Origin: Sulfurimonas sp. MAG313
GTDB lineage: Bacteria > Campylobacterota > Campylobacteria > Campylobacterales > Sulfurimonadaceae
NCBI RefSeq assembly: GCF_029216045.1
Contig: NZ_JAEMVE010000018.1
Span: 1 to 47,854, forward strand
Length of the DNA: 47,854 nt
Reading direction: 5' to 3'
Made by a program: the position numbers and the translations under genes
Shown: positions 1-47,854 of the stretch, piece by piece
Numbering within the stretch: position 1 is the first letter of the stretch
How the letters are laid out: the number at the start of each line of letters is the position of its first letter
Notes under the pieces: generated by a model
What the model saw: only the letters and a program-made list of their open reading frames with translations
Told to the model about the DNA's origin: nothing
Database searches by the model: none

Positions 1-313
1 CTTCATTGATGAGTTACGTGAACAGTTCCCAAATGTTAAGTTGGAAATTTTGCTTAAAGATGCAACCTTACTTCGTTTAAGACCCGTTCTTATGACGGCT
101 TTTACAACTTTGTTTGGTATTTTACCTCTTCTTTTTGCAACTGGGGTAGGTTCTGAAATTCAGTACCCATTGTCTGTAGTTATTACAGGAGGAATTATTT
201 CTTCTACCTTTTTAACTCTATTAGTGGTACCATCAACTTATCTTCTTTTTTATAAGAAAGAACATGTTATAAATGAACACGAAGAAGGACGAAAGAAAAA
301 AGACCTCGTTTAA
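1..313 (+). CDS. RND heavy-metal efflux permease (CusA/CzcA type), 3' end only
   Basis: This is the last ~103 codons of an inner-membrane RND proton antiporter; the gene enters from the left edge, open from base 2. The stretch LRLRPVLMTAFTTLFGILPL followed by LFATGVGSEIQYPLSVVITG matches the C-terminal part of the heavy-metal-efflux (HME) branch, where the last transmembrane helices carry the RPxxMT...PLL..tG.G.E.q.PL pattern. Two hydrophobic helices precede a short charged cytoplasmic tail (KKEHVINEHEEGRKKKDLV). Family knowledge: it would pump Cu/Ag or Zn/Co/Cd from periplasm or cytoplasm to the outside with membrane-fusion and outer-membrane partners, expected upstream and not visible. The metal cannot be told from this fragment. 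Confidence 0.85.
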   Translation, partial: FIDELREQFPNVKLEILLKDATLLRLRPVLMTAFTTLFGILPLLFATGVGSEIQYPLSVVITGGIISSTFLTLLVVPSTYLLFYKKEHVINEHEEGRKKKDLV

Positions 314-322
314 GGAACGTAT

Positions 323-772
323 ATGCATACTGATTTACTTTTAGAAATAAAAGAAAATAAAGAGCTCTTTGAGAAAATAATCTTAGAATCTATAGAAGAA
401 AATATTTATCAGTATGAGCGTTATGGGGTTAAGTTTTCCTTGGCCTTAGGCGCCATTAATAATGCAGAAATAAAAATGGATTCTTTCGGCGCTATGCTAC
501 GAAAGACAGATAAATTTATTGTAGTAAGTAAACATGTGGCTTGTGCTGTCTACAGCTTTTCTGATACGAAGCAAGGGCTTAAAGCAGCTTCTAATTTATT
601 AAATCAATTTGAAAATTATTATTTTTCTGAAGAGATTTTTTTAAGTGTTATTAATGTAGATGATTGTTCTTCAAGTGATAAACAAATAAAAAAGCTTTTT
701 AATGTGGTTGAATTTGCTATTTCGCAGGGAATGAATAATATTCCCTTAGATGAAATTAGCCTAGAATCTTAA
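323..772 (+). CDS. Uncharacterised 149-aa protein, possibly a degenerate GGDEF-like domain
   Basis: It begins 9 bp after the efflux permease, with AAGGA 6 bases before ATG, so it is probably cotranscribed. It has no signal peptide or membrane segment. The protein is one small alpha/beta domain: a charged N-terminal helix (residues 1-30), then alternating strands and helices (KFSLALGAI, FIVVSKHVACAVYSF, GLKAASNLLNQFENYY, IFLSVINVDD, KQIKKLFNVVEFAISQG). The spacing, and the late helix that resembles the 'A..ALY.AK..G.N' helix of diguanylate cyclases, suggest a nucleotide-cyclase-like fold. There is no GGDEF motif, so catalytic activity is unlikely. The fold assignment is inference only; function is unknown. 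Confidence 0.55.
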   Translation: MHTDLLLEIKENKELFEKIILESIEENIYQYERYGVKFSLALGAINNAEIKMDSFGAMLRKTDKFIVVSKHVACAVYSFSDTKQGLKAASNLLNQFENYYFSEEIFLSVINVDDCSSSDKQIKKLFNVVEFAISQGMNNIPLDEISLES

Positions 773-912
773 TAAACTCATAAAATATATAAAAGATTTT
801 ACAAGCCATTAAAAATATGTAAAGACTATAGGGATAATACATGTTCTTATACGAATTTTAGGTTTATAGCCCTATGCTTTAGATAAAATGATAAAAAAGA
901 TAGGTTTCTTCT

Positions 913-938
913 TGGATTCCTTTTTTTCAAGGAATCTA
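913..938 (+). promoter_or_regulatory. Hairpin covering the ribosome-binding site of the small membrane protein
   Basis: An 8-bp perfect stem (GATTCCTT at 915-922 with AAGGAATC at 929-936), loop TTTTTC, is extended by a G-U and a T-A pair. The right arm contains AAGGA (929-933), the only good Shine-Dalgarno for the ATG at 942. Folded, it would hide that site. It could instead be plain coding sequence if translation begins at the weaker ATG at 888. Confidence 0.5.
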
Positions 939-941
939 CTT

Positions 942-1160
942 ATGAGTAAAACACCGTATAAACCTACAAGACAACCTTTTTCACTTAAGACCTTTATCGT
1001 ATCAAGCATAGGGCATTTTATTATGTTTAGTGTTATTGTTGGAATGGCATTTTTATATGACCCTAATATGCTTGAATACGACTTTTTATTTACCGCCTCA
1101 GCTATTGCTGCTTTGATGATGGGTGTGTATCAGGCTAATTATAAAAGAGAAGAAGATTAA
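942..1160 (+). CDS. Small membrane protein upstream of selD (72 aa)
   Basis: The frame is open from an ATG at 888 (90 aa), but that start has no Shine-Dalgarno. The ATG at 942 follows AAGGA by 8 bases and gives [18 protein letters not shown]..., so 942 is preferred. The product has a basic N-terminus and two hydrophobic segments (about residues 19-36 and 44-63) with a short loop, ending KREED. Its stop overlaps the selD start by one base (TAATG), indicating translational coupling and an operon with selD-mnmH. I do not recognise the family; a role in selenium handling would be guilt by association. The start-site hairpin at 913-938 is the only regulatory hint. Confidence 0.6.
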
Positions 1161-2191
1161 TGTCTGAAATTAAACTAACACAATATTCTCATGGTGCAGG
1201 TTGCGGATGTAAGATATCTCCTAAACTTTTAGATACTATCTTAGAAAGTACCCGAGAAAAGATAGTCTTTCCAGAACTTTTGGTAGGAAATGAAAGTAAG
1301 GATGACGCGGCGGCCTTTGATCTTGGAAATGGAACTTCTGTGCTAAGTACAACAGACTTTTTTATGCCTATAGTCGATGATCCTTTTACCTTTGGACGAA
1401 TAGCTGCTACAAACGCGATTAGTGATATCTACGCCATGGGAGGAAAGCCTTTAATGGGGATTTCTATCTTTGGTTGGCCTATAGATAAGTTAAGTGCAGA
1501 GGTAGCGCAACAAGTGATAGAAGGTGGGCGCGCGGTGTGTGCGGACGCGGGTATACCTCTTGCTGGGGGTCACAGTATTGATGCTCCTGAACCTATTTTT
1601 GGTTTAGCGGTTACGGGAATTGTGGATAATGTAAATCTAAAGCAAAACAATACTGCTGAAGCAGGATGCGAAATCTTTTTAACAAAGCCTATAGGGATAG
1701 GAATTTTAAGTACTGCGCAAAAGCAAGGAAAGATAAGTAAAGAACATATGCAAGTAGCGATAGATGCTATGTGTACGCTCAACAAGATAGGAGCAGAGAT
1801 ATCTAAGCTAAAGGGTGTAACGGCTATTACAGATGTTACAGGCTTTGGTCTTTTAGGACACTTATCTGAGGTGTGTGAGGGAAGCAACATTAGTGCTCGT
1901 ATAAATTTTGAGGCAGTACCCCTTTTAGATAATGTTAAAACTTACCTTGAAATGGGCTGTGTTCCTGGTGGAACAGGACGAAATTTTGACTCTTATGGTC
2001 ATCTTATCAGTCCTATGAATGAAGAACAAAAAAATATTCTTTGTGACGCTCAGACCTCAGGGGGACTTCTTTGTGTGGTAAAAAAAGATTGTGTAGATGA
2101 ATTTCTTAATATTACTAAAGAAGCGGGTCTAGACTTACATTCTATTGGTCAAACTTACGCACCCGCTACTCACCTAATAGAGGTTATATAA
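1160..2191 (+). CDS. selD: Selenide, water dikinase (selenophosphate synthetase)
   Basis: SelD makes selenophosphate from selenide and ATP, the selenium donor for selenocysteine and for 2-selenouridine in tRNA. At 343 aa it has normal length. The N-terminal motif [13 protein letters not shown] is the hallmark: Cys15 and Lys18 match the catalytic Cys17 and Lys20 of the E. coli enzyme. The catalytic position is a normal TGC cysteine, not a UGA selenocysteine as in many SelD proteins. The PurM-like ATP-binding part ([39 protein letters not shown]) and the C-terminal part ([19 protein letters not shown]) are present. It overlaps the preceding small gene by one base and precedes mnmH by 2 bp, so the operon is aimed at tRNA selenation; no selA/selB is in view. 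Confidence 0.97.
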
Positions 2192-2193
2192 CT

Positions 2194-3267
2194 ATGAAAT
2201 TTACCGAAGACTTTTTGTCTATAGTCTTAGAAAATAGACCACTTTTAGATGTAAGAGCTCCGGTAGAGTATGATAAAGGTTCTTTTCCAAATGCGACTAA
2301 TATTGCCATTATGGATGATGAACAAAGACGGCTTATAGGCATACGTTATAAAGAAGAAGGCAATGCATCTGCTGTGAAGCTCGGACGAGAACTTGTAAAT
2401 GAAGAAGAACAAGTTCAAAGAATTAAAGATTGGAAAATCTTTATACAGAATAATCCTAATGCTTATCTTTACTGTTTTAGAGGTGGTCAAAGGTCAGAAA
2501 TAACTCAAATGTGGTTAGAAGAAGCAGGGATTGAAATAGCAAGACTAAAGGGTGGGTATAAGGCCTTTAGAAACTTTTTAACTCAAGAATCTGAGACTAT
2601 AACGAGTACAATTAGTACTATTATTGTTGGGGGCCGAACGGGCTCTGGAAAGACTATCTTACTTCAAGAATTAGATAACATGATTGACCTTGAAGGACTT
2701 GCAAAACATAGAGGTTCAACCTTTGGTAAGGTTATTGATGAACAACCCTCTCAAGTAGACTTTGAAGACGCTCTGTATTATAAGCTTATCCAACATAAGG
2801 CCAATGGACATAAACATCTTGTTATTGAGCATGAAGGAAATAGAATAGGAAGGGTACATCTTCCTAAGACGGTGCATGATGATTTTTCTAAGGGGGGACT
2901 TGTGATTTTACAAACTTCAATAGACGAAAGAATTGAAATTACGTATGACGAATATGTTACCCTATCGCTTGAATCGTATGCAAAAGTTTATGGTTTGGAT
3001 GCAAGAGCCAAATGGTATGAAGAAGTAGTTGGGGGCTTAGATAGAATTAAAAGGCGTTTAGGCTCACAAGCGCATTTAGAAATTAGGGCTCAGTGTTTAG
3101 ACGCTTATGAAAGTGGAAATGATACGGGACATAAGGTCTGGATTAAAAGATTACTACATGATTATTATGACCCTATGTACGATTACCAAATTGAAAAAAC
3201 AGATATCCCTATCTTGTTTAGAGGTAATAAGTCTGAGGTTCTTGAATTTATAAAAAACAAGGGCTAA
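2194..3267 (+). CDS. mnmH: tRNA 2-selenouridine synthase
   Basis: MnmH (SelU/YbbB) replaces the sulfur of 2-thiouridine at wobble position 34 of Lys, Glu and Gln tRNAs with selenium from selenophosphate, through a geranylated intermediate. The N-terminal rhodanese domain (residues ~1-130) has LLDVRAPVEYDKGSFPNATN and the catalytic-site sequence YLYCFRGGQRS (Cys94, equivalent to E. coli Cys97). A P-loop domain follows with Walker A GGRTGSGKT (146-154). Length 357 aa is typical. It lies 2 bp after selD. MnmA, which makes the thiouridine substrate, is encoded at 18.5 kb in this window. Confidence 0.95.
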   Translation: MKFTEDFLSIVLENRPLLDVRAPVEYDKGSFPNATNIAIMDDEQRRLIGIRYKEEGNASAVKLGRELVNEEEQVQRIKDWKIFIQNNPNAYLYCFRGGQRSEITQMWLEEAGIEIARLKGGYKAFRNFLTQESETITSTISTIIVGGRTGSGKTILLQELDNMIDLEGLAKHRGSTFGKVIDEQPSQVDFEDALYYKLIQHKANGHKHLVIEHEGNRIGRVHLPKTVHDDFSKGGLVILQTSIDERIEITYDEYVTLSLESYAKVYGLDARAKWYEEVVGGLDRIKRRLGSQAHLEIRAQCLDAYESGNDTGHKVWIKRLLHDYYDPMYDYQIEKTDIPILFRGNKSEVLEFIKNKG

Positions 3268-3292
3268 GTCTTTTAAAACACAGTCCAGGTTT

Positions 3293-3628
3293 TTATGAGT
3301 CACTTAAATCTTGTAATTCAAGGGATAAAACTTGTTTAATTTTATCTTCATTTACATGGAAAAAAAGCAAGGCATCTTCATAATCTTCACTATCAGAAGA
3401 AAGCTTTGTACCCTTACATGTACAGCTTAAGCTATTAAGCGCAGGTGTTTTTTCTTTAAAAACAATAGTTATGGAGTCTTCGTTAGTAAGTGCATCTTCA
3501 AGTACAAGATAGAAATAATTTGTATCTTTAACATATAGATGAGAAATGGGAAGTTTTTTATTACCTTGTTGAATATGAAAATATTCTTGACTTTGAATAA
3601 AACGAACATGAAGTTTTGAAAGAGACAT
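3293..3628 (-). CDS. Uncharacterised 111-aa protein
   Basis: This is a single small gene facing mnmH tail to tail, with AGGA 6-7 bases before the ATG (complement of 3626-3628). The protein begins MSLSKLHVRFIQSQEYFHIQ, is soluble, and looks mainly beta (alternating hydrophobic strands such as FYLVLEDAL, SITIVFKE, DALLFFHV) with an acidic middle and C-terminus. It has one CTC pair near residue 69 (LSCTCKG). I recognise no family. Gene calling rests on the ribosome-binding site, codon use like that of its neighbours, and the lack of any competing frame. Confidence 0.6.
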   Translation of the reverse strand: MSLSKLHVRFIQSQEYFHIQQGNKKLPISHLYVKDTNYFYLVLEDALTNEDSITIVFKEKTPALNSLSCTCKGTKLSSDSEDYEDALLFFHVNEDKIKQVLSLELQDLSDS

Positions 3629-3747
3629 GATAAATCCTAATATATAAAAGTTTCGAATTATCTCATTTTATTCTTAATTGTGCCTCTGTAAACTTTAGAT
3701 TTTAAAATTAAGATAAAAAAATTAAGAGTATTTTAGGAAGAAGATAC

Positions 3748-3753
3748 TATAAT
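3748..3753 (+). promoter_or_regulatory. -10 box before the flagellin-like gene
   Basis: TATAAT lies 22 bases before the ATG at 3776, with AAGGAG between. No convincing -35, no sigma-28 (CGATWT-type -10) and no sigma-54 (GG-N10-GC) element was found in 3629-3775, which is unusual for a flagellin. The call rests on the hexamer alone. Confidence 0.4.
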
Positions 3754-3775
3754 ATATCATTATAAGGAGTCTTCT

Positions 3776-4525
3776 ATGCAAGTTAATAGCGCACCTAATC
3801 TTAATCTTTTTAACATTAATGATAACAAAAAAAGTGCTGAAACAGCTCTTGGTCAGATTAGCTCTGGCAAAAATAACCAGCTTGATGATGCGACCTTAGC
3901 TCTTATCGCTAATGCCATTGGAAATGATATGAGCAGTTTAATCCAAGGGGTTAAAAATGCAAATGACGCAACAGCTATGCTTCAAATTGCAGATGGCGTT
4001 TTATCAGGTTTATCTAAAGGGGCAGACGAATTAAATGTTTTAGCTATCAAGGCAAATGGTCCTCTTATAAATGAATCTCAAAAAAGCATTATCACAAATG
4101 AAGCAAATCGTTTGGCAGAATCTTTACAAATGAGTGTGGATAATGCTTCTTTTAATGGAAGTCCTTTGTTTGGAAGAAGTTTAGAATTTAGCCTAGGGCA
4201 GTCAAGTGTTTCTACAAGTCTTCCTGCTTTTGATATCTCAAGTTTTGATACCTCTTCACGAGAAGGTATAGCCGATTTTATGAAAAGTATCCAAGCTGCT
4301 CAGATGGAAGTAGGAAGTACAACAAATCAACTTGACAGTTCTACAAAATCGATATTAACAACGATAAGCAACCTTAGTTCAGCTAAGTCTCAAATAGCGG
4401 ATGCGGATATAGTAGAACAGTTTATGAACTTTAACAAAGAAAGTCTTCAACTTCAGTCCTCTTTGATGGCTCAAGCAAACTCAAGCAATCTTTCAGCCGC
4501 TAGAGTATCTATGTTGTTAGGCTAG
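3776..4525 (+). CDS. Flagellin-family protein, short (249 aa)
   Basis: The N-terminal half follows the flagellin D0/D1 pattern: ALGQISSGKNNQLDDATLAL corresponds to the '...LSSG.rIN.A.DDaAGLaIA' signature, followed by GVKNANDATAMLQIADGVLS ('a.rNAnDgislaQtaeGAL'). The C-terminal helix ends ADIVEQFMNFNKESLQLQSS... and LSAARVSMLLG, like the 'ADvA.E.t.ltk..iL.qag.amLaqAn..pq..L.LL' tail, except that the usual final Leu-Leu-Arg or Gly is preceded by VSM. There is almost no D2/D3 domain, so the protein is near the minimal filament core. It is not beside other flagellar genes; the LRR-kinase gene follows after 60 bp. It could be a minor filament subunit or a hook-filament junction-like protein. Confidence 0.75.
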   Translation: MQVNSAPNLNLFNINDNKKSAETALGQISSGKNNQLDDATLALIANAIGNDMSSLIQGVKNANDATAMLQIADGVLSGLSKGADELNVLAIKANGPLINESQKSIITNEANRLAESLQMSVDNASFNGSPLFGRSLEFSLGQSSVSTSLPAFDISSFDTSSREGIADFMKSIQAAQMEVGSTTNQLDSSTKSILTTISNLSSAKSQIADADIVEQFMNFNKESLQLQSSLMAQANSSNLSAARVSMLLG

Positions 4526-4585
4526 TCTTTAAAGGACTTTAGAGGTGCCCTTTTGCTAATATTATAAAAAACTTCTAGGGTCTTT

Positions 4586-5845
4586 ATGCAAACACTTTCT
4601 CAATTACAATCGGGACAACTTCACGGGATAAAAAAGCTTCAACTCAAAGAAGAATTAACCCATTTTCCTGAAGAAATTTTCACTCTTTCACATTCTCTTG
4701 AAATCTTAGATTTAAGTGGTAATAATCTTTGTGAACTTCCTGATTTATCCCCCTTAAAAAAACTTAAGATTGCTTTTTTTTCCTATAATGACTTTAAAGA
4801 AATTCCATCGGTATTTAAGAGATGTGAAAACTTATATATGTTGGGTTTTAAGGCTAACAAAATTGAATGTTTTGATGAAGATATTTTACCCTTAAGTATT
4901 AGTTGGTTGATTTTAACAGATAATAAAATTAAAGAGCTTCCTCGCTCAATTGGAAAGCTTAGTTTACTTCAAAAATGTGCCTTAGCTGGCAATGAGATTT
5001 TAAAACTTCCTTTGTCTATGAAAAAGTGTAGAAATTTAGAATTATTAAGGCTTTCGGCAAATAACTTAGAAGAATTCCCTTCTTTTTTACTAACTCTACC
5101 TAAATTATCTTGGTTAGCGTTTTCTGGAAATCCGTTTTGTGAAAAAGTGTCTTATAGCTTGCAAGAGCATGCTTATGAGGACTTAGATATTCAAGAACTT
5201 TTAGGAGAAGGCGCTTCGGGTGAGATTTATAAGGCGTATTCCAAAACTATGAAAAAAGAGGTGGCCTTTAAGTTATTTAAGGGCGCGGTTACGAGTGATG
5301 GTTACGCAAAAGATGAGATGAATGCTTATATGAGTACGGGAGAACATGAGGGTCTAATTAAGGTCTTAGCTAAATTACAAGGAGCTAATCGTTTAGGTTT
5401 AATTCTTGAACTTATCCCAAAGTCATTCACAAACTTGGGTCTTCCTCCAAGCTTAGAAACATGTACTCGAGACACCTTTAAAGATTCTGCGAGCTTTTCA
5501 CTTGAAGGCATCATTACAATACTCAAGGCTATATGCACTGCTGCTATACATTTGCACTCTAAGGGCTTAATGCATGGTGACTTATATGCGCACAATATCT
5601 TGGTTAATGAGGAGTATAAGAGTTATTTAGGTGACTTTGGAGCCGCTAGTTTTTATGATACATCTAAGAAAGAATATGAACAACTAGAAGTACGTGCCTT
5701 TGGATGCTTGATGCAAGACTTATTAAATTTATGTCATGACAAAGAAGGCAAAAAATATTTCAATCTTAAATCTTTAGCTAAGAACTGTATGCAAGAAAAT
5801 GTACAAAATAGACCCTTGTTTCAAGCTGTCTTTACTGAATTATAA
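4586..5845 (+). CDS. Leucine-rich-repeat protein fused to a Ser/Thr protein kinase
   Basis: Residues 1-185 are leucine-rich repeats of about 22-23 residues (LEILDLSGNNLCELPDLSPL, LSWLILTDNKIKELPRSIGK, LELLRLSANNLEEFPSFLLT). Residues ~200-419 form a eukaryotic-type kinase: glycine loop GEGASGE (207-213), VAFK lysine (229), catalytic loop HGDLYAHN (330-337, Asp332), and DFG (350-352). The catalytic-loop lysine two residues after the Asp is replaced by Tyr (D-L-Y instead of D-L-K). The kinase domain is compact. There is no signal peptide or membrane helix, so the protein is cytoplasmic. It probably phosphorylates a protein partner bound by the repeats; the target is unknown. The 3' end overlaps the convergent SpoU gene by 6 bp. 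Confidence 0.88.
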   Translation: MQTLSQLQSGQLHGIKKLQLKEELTHFPEEIFTLSHSLEILDLSGNNLCELPDLSPLKKLKIAFFSYNDFKEIPSVFKRCENLYMLGFKANKIECFDEDILPLSISWLILTDNKIKELPRSIGKLSLLQKCALAGNEILKLPLSMKKCRNLELLRLSANNLEEFPSFLLTLPKLSWLAFSGNPFCEKVSYSLQEHAYEDLDIQELLGEGASGEIYKAYSKTMKKEVAFKLFKGAVTSDGYAKDEMNAYMSTGEHEGLIKVLAKLQGANRLGLILELIPKSFTNLGLPPSLETCTRDTFKDSASFSLEGIITILKAICTAAIHLHSKGLMHGDLYAHNILVNEEYKSYLGDFGAASFYDTSKKEYEQLEVRAFGCLMQDLLNLCHDKEGKKYFNLKSLAKNCMQENVQNRPLFQAVFTEL

Positions 5846-6640
5846 AGGTATGTTCAAAGCCTTGCTTGTATTTCTAAAGTGATACATCATGATAGAAGCA
5901 GCTACCGCGACATTAAAACTTTTAATTCCATCTTCCATCTCAATTTTTACAACTTGGTTACATACATTAAGAATATCTTGTGAAATACCCTTTCCCTCAT
6001 GTCCCATAAGAAGGACCCATTTGTCAGGCACTTTAATCTGAGCTAAGGATATGGACTCCTTGGTGACTTCAGCTGCTAAGATGTGATAACCTTTTTTTTG
6101 TAGGGTAGAAATCGTCTCGAAAATATTATGATAAATATGAACATCTAAAAGAGATATATGCCCCATAGATACTCGTAAGGCTCTTCTTTGATAGGGATGA
6201 GGCCCTTGAGAAGGTAAGAGATACGAAGTTACACCAAGAGCAGCTGCTGAACGTGCAATAGACCCTATGTTTTCAGTAGAACTTATCTCGTCTAACATAA
6301 TGATATGAGAACCCAAGTTTTCTAGGGAAATATTAGCTGGTCTGATACCATGCATCATAGCATTATGGTGAACCTTATGCCCCACTATCTCTTGCATAAG
6401 AGATTTGTCTGCTAGATAAAGATGCGAAATATTTTTAGCAGATACAAGATCATGAAATTCATCATAATATTCTTGTGTGGCTAAGATACTTTTAACTTCC
6501 AAATCACTTTTTAAAAGTTTATTAATAACCTTAGGACTGTCGGCTATAAAGCTATTGTCATTTGTAAAGGCCTTATCTCTAAGTTGTTTGTAGATTAGTA
6601 GAGAAGGAAGATTAAGGTCTGTGATAGGTATATAATTCAT
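5840..6640 (-). CDS. SpoU/TrmH-family 2'-O-ribose RNA methyltransferase
   Basis: This is an S-adenosylmethionine-dependent methylase of the SPOUT superfamily acting on rRNA or tRNA. All three SpoU motifs are visible: motif 1 STENIGSIARSAAALG, motif 2 LLMGHEGKGIS, and motif 3 IEMEDGIKSFNVAVAASI, which together form the knotted SAM site. The N-terminal ~100 residues (TNDNSFIADSPKVINKLL...) are the substrate-binding extension of RlmB/TrmH-like members. Length 266 aa is normal. It starts 6 bp after the lipoprotein gene's stop and shows no Shine-Dalgarno, so it is probably translated by coupling. The exact nucleotide target cannot be read from sequence. Confidence 0.9.
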   Translation of the reverse strand: MNYIPITDLNLPSLLIYKQLRDKAFTNDNSFIADSPKVINKLLKSDLEVKSILATQEYYDEFHDLVSAKNISHLYLADKSLMQEIVGHKVHHNAMMHGIRPANISLENLGSHIIMLDEISSTENIGSIARSAAALGVTSYLLPSQGPHPYQRRALRVSMGHISLLDVHIYHNIFETISTLQKKGYHILAAEVTKESISLAQIKVPDKWVLLMGHEGKGISQDILNVCNQVVKIEMEDGIKSFNVAVAASIMMYHFRNTSKALNIPL

Positions 6641-6646
6641 ATAAGT

Positions 6647-8236
6647 TTATTGACAACCTGCATGCGTAATTATAAAGACACCAAAAAGCTCTTTAGGATC
6701 ATCACCTTCACTTGCATTTATAGCGCCATCTAAACCATAAGGTTGAGGTGGAGATACCGTTCCCATAGGGATACTCACAGCACTTCCATCATATACACCA
6801 CTAATAATTGCTTCACCAAACAGATCAAATACAGAATGAATTCTATAGGCAGAACCTGTTTTCATAATCTTAGATAAATCAACACTTACATTGGCATCTC
6901 TATCGAAATTATATATAGTAATTCTTCCACGTCTAGAATCGTACGTGTTTTTAACATAAAAGATTTTTTTACCACTAGTTGGTTGGGCACCATCTAAATT
7001 ATTGCCACCTAAATCATTAAGAAAAGCTTCATTTACAGACGTCCCACCAAATACAGATGTGTCTTTTATGGATACTGAATTAGGGTCCCACAGCACTCGA
7101 ACTTCAAGTCTTTGAGCTAGATAATTATTTTCTAAGCTAGCGCCTTCATTGTTAAATGGAATATCCTTATAATTAGAAGCCCAACCGATTATAGTTTTTC
7201 CTAGATCGGAGTAGCCTTGATTATTTGTCATGATAAGATTTTTAATAGGTTGGTATCCACCTACTAAACAGTCATACTTCTTCATGCCCTTACGAATATC
7301 AGAAGCACCGGTTAAGAACCAAGTATTGTCTTGGATATCAAAATTTTCTAGACCTCTTAAAACACCATTTTGCTCAAATTTTCCTGTTTGATAAGCATGA
7401 ATACCTGTTCCAAAACCATAAAAGATTACATTATTTGTAATTTTTTTAATCCCATCATAGTTTTGTGTGTAGATTGCATGCCCATGTCCCCGTCCGTAAG
7501 AACCATCAGCAGGTTGAGCACTCCAACCATTATTATAAATAATGCTTCCATAGGTTTCAGTATCAATACCTGTAAAACCATCTTTACGTTTACTCCATGC
7601 ATCTATACCACTTGCATTATCATGCGCGATAAAGTTAATAACCTTGTTTGTTGAGCCTATAATGCTTACACCACTATTTAGGGTTATGTCAGAAGGATTA
7701 GACGAATTATCCACCTTTGAAACTCTGTTTCCATCATAACTTGTAACTTCTATACCGTAATAATGTGTCCATGTACCATTAATAAGTAAGCCGGCACCTG
7801 AGGGTGCATTAGTGGTGTCAATACGCACATACTTACCGGGGTAAGGTTTTACCTTGATAGGGTTGTTCTCACTCCCTCTTAACTCACTTGTAAAGGTTCC
7901 TTTATACGTACCTTCCATTAACCATAAGGTGTTTCCATCTTGAACCTTATCATTGTTAAGTAAGGCGGTTGCCAAATCCAAGGGATCCTGCTCTGTTCCC
8001 GCAGCATTGGCATTACCTTGAGGGGAAGCAAATATACCTAGAGGTTGTTCCATAGGCAAGGGAGCACAGATCGATGCTGCAAAGGTAGAATCATCATATA
8101 TGTTAAAAGCACTTTGAGAATTAACAGGAGGGGAAATTGTACCTCCTTCACTTGACTGGGAATCAGAACTACCACAGGCTGAAAATAATACGATAAATAA
8201 ACTAAGGCTAAGAGACAAAGATAATTTTTTAGGCAT
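6647..8236 (-). CDS. Lipoprotein with a predicted right-handed beta-helix (529 aa)
   Basis: A signal-peptidase-II leader is clear: basic start, hydrophobic core made of SL repeats, and lipobox LFSAC with Cys21, followed by a Gly/Ser-rich linker. The mature part begins with DPLDLATALLNNDKVQDGNT and GTYKGTFTSELRGSENNP, the 'parallel beta-helix repeat / DUF1565' type start found in chondroitinase-B- and pectate-lyase-like proteins. It continues with repeated N-rich turns (YGSIIYNNGWS, ITNNVIFYGFGTGIHAYQ, NLIMTNNQGYSDLGK). A final ~90-residue beta-sandwich-like region (IFYVKNTYDSRRGRITIYNF...) ends in a Cys. It is likely an outer-membrane-anchored polysaccharide-binding or lyase-like protein. I could not assign catalytic residues. 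AGGA lies 7 bases before ATG. Confidence 0.75.
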   Translation of the reverse strand: MPKKLSLSLSLSLFIVLFSACGSSDSQSSEGGTISPPVNSQSAFNIYDDSTFAASICAPLPMEQPLGIFASPQGNANAAGTEQDPLDLATALLNNDKVQDGNTLWLMEGTYKGTFTSELRGSENNPIKVKPYPGKYVRIDTTNAPSGAGLLINGTWTHYYGIEVTSYDGNRVSKVDNSSNPSDITLNSGVSIIGSTNKVINFIAHDNASGIDAWSKRKDGFTGIDTETYGSIIYNNGWSAQPADGSYGRGHGHAIYTQNYDGIKKITNNVIFYGFGTGIHAYQTGKFEQNGVLRGLENFDIQDNTWFLTGASDIRKGMKKYDCLVGGYQPIKNLIMTNNQGYSDLGKTIIGWASNYKDIPFNNEGASLENNYLAQRLEVRVLWDPNSVSIKDTSVFGGTSVNEAFLNDLGGNNLDGAQPTSGKKIFYVKNTYDSRRGRITIYNFDRDANVSVDLSKIMKTGSAYRIHSVFDLFGEAIISGVYDGSAVSIPMGTVSPPQPYGLDGAINASEGDDPKELFGVFIITHAGCQ

Positions 8237-8377
8237 GAAATATCCTTTTTTATTGTTCTTTATTTTAGTGTAAATAAACTTTAAATATAATTTTTTAGGA
8301 AGTAATAAAGAATTTTTGATTACTCCCCTTAAGTAGGTTGTTCTGCTAAGTGTAGGGGATGTTTAATGATGAAGTTT

Positions 8378-8536
8378 TTAAGCTACTTGGTATTTTTCTG
8401 TAGCATCTATAATTGGTGTGAAATTTTCTTTACGAAAATAAACTAAAAGCATAGAACGTGCTTCTTTTGCAGTAATAAAACCTTCTTTAAGGGCTTTTTT
8501 GATTTCTTTTTCTGTAATATACAAGTAAGAGAGCAT
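8378..8536 (-). CDS. Small protein, 52 aa
   Basis: A short open frame reads MLSYLYITEKEIKKALKEGF and continues ITAKEARSMLLVYFRKENFT to PIIDATEKYQVA. AAAGGA lies 8-9 bases before the ATG (8534-8536 on the complement). Amphipathic helices of the 'EKEIKKALKEGFITAKEARSMLL' type look like a small helical regulatory or bacteriocin-immunity-like fold, but I recognise no family. It stands alone between the lipoprotein gene and the glutaredoxin gene, on the same strand. Support is the strong ribosome-binding site and coherent codon use; being so short it could easily be missed by gene callers. Confidence 0.6.
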   Translation of the reverse strand: MLSYLYITEKEIKKALKEGFITAKEARSMLLVYFRKENFTPIIDATEKYQVA

Positions 8537-8620
8537 ATGATTTTCCTTTTATAAAACAATAGTGTAAGAGATGTTCGAAGAAGAATATAAAAGAAATAAA
8601 TGTGGAAAAAGTGGGAGTGA

Positions 8621-8986
8621 TTAGAGTTTAGAAATCTTTTGTTCATTATACCCTCGAATGACTAAAGGTCCTTTTATAATAAGGGGAACCCCTGTTCCTT
8701 GATACTTTTCAAATAAGGCTCTTCCTTCTTTTGATGTTCTTACATTATACTCTATAAATTTTATTCCTTTGGAACGCAATAAACGTTTTGCTTGGGTGCA
8801 ATACCCACACCCCGGTCTAGATAATAAAATAACAAGGTCGTTTTGAATTTTTAATTTTTTAGTATTTGTAGGTCCGTACTCGGCTAAATATTGTGCTTCA
8901 GTATAAGGAATCTCGTCTACCTTCGTCATTTTTGTATAAACAAGGTATAAAAGAACAAGGCCAATAAAAAATAAGAAAAATTTCAA
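8621..8986 (-). CDS. Membrane-anchored glutaredoxin-like protein
   Basis: A single N-terminal membrane helix (FFLFFIGLVLLYLVY, residues 3-18) is followed by a ~35-residue linker and a glutaredoxin domain with active site CGYC (residues 60-63), the cis-proline loop TGVPLII and the final GY. The CxYC form is that of dithiol glutaredoxins, so it probably reduces disulfides or glutathione mixed disulfides. With an N-in/C-out anchor the domain would sit in the periplasm, but topology is not certain (KK residues follow the helix). It is 13 bp downstream of sppA on the same strand, so likely cotranscribed. Length 121 aa. Confidence 0.8.
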   Translation of the reverse strand: MKFFLFFIGLVLLYLVYTKMTKVDEIPYTEAQYLAEYGPTNTKKLKIQNDLVILLSRPGCGYCTQAKRLLRSKGIKFIEYNVRTSKEGRALFEKYQGTGVPLIIKGPLVIRGYNEQKISKL

Positions 8987-8999
8987 AAAAATCCTTAGA

Positions 9000-9866
9000 T
9001 TATCTCATCGTTAAATTAGAAAAATAAGCGCCCATAAAAGAAGCCGTTTCTCCACTTAGTCGTCGCATAAAAGAGTCAATTTTATCTTCTTTTTGCCAGA
9101 TAGCTTCATCCACTTTTGAGAGTTTGATAAGTGCTTTTTTTGCATCAAAACCAACCCCAAGTTCGTCTATTAGACCGACCTTTTTTGCTTGTGAAGCGGT
9201 AAAAATATGTGCATCTGCAAATTCAGTATGATTTTTTGGATCAAGTTTTCTAGCGGTGGCAACATCATTGACAAAAAGATCATAGGTATCGTTAATTACT
9301 TTTTCAAGTTCTGCTTTTTCATCAGGTGTCCATTCTCTAGAACCTGTTCCAACTTCTTTAAATTTTCCTGCCTTAATAGTTTGAGAAGATATACCGATTT
9401 TTTGAGCAAGCTTAGCGTAATTGGCCCCTTGCATGATAACACCAATTGAGCCTACCATAGACCCAGGGTTTGCGTAAATTTTATTGGCATAGATACTTGC
9501 GTAATAGGACCCACTTGCAATGGTTCCTGCGGCGTAAGCAACAACAGGTTTCTTTTCTTTTAAACGCTTGATAGCTTGCATGATTTCAATAGAAGGAGGC
9601 ACGGCGCCACCAGGTGAATTAACAATAAATAAAACACCTTTGATGGCATCATCTTTTCTTGCAGTTTCAAGTTGTTGTACCACCACAGAAGCGTCCATAA
9701 TAACACCTTGGAGTTTGATTTGTGCAAGGTTTGCCGGTTTTAATTCTTCTTCACTTGGGCTAAATAAAAAAAAGACTAAGAGTAAAAATAACATAGCCTT
9801 AAAATGGTTTTGAATAAAGCCCATAATGGCTAAAAATGGTGAAAAAAATGATTTAATTGCGTTCAT
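9000..9866 (-). CDS. sppA: Signal peptide peptidase SppA (short form, family S49)
   Basis: This inner-membrane serine protease degrades cleaved signal peptides. A transmembrane segment (residues ~24-36, AMLFLLLVFFLFS) precedes one S49 domain: IVNSPGGAVPPSIEIMQAIK, then GTIASGSYYAS with the nucleophile probably Ser118, and IKAGKFKEVG with the general-base lysine probably Lys170 (Ser-Lys dyad as in Bacillus SppA). At 288 aa it has one domain, not two as in E. coli. AGGA lies 7-8 bases before ATG. The position next to the amidohydrolase and aroQ matches C. jejuni Cj0068-Cj0066c as I remember it. Confidence 0.93.
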   Translation of the reverse strand: MNAIKSFFSPFLAIMGFIQNHFKAMLFLLLVFFLFSPSEEELKPANLAQIKLQGVIMDASVVVQQLETARKDDAIKGVLFIVNSPGGAVPPSIEIMQAIKRLKEKKPVVAYAAGTIASGSYYASIYANKIYANPGSMVGSIGVIMQGANYAKLAQKIGISSQTIKAGKFKEVGTGSREWTPDEKAELEKVINDTYDLFVNDVATARKLDPKNHTEFADAHIFTASQAKKVGLIDELGVGFDAKKALIKLSKVDEAIWQKEDKIDSFMRRLSGETASFMGAYFSNLTMR

Positions 9867-9910
9867 ATGTTTGTCCTGTTACAATGATTTTAGTTGAAAT
9901 ATAAAGAAGT

Positions 9911-11131
9911 TTATTCATCTATATTTACGAAGTGCCCGTTAATAAAACGGTGTGATATTACATACTGCTGTAAAATAAGATGGATGGGCAGTTGCTCTGT
10001 CGCCTCATCTTCTAAGTCCAAGACTATAAGATCAGCATTTTTTCCCAACTCTATACTTCCAGTGTTTAGGTTTAAGGCCTGTGCTGCTTCTATTGTAACT
10101 GAATTAAGTAAGGCTTTGGCTAATTCAAGTAAATTTGCATCTTTATGCATAAACAAGGCTATTTTCATCTCTTCAAAAAGATTAAGCGTATAATTTGAAG
10201 AAAGGCCATCGGTAGCACATAACCACCTAATGCCATGTTTTTGTACTGCGTCTAAGTCTAAGCTTCCATTCCCTAAAAGTCGATTTGAAATAGGACAATG
10301 GATTATACTGTGCCCTTGTTCCTTAATCTCTTTGTACTCTTCTTCATTAGCATGTACGACATGGGTGAAAAGTGTAGGGACATCTTTAAAAAGTTCTAAA
10401 AAACCTGTAGAAGTATTTACAGCATAGTCTTGTTTTAAAAGGTCATTAAAAAATGTTTTAAACTCCCCCTTGTTTTTATCCAACCATTGTCTTTCAGCAG
10501 GACTCTCCATATAATGCGCGGAAAGTGGATATTTATTTAACCAAGCAATCTCAATGGCCTTTTTTATTAGGGCAGGGTGAACCGAATAGGGAGAGTGAAT
10601 AGCAACAGCAGGATAAAATCCTTCTCTTTTAATGGATTCTGAAGCAGCTAACCTTGATTTGAAATCATCAAGTAAGGCATCTGCCATGGTCGCTTGAGAT
10701 CCTATAACTTCATTAAAAAATACAACATTTTGTTTGGCTTGCTCGGCGACTTCTAAGTCCATTCCATGTGAGGATATGGCTCCAAAACTTGTAATACCTG
10801 ATTGAAGCATTTTATGGGTTGCTTTTTTCATTGCTTCAAACGAACCTTCAATAAGGTCTTCTCTGTTTTCTATAACAGAATACAACCAGGGCATAAACTG
10901 TCCATATTTCAAATGCGTTTTATTTGCTGAAAATTCTAAATGAACATGGGCATTAATAAGGCCTGGCATGACGATAGAATTTGCAGGTGTGTCTATAACT
11001 TGTGCATCAGGGTAGATTTGTAACAGCTCATCTAAGGGCGCAATTTTAAGGATGGTTTTTTCGAAGGCAAGGGACTTTCCACTAATGACTTCATTATTTT
11101 GTAATATATACGAGACGTTGAGAATTTTCAA
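9911..11131 (-). CDS. Amidohydrolase, probably aminofutalosine deaminase
   Basis: This is a metal-dependent amidohydrolase-superfamily deaminase of 406 aa. The metal motif HVHLEF follows VMPGLINA; further metal and catalytic positions are seen in AIHSPYSVHP, LSAHYMESPAE, HVVHANEEE, HCPISNRLLG and ATDGLSSN, typical of the adenosine/SAH/cytosine deaminase-like group. In Campylobacterota the neighbour of aroQ in this position is assigned to the futalosine pathway of menaquinone synthesis (deaminating 6-aminodeoxyfutalosine), with possible activity on S-adenosylhomocysteine; this is from family knowledge. The start is TTG (complement of 11129-11131) with AAAGG about 10 bases before; it is divergent from aroQ. 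Confidence 0.82.
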   Translation of the reverse strand: MKILNVSYILQNNEVISGKSLAFEKTILKIAPLDELLQIYPDAQVIDTPANSIVMPGLINAHVHLEFSANKTHLKYGQFMPWLYSVIENREDLIEGSFEAMKKATHKMLQSGITSFGAISSHGMDLEVAEQAKQNVVFFNEVIGSQATMADALLDDFKSRLAASESIKREGFYPAVAIHSPYSVHPALIKKAIEIAWLNKYPLSAHYMESPAERQWLDKNKGEFKTFFNDLLKQDYAVNTSTGFLELFKDVPTLFTHVVHANEEEYKEIKEQGHSIIHCPISNRLLGNGSLDLDAVQKHGIRWLCATDGLSSNYTLNLFEEMKIALFMHKDANLLELAKALLNSVTIEAAQALNLNTGSIELGKNADLIVLDLEDEATEQLPIHLILQQYVISHRFINGHFVNIDE

Positions 11132-11235
11132 ATTATAAATACCTTTATGTTTCTAAATAAAAATTATGCTTTATAAAGATATAATGTATGCTTAAAATTA
11201 TAGGGCAATATAAATATCCCGTATTAAGGTAAACA

Positions 11236-11739
11236 ATGGCAAAAGTAGTAGTAATCCAAGGACCAAACTTAAATATGTTAGGTGTTCGTGAACAAAATAT
11301 TTACGGACCAATGAAATTAGAGCAAATTCATGCACAAATGAAAGAATATGCTGATAAAAATAATATAGAGATTGAATTCTTTCAATCAAACCTTGAGGGT
11401 GAAATTGTAGATCGCCTACAAGAATGTATGGGTGAGGCGGATGGAATTATCATCAATCCAGCAGCGTATACACACACATCAATTGCTATTCGTGACGCTA
11501 TTTCAGCAGTTGCAATCCCAACGATTGAAGTGCATATTTCAAACATTCACCGTAGAGAAGAGTTTCGTCAGAAAAATATGATTGCTCCGGTATGTGCTTC
11601 GTCAATTGTTGGTTTTGGTCCTTTTGGTTACCATCTAGCAATGACAGGTATTGCACAGATTTTATCTGAAATTTCAGCTATGCAAGAAGCTCAAAAGGCG
11701 CAGCAAGCTCAACAAGAGTCTCAAGCCGCTCAAGTATAA
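11236..11739 (+). CDS. aroQ: 3-dehydroquinate dehydratase, type II
   Basis: AroQ dehydrates 3-dehydroquinate in the shikimate pathway as a cytoplasmic dodecamer. Signature sequences are [16 protein letters not shown] (with the catalytic-loop Arg and Tyr), [23 protein letters not shown] and the conserved late His. The catalytic core ends near residue 148; a Gln/Ala-rich tail ([18 protein letters not shown]) is extra compared with the usual ~145-150 aa. Upstream are TATAAT (11181-11186) and AAGG before the ATG. folK begins one base after the stop, so this is the first gene of the aroQ-folK-flhF-flhG-fliA-fliM-fliY series. Confidence 0.96.
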
Positions 11740-11740
11740 G

Positions 11741-12226
11741 ATGTTAAAAAAATCTTTAAATGAGCGTTTGACTTTATTAAGGTCAAAGCAATTTCCCCGG
11801 GTGTATAAGGACTCATTTAAAAGATATAGTGTGACATTAGGCGTGGGAGGAAACATTGGTGACCTTCCAAGACGCTTAGAAAAGTTAAGCATAGTTTTTT
11901 TAAAATCAAAATTATGTGACCTAGTAAAAACGGGACCTATTTTAAAAAATCCTCCTTTTGGATATGTGGATCAAGATGACTTTTATAATACAGTTATTTT
12001 AGTGAAAACAAATCTTCAACCTCGGGCTTTTTTAAATTATGTTTTAGAAGTGGAACGTAAGTTTGGAAGAAGAAGATCTTTTGCTAACGCACCACGAACA
12101 CTAGATATAGACATGATATTTTTTGAAAATAGAACAATGAACACGAAAGAGTTAATGCTTCCTCATCCATCTTGGATGCAAAGAGAAAGTGTCCTCATAC
12201 CAATGGCATATAGGGAGCATATATAA
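11741..12226 (+). CDS. folK: 6-hydroxymethyl-dihydropterin pyrophosphokinase
   Basis: FolK transfers pyrophosphate from ATP to 6-hydroxymethyl-7,8-dihydropterin in folate synthesis. The HPPK pattern is present: GVGGNIGDLPRRLE, then KNPPFGYVDQDDFYNTVI, then ERKFGRRRSFANAPRTLDID (the 'R.....w.pR.iDiDil' signature with the metal-binding Asp pair), and LPHPSWMQRESVLIPM. The frame is open further upstream into aroQ, but the ATG at 11741, one base past the aroQ stop, fits the N-terminus. The ~35-residue lead (MLKKSLNERLTLLRSKQFPR...) is longer than in E. coli FolK but usual for this branch. Length 161 aa. Confidence 0.93.
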   Translation: MLKKSLNERLTLLRSKQFPRVYKDSFKRYSVTLGVGGNIGDLPRRLEKLSIVFLKSKLCDLVKTGPILKNPPFGYVDQDDFYNTVILVKTNLQPRAFLNYVLEVERKFGRRRSFANAPRTLDIDMIFFENRTMNTKELMLPHPSWMQRESVLIPMAYREHI

Positions 12227-12292
12227 ATGAGCAAAAGCTTTAACAATGGTACTTATAAGGCACCAAAATTTTATAAAAGTGAGTGTGTGTGA
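12227..12292 (+). CDS. Possible 21-aa leader ORF coupling folK to flhF
   Basis: The frame starts with ATG directly after the folK stop (TAAATG), 9-10 bases after GGGAG, and encodes MSKSFNNGTYKAPKFYKSEC plus V. Its TGA overlaps the flhF GTG start (GTGA). Termination there would deliver ribosomes to a start that lacks its own good Shine-Dalgarno. It may simply be a chance frame in a short intergenic spacer; conservation would decide. Confidence 0.35.
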   Translation: MSKSFNNGTYKAPKFYKSECV

Positions 12293-13602
12293 AAGTATTA
12301 ACATTTAATGGAACATCACCCGCACAGGCCCTAAAAAAAGCACAAGCAGCTGTGGGTGAGGATGCTATGCTTATTGAGACTAAAGAGATTCGTAAAAAGT
12401 CCTTAACGCAAAGTGCCTTGTATGAAATTATTGTTGGTATAGATGATGAAATAGCCGCTTCATTGGAGCTAAAAGAACGTCAAAAGGCCCAAGAAGCAAG
12501 GGCTCCTGTTGCCAAAAGTTCTGCTGATGTACTTTATAATATATCTGAGGCCGCAAGGCAAATTTCTAAGATCGCTGAAGTTACTAATGAAGAACCGTTT
12601 TATCACTCAGATGAAAACAAGTCGTATAAAAATGATAAAATCGTGGCAAGAGTTAAAGAAAAAAGTAATGATCCTGCTGAATTTAAAGATATTAAAGATG
12701 AGATTTTAAAGTTAGGGGATAAGGTAAAGCTTATTCAAAATATGTTTTGGGATGAACGCTCAGATAAAAGAGGAAACCTTCATATCCCTCCTGAATTTTC
12801 TGAAATATACAAGTTGACCTTAGAAAGTGGCATGAATGCGAAGCATATAGAAGAAATTATGGCCTTAACCTTAGAGCATATGCCTTTAAAAATGCGAGAA
12901 AATTCACAAACTGTAAAACGCTATTTTCAAGTGCTTCTACGTAAAATGGTACCGGTACGAATGGAAAGTACCCCAAAGAAAAATGCAAAAAAAGTGATTA
13001 TGCTCGTAGGCCCTACGGGGGTTGGCAAAACAACAAGTATTGCTAAACTAGCCGCGCGTTATTCTTTTATGATGGAAAAAAAGTATAAGGTGGGACTGAT
13101 TGTCTTAGATACCTACCGTATAGGTGCGGTTGAACAGCTTATGCAATACGCGAGAATGATGAAGCTTGGGATTGAAACTGTGGTGGATCCTCCTGAGTTT
13201 GCGTCCGCGCTTAATGCTATGAGTTATTGTGATTATATTTTAATTGACACGATGGGTTCTTCTCCTTATGATAAAGAAAAGATTACAAAAATATATGAGT
13301 GTTTACAAAATAACACGACACAGATGAGCATAGATACGGTATTAGTGCTCCCTTCATCTATTAAATATGAAGATTTAAAAGCAACCTATGATAACTTTGA
13401 AAGTCTTGGAATTGATACCATGATGTTTACAAAACTAGATGAAACCAGAGGTTTTGGAAACATATTTTCACTCATGTATGAAACTTCTAAGCCAATATCT
13501 TATTTTTCTGTGGGACAAGAAGTACCTGAAGATTTAGTGGTCGCTAGTTCGGACTATCTTATAGAATGTATGCTTAATGGTTTTAAACGAGATGATACAT
13601 GA
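12289..13602 (+). CDS. flhF: Flagellar biosynthesis GTPase FlhF
   Basis: FlhF is an SRP-type GTPase that sets the site and number of polar flagella and, in Campylobacterota, is needed for sigma-54 flagellar gene expression. The N-terminal B domain begins KVLTFNGTSPAQALKKAQA and includes GEDAMLIETKEI. The NG domain has the P-loop GPTGVGKTTS (about residues 241-250), VLDTYRIGAVEQLMQYA, a weak Walker B LIDTMGSS, and TKLDETRGFGN for guanine recognition. The GTG at 12289 gives the family N-terminus; it lies in a GTGTGTGTG run (12283-12291) with four overlapping GTGs. flhG overlaps the end by 4 bases (ATGA). Confidence 0.95.
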   Translation: MKVLTFNGTSPAQALKKAQAAVGEDAMLIETKEIRKKSLTQSALYEIIVGIDDEIAASLELKERQKAQEARAPVAKSSADVLYNISEAARQISKIAEVTNEEPFYHSDENKSYKNDKIVARVKEKSNDPAEFKDIKDEILKLGDKVKLIQNMFWDERSDKRGNLHIPPEFSEIYKLTLESGMNAKHIEEIMALTLEHMPLKMRENSQTVKRYFQVLLRKMVPVRMESTPKKNAKKVIMLVGPTGVGKTTSIAKLAARYSFMMEKKYKVGLIVLDTYRIGAVEQLMQYARMMKLGIETVVDPPEFASALNAMSYCDYILIDTMGSSPYDKEKITKIYECLQNNTTQMSIDTVLVLPSSIKYEDLKATYDNFESLGIDTMMFTKLDETRGFGNIFSLMYETSKPISYFSVGQEVPEDLVVASSDYLIECMLNGFKRDDT

Positions 13603-14471
13603 TCACACAAGCTAGTAAATTAAAAGAACTTGTAGATGAACAAGCCCGCTCAACTGCAAAAAAAACACGCTTTGTGGCTATTACTAGTGGTAAGGGTGGG
13701 GTTGGTAAAAGTACGATAAGCTCTAATTTAGCCTATTTAATGGCGCATTATGGTCTTAAGGTCGGTATTTTTGATGCAGATATTGGTTTAGCTAACTTAG
13801 ATGTCATGTTTAATGTAAAGATTAAAAAAAATATCTTACATGTTTTAAAAGGAGAGGCTACAGTAAGTGATATTATAATACCTGTAGTACCAAACCTTGT
13901 GCTCATACCAGGTGAAAGTGGTGATGAAATACTTAAGTACAGTGATGGCTCTATGTTTGAGAGGTTTATGCAAGAAGCCCATGTCTTAGATGATTTAGAT
14001 ATTCTTCTTATTGATACGGGCGCAGGAATAGGCGAGCATATACAGCTGTTCTTAAATGTAGCAGATGATGTGATAGTAGTAACCGTTCCCGACCCTGCGG
14101 CTATTACAGATGCCTATGCTACGATAAAAGTAACCTCAAAGATACGCTCTAAAATATCTTTGATTTTTAATCAAGTTCGCTCTGAAAAAGAGGCACAATT
14201 ACTTTTTGATAAGATACAAAAAGTCGCTCGTGCAAATATAGGACCAAGTTTAGAACTTGAGCTTTTAGGTAAGGTTAATGCCGATGAAAAGGTGGGTCGT
14301 TCCATCAAGCAAAGAAAGATTTTTTCAAAAGAAAATCCTTTGTCTCCAACGACAAGAGATTTAGAGAAAATTGTAAAAAAACTTTCACGTAACTTGGAAC
14401 GAAATGTGCTGGTACCTTCAGAAGAAAGCGGGATTCAAGGCTTGTTTAAACGCTTGATGACACATTTCTAA
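13599..14471 (+). CDS. flhG: Flagellar number regulator FlhG (MinD-like ATPase, YlxH)
   Basis: This is a MinD/ParA-type ATPase that works with FlhF to limit flagellar number. The deviant Walker A SGKGGVGKST (residues 30-39) carries the signature lysine, followed by GIFDADIGLANLDVMF, LIDTGAGIG (Walker B) and TVPDPAAITDAYATIK. A conserved N-terminal tail (MITQASKLKELVDEQ) precedes the ATPase domain, as expected for the FlhF-activating segment. Length 290 aa is normal. ATGA overlap with flhF indicates translational coupling; about 85 bp separate it from the next gene. Confidence 0.95.
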   Translation: MITQASKLKELVDEQARSTAKKTRFVAITSGKGGVGKSTISSNLAYLMAHYGLKVGIFDADIGLANLDVMFNVKIKKNILHVLKGEATVSDIIIPVVPNLVLIPGESGDEILKYSDGSMFERFMQEAHVLDDLDILLIDTGAGIGEHIQLFLNVADDVIVVTVPDPAAITDAYATIKVTSKIRSKISLIFNQVRSEKEAQLLFDKIQKVARANIGPSLELELLGKVNADEKVGRSIKQRKIFSKENPLSPTTRDLEKIVKKLSRNLERNVLVPSEESGIQGLFKRLMTHF

Positions 14472-14555
14472 AGAGTGAGCTGAAACAGTAATGTTTGTGA
14501 TAGATAAAAGAGTAAGAAATCTCTTTTATTGGATATAAAAGGGGAAGATTATTTA

Positions 14556-14882
14556 ATGAGAAGTAAAAACTTTGTTTCTTTTTTAACAGTACAAGGCTTT
14601 TTTATTGGGTTTGTTTTCTCGATTTTAAAGGCAGGTTCTGCTGAAGATGTCTTAGTTTACACTCTTTTGATAACGGGATTTTTTTATCTCTTTTCTCATT
14701 TTATTATATCGTTTTTTATTCGCCATACGCCTGTAAGACAAGAATTTTTTCCAAAACAAAGGCATGAAAGTGATTTAGATTATTTTGCCAATGAAATATC
14801 TAAACGCGAAAAAGTCATTGAAAGTGCCCATGAATTTCTAGAAGCCTTAGAAAAAAAATATTCTACAAAAAGAGTTAATTAA
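14556..14882 (+). CDS. Small membrane protein of the flhFG-fliA operon (108 aa)
   Basis: Translation from ATG 14556 is supported by GGGGAAG 8 bases upstream; an earlier in-frame TTG at 14529 lacks such support. Two hydrophobic helices (NFVSFLTVQGFFIGFVFSIL; LVYTLLITGFFYLFSHFIIS) are followed by a ~50-residue charged cytoplasmic tail with a predicted helix (ISKREKVIESAHEFLEALEK). It sits between flhG and fliA exactly where C. jejuni has the membrane protein Cj0062c, so it is probably its counterpart. Function is unknown. The stop overlaps the fliA start by one base. Confidence 0.8.
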   Translation: MRSKNFVSFLTVQGFFIGFVFSILKAGSAEDVLVYTLLITGFFYLFSHFIISFFIRHTPVRQEFFPKQRHESDLDYFANEISKREKVIESAHEFLEALEKKYSTKRVN

Positions 14883-15589
14883 TGATGGACTGTAGCCGAG
14901 CAAATATTTATATAAATGAGCTAAAGCATAAAGAAGATGAACTTGCTATTTCTTATCTTCCGGCAGTAAAAGCCATGGCTTTTAGATTAAAAGAAAGACT
15001 TCCTTCTTCTATAGACTTTTGTGATTTATCTGCGATTGGTACGGAAGAGCTTATAAAACTTGCTAGGCGTTATGACGAAAAACAAAATGACTCTTTTTGG
15101 GGCTATGCTAAAACACGTGTTTATGGCTCTATGTTAGACTATTTACGCTCTTTAGACCTTGTAAGCCGCTCAAATCGGAAGCTTATTAAGATGATTGATA
15201 AGGCTATTACTGTTTATTTAGCAGAGCATGAAGATGAACCTTCAAACGAAGAACTTTCTAGTATATTAGGGGAGACGCAAGAAAAGATTAATGACGCGCG
15301 TATTGCTTCTGAAATATACGCCGTTATGCCTATAGATGAGCAATTGTCCTTAGCTAATGAAGGGAGCACTCTTGAAAAAATAGAAAAAGAGGACCTTTTA
15401 GAAGTGATTGAACATGTGCTTGAAAATCATACTGAGCGAGAACAAATGATTATTCAATTATATTATTTTGAAGAACTTTCTTTAAAAGAGATTTCTCAAG
15501 TTCTTGAAATAACAGAATCACGAATTTCTCAAATTCACAAGGCACTACTTAAAAAAATCCGAGATTCTATAGGCGTTGTCAATGGCTGA
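14882..15589 (+). CDS. fliA: Flagellar sigma factor sigma-28
   Basis: FliA directs RNA polymerase to late flagellar promoters and is held by FlgM. Region 2 is seen in YLPAVKAMAFRLKERLPSSI and FWGYAKTRVYGSMLDYLRSL; region 3 in RKLIKMIDKAITVYLAEHED; region 4 in EREQMIIQLYYFEELSLKEI and SQVLEITESRISQIHKALLK (helix-turn-helix). Length 235 aa is typical. The start is ATGATG at 14882/14885, overlapping the previous stop, and fliM starts inside the last codons, so the whole series is translationally coupled. Confidence 0.96.
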   Translation: MMDCSRANIYINELKHKEDELAISYLPAVKAMAFRLKERLPSSIDFCDLSAIGTEELIKLARRYDEKQNDSFWGYAKTRVYGSMLDYLRSLDLVSRSNRKLIKMIDKAITVYLAEHEDEPSNEELSSILGETQEKINDARIASEIYAVMPIDEQLSLANEGSTLEKIEKEDLLEVIEHVLENHTEREQMIIQLYYFEELSLKEISQVLEITESRISQIHKALLKKIRDSIGVVNG

Positions 15590-16679
15590 TATACTTTCAC
15601 AAGAAGAAATTGACGCCCTTTTAGACGTTGTTGAAGATGAAGGTGATGATGCCTTAGCCATTGAAGAAGAAGAGGTTTTTCAACAAAAGCAAATTACTCT
15701 TTATGATTTTAAACGCCCTAATCGTGTCTCTAAAGAACAACTTCGTGCTTTTAGAGGAATACATGACAAAATGGCACGATCTTTGTCCTCACAAATTTCT
15801 GCCATTATGCGCTCCATTGTAGAGATACAACTGCATTCAGTTGATCAGATGACTTATGGTGAATTTTTAATGTCACTTCCTAATCCTACCTCGTTTAATG
15901 TGTTTTCTATGAAGCCACTTGAAGGTTCGGGTGTCTTAGAAATTAACCCGTCTATTGCCTTTCCTATGCTAGATAGACTTTTAGGTGGAAAGGGTGAACC
16001 TTTTGAATCAAACAGAGAATTCTCAGATATAGAACTGAGCCTTTTTGAAACGGTTCTTCGTGTTATGATGTCTACGTTAAAAGAAGCATGGGGCCCTGTT
16101 GCTGAAGTGTATCCGGCTATTGAGTCGAAAGAATCAAGTCCTAATGTTGTTCAAATTGTTGCACAAAATGAGATTGTAGTTATGGTCGTTATGGAAATTA
16201 TTATTGGGCATAGTTCAGGTATGATGAACCTTTGTTATCCTGTAATTGCACTTGAACCTGTCCTTCCAAAGCTTGCTTCACGAGATTTAATGCTTAATGA
16301 AACCAGCTCTAAGAAGTCAAGAAATCAAGAACTTCAAGTACTTATTGGAGGTGCTGGGGTAAGTGTTGAAGCGAGTCTTGGTTCGGCTGAACTCACCTTA
16401 GGTGAAATTTTGAACCTAAACGCTGGTGATATTATCCGTTTAAATGCTAGTGCAGATGATATTGTTACCTTAAGAGTAGATGGAAAAGAACGGTTTAAGG
16501 GTGAAATTGGACTCAGACGTTTTAGAAAATCCATTAAAGTAACGGAAGTTATTTACACAGAAAGAGATGATGTAAAACGTATTCTTAAACAATATGAAGA
16601 TATTAGAAAAGAAAAGATTTCTGGTGTAAAAGAGATTATGTACGCTGAAATAGAAGAAGAGGAATTTGAAGATGAGTGA
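15582..16679 (+). CDS. fliM: Flagellar motor switch protein FliM
   Basis: FliM is the C-ring switch protein that binds phospho-CheY. It begins MADILSQEEIDALLDVVEDE, the conserved CheY-binding N-terminal helix. The middle CheC-like domain contains LMSLPNPTSFNVFSMKPLEG and LDRLLGGKGEP. The C-terminal SpoA/FliN-like domain has LGSAELTLGEILNLNAGDII and the late LRRFRKSIKVTEVIY. The ATG at 15582 overlaps fliA by 8 bases; an in-frame TTG two codons earlier is less likely. Length 365 aa. Confidence 0.96.
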   Translation: MADILSQEEIDALLDVVEDEGDDALAIEEEEVFQQKQITLYDFKRPNRVSKEQLRAFRGIHDKMARSLSSQISAIMRSIVEIQLHSVDQMTYGEFLMSLPNPTSFNVFSMKPLEGSGVLEINPSIAFPMLDRLLGGKGEPFESNREFSDIELSLFETVLRVMMSTLKEAWGPVAEVYPAIESKESSPNVVQIVAQNEIVVMVVMEIIIGHSSGMMNLCYPVIALEPVLPKLASRDLMLNETSSKKSRNQELQVLIGGAGVSVEASLGSAELTLGEILNLNAGDIIRLNASADDIVTLRVDGKERFKGEIGLRRFRKSIKVTEVIYTERDDVKRILKQYEDIRKEKISGVKEIMYAEIEEEEFEDE

Positions 16680-17550
16680 GTTTATTAAACTTTTTGAATC
16701 AGAAACGATTGCAACCATTGAAGGCTTAACGGGACAAGCACCTGTATTAGAGTTAAAAGAAGAAGAAACACTTTCTATTGTGTCTAACATTATTCCTCCT
16801 ACGGCTATAGTAAGTGCCGAAGTCACTGGAGATATAGATGCCATTGCCTCACTCGCAGTTCCTGCTACCTTAGCAACGGCCTTAGGTGACTTAATGCTTG
16901 GGGGTGAGGGTGAAGGTAAAGAAGATATGGATGATGACGATTTAGATGCAACTAAAGAAATCGCTTCCAATATATTTTCAGCACTTTCTACCGCGCTTAC
17001 TTCTCAAGTAGGATTACCTACTATAAGTTTTAAAGTTACAGGGATTGAATTTATTAATGAAGAAGGTGAAGTAAACCTAGAAGCTTACTCTAAAATGTAT
17101 GTATATAATTTCTCCTTAGGTGAGATTAGTGCATTAATGATGTTTGTGATTGATGAGAAACTTGAAGCAGCCATTAGTGTAGAAAACAGCCCAACGGTAG
17201 AGGTAGAAGAAGATTCTAGTGTTGCACAAGACAGCGGAAATTCAAATTCTTCTTCAAACACAGTAGCTAGCTTGAGTGGAGATGAACAAACTAATATAAA
17301 TTTAATTATGGATGTTAACCTTCCTGTTAGAGTTAGGATTGGTCAAAAGAAAATGCTTTTAAAAGATGTTTTAAGTATGGATATTGGCTCTGTTATTGAA
17401 TTAAATCAATTGGCTAATGATCCCTTAGATATCTTAGTGGATGATCATGTTATAGCTCAAGGTGAAGTGGTGATTGTTGATGGTAACTTTGGTGTTCAAA
17501 TTACTACTATTGGTTCTAAAAAAGATCGTTTAAATCAGCTTAAGTCTTAG
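16672..17550 (+). CDS. fliY: Flagellar motor switch protein FliY
   Basis: FliY is the second switch protein of Campylobacterota and Gram-positives: a CheC-like domain joined to a FliN-like SpoA domain. CheC-like part: MSEFIKLFESETIATIEGLT and ATLATALGDLMLGGEG... with ATKEIASNIFSALST. After an acidic Ser/Asn-rich linker (~residues 175-205), the FliN domain begins INLIMDVNLPVRVRIGQKKM and continues MDIGSVIELNQLANDPLDIL, VDDHVIAQGEVVIVDGNFGV, the standard FliN core. AGAGGA precedes ATG 16672, which overlaps the fliM stop by 8 bases. Last gene of the operon; 292 aa. Confidence 0.94.
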   Translation: MSEFIKLFESETIATIEGLTGQAPVLELKEEETLSIVSNIIPPTAIVSAEVTGDIDAIASLAVPATLATALGDLMLGGEGEGKEDMDDDDLDATKEIASNIFSALSTALTSQVGLPTISFKVTGIEFINEEGEVNLEAYSKMYVYNFSLGEISALMMFVIDEKLEAAISVENSPTVEVEEDSSVAQDSGNSNSSSNTVASLSGDEQTNINLIMDVNLPVRVRIGQKKMLLKDVLSMDIGSVIELNQLANDPLDILVDDHVIAQGEVVIVDGNFGVQITTIGSKKDRLNQLKS

Positions 17551-17580
17551 TTGCAAATATACTCTACATTAGGCTACAAT
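17551..17580 (+). promoter_or_regulatory. Promoter before the LOG-family gene
   Basis: TTGCAA (17551-17556) and TACAAT (17575-17580) are separated by 18 bp, a good sigma-70 type pair, directly after the fliY stop. It would give a ~60-nt leader before the ATG at 17647. Confidence 0.5.
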
Positions 17581-17646
17581 AATAAATATTTATAATGTTT
17601 AAAAGTGTTTTCCCCCTTTTTAGTATTTAGACTTAGGAGTATTATT

Positions 17647-18432
17647 ATGGAACGTCGAAGAGAAGCTCAAAAAATAATCACACAAAGATATGCCAAAGAC
17701 ATTAAGTCTGCTGATACTTGGTCCGTGTTTAAAATCATTGCAGACTTCGTACACGGCTTTGACGAATTAGGTGAACTTGGTCCTTCCGTAACGGTTTTTG
17801 GCTCAGCAAGAACGCCTAAAGATAATAAATATTATAAAGAAGCAGTTTTACTTGGTGATAAGCTTGGTGCTGCTGGTTTTAATGTTATTACAGGTGGTGG
17901 GCCAGGAATTATGGAAGCCGCTAATAAAGGTGCATACCAAAATCCTGAGGTTGAATCTATTGGTCTAAATATTGATCTTCCAATGGAACAAACAGCTAAT
18001 CCGTACACCACTAAAGAACGTACCTTTGATTATTTCTTCTCACGTAAGGTGATGTTGGTTAAATATTCTATTGCTTATGTTATTTTTCCTGGTGGTTTTG
18101 GCACTTTAGATGAGTTGTTTGAAGCACTGACCTTAGTTCAAACTAAAAAGGTTTCAGGTGTGAAAATATTTGTAGTTGGAACTGAGTTCTTTCAACCTTT
18201 ATTTGACTTTATTAAAAACACCTTATTGCCAGAGGGCATGATAGATGAGGAAGATTTAGATATGATTACACTCACAGATGACCTTGATCATATTGCTGAG
18301 CAGATTAAAACCTCCTTAGGTGTGCAAATCAAGGCCTTAGAAGAGGTAGGGATGAAAGATACTAGGTATTACAATTCTTTATCGGACTTCTTTGATAATC
18401 GTAATATTTCTAAGGGCTCCGACTCTAAATGA
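17647..18432 (+). CDS. LOG-family nucleotide 5'-monophosphate phosphoribohydrolase
   Basis: The 'Lonely guy'/Rossman-fold family (TIGR00730 type) cleaves the N-glycosidic bond of nucleoside 5'-monophosphates. The two family motifs are clear: ITGGGPGIMEAANKGA and FPGGFGTLDELFEALT (the PGGxGTxxE motif). Translation from ATG 17647, with AGGAG 7 bases upstream, gives MERRREAQKIITQRYAKDIK; the longer in-frame start at 17605 has no ribosome-binding site. Length 261 aa. It stands alone between fliY and mnmA, with its own promoter. Whether its substrate is a cytokinin precursor or a general NMP (purine salvage) cannot be read from sequence. Confidence 0.9.
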   Translation: MERRREAQKIITQRYAKDIKSADTWSVFKIIADFVHGFDELGELGPSVTVFGSARTPKDNKYYKEAVLLGDKLGAAGFNVITGGGPGIMEAANKGAYQNPEVESIGLNIDLPMEQTANPYTTKERTFDYFFSRKVMLVKYSIAYVIFPGGFGTLDELFEALTLVQTKKVSGVKIFVVGTEFFQPLFDFIKNTLLPEGMIDEEDLDMITLTDDLDHIAEQIKTSLGVQIKALEEVGMKDTRYYNSLSDFFDNRNISKGSDSK

Positions 18433-18521
18433 GGTTCCCCCTTATATATTTAAAAATAAAGTAATATATGTCTATTGTGAAGCAGTCTCATAATGGCTAA
18501 GATTAAATAGGATAATTAATA

Positions 18522-19544
18522 ATGAGTAAGAAAAAAGTTTTAATTGGTATGAGTGGTGGAGTGGATTCAACAGTGTCCACTCTTTTATTAAAAGAAGAAG
18601 GATATGAGGTTGAAGGGGTGTATATGAAATTACACTCTAAGCCTGGTTATCATGAGATTCATCAAGTACGTGCCCAAAAAGCTGCAGATTTTGCCGGAGT
18701 GAAGCTTCATATTCTAGATCTTCAAGAAACATTTAAAGAAAAGGTGGTTGACCCTTTTATTGCAACGTATAAAAAAGGTGAAACTCCAAACCCTTGTGCC
18801 TTATGTAATAGAAACTTAAAATTTGGCGAAATGCTTAAATTTGCGGATAAGCTAGGTGCTGAATTTTTAGCAACAGGGCATTATATTCAAACCGATGGGC
18901 AGAACCTTTTACAAGCAGAAGATGACACTAAAGATCAGTCGTATTTCTTGTTTTACATTCAAAAAGATATTTTACCTCGTCTGATTTTTCCTTTAGGAAC
19001 ACGACATAAGGTAGATATTAAAGACTATGCTTCTAAAATACAAGGACTAGAATCGTTTGCTTCTCAAGCTGAATCTTCAGAAATTTGTTTTGTTGAAACA
19101 ACGTATACGGATGTACTTAAAAAGTTTGTAAAAGTTGATGAACCTGGAGAAGTGTTAGATAAAGAAGGAAATGTTGTTGGTGAGCATAAGGGATATATGC
19201 ATTATACCATTGGTAAGCGTAAAGGCTTTACTGTTCATGGGGCGCATGATCCACATTTTGTAACTAAAATCCTTCCAGATACCAATCAAATAGTTGTAGG
19301 ATTAAAAGAAGAATTAGAAGAATATGATGTCGTATTGCGCGATATGAATATGTTTGATGATAGAATGAGCTTTGACACCACCGTAAAACTTCGTTACCGC
19401 ACTAAAGCAGTAGCCTGTCATGTTGAAATAGATGGCGATACCGCGACGCTTAAACTCGAAGAACCTGTTCTTGGAGTTGCGAAGGGTCAAGCTGCTGTTT
19501 TTTATGATGGAAATAAGCTTATTGGTGGAGGATGGATAGCCTAA
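18522..19544 (+). CDS. mnmA: tRNA-specific 2-thiouridylase MnmA
   Basis: MnmA thiolates U34 of Glu, Lys and Gln tRNAs, taking sulfur through a persulfide relay. PP-loop GMSGGVDSTVS is at residues ~8-18; the catalytic cysteines lie in NPCALCNRNLKFG (about residue 92) and SSEICFVE (about residue 189). The conserved GHYIQ and the C-terminal beta-barrel (VGLKEELEEYDVVLRDMNM, LRYRTKAV) are present. Length 340 aa is normal. Its s2U product is the substrate of MnmH, encoded at 2.2 kb. The 3' end overlaps the convergent hotdog gene by 4 bases. Confidence 0.96.
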   Translation: MSKKKVLIGMSGGVDSTVSTLLLKEEGYEVEGVYMKLHSKPGYHEIHQVRAQKAADFAGVKLHILDLQETFKEKVVDPFIATYKKGETPNPCALCNRNLKFGEMLKFADKLGAEFLATGHYIQTDGQNLLQAEDDTKDQSYFLFYIQKDILPRLIFPLGTRHKVDIKDYASKIQGLESFASQAESSEICFVETTYTDVLKKFVKVDEPGEVLDKEGNVVGEHKGYMHYTIGKRKGFTVHGAHDPHFVTKILPDTNQIVVGLKEELEEYDVVLRDMNMFDDRMSFDTTVKLRYRTKAVACHVEIDGDTATLKLEEPVLGVAKGQAAVFYDGNKLIGGGWIA

Positions 19545-19945
19545 AGGGCTTGAATAAACCAAGAAAACTCACCTTCAGAGCATAAGACATCATTTATGTC
19601 TTTAATCTGAACCTTAAGTGAAATACTTCCTCTTCCTTTTTTCTCAAAAATCATTTTAAACTTTTCTATGGCTTCATCTTCTATGCTTGCGTAAGCAATT
19701 ATTTTTTGCAGTGCAGGTTTTTTGTATTTAATTTTTGCCTCTCGTAATAAAGGGATGACCTTTCCTGAGAGTTCTGGAAATAGCTCAAGTAAATACAGGC
19801 CACTTTTTGTTTCTGCAAGGGTGAATTGCGCGCTTGCATGAATAGTTTGCACATGATTTTGAACCTGTTCTTTAAAGTCTAAAGAGAGTTCTTTTCCCTC
19901 GTTTATGCCGATAAATGAGGCAAATGGTACGTCTTTTATGGTCAA
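19541..19945 (-). CDS. Probable hotdog-fold (DUF4442/thioesterase-like) protein
   Basis: The 134-aa protein is read from a TTG (complement of 19943-19945) with AAGGA 6 bases before it. The sequence pattern, with a long central helix preceded by HASAQFTLAETKSGLYLLEL and followed by strands IKYKKPALQKIIAYASIED, KKGRGSISLKVQIKDINDVL and CSEGEFSWFI, resembles the DUF4442 / YiiD C-terminal hotdog family (acyl-CoA thioesterase fold). No catalytic residue can be assigned with confidence. It follows the endonuclease-family gene by 9 bp, so it is likely the last gene of prlC - EEP - this gene. Confidence 0.65.
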   Translation of the reverse strand: MTIKDVPFASFIGINEGKELSLDFKEQVQNHVQTIHASAQFTLAETKSGLYLLELFPELSGKVIPLLREAKIKYKKPALQKIIAYASIEDEAIEKFKMIFEKKGRGSISLKVQIKDINDVLCSEGEFSWFIQAL

Positions 19946-19954
19946 TTTAAATCC

Positions 19955-20965
19955 TTAGTGTAAATAAAATTGTGCACTTATTGGTAAATGGTCTGAATAC
20001 CCTTTTGCTGTATGATGAAGGGGTCGGCTTCTACTTCTTTGCCATCGATACAGCTTCTTACCATTTTTAGTAAATAGATACGATGCTTTAACGCTTTGAA
20101 AACTTCCTTGTATATAATGACTGGTAGTGTCATTAAGTAAGGCAGGGGAGATGATGATATGATCAAGTGCTTCTTTTTGACCCTTATAGATATGCGACCA
20201 TCTCTGCTCTTTAGGAAGCTCCATCCAAAGATTATAATTTCCTTCTTTTGTTAGAGTATCTTGGGTGTAAAGCTCGCCATTAGTATCAATTGTTTTTAAG
20301 ATATGGTTGATGCCCGTTATTCCTTTGGTATCATTATGCTTACGTTTTTTTAAAAAAGTTTTATGTTCTTCATAATGGGCATTAAAATCACCCATTAAGA
20401 GATAGTTACTTCCTGAAGGAAGTGTGTCGAGTCGCTTTTTTAGTGCCTTAGCATAAAGGATACGTTTACTCTCTGGTCCAGATTTTGCCTTCCAATGATT
20501 AACAAAAATAAAAAGTGCTTTTCCATGTATACTTATTTTGGCTTCTAAGATATTTCGTGTCCCTCTACTATGTGAGATGTAAATCTCTTTTTTTCGTAGG
20601 GGATATTTTGAAAGAATGGCATTTTTTACAGAGGTTTGTTTTTTATTAGCTATGGCTCTGTATCTAAAATATAGTCCCTGTCTTGAAATTTCTTTTTGCA
20701 AGTCTTTTAAGGCAATGTCTGATTCTATTTCAGTGAGGGCAATGATGTCTGGATTAATGTCTACAATGACCTTAGCAATGTTTTTAAGTTTAGCTCTGTA
20801 GGCTTTTTTATTCCATTTCCAAATGGTGTTGGGAATGTATTCATTATATTCGGTGCCATTGTATTTTAAATCAAAAAGATTTTCAACATTATAAGCAGCT
20901 ATTTTCACGGTGGTTCCTCCAAAAAGAGATAGGCTTAAGATTAAGAGAAACCAGAGGTTTCTCAC
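19955..20965 (-). CDS. Secreted endonuclease/exonuclease/phosphatase family protein
   Basis: A signal peptide (MRNLWFLLILSLSLFGGTTV) is followed by an EEP (DNase I/sphingomyelinase-like) domain: AAYNVENLFD with the metal Asn/Asp positions, ALTEIES (metal Glu), HWKAKSG, GDFNAHYEEH (catalytic Asp and Asn) and GYSDHLPISAQF (catalytic Asp-His). It is therefore probably an exported nuclease or phosphodiesterase. The GTG start (complement of 20963-20965) overlaps the prlC stop by 4 bases, so the two are coupled. Substrate (DNA or phospholipid) is not determinable. 336 aa. Confidence 0.88.
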   Translation of the reverse strand: MRNLWFLLILSLSLFGGTTVKIAAYNVENLFDLKYNGTEYNEYIPNTIWKWNKKAYRAKLKNIAKVIVDINPDIIALTEIESDIALKDLQKEISRQGLYFRYRAIANKKQTSVKNAILSKYPLRKKEIYISHSRGTRNILEAKISIHGKALFIFVNHWKAKSGPESKRILYAKALKKRLDTLPSGSNYLLMGDFNAHYEEHKTFLKKRKHNDTKGITGINHILKTIDTNGELYTQDTLTKEGNYNLWMELPKEQRWSHIYKGQKEALDHIIISPALLNDTTSHYIQGSFQSVKASYLFTKNGKKLYRWQRSRSRPLHHTAKGYSDHLPISAQFYLH

Positions 20966-22911
20966 GCAGTTATGCCATTAAGTCGAAGCAGCCCAGTTGT
21001 ATCAAGCTCTCTTCCCATAAACTTTTCAAAAAGAACCGACATGCTTTCACTTCCCCCACGTCCAAGAACGATATCTCTATAGGCGGCGGATATTTTTTCA
21101 TTAAAGATACCATTATCAACAAAATGATAAAAGGCATCGGCTGAAAGAACTTCTGCCCATTTATAGGAATAATACCCTGCGGCGTATCCACCTGAAAAGA
21201 TATGCGCAAAGCCATTTTGAAACTTATTATAGCTAGGAGGTTTAAGAAGGCTAAACTCATCTCTAATAGAGTCTAAAAGACCTTGTATCTCATCTCCTGT
21301 GTGCAACTTCATATGAAGTCTAAAGTCAAAGAGAGAAAACTCTATTTGTCGGAGCATTCCCATAGCCGATTGAAAGTTTCTGGCCTTATCAAGCTTAATA
21401 ATCATCTCATCAGGGATAACCTCACCGCTTTCATGATGTGAGGCAAAAAGACGAAGTACTTCGGGCTCATAGGCAAAGTTTTCTAAGAACTGAGAAGGAA
21501 ACTCTACGGCGTCCCACTCAACCCCATTAACCCCTGAAACCGAGTTTTCATTGACATCACTCATCATATGGTGAAGGGCGTGACCCATCTCATGAAAGAG
21601 AGTTACTACATCATCATGTCGTAATAAGGAAGGACTTTTTTCACTTGAAGCAGGAAAATTACAAACAATATAAGCAGAAGATAAAATGGTTTTACCTTCT
21701 TCATCCTTACAATGGCTTTGCCAACTGTCCATCCAAGCACCACCTCGTTTAGATGTACGTGCTTCAAGGTCAATATATAAACGTGAACGAAGTTTTCCTT
21801 CAAAGTATAGGTCATAAGCAGAGGCTTTGTCATCCCAAAGTTTCACATCTACGGCTTTGAACTCTATGCCCAATAATTTATTCAAAAAAGAAAAGAGACC
21901 CTGAACGACAGAGTTTTGTTCAAAATAAGGTCGGTAGGCTTCTTCATCAATTTCATATTTTTCTTTTTTCAAAATTTCAGAATAATAGGCAGTATCGAAG
22001 CTTGAAATTGAGTCTTGCCCTTCTTTTTTTGCTAGTGTTTGCAGTTCTTTTAATTCAGTTTTTGCTTGCGACTGAGACGCCTTTGCTAATTCTTCTAAAA
22101 AGTTAATAACGGTGTCTGTACTGGTCGCCATTTTAGGAGCAATTGAAAGTTCAGAAAAATTATCAAAGTCCAAAAGCCAAGACATTTCTTGTCGAAGTTG
22201 CATTAACTTATCAATAATTTCAGCATTTTCAGGAGCTCTTGTAGTATAGGCCTTGTACAATTCTTCTCTGAGTTGAGGGTTCTTTGCATAGGTCATATAA
22301 GCAATGTAAGAAGGCATTTGTAGAGTGAATTTATAGCTTCCATCTTCTTGTTTAGCCGCCTCAATATCAGAACTTGGTAAGCCTTCTACATCTTTTTTAT
22401 CTTTGATGATGAGTTCATAAGCATTCGTAGCATCTAAAAGGTTTTGAGAAAAATCATTAGTCAGGGTACTTTTAAGTAGGTTTATCTCTTTTAAACGATC
22501 TTTTTTACTTTGGCTTAAATGCGCGCCTGAAAGCTCGAAATCACGAATATTATGCTCTAGTACTTGATTTTGTTCTTGATTAAGAGAACTGCCTTCTTTA
22601 TTTTTTATTTCTTTGAAGACCTTATAAATATCTTCATTTTGTGAAATTTCTGTTCCATACTCTGTAAGTATAGGAAGGGCGCTAGCATACACTTCTTGAG
22701 TTTGTTCAGAGTTATTAACAGAATTTAAATGAGAAATGGGGGTGAAAAACCATTCTAACCTTTCATCTATCATTTCAAAAGGTTTTACAAAATTAGCATA
22801 ATTCTTATTTTTAATTTGTAAAAGTGTTTCTATCTCTTTCTTGCTTTTTTCTAATAAAGCACTAAGCTCGCTAATGGCGGTATCAAGGTTGACATCAAAG
22901 TCTAAAAACAT
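20962..22911 (-). CDS. prlC: Oligopeptidase A (M3 family zinc metallopeptidase)
   Basis: This cytoplasmic thimet-oligopeptidase-like enzyme degrades short peptides, including cleaved signal peptides. The zinc motif HEMGHALHHM has ligands His440 and His444 and catalytic Glu441; the third ligand Glu lies further on, near EFPSQFLENFAYEP. Other family marks are GRGGSESMSVLFEKFMGRE near the C-terminus and YDLYFEGKLRSRLYIDLEAR. Length 649 aa is slightly short of the E. coli enzyme (680). AGGA lies 6-7 bases before ATG. SppA, which produces signal-peptide fragments, is encoded in the same window at 9 kb. Confidence 0.94.
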   Translation of the reverse strand: MFLDFDVNLDTAISELSALLEKSKKEIETLLQIKNKNYANFVKPFEMIDERLEWFFTPISHLNSVNNSEQTQEVYASALPILTEYGTEISQNEDIYKVFKEIKNKEGSSLNQEQNQVLEHNIRDFELSGAHLSQSKKDRLKEINLLKSTLTNDFSQNLLDATNAYELIIKDKKDVEGLPSSDIEAAKQEDGSYKFTLQMPSYIAYMTYAKNPQLREELYKAYTTRAPENAEIIDKLMQLRQEMSWLLDFDNFSELSIAPKMATSTDTVINFLEELAKASQSQAKTELKELQTLAKKEGQDSISSFDTAYYSEILKKEKYEIDEEAYRPYFEQNSVVQGLFSFLNKLLGIEFKAVDVKLWDDKASAYDLYFEGKLRSRLYIDLEARTSKRGGAWMDSWQSHCKDEEGKTILSSAYIVCNFPASSEKSPSLLRHDDVVTLFHEMGHALHHMMSDVNENSVSGVNGVEWDAVEFPSQFLENFAYEPEVLRLFASHHESGEVIPDEMIIKLDKARNFQSAMGMLRQIEFSLFDFRLHMKLHTGDEIQGLLDSIRDEFSLLKPPSYNKFQNGFAHIFSGGYAAGYYSYKWAEVLSADAFYHFVDNGIFNEKISAAYRDIVLGRGGSESMSVLFEKFMGRELDTTGLLRLNGITA

Positions 22912-23075
22912 TTAAAATCCTAAGGTTAATATATTATATATCGACATTGTAAAGTAATTAATCTAAATTTATTGTTTACTTAGCATATTGATATACAGTT
23001 AAAGTGAAAATAAGTACTTAAAACATTTGTGTGAATCCATCAAATTTATCTATTAAAAGTGTTTAAATATATATC

Positions 23076-23510
23076 TTATATTTTATTGTTAATCCATTGA
23101 CTAAGTGCATTAGCATCAAGTGCACCTGAGACGCGGTCAAGCTCTTTACCATTTTTAAACAAGACAAGAGTGGGAATAGAACGGATATTAAAGTGCCCGC
23201 CTAAGGATTGCTCAGCCTCTGTGTTTACCTTAGCAAAACGAACCTTTGACTTAAAGTTTCTAGAGCTTTGCTCAAAGTTGGGTCCCATAGTCTTACAAGG
23301 TCCACACCAAGGTGCCCAAAAGTCTATGATAAGTGGGATGTCATTTTTTTCTATGTGTTGAGAGATGTTTTCATTGGTAAGTTCTATGGGTGTGGTGTCT
23401 AAGATTGCTTTTTTACAACGTCCACATTTTGGCTCTTTTTTAAGGGCCTCATTGGGAAGTTTATTGGTCCCATTACAATAGGGACAAACGATATGGGTAA
23501 ATTCACTCAT
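23076..23510 (-). CDS. trxC: Thioredoxin 2 with N-terminal zinc ribbon
   Basis: A zinc ribbon (CPYC at residues 9-12 and CGRC at 29-32) precedes a thioredoxin domain with active site WCGPC (68-72), IIDFWAPWCGPCKTMGPNFE and the cis-proline loop IRSIPTLVLF. This is the TrxC/Trx2 architecture: a cytoplasmic disulfide reductase that is zinc-regulated and stress-linked. The frame is open from 23570, but the ATG at 23510 has AAGGA 6-7 bases upstream and gives the family N-terminus MSEFTHIVCPYC. It is the last gene of the leftward cluster starting at 25960, 25 bp after the trypsin-like protease gene. Confidence 0.95.
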   Translation of the reverse strand: MSEFTHIVCPYCNGTNKLPNEALKKEPKCGRCKKAILDTTPIELTNENISQHIEKNDIPLIIDFWAPWCGPCKTMGPNFEQSSRNFKSKVRFAKVNTEAEQSLGGHFNIRSIPTLVLFKNGKELDRVSGALDANALSQWINNKI

Positions 23511-23535
23511 GTTTTTTCCTTGTTGTTTGTGTTTA

Positions 23536-24627
23536 TTAGGTGTCTTCTCTTTGAATGATGGAAGCACCATAGTCTTTTATCAAAATATTATCATATATCG
23601 TTGCCTTAGAAAAAAGTCTTCCTAATGCAATTGCTCCATTTTTCTCTTCTAAAGAAGAATCAACAATGATATATGAGAGTAAAATTGCATTGTCATTAAT
23701 AGAAAATTGTAAATATTCTAACTTGGTGTTTTCTTCTAACATGAAGTGATAAATTTTTTCAATGTTTATATGTGGTAAACGACATAAAGAAGCGTCCGCA
23801 ACAATGATACCATTATCGTAATATGCTATTTCTATGCATGCGGTATCTATATCTATTTGCCACATTCTTTGGCCTCTTCGTGCTAAGGCTACATCTTTGC
23901 CCATCTCTTTTAAAATACTTTCTAAGGTCTTAATCGTTCCAACGGGAGTATAGCCTTCTCTTCGCTTTTTAGCAACATCAATTTTAACCCCACATTCAGG
24001 ACAATAATCATTTTTAATGACAATTTCTTGAACAAGGTTTAAGCACGAAGAACAACGGATGATATCAAGCTTATTAAGGCTTAAAAAGGCATCTAAGGCT
24101 TCTTGAATATATATAAAAGGGAGGGCAAATCCAAGGTTGTTTGAATTTTGAATGATAAAGGTATTAACTCCCACCACCTCACCTTTATCATTAAGCAAGG
24201 GTCCTCCGCTGTTTCCGGGGTTTATAGCAGCGTCAATTTGAATGTACTCAAGTTCACCTTGCAAACGTTTTGCCTTTGAAACTATCCCTTCTGTTGCGGT
24301 ATAATTTAGACCATATGGATGACCAATCGCCACTACCTTATCTCCATCATGCACATCATCTTGTGAGAGTTTAAGGAGAGAATCCACCTGAAGTTTATCT
24401 GTTTTAACAAAGGCAAGATCATATTTTGGATCATCATACACCACAGTAGCCTCACATCGTTTAAGGTCTTTTGAACTGATAACAATCTCTTTTAACCCGG
24501 TTACAACATGAGAATTAGTAAGGATAAGACCATATTCTTGAAGGTAAAAACCCGTACCTGAAGCTAAAGGGGTTTCAATTTGAATAATACTTTGTGAGTA
24601 GGTGTCTAAAATTTCTTGTGTGTTCAT
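23536..24627 (-). CDS. Trypsin-like serine protease with zinc ribbon and C-terminal YbjN-like domain
   Basis: Residues 1-180 form a DegP/HtrA-type protease core: His40 in LTNSHVV, Asp70 in DPKYDLAFVK, Ser140 in NPGNSGGPLL. There is no signal peptide, so it is cytoplasmic, and no PDZ domain. A zinc ribbon follows (CSSC 192-195, CPEC 209-212), then ~130 residues (RGQRMWQIDIDTACIEIAYY... LEYLQFSINDNAILLSYIIV) that look like the small alpha/beta fold of YbjN or type III secretion chaperones. Replacing PDZ by a zinc ribbon plus chaperone-like domain is unusual. Downstream trxC also has a zinc ribbon; upstream is the frameshifted unknown gene. Likely role: redox- or zinc-gated protein quality control (inference). 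AGGAG precedes the ATG. Confidence 0.85.
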   Translation of the reverse strand: MNTQEILDTYSQSIIQIETPLASGTGFYLQEYGLILTNSHVVTGLKEIVISSKDLKRCEATVVYDDPKYDLAFVKTDKLQVDSLLKLSQDDVHDGDKVVAIGHPYGLNYTATEGIVSKAKRLQGELEYIQIDAAINPGNSGGPLLNDKGEVVGVNTFIIQNSNNLGFALPFIYIQEALDAFLSLNKLDIIRCSSCLNLVQEIVIKNDYCPECGVKIDVAKKRREGYTPVGTIKTLESILKEMGKDVALARRGQRMWQIDIDTACIEIAYYDNGIIVADASLCRLPHINIEKIYHFMLEENTKLEYLQFSINDNAILLSYIIVDSSLEEKNGAIALGRLFSKATIYDNILIKDYGASIIQREDT

Positions 24628-24635
24628 GTTTTCTC

Positions 24636-25385
24636 CTACAATTCACTAAAACTAAGGCTTTTAATAACATTAAAATAAGAATGATGAAACTTTTCTAAAC
24701 TCTCATAATTTAAGCTGTCACTAAAGTCATACAAATGAGGGTAAAGTCTATCATAAGTCTTAAGAATAGTTTTGATAGTGCGTGATATTTTTGTTGAATC
24801 AAGAACCCCTTCACTTTTATACATGCTACTCATACCCAAGGCTGAATAAAAATCTGTATTATGCAGTCTAACATTGAGTTGAACCAACTCTCTTAAGCAG
24901 TCATTCATCCCAAAGTTATACAGCATATATAAAGCTTGGTACTCATAGATAGTTAAAATAATTTCTTCATATTTATGTTCTTTGTACCAAATGATTTTAG
25001 CTAAGGTTTCATCTATAAAAGAACGAATTTCATCAAGGTTGTTAGATGTGAAAATATCAAAGGTTTGTTTTACAGGATACAGGTTTTTAGACAGTTTTTG
25101 TGAACTTAATTCTTTGAGCTTTATACTCGCCTTTTGTAAGGCATCATTTTTTTCTTCTATGAGTTTATTGTCATCTAGATAATAGGCTGAAATTGCCTCG
25201 TATATATCAAATCCAAGCTTACCTCTAGGGGTTACAAAATAATCAATACGAAGAAGAAGACCCAACCACACAAAGGCAATGGCCCCGGATTGTTCTTGAG
25301 TAGGAAGTATGGAAACTTTTTGTTCAGTCTTATCTATCCATTCTCTAAAAAACCGTAGCTTTGTGTCTTTTAAATTAGAATCCAT
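24636..25385 (-). CDS. 3' part of a frameshifted unknown protein (249 aa as read)
   Basis: Read from the ATG at 25385 it has no Shine-Dalgarno. The frame stays open upstream for about 36 more codons, through FFPLREIAINTDKEKELILD and EFLDLEPIELDHIAI, to the A7 tract at 25494-25500, where it meets the C-terminus of the preceding frame. The two look like one gene of ~441 codons with one base missing. This part is helical, cytoplasmic, with few cysteines (AIAFVWLGLLLRIDYFVTPR; long charged helices around residues 70-100). I do not recognise a family. It ends 8 bp before the protease gene. If the frameshift is real, this half is probably poorly translated. Confidence 0.55.
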   Translation of the reverse strand: MDSNLKDTKLRFFREWIDKTEQKVSILPTQEQSGAIAFVWLGLLLRIDYFVTPRGKLGFDIYEAISAYYLDDNKLIEEKNDALQKASIKLKELSSQKLSKNLYPVKQTFDIFTSNNLDEIRSFIDETLAKIIWYKEHKYEEIILTIYEYQALYMLYNFGMNDCLRELVQLNVRLHNTDFYSALGMSSMYKSEGVLDSTKISRTIKTILKTYDRLYPHLYDFSDSLNYESLEKFHHSYFNVIKSLSFSEL

Positions 25386-25477
25386 TATAGCGATATGATC
25401 AAGTTCAATGGGTTCTAAGTCAAGAAACTCATCTAAGATAAGTTCTTTTTCTTTATCCGTATTGATTGCGATTTCTC

Positions 25478-25960
25478 TCAGTGGAAAAAATACTTTTTTT
25501 GAGGAGAAAGTGAAACATTATCAAAATATATCTTTGATTTTAGTGTCTCGTCTTGTAGATAAAAAGAACTGTAGGTATACATATAGTTTTTTTCTAAAAG
25601 ACGACGCATTACGGCAATATTGTCTTTAAGAGTATGAGCTAAATTTACAGTAGCTTTGAGATGTCTTTGTGTAATGACCCCATGTATAACAGCAGAACCT
25701 TGGATGATTTTAAAGTGTAAAGAGTCTACCTCTCTTGTACAGGTTATATTTCCTTGGTCTTGCCCATGTTCATCATAAAAATGTAAAAATTTGAAATAAT
25801 ATTCATATCCTTGCACATAACGTTGCTCTAAAAAAGCTTTTTTCGAAGCCTGATAAAATTGGTCTTGTTTGGCTGTTTTTTTATAGGTAATAAAGCGTCC
25901 AAAATGATAAATCTCAGACGACTTCTTTGAAGCAAAAAAGCTTAAAAACCAAGAAAACAT
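25478..25960 (-). CDS. 5' part of a frameshifted unknown protein (YbjN-like domain)
   Basis: The 160-aa frame begins MFSWFLSFFASKKSSEIYHF. From about residue 75 it shows strands and helices (DSLHFKIIQGSAVIHGVITQ, ATVNLAHTLKDNIAVMRRLL, YTYSSFYLQDETLKSKIYFD) like the YbjN/secretion-chaperone-type domain that also seems to end the protease downstream. It stops abruptly (SPQKKYFFH) right after A7 (T7 on the plus strand, 25494-25500). One extra A would continue it as KVFFPLREIAI... into the 249-aa frame, giving one 441-aa protein. That is either a true pseudogene, a slippage site or a sequencing indel. It faces the haemoglobin gene across a 112-bp region with two palindromes. Confidence 0.55.
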   Translation of the reverse strand: MFSWFLSFFASKKSSEIYHFGRFITYKKTAKQDQFYQASKKAFLEQRYVQGYEYYFKFLHFYDEHGQDQGNITCTREVDSLHFKIIQGSAVIHGVITQRHLKATVNLAHTLKDNIAVMRRLLEKNYMYTYSSFYLQDETLKSKIYFDNVSLSPQKKYFFH

Positions 25961-25981
25961 AGCTTGCCTTATTTTTAATTA

Positions 25982-26020
25982 TTGTATCACAGATACAACT
26001 AAATTAGAAATAGAATTTCT
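25982..26020. promoter_or_regulatory. Two operator-like palindromes between haemoglobin gene and protease operon
   Basis: TTGTATC-ACA-GATACAA (25982-25998) and AGAAAT-AGA-ATTTCT (26006-26020) are perfect inverted repeats, each with a 3-base spacer, centred 23 bp apart in the divergent promoter region. The 17-bp size suits a dimeric regulator; the regulator is unknown. Confidence 0.45.
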
Positions 26021-26072
26021 GAGGTGTAATATAAGTAAAATTTAGATATTCTATAAGATAATAGGATAATGC

Positions 26073-26495
26073 ATGTCGCTTACGAAAGAAACGATTGCTA
26101 TGATTAAACAAAGTAGTGGCCTTATAGAACTAAATGCTAGTAAAATAAGTGAAAACATGTATACACTTTTATTTGATTTATATCCTCAACATATTGAGAT
26201 GTTTGATAATGCTCCTTCTAATCAACATGAATTATTAGCCGAAACTATTTCGCTTTATGCAGTGAATATAGACAATCTTGCCATCTTAAAACCTGTCTTA
26301 GAAAAGATTTCTAGAACGCATGAAAATATGGGTGTACAAGAAAAACATTACGCACATGTTCTTGAAGTGATGCTTTTAGCTTTTAAAAATGTATTAAAAG
26401 ATAAGGCCACTGTGCCATTATTAAAGGCATGGGAAGAAGCGATATTATTTGTTTCTTCTATTCTTATCAAAATGGAAAAAGAGCCTAAGAATTAA
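26073..26495 (+). CDS. Single-domain haemoglobin (flavohaemoglobin-like globin, Cgb type)
   Basis: The 140-aa protein covers one globin fold: IKQSSGLIELNASKISENMY (A/B helices), YPQHIEMFDNA (CD region), and ISRTHENMGVQEKHYAHVLE with the proximal haem ligand His83, then AWEEAILFVSSILIKME (H helix). This is the three-over-three type of bacterial haemoglobin without a reductase domain, as C. jejuni Cgb, which removes nitric oxide. The location beside the nitrate locus fits protection from reactive nitrogen. AGGA lies 7 bases before ATG. The 3' end overlaps the convergent PP2C-kinase gene by 11 bp. Confidence 0.9.
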   Translation: MSLTKETIAMIKQSSGLIELNASKISENMYTLLFDLYPQHIEMFDNAPSNQHELLAETISLYAVNIDNLAILKPVLEKISRTHENMGVQEKHYAHVLEVMLLAFKNVLKDKATVPLLKAWEEAILFVSSILIKMEKEPKN

Positions 26496-28131
26496 AATAG
26501 ATAAAACTTACTACATTAGTAACGAGCAAGATGAAAAAACCTACCTTGTAAAATAAAAGAGGCTCTCGTTCTATAAAAGAGGAATCTTTTCGATAATACG
26601 GCTTTACCTTTTCTGGAGACTTTAATGCATAAAAAAGTTCAGAATAATGGGCATATCGGTCTTCTTCCTTAGTCGCGATACAATGCATAATAATAGACTC
26701 AAACCAATCCGGAATATTTTTATTTAAGCTTGAGGCTAATTTAGCTTGTTTAAACACAGGTGTTTGAAAAGGTTCAATCTCACCATATGGAAATTTCCCA
26801 GTCAAGGCCCAATATAAGGTAACTCCAATAGAAAATATTTCTGTGGTTTCGTTAATAGCTGAACCTAAAAACCTCTCAGGTGCAAGGTAAGAGGGCGTTC
26901 CTGCTCTTGAGTTTACTTCAAAGACTTCAACCACAGAGCCAAAATCAACCATTTTAAAATTAACACCAACCTCACCTTCTTTGTTGTAAACAATAATATT
27001 TTCAGGTTTAATATCTCCATGAACAAGACCTAGATGCAAAAGGTGTGCTTCGGCCTTATGTAAAAACTTTGCAAGAGCAATGGCGGAATCAATGGTTATA
27101 GGACTGTTCTTGAGATATTCAGTAAGGTTAATACCTTCAATAAGTTCCATTAAATAATATCTAGCAGAACGGTCTTCAGGAACCCATGCATCACCAAAGG
27201 CCTTATGTGAAACTTGTTTTGCGTACCAGGCCTCTTTAACAAAGGCTTCTAAGGCAACAGGGTCTTCCTTAGCTATGGCCATTGGAAATTTCATTACAAA
27301 GATTTTATTGTCTTTGGAAACCTTCCAAATACGTCCATGTTCCATCATAGAACTCACTAACTCATATCCATCAAAGGTATCTCCTACCTTAAGCGTTTGA
27401 GGTATGTCTAGGTCAAGGTTTTTAATCGCGTGTATCTCATCAAGTTCTTCAACCCTAAAGATTTGCATGGAAATATCATCTCTTTCATGATCTTTATGCC
27501 CCTTCGCCGCGCTTTGTATAATGAGTTTAGCCCCGAGCCCTTTTACCACTTCTTCTTCTATGTCCTCGTTGGACATTAACGCCGTTAAACCATCACTACA
27601 TAAGACGATGGTGTCACCTTTTTCAATGTTTATGGAACTAATGACAGGCTCAACATGATCAGATAAACCACAGGCTTGAGTAAGTACATGAGAAAGATTA
27701 TCTTCATCCATTATGTGATCTTGTGAAAGTTGGCGCATAGTTTTGTTTTTATCAATTAGATAAATACGTGAGTCACCAAGATTCATCGTATATAAGGTGT
27801 CTCCTTCAATAATAGCCACACAAAGAGTCGTTAAAAGTTCAATTTGTTCATACTGAGTCATAGACTCTTTAAAAAGAAGACGATTTATGTGTTGAGTAAA
27901 GAGGGTAAGACATTGGGTAATATCCCAGTTTTTAGGGCGGGTTTTAAAATGGCTTATAAAAAATTTAACACTTTGCCTCGCGGCAGCTCCACCTTTTCTA
28001 GCAGACCCTACACCATCGCAAAGAACAGCAACAAGAAGCTTATTTTCTAAGACAGCATAGTCACAAGCGTCATCGCCTTTAATACCTTCTGCCTTAGGTA
28101 AAATATATTGAGTAGATTGAAGTTTTAGCAT
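26485..28131 (-). CDS. Bifunctional PP2C-type phosphatase / Ser-Thr protein kinase, membrane-anchored
   Basis: Residues ~8-228 are a PP2C phosphatase: LLVAVLCDGVGSARKGGAAA (metal Asp39), MNLGDSRIYL, VLCSDGLTALM, ERDDISMQIF (metal Asp). Residues ~255-515 are a kinase: lysine in FVMKFPM (281), HGDIKPENIIV (371-381), DFG (396-398), TPSYLAPERF. The glycine loop is degenerate (VSSMMEHGRIWKV), with one of the usual three glycines. A C-terminal membrane helix (VGFFILLVTNVVSFIYF) anchors it. Genes of this architecture lie next to nitrate transporter and assimilatory reductase genes in pseudomonads and other marine proteobacteria (recalled, e.g. PA1782); here it is 20 bp after the transporter. It probably tunes transport or reductase activity; the substrate is unknown. 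Confidence 0.92.
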   Translation of the reverse strand: MLKLQSTQYILPKAEGIKGDDACDYAVLENKLLVAVLCDGVGSARKGGAAARQSVKFFISHFKTRPKNWDITQCLTLFTQHINRLLFKESMTQYEQIELLTTLCVAIIEGDTLYTMNLGDSRIYLIDKNKTMRQLSQDHIMDEDNLSHVLTQACGLSDHVEPVISSINIEKGDTIVLCSDGLTALMSNEDIEEEVVKGLGAKLIIQSAAKGHKDHERDDISMQIFRVEELDEIHAIKNLDLDIPQTLKVGDTFDGYELVSSMMEHGRIWKVSKDNKIFVMKFPMAIAKEDPVALEAFVKEAWYAKQVSHKAFGDAWVPEDRSARYYLMELIEGINLTEYLKNSPITIDSAIALAKFLHKAEAHLLHLGLVHGDIKPENIIVYNKEGEVGVNFKMVDFGSVVEVFEVNSRAGTPSYLAPERFLGSAINETTEIFSIGVTLYWALTGKFPYGEIEPFQTPVFKQAKLASSLNKNIPDWFESIIMHCIATKEEDRYAHYSELFYALKSPEKVKPYYRKDSSFIEREPLLFYKVGFFILLVTNVVSFIYFNS

Positions 28132-28151
28132 AATGTGCCTTTGTTAAGTTT

Positions 28152-29432
28152 TTAAATTCTACCACCAGAAGTTGCGCCCCAAGTAGTTCTCCAACGTGTC
28201 TTAACCATAGAAATACCTGCTATCGCAATAAGCGTTACTCCAGCAAATATTAAAAATCCTGCGGAGTAGCCATCAAATGTTGCTTTTGACCAACCAAGGG
28301 TTTTAATAAGCGCAGTTCCACCAAGTCCCCCAGCGGCTCCAATAATACCTACCATTACTCCAATGTCTTTAGCAAAACGCTGAGGTACGAGTTGAAAAAC
28401 GGCTCCATTGGCCATACCTAAGTTTGCCATAGTGATAAAAAACACTAAAATAACAAGAAGAAAAGGAAGGGTAAGGGTTGCATTTAAAACCGTCATAACA
28501 ACGACAATACTAAAAAATATATATAATGATTTAACCCCACCCATTTTATCTGCAATAGCTCCACCAATTGGGCGAAGAATAGTCCCTGCAAAAATACAAA
28601 GTGCTCCAAAGTATCCCGCGATTACCTTGATGTTTTCTTCCGCTAACCAAGATAAGCCAAGTTCAGCCATTTCAGTCGGATACGTGTCCATCAAGTAAAG
28701 TTTTAAAAATACACCAAAGCCAACAAAGCCACCAAACGAGATGGCATAAAAAAGATTAAACCACCAGGTATCTTTGTCTTTAAGAAGTTTCATATAATCT
28801 TTTAATTTTTTAGGATTAACCTTATATACATTTGAAGGAGCATCTTGCGCCATAAAGACATAGGTGAAAAACAAAATCGTAGCTAAACCTGCTTCAAGTA
28901 AAAAAACACTTTGCCATCCATAGAGTTCAGCGATTTTAGGGGCAAAGATAAAGCCCATAACCACACCAAAGTTAGCAGACCCTGCTATACCAAGAACAAG
29001 ACCTTGAAGTTTTGGTGGATACCATTGACCTGCTTGAGGTAAGGCAACCGCGAAAGATGCTCCTGCAAAACCAAGTAGAATAGAAATACCTAAGAGCTGA
29101 TTATAAGTGATGCCTTCTCCTAAAAAGTAGGTGAAAACAAGAGCAAAAATAACAAGAAGTTGAGAAACAAGGGCTGTTTTTTTAGCACCAAACTTATCCA
29201 CACTAAAACCAAGAACAATTCTAAGTAATGCACCTGAAAGTATAGGTAAAGAAAGAAGGGTCGCCTTGTCATTTGAAGACATAATAAAACCATTGGCTGC
29301 AAAAGATTCAACAATTTCTGTAGATAAAGGCCCTAATATAGTCCAAATCATAAAACTCAAATCAAAATAAAAAAAAGCAGCTAGAAGTGTAGGCCAATGA
29401 CCTTCTTCTTTAATCGCTTGTAGTCTTGCCAT
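28152..29432 (-). CDS. narK: Nitrate/nitrite transporter (MFS, NarK/NasA family)
   Basis: This inner-membrane major-facilitator protein of 426 aa has about 12 helices. Family marks are EEGHWPTLLAAFFYFDLSFM and WTILGPLSTEI at the N-terminus, LSGALLRIVLGFSVDKFGAK (substrate-binding Arg in helix 2), GIAGSANFGVVMGFIFAP (nitrate signature 1 region) and GIIGAAGGLGGTAL (signature 2). The start is set at 29432: GGAGA stands 5-6 bases before this ATG, while the earlier in-frame ATG at 29444 has none. The PP2C-kinase gene follows by 20 bp, and the nitrate reductase is divergent, so it most likely imports nitrate for assimilation. Two TATAAT boxes and a palindrome lie upstream. Confidence 0.92.
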   Translation of the reverse strand: MARLQAIKEEGHWPTLLAAFFYFDLSFMIWTILGPLSTEIVESFAANGFIMSSNDKATLLSLPILSGALLRIVLGFSVDKFGAKKTALVSQLLVIFALVFTYFLGEGITYNQLLGISILLGFAGASFAVALPQAGQWYPPKLQGLVLGIAGSANFGVVMGFIFAPKIAELYGWQSVFLLEAGLATILFFTYVFMAQDAPSNVYKVNPKKLKDYMKLLKDKDTWWFNLFYAISFGGFVGFGVFLKLYLMDTYPTEMAELGLSWLAEENIKVIAGYFGALCIFAGTILRPIGGAIADKMGGVKSLYIFFSIVVVMTVLNATLTLPFLLVILVFFITMANLGMANGAVFQLVPQRFAKDIGVMVGIIGAAGGLGGTALIKTLGWSKATFDGYSAGFLIFAGVTLIAIAGISMVKTRWRTTWGATSGGRI

Positions 29433-29813
29433 TAAAATCTCCATATAAAAATAGTTTATATGAGATTATAGACTAATATTTATTATAAGTGTAACTGTGT
29501 TTGATTAAAAAGTAATCAGATAGGTAAAATCATGCTTTCAGTACCTTCTTTAGAGTTGTCTTTTTAAAGGCATCGGCTATTATGATTAAAATATAATCAT
29601 AGTTTCTAAATATTCTCTTTTCTATGACTTGCGTAAAATTGGTATTGTTTTGTGAAATAATTCACTATATATCAACTGTACAAATAAAATATATAAAATA
29701 ATACAATAGTATCGTGTGATATACAAAAAATATGCTTAAAAAATAAGCATGTTGAAATTCATCTTTTATTACCTTTGCGATACAATACTACTTACATAGT
29801 AGAAGGATTAGGT
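29433..29813. promoter_or_regulatory. Divergent control region of the nitrate locus with three matching palindromes
   Basis: This 381-bp gap holds no gene. It carries three inverted repeats of the form TGMTTA-N5-TAAKCA: P1 29502-29518 (spacer AAAAG), P2 29583-29599 (spacer AAATA, arms extended to 8 bp, 29581-29601), and P3 29733-29749 (spacer AAAAA, arms extended to 7 bp). Leftward -10 boxes TATAAT are at 29465-29470 and 29482-29487 (complement). A rightward -10 TACAAT is at 29781-29786. P1's centre (29510) is 40 bp from the first base of the 29470 box, and P3's centre (29741) is 40 bp from 29781. Predicted starts therefore put each dyad near -52. No good -35 hexamers are seen, which suggests activator-dependent promoters. 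Confidence 0.7.
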
Positions 29814-31379
29814 TTGAACGAATCAACACCATTAGAAAATTTTATAAATTATAAGGCTGACACGGGGATGCAGTGTGGGAATTATAGTATCGACCTACCT
29901 GAACTTCAAGACGATGAAAACTATAGATTTCATTTTGATGCAACGGCCTGTGTAGGATGTCGTTGTTGTGAGGTGGCGTGTAATGAACAAAACAATAACC
30001 CTGCGGATATCAAGTGGAGACGTGTAGGTGAGAGTGAAGGGGGAGTTTTTCCTGATGTCACTCAACTTTTTAATTCTATGGCCTGTAATCATTGTATAGA
30101 CCCTGCCTGTCTTATAGGTTGTCCTACCAATTCGTATATTAAAATTGAAGAAACGGGAATTGTTATACATGATGATCCTTCTTGTATAGGTTGTCAATAC
30201 TGTACATGGAACTGCCCTTATGGCGTTCCTACCTTTCATGAAGAACGCTCTATTGTCACAAAATGTCATATGTGTCATGAGCGCCTTGATGTAGGACAAT
30301 CACCTGCTTGTGTTCAAGCCTGTCCTTCAGGTGCTATTGAAATTGAAGTCTTTAAGCCTAAACAGTGGTTAGCAGAAGAGATAGACGAAAAAGGAAATAT
30401 GCCTCATTTAGTGGACGCGAGAGTCACCAACTCAACTACACGTTACACCCTTCCTGAAAATATGCCAGAATTAACCCCAGCAGATGATTATCATCTTAAA
30501 CCTTCTCATTCAGAATTACCTCTAGTTTTTATGACGGTATTAACGCAGGTTTCTTTAGGGGCATTTTTAGCCTTGTTCTTAGGAGATTTACTTTCTTTTA
30601 GTGGTAAGACCTCACCTTCTTGGATAATGGCTCTTCTTGTAATGCTTCCTGCAGCCATTGGTCTTCCTCTTTCTGCCTTGCATCTAGGTCGACCCTTAAA
30701 AGCACTTACGGCGATGATTAATATAAAAACATCTTGGCTAAGTCGAGAAGCCTTAGCTCTTGGTCTATTTACGGGTTTTATGTCTATTAATGTACTTTTA
30801 TACTTCTTAGAAGTGAATGCTTATCTTAGAATCTTTGTAGAAGCTGTAACGCTTGGATTAGGTGCCTTTGGTATATACGCGCAGGGTATGATTTATCAAA
30901 TTGTAGCCAGACCTTCATGGAACCGTGTTACAACGATATTCAAGTTTTTTGGGGTGGGATACATTGGGATGTTTTTAGTAGCTTTTGCTTTGTTAGTGCA
31001 AGGAGAGGTCCAAGCGGCTTCACCTTTATTAACCTTAGCCCTTCTTTTAGCCTTAGCTCAAGCCTTTTTTAGCTACGAAGATAAACGGTCTTTGCATACC
31101 GCGTCTGAGTATGAGTCTGAACTACAAAAGACCTCAAAACTTTATGAGACCTTCTTTATACTTCATCAAAGAGTACGATTAGGAAGCTTTATCTTAGGCT
31201 CACTGATACTGCCAATTTTAGTAACGGTGATTATTGACAGTTCTTTAGCTCCTTTAGTCTTAGGATTTGCTCTAATTTTCATGAGTATATCTGAGTTAAT
31301 GGACAGGTTTTTATTTTACACAACAGTGGTTCCTCTAAATATGGCAGGTGGATTTTTTGTTGGAAAGCAGAGACCCTAA
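29814..31379 (+). CDS. Fe-S electron-transfer protein fused to DmsC-type quinol-oxidising membrane anchor
   Basis: The start is TTG 29814 with GAAGGA 6 bases upstream; an earlier in-frame TTG (29775) lies inside the predicted promoter. Residues ~40-180 are a DmsB/NrfC-like ferredoxin with four cysteine groups (CVGCRCCEVAC, CNHCIDPACLIGC, CIGCQYCTWNC, CHMCHE...CVQAC), enough for four [4Fe-4S] clusters. Residues ~235-515 are a DmsC-like anchor with about eight helices (LPLVFMTVLTQVSLGAFLAL, ALHLGRPLKAL, SWLSREALALG). In dimethyl sulfoxide reductases DmsB and DmsC are separate; here they are one protein. It would pass electrons from menaquinol to the cytoplasmic reductase encoded 44 bp downstream. 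521 aa. Confidence 0.9.
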   Translation: MNESTPLENFINYKADTGMQCGNYSIDLPELQDDENYRFHFDATACVGCRCCEVACNEQNNNPADIKWRRVGESEGGVFPDVTQLFNSMACNHCIDPACLIGCPTNSYIKIEETGIVIHDDPSCIGCQYCTWNCPYGVPTFHEERSIVTKCHMCHERLDVGQSPACVQACPSGAIEIEVFKPKQWLAEEIDEKGNMPHLVDARVTNSTTRYTLPENMPELTPADDYHLKPSHSELPLVFMTVLTQVSLGAFLALFLGDLLSFSGKTSPSWIMALLVMLPAAIGLPLSALHLGRPLKALTAMINIKTSWLSREALALGLFTGFMSINVLLYFLEVNAYLRIFVEAVTLGLGAFGIYAQGMIYQIVARPSWNRVTTIFKFFGVGYIGMFLVAFALLVQGEVQAASPLLTLALLLALAQAFFSYEDKRSLHTASEYESELQKTSKLYETFFILHQRVRLGSFILGSLILPILVTVIIDSSLAPLVLGFALIFMSISELMDRFLFYTTVVPLNMAGGFFVGKQRP

Positions 31380-31423
31380 TGAGATTTGTTGGTAGATGCA
31401 TAATAGGAAATGGTGAATAAATT

Positions 31424-33712
31424 ATGGTAGATAAATTAAAAAACTTTTTAGGTCTAGATATAAAAGAAGAAAAGTATAAACTCTCAGATGATGCTATGTT
31501 TGGTCGCATTTCGGATGCAAAGAAACCAGACAAATGGGTTCTTTCTACCTGTGGTTATTGTGGTGTTGGATGTGGTTTATATATTGGTGTAAAAGATGGA
31601 AAGGCTGTGTATACAAAGGGAAATCCTAAACATGATGTAAACATCGGAACCCTTTGCCCTAAAGGTTTAGCTGAACATCAAATGATTAATGCAGACAACC
31701 GTGTTTTATCTCCTTTGATTAAAGAAAATGGAAAACATGAGAAAAGCACGTGGGAACAGGCCTACCGTAAGGTAAGTAATGAGTTTAAACGTATTAGTAA
31801 AGAACACGGGTCTAAGGCGATTGGCGTACTCTCAACAGGACAACTTTTAACAGAAGAATTTTACGCTCTAGGAAAGTTTGTACAACTGGGTCTTCAAACC
31901 AATAATTATGATGGAAACACCACCCTTTGTATGGCCTCTGCTGTTATGGGATATAAACAGTCCTTAGGCTCAGATGGACCAGTGGGGTGTTATGAAGACT
32001 TTGAAGAAGCGGATGTTATTACTCTTATAGGCGCAAATATCTCAGATAATCATCCTATTTTAAAACTTCATTTAGCAAAAAATAAAAAGAAGCCTCGTAT
32101 TATTGTTATAGACCCTCGTTTTTCTAAAACAGCTCAAATGGCAGATCTATTTGTTCCTATTAAACCTAGAACCGACCTTGCTTTAATTAATGGAATTTGT
32201 CATATTATCTTAGATCAAGGCTGGGAAAACACTCAGTATATTTCTGAAAATACAAATGGCTTTGGGGCCTTAAAAAAACATCTTCAAGATTACCCTCCTC
32301 AAGAAGTCTCAAGTATTACAGGTATAGATGTCAAAGTGCTTTATGATATTGCCCGTTCCATCGCAGGAGCAAAGGCCGCTTTAACGGCTTGGACTATGGG
32401 GGTGAATCAATCGTATATGGGTACAGATACCGTGTCTGCTATTAATAACTTACATCTTATCACCGGTCAAATTGGTCGTCCTGGCGCCGCGCCTTTTTCC
32501 ATTACAGGTCAATGTAATGCAATGGGAACAAGAGAAACAGGCTTTACCTCGTCTCTTCCTGGGTATAGAAATTTTGGAGATGAAAAAGCGGCTAAAGAAT
32601 ATGCAGATATTGCAAGAATTCCTGTGCAATGGGTTCCAACGGAACGTGGTTATAAATATGCAGAGATTATAGACGCGATTGATAGGGGTGAGATTAAGGC
32701 CTTATGGATAGTTGCAACGAACCCACTTGTAAGTTTTGTTAATCAGAAAAAACTACGCTCCGCACTTAAGAAGCTAGATTTACTTGTGGTTCAAGACGCC
32801 TTTTATTCCGATACTGCTGAGATAGCTGATGTGGTGTTTGCAGCAGGTACTTGGGGTGAAAAGGAGGGTGTATATACGAACTCTGAACGTCGATGTAATA
32901 AAGCAAATAAGGCAGTTGAACCAGCAGGTGATTCAAAAAGTGATTTTGATATTATTTTAGAGCTTTCAGGATATTTCCAAAATATCAGAGAAAACCTCTT
33001 TCCTAGGTGGACGAAGCCTGAAGATGCTTTTAATGAATGGAAGAAAGTATCTAAGGGGCAATTATGTGACTATTCAGGTATCACGTATGCTATGTTAGAA
33101 GAAAAAGGTGGGGTGCAGTGGCCTTGTAATGAACAAAACCCTGAAGGAAGTCCTAGACTCTATACCAAAGATATCGCCTTTAGAACAAAGAATGCGAAGG
33201 CAAACTTGCTTTCTTTAGAATGGGTTCCTATGCAAGAATCCTTAAGTAAAGACTTCCCAGTTACTTTAAATACAGGCCGAACAGTAGAGCAATGGCACAC
33301 CCGCACAAAAACAAAAACGATAGAAATATTAAACGACTTAGCTCCAGAAGCCTGGGTAGATATAAACCCTGAAGATGCAAGACGACTTAAGGTAAGTTCA
33401 GGAGATAGACTGTCTTTGTCTTCAAGTAGAGGACGCATTGAAGATGTTATAGTAAGAGTAACTCAAACCGTAGCAGTAGGAAATGTTTTTGTACCCTTTC
33501 ATTTCAACGAACAACTCATAAATACTCTAACAGCGTCTGTGTTTTGTCCAAAATCAGGTGAGCCAAATTACAAACAAACCGCTATTCAACTACATTCACA
33601 AAAGGTTCCAGAAGGTTTAAGCCTAAGTGAAAAAGAAATATCAGGACTTCTAGAACACCAAAAAGTAGAACAAGAATTTTCTTTAAAGAGTTTAAATAAG
33701 GTGGAAGTCTAA
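31424..33712 (+). CDS. nasA: Molybdopterin nitrate reductase, assimilatory type
   Basis: The 762-aa catalytic subunit of the DMSO-reductase family has a bis-MGD cofactor and one [4Fe-4S] cluster: Cys43, Cys46, Cys50 and Cys78 in CGYCGVGCGLYIG...GTLCPKG. Further family sequences: LGLQTNNYDGNTTLCMASAV (Cys in the Mo-ligand region), GANISDNHPI, DPRFSKTA, GQCNAMGTRETG, GRTVEQWHTRTKTK, DARRLKVSSGDRL. It lacks a Tat signal, so it is cytoplasmic, unlike NapA. It lacks the C-terminal [2Fe-2S] domain of some Nas enzymes. Neighbours (transporter, quinol-linked Fe-S/anchor fusion, PP2C-kinase) support nitrate. Formate dehydrogenase is less likely because of gene context. No nitrite reductase is in view. 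Confidence 0.88.
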   Translation: MVDKLKNFLGLDIKEEKYKLSDDAMFGRISDAKKPDKWVLSTCGYCGVGCGLYIGVKDGKAVYTKGNPKHDVNIGTLCPKGLAEHQMINADNRVLSPLIKENGKHEKSTWEQAYRKVSNEFKRISKEHGSKAIGVLSTGQLLTEEFYALGKFVQLGLQTNNYDGNTTLCMASAVMGYKQSLGSDGPVGCYEDFEEADVITLIGANISDNHPILKLHLAKNKKKPRIIVIDPRFSKTAQMADLFVPIKPRTDLALINGICHIILDQGWENTQYISENTNGFGALKKHLQDYPPQEVSSITGIDVKVLYDIARSIAGAKAALTAWTMGVNQSYMGTDTVSAINNLHLITGQIGRPGAAPFSITGQCNAMGTRETGFTSSLPGYRNFGDEKAAKEYADIARIPVQWVPTERGYKYAEIIDAIDRGEIKALWIVATNPLVSFVNQKKLRSALKKLDLLVVQDAFYSDTAEIADVVFAAGTWGEKEGVYTNSERRCNKANKAVEPAGDSKSDFDIILELSGYFQNIRENLFPRWTKPEDAFNEWKKVSKGQLCDYSGITYAMLEEKGGVQWPCNEQNPEGSPRLYTKDIAFRTKNAKANLLSLEWVPMQESLSKDFPVTLNTGRTVEQWHTRTKTKTIEILNDLAPEAWVDINPEDARRLKVSSGDRLSLSSSRGRIEDVIVRVTQTVAVGNVFVPFHFNEQLINTLTASVFCPKSGEPNYKQTAIQLHSQKVPEGLSLSEKEISGLLEHQKVEQEFSLKSLNKVEV

Positions 33713-33713
33713 G

Positions 33714-33730
33714 CTAGATAATTTATCTAG
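33714..33730. terminator. Short palindrome after the nitrate reductase gene
   Basis: CTAGATAATTTATCTAG (8-bp arms around one T; as a hairpin 6-bp arms with AATTT loop) begins one base after the stop. It has no following T-run, so intrinsic terminator function is doubtful; it may be a pausing or processing site. Confidence 0.3.
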
Positions 33731-33749
33731 GGACTGCTGTTCACCCAGT

Positions 33750-33814
33750 AAAAAGTTTCAGGTGAAGCCGCATAAGCGCGTTTACGCAGGTTTAAAACTT
33801 ATCGTAGTTTTACA
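33750..33814. repeat. 65-bp direct repeat, copy 1
   Basis: This is identical to 33844-33908 over 65 bases. It begins AAAAAGTTTCAGGTGAAGCC, has a GC-rich centre with mini-hairpins (CGC-ATAA-GCG; GCG-TTTA-CGC) and an AT hairpin (TAAAACT-TATCGT-AGTTTTA, 33793-33812). Its base composition differs from its surroundings. It ends where the similarity to the nth 3' end stops, and looks like a dispersed intergenic element. Confidence 0.85.
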
Positions 33815-33843
33815 AAACTAACCATGGTGGTTTTTACGAAGTG

Positions 33844-33908
33844 AAAAAGTTTCAGGTGAAGCCGCATAAGCGCGTTTACGCAGGTTTAAAACTTATCGTA
33901 GTTTTACA
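33844..33908. repeat. 65-bp direct repeat, copy 2, overlapping the 3' end of nth
   Basis: Perfect copy of 33750-33814, 94 bp downstream of it, with an unrelated 29-bp spacer. Bases 33876-33908 encode the last ten residues and stop of nth (KTTISFKPA and the Cys before), so the element supplies the C-terminus of that protein. Confidence 0.85.
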
Positions 33909-34532
33909 GTAGGACTGCATAAAACATTCACTGTCGCATTTTGGTTTTTTTGCGGTGCAGATATAGCGACCAAATAGAACCATGCCTTGATGAAGTTGGT
34001 GTAGATTTGTTTTAAACTTCTTTGTTAGTTCGGCTTCTGTTTTAATGGCTGTTTTTTCGTCCGATAAACCTAATCGGTGAGAAACTCTAAATACATGGGT
34101 GTCAACGGCCATTAAATTAGCCCCTAAAAACTCTATCAAAACGACATGAGCGGTTTTTTGTCCTACTCCTGCTAAGGTTTGTAGGTCTTTCTCATTTAGA
34201 GGAACTTCTCCATCATATACTTCAATAAGACGTTGCGCCATTTTAATAATGTTTTTACCCTTATTATTGAAAAACGAACAGGTGTTTAGAAGGGCTAAAA
34301 CATCATCAAGTTCTGCATTGGCCAAAGAGATAGGGTCAGGATACTTTTTAAACAAGGCAGGGCTTATTATATTTACACGTTTATCGGTGCATTGAGCTGA
34401 AAGGGCTACCGCTATTACTAATTCAAAGGCATTCGTATAATTTAGCTCGGTTACTGCCTCATCATAACGCTTAACAAACTCATCTTTAATCTCTAGGATT
34501 TCTTTTTTTGTGGCTTTTTTCATAAATGGCAT
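33876..34532 (-). CDS. nth: Endonuclease III (DNA glycosylase/AP lyase)
   Basis: Nth removes oxidised pyrimidines and cuts the abasic site in base-excision repair. The helix-hairpin-helix LAGVGQKTAHVVL carries the catalytic Lys, and VDTHVFRVSHRLG the catalytic Asp. The [4Fe-4S] cysteines are spaced C-X6-C-X3-C-X5-C (CTAKKPKCDSECFMQSYC), one residue more than the classic X6-X2-X5 in the middle loop. The final ~10 residues are encoded by the 65-bp repeat. Candidate starts are ATG 34532 (MPFMKK) and ATG 34523 (MKK); neither has a good Shine-Dalgarno, and a MITE-like element ends 6 bp upstream. Length 218 aa. Confidence 0.94.
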   Translation of the reverse strand: MPFMKKATKKEILEIKDEFVKRYDEAVTELNYTNAFELVIAVALSAQCTDKRVNIISPALFKKYPDPISLANAELDDVLALLNTCSFFNNKGKNIIKMAQRLIEVYDGEVPLNEKDLQTLAGVGQKTAHVVLIEFLGANLMAVDTHVFRVSHRLGLSDEKTAIKTEAELTKKFKTNLHQLHQGMVLFGRYICTAKKPKCDSECFMQSYCKTTISFKPA

Positions 34533-34538
34533 TGTAGC

Positions 34539-34723
34539 TATTGCTATCCTAAAACAAACTTTAACATAGCATCAGCTCAAGAAATGTGCAATTGTAGTTT
34601 TGAAATGTCGAAGGAGTTACCAGTAGCTTTGAGATATTAGGGAGTTACAAGTGTGCACATAATGCTTAACAAGCCACATATCTGACTTACTGCTATATTG
34701 AAATTTGCTTTGGGATAGCAATA
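34539..34723. mobile_element. MITE-like element, 185 bp, with 33-bp terminal inverted repeats
   Basis: The gap 34533-34847 (315 bp) is mostly this element. Its left end (34539-34571, TATTGCTATCCTAAAACAAA...) matches the complement of its right end (34691-34723) at 28 of 33 positions, and all five differences are transitions. The outermost 11 bp are perfect. TA at both outer ends would fit a TA-target transposase (IS630/Tc1 type), though TA also belongs to the repeats. There is no coding capacity; inside, GGAGTTAC occurs twice (near 34613 and 34641). Confidence 0.6.
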
Positions 34724-34753
34724 AGAGTATCTGTGTAACGCTTAAACCAATAA

Positions 34754-34805
34754 ATCACGTGATATAGGTATAAAGTAGGCTATTTAACTCCACTTTAATT
34801 ATAAT
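34754..34805 (+). promoter_or_regulatory. Promoter and palindrome before the tandem histidine kinases
   Basis: ATCACGTGAT (34754-34763), a perfect 10-bp palindrome, is centred about 41 bp upstream of TATAAT (34800-34805). AAGGA and the ATG at 34848 follow. No clear -35 hexamer is seen. Confidence 0.45.
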
Positions 34806-34847
34806 ATATGATAATAACTAATTAATTAACAATTTCAAGGACCTTAT

Positions 34848-36812
34848 ATGGCATCACTCTTTTCATGGTTTAGCTCAAAACTCAAAAATCAAGAACCAAC
34901 CGCGTCGATTACGGCCTCAATGGAAAAAGACGGATTTGTTTCAAAAGAGCTTTTTTATGAGATTTTAGACTTAGAAACGAATGCTATTTTATTTTTTACA
35001 AAAGATGAAGGTTGGATAGGGGCAAATAAAGCCTTTTTTAACAGATTTGACTTTGATAATATCGCGGACTTTCGAAACAAACACGAAAGTATTCGTGAAC
35101 TCTTTATTGAAGAAAGCGAAGAAGTATTTACCGAATATGACAAGTCCTGGTTGGATTATATCCGTATCCATAAAGAAAATGGTTACCGAGTTGTTCTCAT
35201 TGATAAAGATGAGATGGAAATACCCTGTAGAACGAAGGCTCGAAAGATTCGTCAAGCAGGAAAAGACTTATATGTTTTAGAACTTGAAGATATTTCAGAG
35301 TTAGAAGAAGCACGATATAAAACCGAAGAAGTTGAGCGTTTAAAAAGCAAGTTCTTATCTAATATAGGACATGAATTTAGAACACCTATGAATGGAATCT
35401 TAGGTTTTATAGAGTTGATGGAAAAAAACAATGCAGACCATCAGCAAAGTGAATATCTTCAAATGATTAATATATCAGCGCGTAATCTTATGTCAAACAT
35501 TGAGTCTCTTTTAGACTTGGCTCAAATGCAAGGGGGACGTTTAAAGCTTAATGAGGCTGAATTTAATCCTATCGCCGAAATGGAAGAATTAGCAAAACTA
35601 CACGCTGTTGAAGGACGAAATAAAGGCATACATACATATTTCTACATAGATCCTAAGCTTCCTCAATATATGACAGGCGATCTTAGAAAACTAAAACAAA
35701 TTTTAAATAATCTTATAAATAATGCTTTGAAGTTCACCAAGCGCGGTGGAAAAGTTATGGTAGAAATCAAGCTTGTCCACCGAAATAATGATGGTACGTG
35801 TACTATTGGATTTGGTGTTAAAGATACAGGTAAGGGTATTTTAAAAGAACACTTGGCTCTGATTACTGAGCCTTTTGTAGCGGGAGATCAAGCAGATAAT
35901 CGTTTAGGTGTTGGACTGAGCCTTTCACATGGGCTCATTAAAATGATGGGTGGAGATTTAAGAATTCAGTCAGAAGTTGAAAAAGGGTCCTCCTTTAGCT
36001 TCGCCTTAAGATTTGCATGTTCGGATGCTCAATCTTTTCAAGTGGTCCAAAACTGTACGGCTAAGGTTGTTTTACTCGATGAAAGTAGAGTTGAAGATGC
36101 CAATCAACTGACTATGTACCTACGTTCTTTTTCTATGAATGTCGTCAAAGTTAATCAAATTGATGATAAAATTTATCAAGAAACAGATTTGGTTTATTTA
36201 GTAGCTTCCCAAGATAAGCCAGGATGGAGGCTAAGCCTTTCAAGTTTGCAGAAAAAAGGCAAAACTATCTTAGTGATTAACCCAGGAGAACAGGTTCAAA
36301 CTAAGATGGCTCATGTGATTGACCATACCTTTGTAAAGCCGATGTTGCCTTCAAAAATTGCTAATCACCTTGCTAAAATATTACGTTTACCAAAGTCATC
36401 TCCATCTCTTCAAGAAACACAAGATCATGATGTAGAGCTAAAGGCATTAGTAGTTGAAGATAATCTAATTAATCAACGACTTATTAAAATCTTATTACAA
36501 GAATATAATTTAAAGGTCAGCACAGCAGGAGATGGAGAAGAAGCCGTAAACTTATGTGTTAATAATGAATACAATATCGTATTTATGGATATCGACATGC
36601 CTGTAAAAGATGGAATCTTAGCGACTCAAGAGATTAAGCAACAACGAAATCCAAGTATGCCACATATGCCAATTGTTGCCTTAACGGCCCTAGCTATGGA
36701 AGGCGACAGAGAACATATCTTAGAAGAGGGCTTGGATGATTATTTATCAAAGCCTTTAACACGAGAAAAATTAGAATATGTTTTGCATAAACATTTGCGT
36801 ATAAATGTATAA
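34848..36812 (+). CDS. Hybrid sensor histidine kinase/response regulator (paralogue 1)
   Basis: This 654-aa cytoplasmic protein has no membrane helices. Order: PAS-like sensor (~35-150, TNAILFFTKDEGWIGANKAF), a short coiled helix, HisKA with His175 (GHEFRTPMNGILGF), HATPase_c (NNLINNALKFTKRGG, KDTGKGI, GVGLSLSHGLIKMMGG), a degenerate receiver (~403-510; keeps HTFVKPML but has no phospho-Asp), and a real receiver (~533-650) with Asp581 in FMDIDMPVKDG and Lys in LSKPL. The next gene has the same layout, so they arose by duplication. The final output protein is unknown; signal would pass by phosphorelay. AAGGA lies 7 bases before ATG. Confidence 0.93.
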   Translation: MASLFSWFSSKLKNQEPTASITASMEKDGFVSKELFYEILDLETNAILFFTKDEGWIGANKAFFNRFDFDNIADFRNKHESIRELFIEESEEVFTEYDKSWLDYIRIHKENGYRVVLIDKDEMEIPCRTKARKIRQAGKDLYVLELEDISELEEARYKTEEVERLKSKFLSNIGHEFRTPMNGILGFIELMEKNNADHQQSEYLQMINISARNLMSNIESLLDLAQMQGGRLKLNEAEFNPIAEMEELAKLHAVEGRNKGIHTYFYIDPKLPQYMTGDLRKLKQILNNLINNALKFTKRGGKVMVEIKLVHRNNDGTCTIGFGVKDTGKGILKEHLALITEPFVAGDQADNRLGVGLSLSHGLIKMMGGDLRIQSEVEKGSSFSFALRFACSDAQSFQVVQNCTAKVVLLDESRVEDANQLTMYLRSFSMNVVKVNQIDDKIYQETDLVYLVASQDKPGWRLSLSSLQKKGKTILVINPGEQVQTKMAHVIDHTFVKPMLPSKIANHLAKILRLPKSSPSLQETQDHDVELKALVVEDNLINQRLIKILLQEYNLKVSTAGDGEEAVNLCVNNEYNIVFMDIDMPVKDGILATQEIKQQRNPSMPHMPIVALTALAMEGDREHILEEGLDDYLSKPLTREKLEYVLHKHLRINV

Positions 36813-36842
36813 AGATGTTTAAGATGAATTCAGGGATTGTGT

Positions 36843-38789
36843 ATGCATGAGCTAAAAACACACTTACCTCAAAGTGTGACAAACTTTACTGAAGAGATTT
36901 TGGAACTTGAAAGTGCTATTGTTTTAGTCATAGATCGAAAGGTTGGGGTTGTAGGGGCAAATTCTTCTTTTGCAACCTGTTTGCCTTTTAAGCACTTAAA
37001 AGACTTTTCTAAAAAACATAGAGATATTTCAGAACTATTTATCCCGACACAGGGTACTTTAAGTGCGCATAAACCTTTTGCTTGGCTCTTTGAAGTTTTG
37101 CGCGATGCACGTAAAACGCACAAGGTTAAAATGCTTGGAGAAGATGGAAAAAAACATCTTTTTGAAGTTAAGGTAAAAGAGGTAACAGCAGAGGGTAAAA
37201 ACCTTTTTATTGCTCAGTTTGATGATGTTTCAGCCTTTGAAAAAGCCAAACGTGCTCAAAAATATTTCGAGGAATTTAAACAAAAATTCTTAACCTCTAT
37301 GTCCCATGAATTTAGAACACCTATGAATGGAATTATCGGTTTTGTTGAGCTTTTAGAACGTACAGATACTAACCGTATTCAAAAAGAGTATGTAAACTTA
37401 ATTTCTTATTCCGCCCAAACAATGATGCATAATGTTGAAAACCTTTTAGAGTTGGCTCAAATAGAAAGTGGCCAAATCCATTTGAACGAACAACCTACCA
37501 ACTTAATTTCATTAATGGAAGCTTTTTCTACTGAATTTTATGATGAAGCCATAGCTAAAAACTTGCAACTAATGTTTTTTATTGATCCCTTGCTCCCACA
37601 AGAAGTAATAGCAGATCAAAATAAGATTAAAAAAGTATTAGCAAATCTAGTTAAAAATTCTATCAAATATACCAATGAAAAAGGGCAGGTGTATGTTGAA
37701 ATACGCGCTAATAGTTCAGAAGTAAAAGGGACAATATCGGTAGAATACGCGGTAACAGATACCGGTGTTGGTATTGATCATAACAGACTTTCTACTATTA
37801 TCCGTCCTTTTGCCTCGGCTAAAGATAACCAGTCTCAAGGTAAAGATGGTTTAGGAGTTGGCCTTTCGGTTTGTTACAAATTAACTGAGATGATGCAGTC
37901 TAAGTTAAAGGTTGCAACTGAGGTTGGAAAGGGCTCTCGTTTTAGTTTTTCAGTGATACATAAAACAAAACATGAGCCATCTTTTGAATTTGTTAAAGGG
38001 TCTAGAGTTGCTATTTGGGCGGAAGACCATTACACTATTTTGTATTCGAAACTTTTAAAAGAATATTTAAAACATTTTGCTATTGATGTGGTGGAAATTG
38101 ATGGACTTGTAAATAAAGAGCTGAAAAATTGTGATGCTGTCTTTATAGTGACAGACCACCTTTCTTCTTCTCGAGTCAAGTCTATAAAAGCGCATTATAA
38201 AAACCTTCAAATAGTACCGGTGATAAATACAAGTTTTGAAAGAAAATTTTCTAGTATTAATGCTGAAGTGTCTGATATCTTAGTGAAGCCACTGCTTCCA
38301 AACAAGATTTATGAAACACTTAATGTAATATGGAAAAAGGTACCGGCTGAGTTGTTACGAAAGGTTCAGCTTAAACCTCAAAAACAAAAAAAACCATTGT
38401 TAAATTTAACGGTTTTAGTTGTAGAAGATAACCCAATCAATCTTAAATTAATAGAAACCCTTTTATCCCAATATAAACTAAGGGTGAAAACGGTGGTTAA
38501 TGGTAAAGAGGCCGTAGATGTTTTTGATAGAAAAGAAGAATTTGATTTGGTGTTCATGGATATTGATATGCCAATAATGGATGGAATTACCGCAACACGT
38601 ATGATAAAAGAGATAGAAAAAAGAGACAATAGAGTGCATACACCAATTATTGCCTTAACCGCCCATGGACTCTCAGGTGATAGAGAAAGAATTATAGGTG
38701 CAGGACTTGATGATCACTTTCCAAAACCACTAGACCGTGCAAAATTAGAACAAGTTTTGAACCAATACTTAGATTTAGAGATTAACTAA
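36843..38789 (+). CDS. Hybrid sensor histidine kinase/response regulator (paralogue 2)
   Basis: The start is ATG 36843, with AGGGA 6 bases before it; an in-frame TTG at 36837 directly abuts that site and is unlikely. The 648-aa protein has the same architecture as its neighbour: PAS-like region (AIVLVIDRKVGVVGANSSFA), HisKA (MSHEFRTPMNGIIGFVELLE), HATPase (NLVKNSIKYTNEKGQ, TDTGVGI, GLGVGLSVCYKLTEMM), a degenerate receiver with ...ILVKPLLPNKIYE, and a C-terminal receiver (VVEDNPINLKLIETLLSQYK, FMDIDMPIMDG). The sensor parts are more diverged than the kinase cores. It lies 30 bp after paralogue 1, so the two are probably cotranscribed. Confidence 0.93.
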   Translation: MHELKTHLPQSVTNFTEEILELESAIVLVIDRKVGVVGANSSFATCLPFKHLKDFSKKHRDISELFIPTQGTLSAHKPFAWLFEVLRDARKTHKVKMLGEDGKKHLFEVKVKEVTAEGKNLFIAQFDDVSAFEKAKRAQKYFEEFKQKFLTSMSHEFRTPMNGIIGFVELLERTDTNRIQKEYVNLISYSAQTMMHNVENLLELAQIESGQIHLNEQPTNLISLMEAFSTEFYDEAIAKNLQLMFFIDPLLPQEVIADQNKIKKVLANLVKNSIKYTNEKGQVYVEIRANSSEVKGTISVEYAVTDTGVGIDHNRLSTIIRPFASAKDNQSQGKDGLGVGLSVCYKLTEMMQSKLKVATEVGKGSRFSFSVIHKTKHEPSFEFVKGSRVAIWAEDHYTILYSKLLKEYLKHFAIDVVEIDGLVNKELKNCDAVFIVTDHLSSSRVKSIKAHYKNLQIVPVINTSFERKFSSINAEVSDILVKPLLPNKIYETLNVIWKKVPAELLRKVQLKPQKQKKPLLNLTVLVVEDNPINLKLIETLLSQYKLRVKTVVNGKEAVDVFDRKEEFDLVFMDIDMPIMDGITATRMIKEIEKRDNRVHTPIIALTAHGLSGDRERIIGAGLDDHFPKPLDRAKLEQVLNQYLDLEIN

Positions 38790-38811
38790 GAAACTATTAA
38801 CTAAGCTTAAG

Positions 38812-38817
38812 TATAAT
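38812..38817 (+). promoter_or_regulatory. -10 box of the PEB4-like gene
   Basis: TATAAT lies 44 bp before the ATG at 38862, in the 72-bp gap after the histidine kinases. No clear -35 is present, as is usual for Campylobacterota. Confidence 0.45.
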
Positions 38818-38861
38818 TGTCACTATGAAAATAAAATTTTAATAACAGGACATAAAGCAAG

Positions 38862-39692
38862 ATGAAAAAAATTATTTTAGCACTAGCAACAGCGAGTGCA
38901 ATGTACGCAGGAACAATAGTTACCGTAAATGGAACAGCAATAACGCAAAGTGAAATTCAAGAAGTGTTAATGCAAGGAACGCAAGGCCGTTTTAATCAAC
39001 TTCCACCTGAAAAACAAGCAGAATTAGGTCAAAAAGTTCTTGATGGATTAATTTCAGAAAAACTGGTTTTTGAAGATGCCAAAAAAATCGGTATTTTGCA
39101 AAGTTCACAATACAAGGCCGAACTAGATAAAGTACTAGTAAGAGTTAAGTCTCAACTAGCGACTAAGGTATGGGAAAAACGTCAATTTGACAAGGTTAAG
39201 GTTACTCAAAAAGAAGTAAAGGCTTATTATAAGGCTCACCCTGAAGAGTTTTCTGAAAAAGCAAAGGTACGCGCATCTCATATTCTTGTAAAAAAACAAG
39301 TAGAGGCTGAAAACATTACAAAAGAGCTTAAGGGCTTAAAAGATGGAGCTTTAATGGCAAAGTTTGCTGAACTTGCTAAGGCCAAGTCTACAGGGCCTTC
39401 AGGACCAAAAGGCGGGGACTTAGGTTATTTTGGTCAAGGACAAATGGTTCCAGCATTTAATGAAGCCGTATTTAAAATGAAGAAAGGTGATGTAACAACT
39501 TCTCCTGTTAAAACACAGTTTGGGTATCACGTGATTTTAGTCACAGATAAACAAGAAAGCAAAAATCTTCCTTTCAAAGATGTTAAAGGTTTTATCGAAC
39601 AAAAGCTTAAGGTTGAAATTTTTAAAGAACAAATGCAAGCAAAAATGCAAGAACTTAAAAATAAAGCAACGATTACTTTCGCTAAGAAGTAA
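38862..39692 (+). CDS. Periplasmic PpiC-type peptidyl-prolyl isomerase/chaperone (PEB4-like)
   Basis: The leader MKKIILALATASAMYAG targets the periplasm. An N-terminal SurA-like chaperone region (NGTAITQSEIQEVLMQGTQG... residues ~18-125) is followed by a parvulin domain (~130-245): VRASHILVKKQVEAE, FAELAKAKSTGPSGPKGGDL, GYFGQGQMVPAFNEAVFKMK, TQFGYHVILVTD. It helps fold outer-membrane proteins. The C. jejuni counterpart Cj0596 (peb4/cbf2) neighbours fba, and here fba is 1.3 kb away, supporting the assignment. The PLP-enzyme gene follows by 3 bp. Confidence 0.92.
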   Translation: MKKIILALATASAMYAGTIVTVNGTAITQSEIQEVLMQGTQGRFNQLPPEKQAELGQKVLDGLISEKLVFEDAKKIGILQSSQYKAELDKVLVRVKSQLATKVWEKRQFDKVKVTQKEVKAYYKAHPEEFSEKAKVRASHILVKKQVEAENITKELKGLKDGALMAKFAELAKAKSTGPSGPKGGDLGYFGQGQMVPAFNEAVFKMKKGDVTTSPVKTQFGYHVILVTDKQESKNLPFKDVKGFIEQKLKVEIFKEQMQAKMQELKNKATITFAKK

Positions 39693-39695
39693 AAT

Positions 39696-40586
39696 ATGCT
39701 TCCCTCTAAGGTTGACAAGGTTAATTTTAGAGGAAAAGAATTTTATGTAAAACGTGATGACTTAATTGATTCTTGTCTTTCAGGCAATAAATACCGAAAA
39801 CTTTATATCCTCCTTCAAACACCTTCTTCTAAGTATTCAAAAATTATTTCTTATGGTGGTTCTCAGTCTAATGCTATGTATGCTATTTCATGTTTATGTA
39901 AACAAAAGGGCTGGGAGTTTCATTATTATACAAAGAACTTACCTCAGTTTTTAAAAGATGGAGCAGAAGGGAACCTGGATCTTTCTTTAAAAAACAAGAT
40001 GATAATACATGAACTTAAACATGAGGATTATAAAGATAAGGTCGATACCTTATTAAAGATAGATGAGTCTGAAATACTGGTTATTTCTCAAGGAGCAGCA
40101 GATGAAATTGCTCAAGAAGGTTTATCCCTTTTAGCGGATGAGATTACAAAATGGAAAGATGAACATAAGATAGATACATTAAAAGTCGTTGTTCCTAGTG
40201 GTACAGGAACTACTGCCTTATATCTTTCTAAAGCAGTAGATGAAAATATAAAGGTATATACGAGTATTTTAGTGGGGGATGAAGACTATCAAGTCCAACA
40301 ATGGAATAAACTTTCTAAACCACCTTATCCAAATATTTTTAAAAATAAAAAAAAGTACAAATTTGCTAAACCTTATGATGAGTTTTACGAAGTGCATAAA
40401 GAACTTTTAGAAAGTACGAAAATAAATTTTGATTTGATTTACGCACCACAAACTTGGATCCAAATGTATGAAACTTTTAAGGATACAAAGGAAGTTGTCT
40501 TATATATTCATACGGGTGGTGTGAGTGGAAATGTAACTATGTTAGAGCGCTATAAATATAAGGCTCAAAGAAAAAGAAGCTCTTAG
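39696..40586 (+). CDS. PLP-dependent ACC deaminase / D-cysteine desulfhydrase family protein
   Basis: This is a fold-type II PLP enzyme of 296 aa. The PLP lysine is Lys32 in CLSGNKYRKL; YGGSQSNAMYA is the phosphate/cofactor Asn region; VPSGTGTTALYLSK is the Gly-rich PLP-phosphate loop; the C-terminus has YIHTGGVSGN. Substrate could be D-cysteine (sulfide release) or 1-aminocyclopropane-1-carboxylate; in non-plant bacteria the desulfhydrase role is more common (inference). It follows the PEB4-like gene by 3 bp in one operon. The protein is shorter than typical family members (~325-340), mostly at the N-terminus. Confidence 0.83.
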   Translation: MLPSKVDKVNFRGKEFYVKRDDLIDSCLSGNKYRKLYILLQTPSSKYSKIISYGGSQSNAMYAISCLCKQKGWEFHYYTKNLPQFLKDGAEGNLDLSLKNKMIIHELKHEDYKDKVDTLLKIDESEILVISQGAADEIAQEGLSLLADEITKWKDEHKIDTLKVVVPSGTGTTALYLSKAVDENIKVYTSILVGDEDYQVQQWNKLSKPPYPNIFKNKKKYKFAKPYDEFYEVHKELLESTKINFDLIYAPQTWIQMYETFKDTKEVVLYIHTGGVSGNVTMLERYKYKAQRKRSS

Positions 40587-40608
40587 AAGGCAGAACAAAA
40601 GAGTAAAT

Positions 40609-40986
40609 CTATAACCCTAAATTCCTCATAAAGTTTCCAGCAATTAGTGTACTTCGCTCTTTGAATTTATCTGCAATAGCAGGAATGAAAATACTATCAA
40701 GTGTTTGTGAAAAAAGTTCTAACCATCTATTAAACGCATCTCTGGATAAACCTTTTAGCTTCATATGTGGGGCGTAAGGACTACTATTATAATCTCTCTC
40801 CCCTAAGGAAATAGATGCCCAAAAGTTGGTGATGGTATCAAGGTGGGGACCCCAAATAGGACCACTTAAATCATCTCCTAACTTTCTTATAAAGATAGGT
40901 CCAACAAGATCGTCTTTAAGTACCTTTGTATAAAAGCTAATGACTAACTTACGTAAAAGTGGTTTAGTGATACCATTATGTAACAT
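40609..40986 (-). CDS. Truncated haemoglobin, group III (Ctb type)
   Basis: This 125-aa two-over-two globin has LVISFYTKVLKDDLVGPIF (B/C region), PHLDTITNFWASISLGERDY (E helix and group III features) and SPYAPHMKLKGL with the proximal His74. The group III pattern and neighbouring fba suggest a homologue of C. jejuni Ctb, which moderates oxygen supply and respiratory enzymes. It starts 3 bp after the fba stop on the same strand, so the two are cotranscribed. It is the second globin in the window; the other (26.1 kb) is a full-length single-domain type. Confidence 0.9.
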   Translation of the reverse strand: MLHNGITKPLLRKLVISFYTKVLKDDLVGPIFIRKLGDDLSGPIWGPHLDTITNFWASISLGERDYNSSPYAPHMKLKGLSRDAFNRWLELFSQTLDSIFIPAIADKFKERSTLIAGNFMRNLGL

Positions 40987-40989
40987 ATC

Positions 40990-42063
40990 TTAGTTTCTAT
41001 CCATCGCATTCAGATCTTGAAATGCTACTACTACACGATCAACAAGAGTAACTTGACCTGCGCGTAACCATTTTCTTGGGTCATAATATTTCTTATTTGG
41101 CTTGTCTTCACCCTCAGGATTTCCAATTTGACCTTGCATATAGTCTTTATTCTTTTCATAAAAGGCTTTAGTTCCTTCCCAAGTTGCCCATTGAGTATCG
41201 GTATCAATATTCATCTTGATAACACCATAAGTCAATGCTTCTGCAATTTCTTCTTTAGATGAACCTGAACCACCGTGAAATACAAAGTCAACTGGTTTAC
41301 TGTCAGTTGAATATTTTTCTTGGATATAGCTTTGAGAATTATCAAGAATTTTTGGTGTTAAGCAAACATTTCCTGGCTTATAAACACCATGAACATTTCC
41401 AAAAGACGCCGCAATAGTAAAGGCCTTAGATACTTTTGAAAGTTCTTCATAAGCGTAAGCTACTTCTTCAGGCTGCGTGTATAAAAGTGAGTTGTCAATG
41501 TTTGTATTATCTACGCCATCTTCTTCTCCTCCCGTAACACCAAGTTCGATTTCAATCGTCATACCGATTTTATCCATGCGTTTAAAATACTCAACACAGG
41601 TACCGATATTTTCTTCAATAGGTTCTTCTGAAAGGTCCAACATATGTGAAGAGTAAAGAGGTTTACCTTCTTTTTTATAAAATTCTTCACCTGCATCTAA
41701 AAGTGCGTCAATCCAAGGAAGAAGTTTTTTTGCCGCGTGGTCTGTGTGTAAGATAACCGCAACACCATAAGCCTCAGCCATAGCATGAATATGTTTAGCC
41801 CCTGCTATTGCGCCAGCAATGGCTGCTTTTTCATTTTCATTGCTCAGACCTTTACCTGCGTAGTACGAGGCTCCGCCGTTTGAAAACTGAATAATTACAG
41901 GAGAATTTACCTTTGCAGCCGCTTCTAAAATAGCATTAATAGAATCCGTTCCTACAACATTTACAGCAGGAAGGGCAAATCCTTGTTCTTTTGCAATAGC
42001 GAATACTTTTTGAACATCATCTCCATGTAAAACACCCGGTTTTACAGCGTCTAGTACTTTCAT
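40990..42063 (-). CDS. fba: Fructose-bisphosphate aldolase, class II
   Basis: This is a zinc-dependent aldolase that joins or cleaves fructose 1,6-bisphosphate; in an autotroph it serves gluconeogenesis. Zinc and active-site positions: VAVILHTDHAAKK (His106/His109), the conserved Glu-rich stretch IEIELGVTGGEEDGVDNTN, GNVHGVYKPGNVCL (zinc His) and DFVFHGGSGSS (zinc His and phosphate loop), and the phosphate-binding KMNIDTDTQWA. Length 357 aa matches E. coli FbaA (class IIA). GAGGAA precedes the ATG; the promoter is at 42092-42097. Confidence 0.96.
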   Translation of the reverse strand: MKVLDAVKPGVLHGDDVQKVFAIAKEQGFALPAVNVVGTDSINAILEAAAKVNSPVIIQFSNGGASYYAGKGLSNENEKAAIAGAIAGAKHIHAMAEAYGVAVILHTDHAAKKLLPWIDALLDAGEEFYKKEGKPLYSSHMLDLSEEPIEENIGTCVEYFKRMDKIGMTIEIELGVTGGEEDGVDNTNIDNSLLYTQPEEVAYAYEELSKVSKAFTIAASFGNVHGVYKPGNVCLTPKILDNSQSYIQEKYSTDSKPVDFVFHGGSGSSKEEIAEALTYGVIKMNIDTDTQWATWEGTKAFYEKNKDYMQGQIGNPEGEDKPNKKYYDPRKWLRAGQVTLVDRVVVAFQDLNAMDRN

Positions 42064-42091
42064 TAAAATTCCTCTTTAATATAATGATGGA

Positions 42092-42097
42092 ATTATA
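42092..42097 (-). promoter_or_regulatory. Extended -10 promoter of fba
   Basis: The complement reads TTGC-TATAAT, an extended -10 (TGC before TATAAT), about 30 bp upstream of the fba ATG. Confidence 0.5.
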
Positions 42098-42189
42098 GCA
42101 AATTAGATATTATGTTCAATATAAAAATTAGGATACTTAATGAAAAGAACAAAGCTTTTTGTCTTTTATACCTATGATAAGGGTTTGGT

Positions 42190-43095
42190 ATGGCATTAGA
42201 CTTAAGTCAATGTTTGGTTATTGGAATTTCCTCTCGTGCACTTTTTAATCTTGAAGATGAAAATGATATCTTTAATGATAAAGGGGTGAAGGCGTATCAA
42301 AACCATCAAAGAGAAAATGAAAATAAACCTTTAACAAAGGGTACGGCCTACCATTTAGTGGAAGCATTGTTAAAACTTAATGAACTCAGCGGAAAAAAAC
42401 TTGTTGAAGTTATTGTAATGTCAAGAAATTCACCTGATACCGGCCTGAGAGTATTTAAATCAATAGAACATTTTGGTTTAGATATTACAAGAGCCGCTTT
42501 TTCAGGGGGTGAAAATCTTTCAGATTATTTGCAAGCATTTTCAGTAGACTTGTTTTTGTCAAAATCTGAAGAAGATGTACAACTCGCCATTGACAGTGGA
42601 TGTGCAGCTGCAATTTTGTATGCGCCTCCTAAAGAGATAGATATGTCACAACAAATTCGTATTGCCTTTGACGCGGACGCGGTAATTTTTTCAGAAGAAT
42701 CCGAACATATTTATAAAACAAAGGGCTTAGAAGCCTTTTTAAAACATGAAAAAGAAAATGTCAACAAACCTCTTCCTGAAGGTCCTTTTGCCAAACTTCT
42801 AAAAACTCTATCGTATCTTCAAGAGCAGTTTGAAAACTCTCCCATTCGTTTGGCTATAGTAACGGCTCGAAACTCTCCTGCTCATGAAAGAGTGGTTCAA
42901 ACCCTTCGTGCATGGAAGGTGAACATAGATGAGGCCTTTTTCTTAGGGGGCCTTTCTAAGGATCAAATACTTAAAGCGTATAGGGCTCATATCTTTTTTG
43001 ATGATCAAGAAACACATTTAGAAGATGCATCAAAACTTGTTCCATCAGGGAAGGTACCGTATAAAACTGGATCCCCCTTAAAGGATCTAAAGTGA
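42190..43095 (+). CDS. 5'-nucleotidase family protein (PF06189 type)
   Basis: This 301-aa cytosolic protein matches the bacterial relatives of cytosolic 5'-nucleotidase I: LVIGISSRALFNLEDENDIF at the start, VIVMSRNSPDTGLRVFKSIE, then IRIAFDADAVIFSEESEHIY (HAD-type Asp-x-Asp), LAIVTARNSPAHERVVQTLR, and FLGGLSKDQILKAYRAHIFF plus DDQETH. It should dephosphorylate nucleoside monophosphates. The two halves share an 'NSP' motif (residues ~79 and ~222), hinting at an internal duplication. AAGGG lies 6 bases before ATG. Its stop overlaps the next gene by 4 bases (GTGA). Confidence 0.85.
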   Translation: MALDLSQCLVIGISSRALFNLEDENDIFNDKGVKAYQNHQRENENKPLTKGTAYHLVEALLKLNELSGKKLVEVIVMSRNSPDTGLRVFKSIEHFGLDITRAAFSGGENLSDYLQAFSVDLFLSKSEEDVQLAIDSGCAAAILYAPPKEIDMSQQIRIAFDADAVIFSEESEHIYKTKGLEAFLKHEKENVNKPLPEGPFAKLLKTLSYLQEQFENSPIRLAIVTARNSPAHERVVQTLRAWKVNIDEAFFLGGLSKDQILKAYRAHIFFDDQETHLEDASKLVPSGKVPYKTGSPLKDLK

Positions 43096-43433
43096 AAAAG
43101 TTATATATCTTAGTGTTATTAAGCCTTTGTGTCTTTGCTAATGAGGCACAAATACAAGATGTAAAAGTAAGTAAGCAAAATGATACCTATAGTTTTTCGG
43201 TAAAAATTTTACATGAAGATAGTGGTTGGAAACATTATGTAGATGGGTATGAGGTCTTAGATAAGGATGGAAATATCTTAGCAAAAAGAGTGTTATGGCA
43301 TCCTCATGAACATGAACAACCTTTTATACGTTCTTTAAATGATGTGAAAATTTTAGGTTTTAAAATTGTTTTTTTACGCGCACATGACAGTGTTGATGGA
43401 TATTCAGAGTTGTATGAAGTCTTTCTTCCTTAG
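43092..43433 (+). CDS. Periplasmic 113-aa protein of unknown function
   Basis: The GTG start overlaps the nucleotidase stop (GTGA). A signal peptide (MKKLYILVLLSLCVFANEAQ) precedes a ~95-residue beta-rich domain (IQDVKVSKQNDTYSFSVKIL, DGYEVLDKDGNIL, LWHPHEHEQPFIRSL) with several histidines (HPHEHE) that could bind a metal. I do not recall a named function. The following M23-peptidase gene starts inside its last codons (ATG 43414), so the two are likely functionally linked at the cell wall or periplasm. Confidence 0.75.
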   Translation: MKKLYILVLLSLCVFANEAQIQDVKVSKQNDTYSFSVKILHEDSGWKHYVDGYEVLDKDGNILAKRVLWHPHEHEQPFIRSLNDVKILGFKIVFLRAHDSVDGYSELYEVFLP

Positions 43434-44798
43434 TTTTTTTTTAACCTTTGCCTTTTTGCAGATGTTCCACAAGCCTTTCATCAGCTAGGTCAGAGTCTAG
43501 AAAAAGAACGTTCTATCTATGTGCACCTACTTAATAATAAAAACTACCAACTTCATAAAGAAAATATTGAAACCTTTTCACAAGATATAGAAGATGCTTT
43601 TGAAATTGGTAAATCTTTAGACTTAGAAATAAATAGTACTGAAGGTGAACATGAAAAAGTTCTACACATGCGGTATCTGAAGGCACTTCGTTCCTTACAA
43701 TCAAATAGAAAAAACTTAAAAAAGACTTATTATAAAGAGGTCTTAGCGTCTATACATACTAAAAATAATAGTTATTTACTTGTGTTAATTGAAGATGCTC
43801 AAAGTATTTTAAATGAAAATTCTAAGATAAAAAATCAGGTTTTAGCATACGCAAAGACAGTGAAAATGCTTAAAGAAGATCCCCTTATTAAAGACCTTCA
43901 AGCTGAGAAAGAACTTGATGACAGGTCCTACGTATTTATGCAAAAGATGAAAGATGAGTACGAAGCTTATCAAGAAGTTGTGCATAAAGAACAGGCCCTT
44001 AAATTGCGACAACTCTTAGTGGCAAAGAAAAAAGGGGGTGTGATAGTATATGCTCAAGAAAATAAAGGTGATATTGAATTTTATATTGAAAACCTTTTTG
44101 AGATGCATGTAAGTGCAAGCTTATTTATTCAAAATATTAAAGGATATGAAACACGCTCAAAACTCCCCTATAAACTTGTTCTCGGAGCAAAAGAAAAACG
44201 TAAGGTGTTGCGCTTACATAACACTACCAAAAAGAAAGGGGTAGGACACTTCAGCTCTCATATATCATGGGTAAAAGGTTCTGTTGACGCCATTGAAAAT
44301 AAAGACTTTTTATATGCACTGCCTTTTCATAATTCACAACGGGTTTCTCAAGGTTTTAATGGAAAAACTTCGCACAAGGGTAATGCTAAATATGCAGTTG
44401 ATTTTGCGATGGATATAGGAACACCTGTTTACGCTGCTAGAGGAGGGAAGGTGGTTGAACTAGTTCAAAGACATACTCAACATGGGATGGACCTATCCAT
44501 GCGTCAATACGCAAATTATATTATTATTGAGCATTCAGACAAGACCTTAGGACGGTATTTTCATCTCAAACAAAACGGTGCAAAGGTGAAATTAGCAGAC
44601 AAGGTAAAACAAGGTGACTTAATAGCACTTTCAGGTAATACAGGACGCACTTCAGGAGCACATTTGCACTTTGTGGTAACCAAGGCACAAAGTGTAGGTA
44701 ATGAATATAAATCAATCTCATTACCAATAAAATTTGTATGTTCTAATGGGGTTTTAGAAGAACCTATTAGGGGTGAGACCTATTGCACAAAAGAATAA
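43414..44798 (+). CDS. M23 peptidoglycan endopeptidase, signal peptide out of frame at a T9 tract
   Basis: As read, the only usable start in the catalytic frame is GTG 43521 (425 aa, no signal peptide). But an ATG at 43414 encodes MKSFFLSFF and runs into T9 (43434-43442), after which the frame is wrong and stops at a TAG near 43486. With ten T's it would read MKSFFLSFFFNLCLFADVPQ and continue in frame for 461 aa: an ideal signal peptide. The C-terminal M23 (LytM) domain is intact: SHKGNAKYAVDFAM, VYAARGGKVVEL, ARTSGAHLHFVV-type HxH (SGAHLHFVV). A helical region with coiled segments lies between. It should cut peptidoglycan cross-links in the periplasm. The tract may switch export on and off, or be a base-count error. 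Confidence 0.72.
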
Positions 44799-44846
44799 AA
44801 TTAATAACTATACTTAGTGCGTAAGGTCAGTTAATAATAAATTAGA

Positions 44847-44852
44847 TATACT
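44847..44852 (+). promoter_or_regulatory. -10 box abutting the trpG/pabA start (possible leaderless mRNA)
   Basis: TATACT is followed by six bases and then the ATG at 44859, so transcription would begin at or beside the start codon. No Shine-Dalgarno is present. Confidence 0.4.
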
Positions 44853-44858
44853 CTTTTT

Positions 44859-45428
44859 ATGATTTTAATGATAGATAATTATGATAGTTTTACTTACAAT
44901 ATTGTTCAGTACTGCCGTGAGCTTGGTGCTGATTTGAAAATCATCCGAAATGATGAAATGACAGTGGCTGAAATAGTTCAGCTTAATCCTGAAAAAATCA
45001 TTCTTTCGCCAGGGCCGGCAACACCGGATGATGCAGGTGTGACCTTAGAAGTAATTGAAGAATTTCGTGGAAAAAAACCAATTTTTGGTATATGTTTAGG
45101 GCATCAAAGTATTGCTCAGGCTTTTGGTGCAAAGGTGGTTCGTGCAAAAAATATGATGCATGGAAAAACTTCTACCATTATGACAACAAAAAAGACAGCT
45201 ATTTTCAATAAACTTCCTGAAACCTTTACTCAAACGCGTTACCACTCTTTAGTTGTGGACAAAGAAAGCATTCCTAAATGTATTTTAGTGACAGCCTTAA
45301 GCACAGATGATGAAGAAATTATGGCCTTAGAAATTGAAGGCGAACAGATTTATGGGGTTCAATTTCATCCTGAGTCTATCATGAGCGAGCATGGTCACGA
45401 AATGATAAATAACTTTTTGAAATTATAA
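44859..45428 (+). CDS. Glutamine amidotransferase, anthranilate/aminodeoxychorismate synthase component II
   Basis: This class I glutaminase subunit supplies ammonia for making anthranilate (tryptophan) or 4-amino-4-deoxychorismate (folate). MIDNYDSFTYNIVQY, SPGPATPDDAG, the nucleophile Cys79 in FGICLGHQSIAQ, the H-G-K-T segment MHGKTS, and HPES near residue 170 (catalytic His/Glu) are all present. Length 189 aa is typical of TrpG/PabA. It stands outside a trp operon, which favours PabA or a shared subunit; sequence alone does not settle this. The stop overlaps the next start by one base (TAATG). Confidence 0.93.
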   Translation: MILMIDNYDSFTYNIVQYCRELGADLKIIRNDEMTVAEIVQLNPEKIILSPGPATPDDAGVTLEVIEEFRGKKPIFGICLGHQSIAQAFGAKVVRAKNMMHGKTSTIMTTKKTAIFNKLPETFTQTRYHSLVVDKESIPKCILVTALSTDDEEIMALEIEGEQIYGVQFHPESIMSEHGHEMINNFLKL

Positions 45429-46621
45429 TGCCTTCTAGTAATGCGTATAGAATTACTATTTTAATAGCAGTTCACACATGCATCCTCTTTCTTTTTATTT
45501 CTGAACTGTCTATTAACTTTTATGAGGCAAAAACGTATTTTAATGAAACAAGTTTATTACATTATATAATTAACTTTTCTACTTTCTTATTTGGACAAAA
45601 TGATATAGCCTTAAGAATACCAATGATATTAATGCATTTTATAGGGGCATTCTTATATTATGATATTTCAAAAGATATGTTTAAAAAGCAAAGTGATAAG
45701 CTTTGGAACCTTTTTATTTATTTACTTTTGCCAGGTATTAATTCGGTTGGAATTATGGTCGATGGTGCAGGCTTGGTACTGTTTCTATTGTTAATCTTTT
45801 TATATCTATATAAGCATCAGCGCACTTTTGCTTATATATTACTCCCTTTATATGTGTTTATTGATGCTTCTTTTGCCTTTATGTATTTAAGTTTTATATT
45901 TTTTGCAATAGACAGAAGAAAAACCTATCTTTTATTAGCAAGTGTCTTACTCTTTGGTGCATCCATGTATCTTTTTGGTATTGAAATAGGGGGATATCCT
46001 AAAAATTTTTTTATATCGACCTTAGGTATTTATGCTGCAATTTTTTCACCTATTGTCTTTGTGTATTTAATTTATTCCTTATACAGATGGGGAGTAAAAG
46101 AAGAGCGTACTCTTTTATGGTATCTTGGAGTCACTGCTTTTTTGTTTTCTATGCTTTTATCCTTTAGACAACAAATGAAACTTGAGGAATTAGCCCCGTA
46201 TATTATTATTTCTACACCTATTATGGTCAAAACATTTTTATCCTCATATCGTATACGTTTAAGAGAATTTAGAAGAGGGTATAGAATTTTATTACTTATA
46301 GGAATATCAGTTTTAATCATTAGCACTTTAAGTATTTTTATGAATAAGTTTATTTATTTATTTATAAAAGATCCTACTCAGCATTTTGTTTATAAAAATC
46401 ATGTGGCAAAAGAGTTGTCAAAAGAACTGAAAAAACTAGGAATATACGAAGTAGTAAGTACCAATAAAAACTTACAATTACAACTAAAATTCTATGGAAT
46501 CACTAAGGCTTATACGTATAACTTAGAAGATACAAAACCTTCTTCTGAAAGCAAAAGTGTAACTATTCGTTACATTAATGTTGAAATTGCCAAATTTTAT
46601 GTTACCAAACTATACAAATAG
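45428..46621 (+). CDS. Polytopic membrane protein, glycosyltransferase-39/ArnT-like
   Basis: This 397-aa protein has about ten hydrophobic helices. An early loop with INFYEAKTYFNETSLLHYI and FGQNDIALRIPMILMHFIGA resembles the 'E(A)......G......s...f.....i..R......' pattern of GT-C glycosyltransferases (PMT/ArnT/GT83), where an acidic residue in the first loop and the conserved Arg before helix 3 matter. The C-terminal ~80 residues are a soluble, basic domain. It probably transfers a lipid-linked sugar, but the substrate is unknown. It is coupled to trpG/pabA by a one-base overlap, with no evident functional link. Confidence 0.65.
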   Translation: MPSSNAYRITILIAVHTCILFLFISELSINFYEAKTYFNETSLLHYIINFSTFLFGQNDIALRIPMILMHFIGAFLYYDISKDMFKKQSDKLWNLFIYLLLPGINSVGIMVDGAGLVLFLLLIFLYLYKHQRTFAYILLPLYVFIDASFAFMYLSFIFFAIDRRKTYLLLASVLLFGASMYLFGIEIGGYPKNFFISTLGIYAAIFSPIVFVYLIYSLYRWGVKEERTLLWYLGVTAFLFSMLLSFRQQMKLEELAPYIIISTPIMVKTFLSSYRIRLREFRRGYRILLLIGISVLIISTLSIFMNKFIYLFIKDPTQHFVYKNHVAKELSKELKKLGIYEVVSTNKNLQLQLKFYGITKAYTYNLEDTKPSSESKSVTIRYINVEIAKFYVTKLYK

Positions 46622-46663
46622 CCTTTCAGATTAAAAACTCCCACAGACTAAAAGAAGATTAAA

Positions 46664-46696
46664 ACTTATAAGTGTTATAATCACGAAAATATTTTC
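46664..46696 (+). promoter_or_regulatory. Promoter of aclB with two palindromes
   Basis: An extended -10 (TGT-TATAAT, 46673-46681) is preceded by ACTTATAAGT (46664-46673) and followed by GAAAATATTTTC (46685-46696), both perfect palindromes. AAGGAG (46698-46703) then the ATG at 46709. A repressor or activator at these sites could tie transcription to carbon fixation. Confidence 0.5.
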
Positions 46697-46708
46697 TAAG
46701 GAGTTGCA

Positions 46709-47854
46709 ATGGCTCAACGAGCGATTCGTGAATACGACGGTAAAGCAATTTTCTCAAGACATTGGGAAAACTATTTCAGTGGTTTCACATACGGTTTCAA
46801 ATCTGTATTAGTTACAAGTGGTAAAGAGTTATTAGAAAAAGCTAACGAACATGGTTTTGAATGGCTAAAACAAGAAGCACTAGTTGCTAAACCAGATATG
46901 CTTTTTGGTAAGCGTGGTAAAAATGATTTAGTACTTTTTAAAACTACTAAGCCAGGTGATGTTACTTTAAAAGAAGCTGCAGCGTGGATTGATGAGAAGA
47001 TGTCTAAGACTACTACACTTCTTTCTGGTCAGCACGGTACACTTTCTCACTTTATTATTGAGCCATTTACTCCACATACACAAGAGCAAGAGTATTATAT
47101 TTCTGCTACTACAGTTGGTGAAGACGATGTTCTTTATATGTCAGCTGAAGGTGGTATGGAAGTTGAAGAAGGTTGGGACGAAAAAGTAAACGAAGTTACT
47201 ATTCCTATCAACATGAACGACGCAGATATGGAACACGCTGTTAAAGCTAACATTCCTAAAGATATTCAAGAAAAAGACAAGAATGCATTTACATCTTTCG
47301 CCATTCAATTCTTTAAATTCTACAGAGATTTAAACTTTGCTTACCTAGAGATCAATCCTATCGTTATGTTAGATAACAACGATATGGCTATTTTAGATAT
47401 GGTTGCTCGTTTAGATGATACGGCTGGTTTTATGATGGTTGACGAATGGGCTGATAACGCAACTTTTCCAACAGCATTTGGAATGGAAGATCAATCTCCA
47501 GAAGAAAAAGCGGTAGCAGTTGCTGACTCTAAGTCAGGTGCTTCTCTTAAACTTACAATCTTAAACCCAATGGGTCACATTTGGACTATGGTTGCTGGTG
47601 GTGGAGCTTCTGTTGTATACGCAGATACTATTGCTGACTTAACTGGTGATGTTAAACAACTTGCTAACTACGGTGAGTATTCAGGTGGACCAACTACGGG
47701 CGAAACTGAATTCTACGCAGATACACTAATTGATCTTATGACGCGTCATAAAGATCCTGAAGGTCGTGATAAAATCATGATTATTGGTGGAGCAATTGCT
47801 AACTTTACAGATGTTGCAAAAACATTTACAGGTATCATCCAATCATTCGAAAAG
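46709..47854 (+). CDS. aclB: ATP-citrate lyase beta subunit, partial at 3' end
   Basis: The first 382 codons are open to the window end. AclB with AclA cleaves citrate to acetyl-CoA and oxaloacetate, the key step of the reductive TCA cycle. The sequence begins MAQRAIREYDGKAIFSRHWE and contains the ATP-grasp fold (FAYLEINPIVMLDNNDMAIL, metal-binding Asn/Asp) and a CoA-ligase-like part (LNPMGHIWTMVAGGGASVVY, GEYSGGPTTGETEFYADTLI). The full protein is about 440 residues in relatives, so ~60 are missing. Codon choice is strongly biased (AAC, TTC, TAC, GGT), pointing to high expression. Strong Shine-Dalgarno AAGGAG. aclA is expected beyond the edge. Confidence 0.95.
   Translation, partial: MAQRAIREYDGKAIFSRHWENYFSGFTYGFKSVLVTSGKELLEKANEHGFEWLKQEALVAKPDMLFGKRGKNDLVLFKTTKPGDVTLKEAAAWIDEKMSKTTTLLSGQHGTLSHFIIEPFTPHTQEQEYYISATTVGEDDVLYMSAEGGMEVEEGWDEKVNEVTIPINMNDADMEHAVKANIPKDIQEKDKNAFTSFAIQFFKFYRDLNFAYLEINPIVMLDNNDMAILDMVARLDDTAGFMMVDEWADNATFPTAFGMEDQSPEEKAVAVADSKSGASLKLTILNPMGHIWTMVAGGGASVVYADTIADLTGDVKQLANYGEYSGGPTTGETEFYADTLIDLMTRHKDPEGRDKIMIIGGAIANFTDVAKTFTGIIQSFEK

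Follow-up and report, generated by a model that had tools for sequence, protein, structure and literature searches.

The nitrate locus of Sulfurimonas sp. MAG313 contains three matching 17-bp palindromes, termed P1, P2 and P3, in the region between a narK-type transporter gene and a divergently oriented nitrate-reductase operon (Table 1). This arrangement raises the questions of which regulator reads the sites, whether they serve nitrate use specifically, and what the third site contributes to a region with two promoters. The locus lies in a stretch of 47,854 nucleotides which was analyzed as a whole and is termed the window here.

Palindromes of the Nitrate Locus

The narK gene has its probable start at position 29432, at an ATG after GGAG. 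On the other side of the intergenic region, the gene for the DmsB-DmsC fusion is conserved in relatives, often with a box upstream. The best NCBIfam match of the molybdopterin catalytic subunit encoded next is TIGR01591 (formate dehydrogenase alpha; 4.7e-174), and NF047855 (NasC) is matched at 1.5e-149, both under the cut-offs. The combination of a NasA/NasC-like subunit with a DmsB-DmsC anchor (29814-33712, plus strand) suggests a quinol-linked assimilatory enzyme, as judged from the domains of the predicted proteins.

The three palindromes follow the pattern TG[AC]TTA-N5-TAA[GT]CA, termed the box below (core form, TGATTA-N5-TAATCA). The sequences and positions originally predicted for them are exact, and their number is far beyond chance: the window holds three exact matches where 0.05 would be expected, and not one of its 100 dinucleotide shuffles attains three. 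When up to two mismatches are allowed, the window shows no excess (18 found against 16.8 expected); the signal is thus confined to exact sites, and only these were used. The latter result and the AT-rich composition of the window (35% GC) would suit palindromes that are chance matches or structural AT-rich repeats, but this explanation is already refuted by the shuffles, by the low counts of a reversed-pattern control in family and order genomes, and by the fixed spacing to -10 elements (see below).

Table 1. Features of the nitrate locus and genes for the candidate regulatory proteins (window positions unless a contig is named)
Feature	Position	Strand	Remarks
narK-type nitrate/nitrite MFS transporter	28152..29444	minus	TIGR00886 2.2e-66 (under curated cut-off), PF07690
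-10 TATAAT, narK promoter	29465..29470	minus	start predicted at ~29457-29458 from aligned promoter set
P1 box TGATTAAAAAGTAATCA	29502-29518		exact match; centre 29510; 40 bp from narK -10
P2 box TGATTAAAATATAATCA	29583-29599		exact match; no -10 at 40/41 bp
P3 box TGCTTAAAAAATAAGCA, TGC...GCA variant	29733-29749		exact match; centre 29741; 40 bp from reductase -10
-10 TACAAT, nitrate-reductase operon	29781-29786	plus	start predicted at ~29793-29794 from aligned promoter set
DmsB-DmsC fusion electron-transfer/anchor subunit of nitrate reductase	29814..31379	plus	PF13247, PF04976; probable TTG start 29814
Molybdopterin catalytic subunit, NasA/NasC-like	31424..33712	plus	PF00384, PF01568, PF04879
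Candidate NtrC-like regulator, own copy	G000:C218:7470-8195	minus	profile search, single match; contig outside window
PAS-like gene, own genome	C221:4673-5341 (L350:4667-5350)		directly after rpoD

The Box at Nitrogen-Assimilation Genes

The 2.54-Mb genome of strain MAG313 contains five exact box sites against none for the reversed pattern. The sole intergenic site outside P1-P3 lies upstream of glnA, with a TATACT -10 element at 40 bp from the box centre. The fifth site, which is inside the rplM coding region and has a G/C-containing spacer, was rejected as a chance match, and two sites with one mismatch (L360 and L361) were set aside as coding or as lying between genes without a visible nitrogen link. 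Upstream of the best amtB copy, only a degenerate box with three mismatches is present (TGATGAAAATTTACACA; TATACT about 39 bp away by hand count), where amtB of a genome of the same genus (G002) has an exact box; upstream of the second amtB, no box was seen by inspection.

The box is conserved in relatives. The core form occurs 122 times in 61 family genomes, compared with nine times for the control, and 49 of the 61 contain at least one site; with an A/T spacer, it occurs 230 times in 248 order genomes (control, seven), of which 115 contain at least one site. The best 80 of 334 loci in a scan for related loci include records labelled Sulfurimonas, Sulfuricurvum, Sulfurovum and Arcobacter. Many of the sites inspected precede glnA, amtB, glnK, narK, nas/nir or nrtABC, and others precede genes for a focA-like (formate/nitrite-type) channel, once with a cyanase-like gene, or porin-like genes; target genes were named by eye from sequence, except for proteins scanned by Pfam. 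Sites without a visible nitrogen link also occur (e.g., L066, L071, L072, L079, L165, L166, L167, L170, L181 and L219), and those in L165, L166, L170 and L181 fall in coding sequence.

Conserved sites at other nitrogen genes, which the original prediction had named as support, are thus found. The assignment of the box to the nitrate locus stands in so far as the box is present at narK and nas genes, but not as a nitrate-specific role, as the same box is present at glnA and amtB-glnK. The box marks nitrogen-assimilation promoters in many families of Campylobacterales, where it tends to one fixed place, and it is very likely a nitrogen-regulon site of general use in nitrogen assimilation. None of the consensus sequences of FNR, NarL and NssR, as far as they are known to us, fits the box by eye.

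Fixed Distance Between the Box and the -10 Element

Promoter geometry was analyzed in 206 distinct site contexts (176 of the TGMTTA form and 30 of a TGTATA form described below), which give 280 site-to-gene directions including coding sites and wrong-side directions. With a requirement of at least five of six matches to TATAAT and with offsets counted from the box centre, a -10 element is located at offset 40 in 34% and at offset 41 in 16% of the directions (together 140 of 280), whereas other offsets from 15 to 79 have a mean of 2.6% and a maximum of 6.1%; the remaining 140 directions have no -10 at 40/41, coding and wrong-side ones being counted in. Removal of similar segments leaves 129 of 259 directions with a -10 at 40/41 (other offsets, mean 2.6% and maximum 6.2%), and the TGTATA form alone gives 21 of 36 (other offsets, mean 3.0% and maximum 16.7%). 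The identical spacing originally noted for the narK and reductase promoters, which was measured as 40 bp at both, is the prevailing rule of the regulon, and this rule lets nitrogen promoters be read from sequence.

The 140 aligned promoters, which were chosen by their -10 elements and whose gene labels are rough patterns and partly wrong, have a TATAAT-like sequence at -12 to -7, G at -14 (0.52, 0.44) and A at about +1 (0.69, 0.60). In this set, a -35 element is absent and a sigma54 -24 GG/-12 GC element is not found, with little G at -24 (0.07, 0.09). The box occupies -60 to -44 with its centre at about -52, clear of the -10 element and the start. The promoters are thus of the sigma70 type, with an extended -10 and no -35 element, and carry the box at about -52. 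The start positions predicted in the window (Table 1) are derived from this aligned set.

Such fixed spacing fits contact with RNA polymerase; an operator typically has no set position and overlaps with the promoter. The single preferred offset of the box, its separation from the -10 element and the start, and the lack of a -35 element in its promoters make it quite improbable that the box is a site from which an NtrC-like protein (see below) represses when nitrogen is in excess, even though palindromes near promoters can be operators and NtrC proteins can also repress (excerpts of PMC10274813 and PMC3870243). By contrast, the fixed 40-bp spacing and the boxes at other nitrogen genes agree with the original proposal of one regulator, most likely an activator, serving both directions.

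Origin of P2 and Distances Between Boxes

Neither side of P2 has a -10 element at 40 or 41 bp. In three genomes of the same genus (G001, G002 and G003), the box on the narK side aligns with P2 rather than with P1, and among the four genomes compared, P1 lies within extra sequence of about 80 bp unique to strain MAG313. The distance from P2 to P3 is 150 bp, and that between the two boxes present in G002 and in G003 is 151 bp; a site corresponding to P3 is present in L007 and L085. P2 is probably the ancestral narK box, parted from narK by the P1-carrying extra sequence, an origin that is kept conditional here because the intergenic alignment is weak.

The centres of P1 and P3 are 231 bp apart. 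This distance, together with the presence of three boxes in one intergenic region, was originally taken to point to a dimeric regulator of the nitrate locus for which P1 and P3 are purposely placed 22 helical turns apart and P2 may loop the DNA or repress. Box pairs in other loci are separated by 35, 45, 151 or 76 to 78 bp; because these distances vary, the 231 bp between P1 and P3 seem incidental, and the figure of 22 turns loses its weight. As the same box is present at glnA and amtB-glnK, and as G002 and G003 manage with two boxes of which the narK-side one aligns with P2, a looping or repressing P2 is not upheld, and we regard the whole arrangement as very improbable.

A Short NtrC-Like Protein as the Candidate Regulator

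In family f6 (L209, L211, L220 and L224), a small gene pair adjoins amtB-glnK and boxes, and one gene of the pair encodes a protein of about 244 residues that combines a Fis-type HTH with the remnant of an AAA+ domain. With a profile of this NtrC-like protein, 56 of 61 family genomes, among them all 43 of the best quality, yield a single match each (that of G003 being a fragment); of the 248 order genomes, 181 have a match. The regulator, which had been predicted to lie outside the window, thus has its best candidate on contig C218 (Table 1).

The gene is located between slyD-like and fabD-like genes in the family members inspected, strain MAG313 included; in G002, this operon is placed behind the nas operon, and slyD is all that separates nas from the NtrC-like gene (L290 and L085). 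In L209 and L211, the gene lies beside amtB-glnK with boxes to either side, in L220 and L224 with boxes to one side, and it adjoins amtB-glnK also in L308. In family f7, boxes surround the genes for the NtrC-like protein and a partner protein (see below), one being exact and two having one mismatch. In family f9, the gene is flanked by a cache-like gene and by that for GlnD, and amtB-glnK copies are adjacent; GlnD was recognized in L305 (PF08335, 2.6e-26), and GlnD-sized genes are present in L297 and L298. In these three f9 loci, a GlnD-type PII uridylyltransferase gene, judged by size and position in L297 and L298, stands by the NtrC-like gene and near two amtB-glnK pairs. The 285-residue membrane/cache-like protein encoded beside the NtrC-like gene in some families was rejected as its sensor: its profile matches 215 of 248 genomes, including those without the NtrC-like protein, and is thus not specific to it.

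HTH_8 (PF02954; cut-off 22 bits) is matched by the copy of strain MAG313 (22.5) and those of L085 (25.5), L224 (31.0), L220 (28.8) and L300 (25.9), and scores under the cut-off in L209 (19.6) and L190 (14.2). PF00158 exceeds its cut-off in L300 only (22.7 versus 20.2) and is weak or absent in the other copies scanned. All of 71 distinct sequences, a few of which come from one genome, contain an NR[NIV]TL helix and a GxxxxG[KR] form of Walker A, the strict GxxxxGK[ST] form being found in 10 and a DE-type Walker B pattern in five. A GAFTGA loop, looser forms included, is present in none of the 71, and no match to the Response_reg receiver domain was found in the seven copies scanned (L224, L209, L220, L190, L085, L300 and that of strain MAG313).

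Among solved structures, the best sequence matches of the candidate HTH are Fis (Fis-like profile match, 5e-7) and the C-terminal domain of ZraR (7.8e-5). ZraR is a sigma54 activator, and we know of no nitrogen role for either protein. An AlphaFold model of middling confidence (pLDDT 68.6) has fold matches to NtrX, PspF and NtrC1 at 1.7e-6 to 5.3e-6, with TM-scores of 0.4-0.5. These profile and model matches would place the NtrC-like protein among the descendants of enhancer-binding proteins.

Co-occurrence With the Box and a Box Switch in One Family

Among the 248 order genomes, 108 have both the NtrC-like protein and the core box, 73 the protein only, seven the box only and 60 neither, and all 56 genomes with at least two core boxes carry the protein; these counts are inflated by relatedness, and the NtrC-like family is the only regulator family profiled. 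The core box is absent in 73 of the 181 carriers of the protein, and neither box form is found in 64 (the second form was searched for in 32 genomes); strict patterns, degenerate sites or further drift of the box could explain these carriers. The seven genomes with the box only have one core site each and four of them are at most 71% complete; in G137, which also lacks the protein and is 92% complete, the single box lies directly before glnA.

Family f9 provides a stronger test than the order-wide counts. In this family, which we take to be Arcobacter-like, the core box is nearly absent (three sites in 21 genomes), and no nitrogen-assimilation promoter was seen at the three core-box loci inspected (L165-L167). 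Instead, f9 amtB is preceded by TGTATA-N5-TATACA. The form TGTATA-W5-TATACA has 65 sites in the 21 f9 genomes against six for the control, and it is found in 12 of 14 carriers of the NtrC-like protein and in none of seven non-carriers, carriers and non-carriers occurring even within one genus (g26). The two carriers without it are G161, whose match to the protein is weak (E 6e-10), and G233. In comparison genomes of other families, one of 11 has a match. At least 10 of 16 f9 loci inspected by eye precede glnA, amtB, gltB-like or NifA-like genes. In two f9 loci (L314 and L316), a TGTATA-type box precedes a gene that by eye resembles that for an ethanolamine ammonia-lyase subunit and may be one more target in nitrogen scavenging.

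The variable residue of the recognition helix is N in 62, V in six and I in three of the 71 sequences. The f9 helix is NRITL, whereas f16 has NRVTL and yet a TGATTA box; the helix residue therefore does not simply explain the box switch. Family f14, presumably Campylobacter-like as f11 is Helicobacter-like, has no match to the NtrC-like protein in 21 genomes and no boxes. This is in line with a 2026 paper, which states that reference strains of C. jejuni lack PII and NtrBC and calls the mechanism of their glutamine response unidentified (PMC12795558).

The box might instead be a nitrogen-regulon site bound by another regulator (e.g., of the Lrp/AsnC, MerR/TnrA-like or CRP/FNR type), with the NtrC-like protein merely linked or co-inherited. 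TnrA of Bacillus subtilis belongs to the MerR family, unlike the NtrC-like candidate, and TnrA-activated promoters carry the TnrA box at about -50. The TnrA box, TGTNANAWWWTNTNACA, is likewise a 17-bp interrupted palindrome with TG...CA ends (PMC4475385, excerpt), there is no simple match between helix residue and box, and the link between protein and box is drawn from sequence with a single family profiled. However, the box departs from the TnrA consensus at position 3, which is A or C here and T in TnrA. Moreover, the NtrC-like protein co-occurs with the box as a single copy, its gene has amtB-glnK, glnD, nas and boxes as neighbors, and it is followed by the box switch within f9; another binder is thus unlikely.

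A PAS-Like Partner Protein

A PAS-like protein of about 230 residues is encoded next to the NtrC-like protein in the members of f6, f7 and f16 inspected. Its profile matches 178 of 248 genomes; both proteins are present in 175, the NtrC-like protein only in six, the PAS-like protein only in three and neither in 64, so that 175 of the 184 genomes with either one hold both. In five cases inspected in which the two genes are unlinked (strain MAG313, G212, G133, G020 and G053), the PAS-like gene directly follows rpoD, which was identified by Pfam sigma70 regions in the first three and by sequence likeness in G020 and G053.

The PAS domain itself is weakly matched (best E 0.0008, under the cut-off), and Pfam scans gave no match to HATPase. 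Comparison with the kinases of the window yielded only a 30-column match (E 0.12), a PDB sequence search yielded nothing convincing, and the AlphaFold model was unusable (pLDDT 33.6). That the PAS-like protein is a pseudo-NtrB is a guess.

Comparison With Known Systems and a Proposed Mechanism

Taken on sequence evidence, P1-P3 are with good probability the sites of a general nitrogen-assimilation activator of Campylobacterales, read by the NtrC-like protein of about 240 residues; the reader of the box is likely a reduced, NtrC-like sigma70 activator. This candidate binder would combine an NtrC-type Fis HTH with a degenerate AAA+ remnant. With no receiver, no GAFTGA loop and, in most members, an abnormal Walker A Ser/Thr position and Walker B, it would be expected to activate RNA polymerase with sigma70 through direct contact, and not sigma54 through ATP hydrolysis. 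Under nitrogen shortage, narK would be switched on from P1 and the reductase operon from P3; P2 would be an auxiliary site or what is left of the ancestral narK box. PII/GlnK and/or the PAS-like protein encoded next to rpoD would probably supply the signal.

The sigma54-dependent NtrB/NtrC system of enterics shares with this candidate system a Fis-type HTH, AAA+ descent, a 17-bp TG...CA palindrome and nitrogen-assimilation targets. It differs in that the candidate lacks the receiver and GAFTGA and has degenerate ATPase motifs, that the promoters are of the sigma70 type with an extended -10 and have the box at about -52, and that the PAS-like partner has no recognizable kinase core. The E. coli NtrC box, TGCACCAnnnTGGTGCA, is a 17-bp TGC...GCA palindrome (PMC8743547, excerpt); the present box shares its length and TG...CA ends, and P3 even TGC...GCA, but the box has inner TTA/TAA instead of ACC/GGT.

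NtrC of Rhodobacter capsulatus binds tandem sites far upstream. NtrC proteins without GAFTGA are reported to regulate sigma70 promoters in this species and in Caulobacter; phosphorylation of the receiver matters for activation, and use of ATP is reported for Caulobacter (PMC10274813, excerpt). The present candidate also lacks GAFTGA, but its receiver is gone and its ATPase motifs are degenerate. Among the titles and abstract openings listed, with few subscription journals covered, no paper was found on this NtrC-like regulator, and no regulator was found for free-living relatives of C. jejuni.

A more tentative proposal, to which we give somewhat less than an even chance, is that an Ntr system has here been stripped of both phosphorylation and sigma54. 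A receiver-less, ATPase-degenerate NtrC remnant would recruit sigma70 polymerase from the -52 box, and a PAS pseudo-NtrB would relay the PII/GlnK signal by contact; the box would have drifted from TGATTA to TGTATA in one family with the regulon kept, and Campylobacter- and Helicobacter-like lineages would be without regulator, partner and box. The NtrC-like protein offers itself as a candidate global regulator of nitrogen metabolism in Campylobacterales, and it would also illustrate how an enhancer-binding protein can shrink to a plain sigma70 activator.

Neighboring Genes of the Nitrate Locus

Several genes near the nitrate locus are recorded as observations in their own right. Directly downstream of narK, a gene for a PP2C phosphatase-Ser/Thr kinase fusion is recognized by Pfam (26485-28131, minus strand), and genes resembling it by eye adjoin narK in L073, L209, L212, L218 and L225. 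A small single-domain globin gene (26073-26495, plus strand; PF00042), the product of which resembles the globin part of flavohemoproteins, also lies nearby. Two adjacent hybrid sensor kinases, for which no link to the boxes was seen, are encoded at 34848-38789 (plus strand); the reductase genes and an endonuclease III gene lie upstream of them.

Follow-up and report, generated by a model that had tools for sequence, protein, structure and literature searches.

We propose that two neighboring genes in the window (the whole 47,854-nucleotide stretch that was analyzed) encode the two proteins of a menaquinol:nitrate oxidoreductase that serves nitrogen assimilation, in which a flipped fusion of DmsB and DmsC modules would deliver electrons to a catalytic subunit belonging to a separate Nas lineage (Table 1). 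Judging from sequence, gene distribution, and gene context, we put the probability of this reading at about 0.75. The anchor gene comes first and is followed on the same strand, after a gap of 44 nt, by the reductase gene.

Table 1. Positions in the window of the anchor and reductase genes, their functional elements, and the divergent neighbors
Feature	Position	Strand	Basis
PP2C phosphatase/Ser-Thr kinase fusion, probable regulator, conserved with narK	26485..28131	-	Pfam domains
NarK-family nitrate/nitrite transporter, divergent neighbor	28152..29444	-	TIGR00886, 224 bits, below cut-off of 311.7
AGAAGGA, likely ribosome-binding site of anchor gene	29801..29807	+	sequence, 6 nt before TTG 29814
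Anchor of 521 aa, four-[4Fe-4S] domain fused to DmsC; putative menaquinol dehydrogenase facing the cytoplasm	29814..31379	+	Pfam Fer4_11 and DmsC, alignment A1, AF2 model
Fe-S domain, 16 cluster Cys in four sets	29922..30344	+	Pfam and sequence; Cys nearly always conserved (88 homologues)
DmsC membrane domain, eight TM helices, Fe-S side positively charged	30510..31319	+	PF04976, K+R counts, fold match to ActC and PsrC
His303 codon, equivalent of E. coli DmsC His65 (menaquinol site)	30681..30683	+	alignment with 7 DmsC/YnfH; invariant in 88/88
Glu325 codon, equivalent of E. coli DmsC Glu87	30747..30749	+	alignment; invariant in 88/88
Catalytic subunit (762 aa) of a predicted cytoplasmic nitrate reductase, Nas lineage	31424..33712	+	Pfam, NCBIfam, tree
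Lineage-specific N-terminal extension, ~40 aa before first cluster Cys, possible docking segment	31424..31549	+	conservation, 65 homologues
Codon of Cys169, the predicted Mo ligand in the motif TLCMASAV	31928..31930	+	sequence, alignment, tree rows

Anatomy of the anchor and the reductase

The reading frame of the anchor is open from 29775, and the likely start is the TTG that the initial annotation had chosen, rightly in view of the AGAAGGA preceding it; promoter and terminator scans gave no signal usefully above chance. The same annotation described a four-cluster Fe-S domain fused to an eight-helix anchor, and this is borne out at three levels: i) four CxxCxxCxxxC-type sets supply all 16 cluster cysteines; ii) Pfam assigns Fer4_11 (residues 97-190) and DmsC (residues 246-515, E 5e-22) to the single chain; and iii) the AF2 model contains eight long transmembrane helices, where pLDDT is mostly at least 90. 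The Fe-S domain is poorly modelled by AF2 (pLDDT mostly <60), and docking cannot be read from the model. In a Foldseek comparison the anchor matches ActC and PsrC with bound menaquinone best (E about 0.002-0.006, probability 1.00).

Mutations of His65 in E. coli DmsC block quinol oxidation (cited in PMC8076601). The equivalents of His65 and Glu87 are invariant in the anchor family, which supports the quinol-linked electron supply suggested at the outset (alignment A1 holds 54 sequences; residue and charge counts were made on 88 anchor homologues). Lysines and arginines in the loops average 18.3 (range 13-22) on the Fe-S side and 1.2 (0-5) on the opposite side; the excess lies on the Fe-S side in 88/88 homologues, and the pattern is reversed in 7/7 DmsC/YnfH anchors of periplasmic enzymes. 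Read by the positive-inside rule, and by that rule only, the charges support a Fe-S head on the cytoplasmic (N) side of the membrane. Because the Fe-S domain is fused N-terminally without an export signal, a cytoplasmic reductase would require the anchor to be inverted with respect to DmsC. This inversion, which the charge pattern supports, and the invariance of the two menaquinol-site residues both go beyond the initial annotation; one NrfD-like anchor, SoeC, has been proposed to be inverted as well (PMC8076601).

As had been claimed, the reductase has neither a Tat signal nor a [2Fe-2S] tail. Inspection of its N-terminus (MVDKLKNFLGLDIKEEKYKLSDD...) revealed no twin-arginine motif and no transmembrane segment, unlike the N-termini of E. 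coli and Campylobacterota NapA, in which an RR motif is visible in the tree alignment; taken together with the charge bias of the anchor, the missing Tat signal supports the cytoplasmic location also proposed for the enzyme. The only Pfam domains are Molybdop_Fe4S4, Molybdopterin, and Molydop_binding, and Fer2_BFD, the [2Fe-2S] tail, is absent from the reductase in a Pfam scan that, run identically, detects it in canonical Rhizobium NasA. An N-terminal [4Fe-4S] motif is present. Within the N-terminal extension, K6, F8, G10, D12, I13, D23, F26, and G27 are near-invariant (conservation was scored on 65 homologues), and the extension is missing from the classical NasA rows of the tree alignment.

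The active site carries a Cys-Met motif as in Nas, whereas formate dehydrogenases have Cys/Sec-His. In a tree without any SoeA reference the reductase falls into the Nas lineage, where it forms its own clade (support 100/100) nested in a larger clade of nitrate reductases (98/98) that leaves out the formate dehydrogenases; the exact sister is uncertain, haloarchaeal NasA appearing next to it with support of 90/86 and a long branch. NCBIfam scores for NasC and NasA are 499 and 480 bits, well below the cut-offs of 1100 and 1000, which canonical Rhizobium NasA likewise misses; and the top NCBIfam score of the reductase is to Fdh-alpha, below cut-off, the model that ranks first for canonical NasA too.

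Pairing and gene context across Campylobacterota

A search for the fused gene beside nasA-like genes, made in 397 evenly drawn Campylobacterota genomes with presence thresholds of E <= 1e-60 for the anchor and E <= 1e-200 for the reductase, found both genes in 48 genomes, usually abutting, the anchor only in 1, nasA only in 1, and neither in 347 (Fisher p ~1e-59, a value that ignores shared ancestry). Chance is excluded as an explanation of the pairing. In both discordant genomes the gene lies at a contig end, and the genome with nasA only retains 184 aa of an anchor cut off by the end of the contig. The pair occurs in 21 of 69 genera, with a patchy distribution inside families. Apart from the pair in the window, 34 of 42 same-contig pairs are on the same strand and <300 nt apart; the remaining 8, separated by at least 300 nt, have genes inserted between them (up to 49 kb).

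A second collection comprised the best 80 of 334 relatives, all Campylobacterota or unplaced, and its neighbor counts use only loci with enough flank (71 or 55 of the 80). Here nasA lies directly downstream of the anchor in 48/71 loci; the pair is not directly adjacent in about a third of loci and is far apart in a few genomes. In a dozen inspected loci with a non-adjacent nasA we saw no other reductase partner beside the anchor, NapA being some kb off in L014, so that the anchor was not found mainly beside other reductases.

A second nitrate reductase (660 aa), which groups with classical NasA (100/99), occurs in 41 of the 397 genomes, accompanied by nirA in 30. The present reductase is missing from 33 of these 41 genomes, and the anchor is present in none of the 33; thus the anchor goes specifically with this reductase lineage and does not accompany nitrate assimilation in general. 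A plasmid search returned no homologue of the fused anchor, only separate DmsB/DmsC pairs. One E. coli plasmid encodes a Fe-S protein that shares 47% identity with the Fe-S domain of the anchor, but we do not count it as related to the system: it belongs to a remnant DMSO-reductase-family operon beside IS26, with a periplasm-type anchor.

The gene context supports an assimilatory role, as the initial annotation had proposed. In the second collection narK lies upstream in 43/55 loci, the PP2C-kinase gene is present in 35/55, and nirA is found somewhere in the locus in 43 of 80. Of the 49 carriers among the 397 genomes, 45 have a strong nirA match, which is no more than 6 kb from the anchor in 33/49. 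Two loci, L125 and L126, preserve the unbroken order narK, kinase, anchor, nasA, nirA with amtB and glnK-like genes alongside, and in a third, L127, the genes near the pair include nirB and probably nirD. In the source genome NirA is the sole member of the nitrite/sulfite-reductase family, and its best models are those of ferredoxin-nitrite reductase, with scores below cut-offs.

Could the pair instead be a respiratory cytoplasmic quinol:nitrate reductase serving energy metabolism or redox balancing, with the nitrite exported or detoxified? NarK-type transporters can swap nitrate and nitrite. Quinol-linked molybdoenzymes of this architecture are, moreover, normally respiratory (PMC8076601). 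We nevertheless regard a respiratory pair as unlikely, considering the prevalence of nirA among carriers, often in the same operon, the amtB and glnK genes adjoining the cluster in L125 and L126, and the zero energy gain if the reaction is electroneutral; in addition, the source genome has a periplasmic NapA above the curated cut-off, so nitrate respiration already has its own enzyme. The pair may have a dissimilatory side role.

The reductase might also be fed by soluble ferredoxin like NarB, with the anchor co-regulated for some other purpose, such as membrane tethering or electron transfer between ferredoxin and quinone. We consider this improbable: the [2Fe-2S] tail is also missing in NarB and NasC enzymes, and the two genes are separated by at least 300 nt in the 8 same-contig pairs mentioned above, but the one-to-one co-occurrence of anchor and reductase, the failure of the anchor to appear with the classical-type reductase alone, and the invariant quinol-site residues all speak against it. 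Hardly credible is a complex running in reverse as a quinone-reducing dehydrogenase, oxidizing formate or sulfite as in SoeABC; the inverted orientation cited for the NrfD-like SoeC (PMC8076601) and the Fdh-alpha top score, though below cut-off, might be taken to favor it, but the Cys-Met motif and the tree place the enzyme with nitrate reductases outside formate dehydrogenases, canonical NasA shares the Fdh-alpha preference, and the context is one of nirA and narK.

Comparison with known systems

All modules of a CISM complex are present (Mo subunit, four [4Fe-4S] clusters, and quinone anchor), B and C being fused. Specifically, i) like NasA, NasC, and NarB, the reductase is predicted to be cytoplasmic with Mo-bisPGD and one N-terminal [4Fe-4S] cluster, and it shares their Cys-Met ligand motif and nirA/narK neighborhood, but it differs in its separate, fully supported clade, in its N-terminal extension, and in having a dedicated four-cluster/DmsC partner where theirs is an NAD(P)H diaphorase, ferredoxin, or flavodoxin; ii) like E. 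coli DmsABC, whose DmsB and DmsC provide a four-cluster subunit and an 8-TM anchor with the His65/Glu87 menaquinol site, the present system has both modules, but here they are fused, the charge pattern is reversed, which would place the Fe-S head in the cytoplasm, and the catalytic partner is of the Nas lineage without the Tat signal of DmsA-type subunits; iii) SoeABC, a sulfite:quinone oxidoreductase, is likewise a CISM complex proposed to face the N side with an inverted anchor (PMC8076601), but SoeB and SoeC are separate, the catalytic lineage probably differs, and sulfite is oxidized and quinone reduced, the opposite direction; and iv) NarGHI and NapABC/GH share the quinol-linked nitrate reduction predicted here, but NarI has b hemes and NarG an Asp ligand in place of the DmsC anchor and Cys-Met motif, and Nap is periplasmic, with a Tat signal and c hemes or NapGH.

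Textbook assimilatory nitrate reductases are soluble and depend on NAD(P)H or on ferredoxin/flavodoxin; the pair would be a widespread exception within one phylum, carried by ~12% of the sampled Campylobacterota genomes. In a phylogenetic survey of 2020, the Nas/Nap/Aio/Fdh clade has no member with four-cluster or membrane-anchor subunits (PMC7331816), and a portion of PMC5401914 lists NarB, NasA, and NirA for this phylum with no mention there of the anchor. The open-access literature yielded no description of a quinol- or DmsC-linked assimilatory nitrate reductase, which is weak evidence of novelty; the modules are individually known, and it is their combination that we could not find described.

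Proposed route of electrons

The analysis shows how the two proteins are built, which residues they conserve, how charge is distributed in the anchor, and how the genes co-occur and what surrounds them; from this we infer that the anchor oxidizes quinol, that it forms a complex with the reductase, that nitrate is the substrate, and that electrons flow toward it. In the menaquinol:nitrate oxidoreductase so envisaged, the anchor would span the inner membrane and extend its Fe-S head into the cytoplasm; the His303/Glu325 site, close to the cytoplasmic face, would oxidize menaquinol; electrons would run along the four [4Fe-4S] clusters of the anchor, enter the reductase at its N-terminal [4Fe-4S] cluster, and continue to Mo-bisPGD; the soluble NasA-type subunit would turn imported nitrate into nitrite; and NirA with ferredoxin would take the nitrite to ammonium. 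If menaquinol oxidation and nitrate reduction both take place on the cytoplasmic side, this step would be electroneutral and conserve no energy. Alternatively, a flipped NrfD-like anchor might use the potential difference of ~0.5 V between menaquinol and nitrate to translocate protons, giving an energy-conserving biosynthetic nitrate reductase; NrfD-like subunits are generally proposed to carry ion pathways, less clearly so DmsC and SoeC (PMC8076601), and we think such coupling quite improbable.

The initial annotation saw in quinol-driven assimilation a way to keep reduced ferredoxin available to the reductive TCA cycle, and this stands for at most two of the eight electrons; the other six, delivered via NirA, would still be drawn from ferredoxin, because the only NirA best fits ferredoxin-nitrite reductase models. 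For those two electrons neither NAD(P)H nor ferredoxin nor reverse electron transport would be needed, and less reverse electron transport would probably be the more general gain because sulfur and H2 oxidizers feed electrons in at the quinone level. If the proposal is correct, chemolithoautotrophs of vents and sulfidic zones pay part of their nitrogen cost straight from the quinone pool, and the DmsC module has been re-used upside down; this would bear on metabolic models of such primary producers, and on annotation pipelines that label these subunits as formate dehydrogenase or DMSO reductase.

The source genome, a 2.5-Mb Campylobacterota MAG (completeness 95.4, estimated contamination 5.9%), contains menaquinone genes of the futalosine pathway. 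An ATP-citrate lyase gene lies at the window edge and supports a reductive TCA cycle in this genome.

A second, short nitrate-reductase-type enzyme and variants of the pair

A second nitrate-reductase-type enzyme of about 660 residues, which clusters with classical NasA, is present in 41 of the 397 sampled Campylobacterota genomes; in 8 of these it occurs together with the quinol-type pair (fused Fe-S/DmsC anchor and Nas-lineage reductase), its gene at times lying within the same cluster. In one anchor-bearing genome, G208, nirA and the anchor gene occur together near a contig end and no nasA was detectable, reflecting either assembly loss or genuine loss of the catalytic subunit. The NirA of the window's own genome (locus L082) carries some 110 residues outside the NirA-family match, an extra part common to many of its relatives and absent in shorter NirA versions (about 530 aa).

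Other genes of the window

The PP2C phosphatase/Ser-Thr kinase fusion beside the transporter gene narK may regulate nitrate uptake or reduction, and the single-domain globin, which matches the flavohemoprotein globin domain, may handle NO formed in nitrate reduction. The tandem hybrid sensor kinases apparently reflect a duplication, and the ATP-citrate lyase domain at the window end marks the reductive TCA cycle.

A plasmid-borne remnant

The E. coli remnant (L166) comprises a C-terminal catalytic fragment, an Fe-S subunit that shares 47% identity with the Fe-S domain encoded in the window, and a DmsC-type anchor, and adjoins IS26 and uspG-rnk-rna.

Features in the window and in compared loci
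Location	Strand	Feature	Remark
window 26073-26495	+	Single-domain globin gene	Overlaps end of PP2C/kinase gene
window 26485-28131	-	PP2C phosphatase/Ser-Thr kinase fusion	Kept beside narK in most such clusters
window 34848-38789	+	Tandem pair of hybrid sensor histidine kinases	654 and 650 aa; identical architecture
window 47492-47851	+	ATP-citrate lyase citrate-binding domain	Continues past window end
L007:4313-6313		~660-aa nitrate-reductase-type enzyme	Further example
L070:4879-6870		~660-aa nitrate-reductase-type enzyme	Further example
L124:6077-8062	+	~660-aa nitrate-reductase-type enzyme	Groups with classical NasA
L082:454-2376	-	NirA	640 aa
L122:967-4596	-	nirA and anchor gene	Genome G208
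L166:4250-6313		Remnant of uncharacterised DMSO-reductase-family operon	E. coli IncHI1A plasmid
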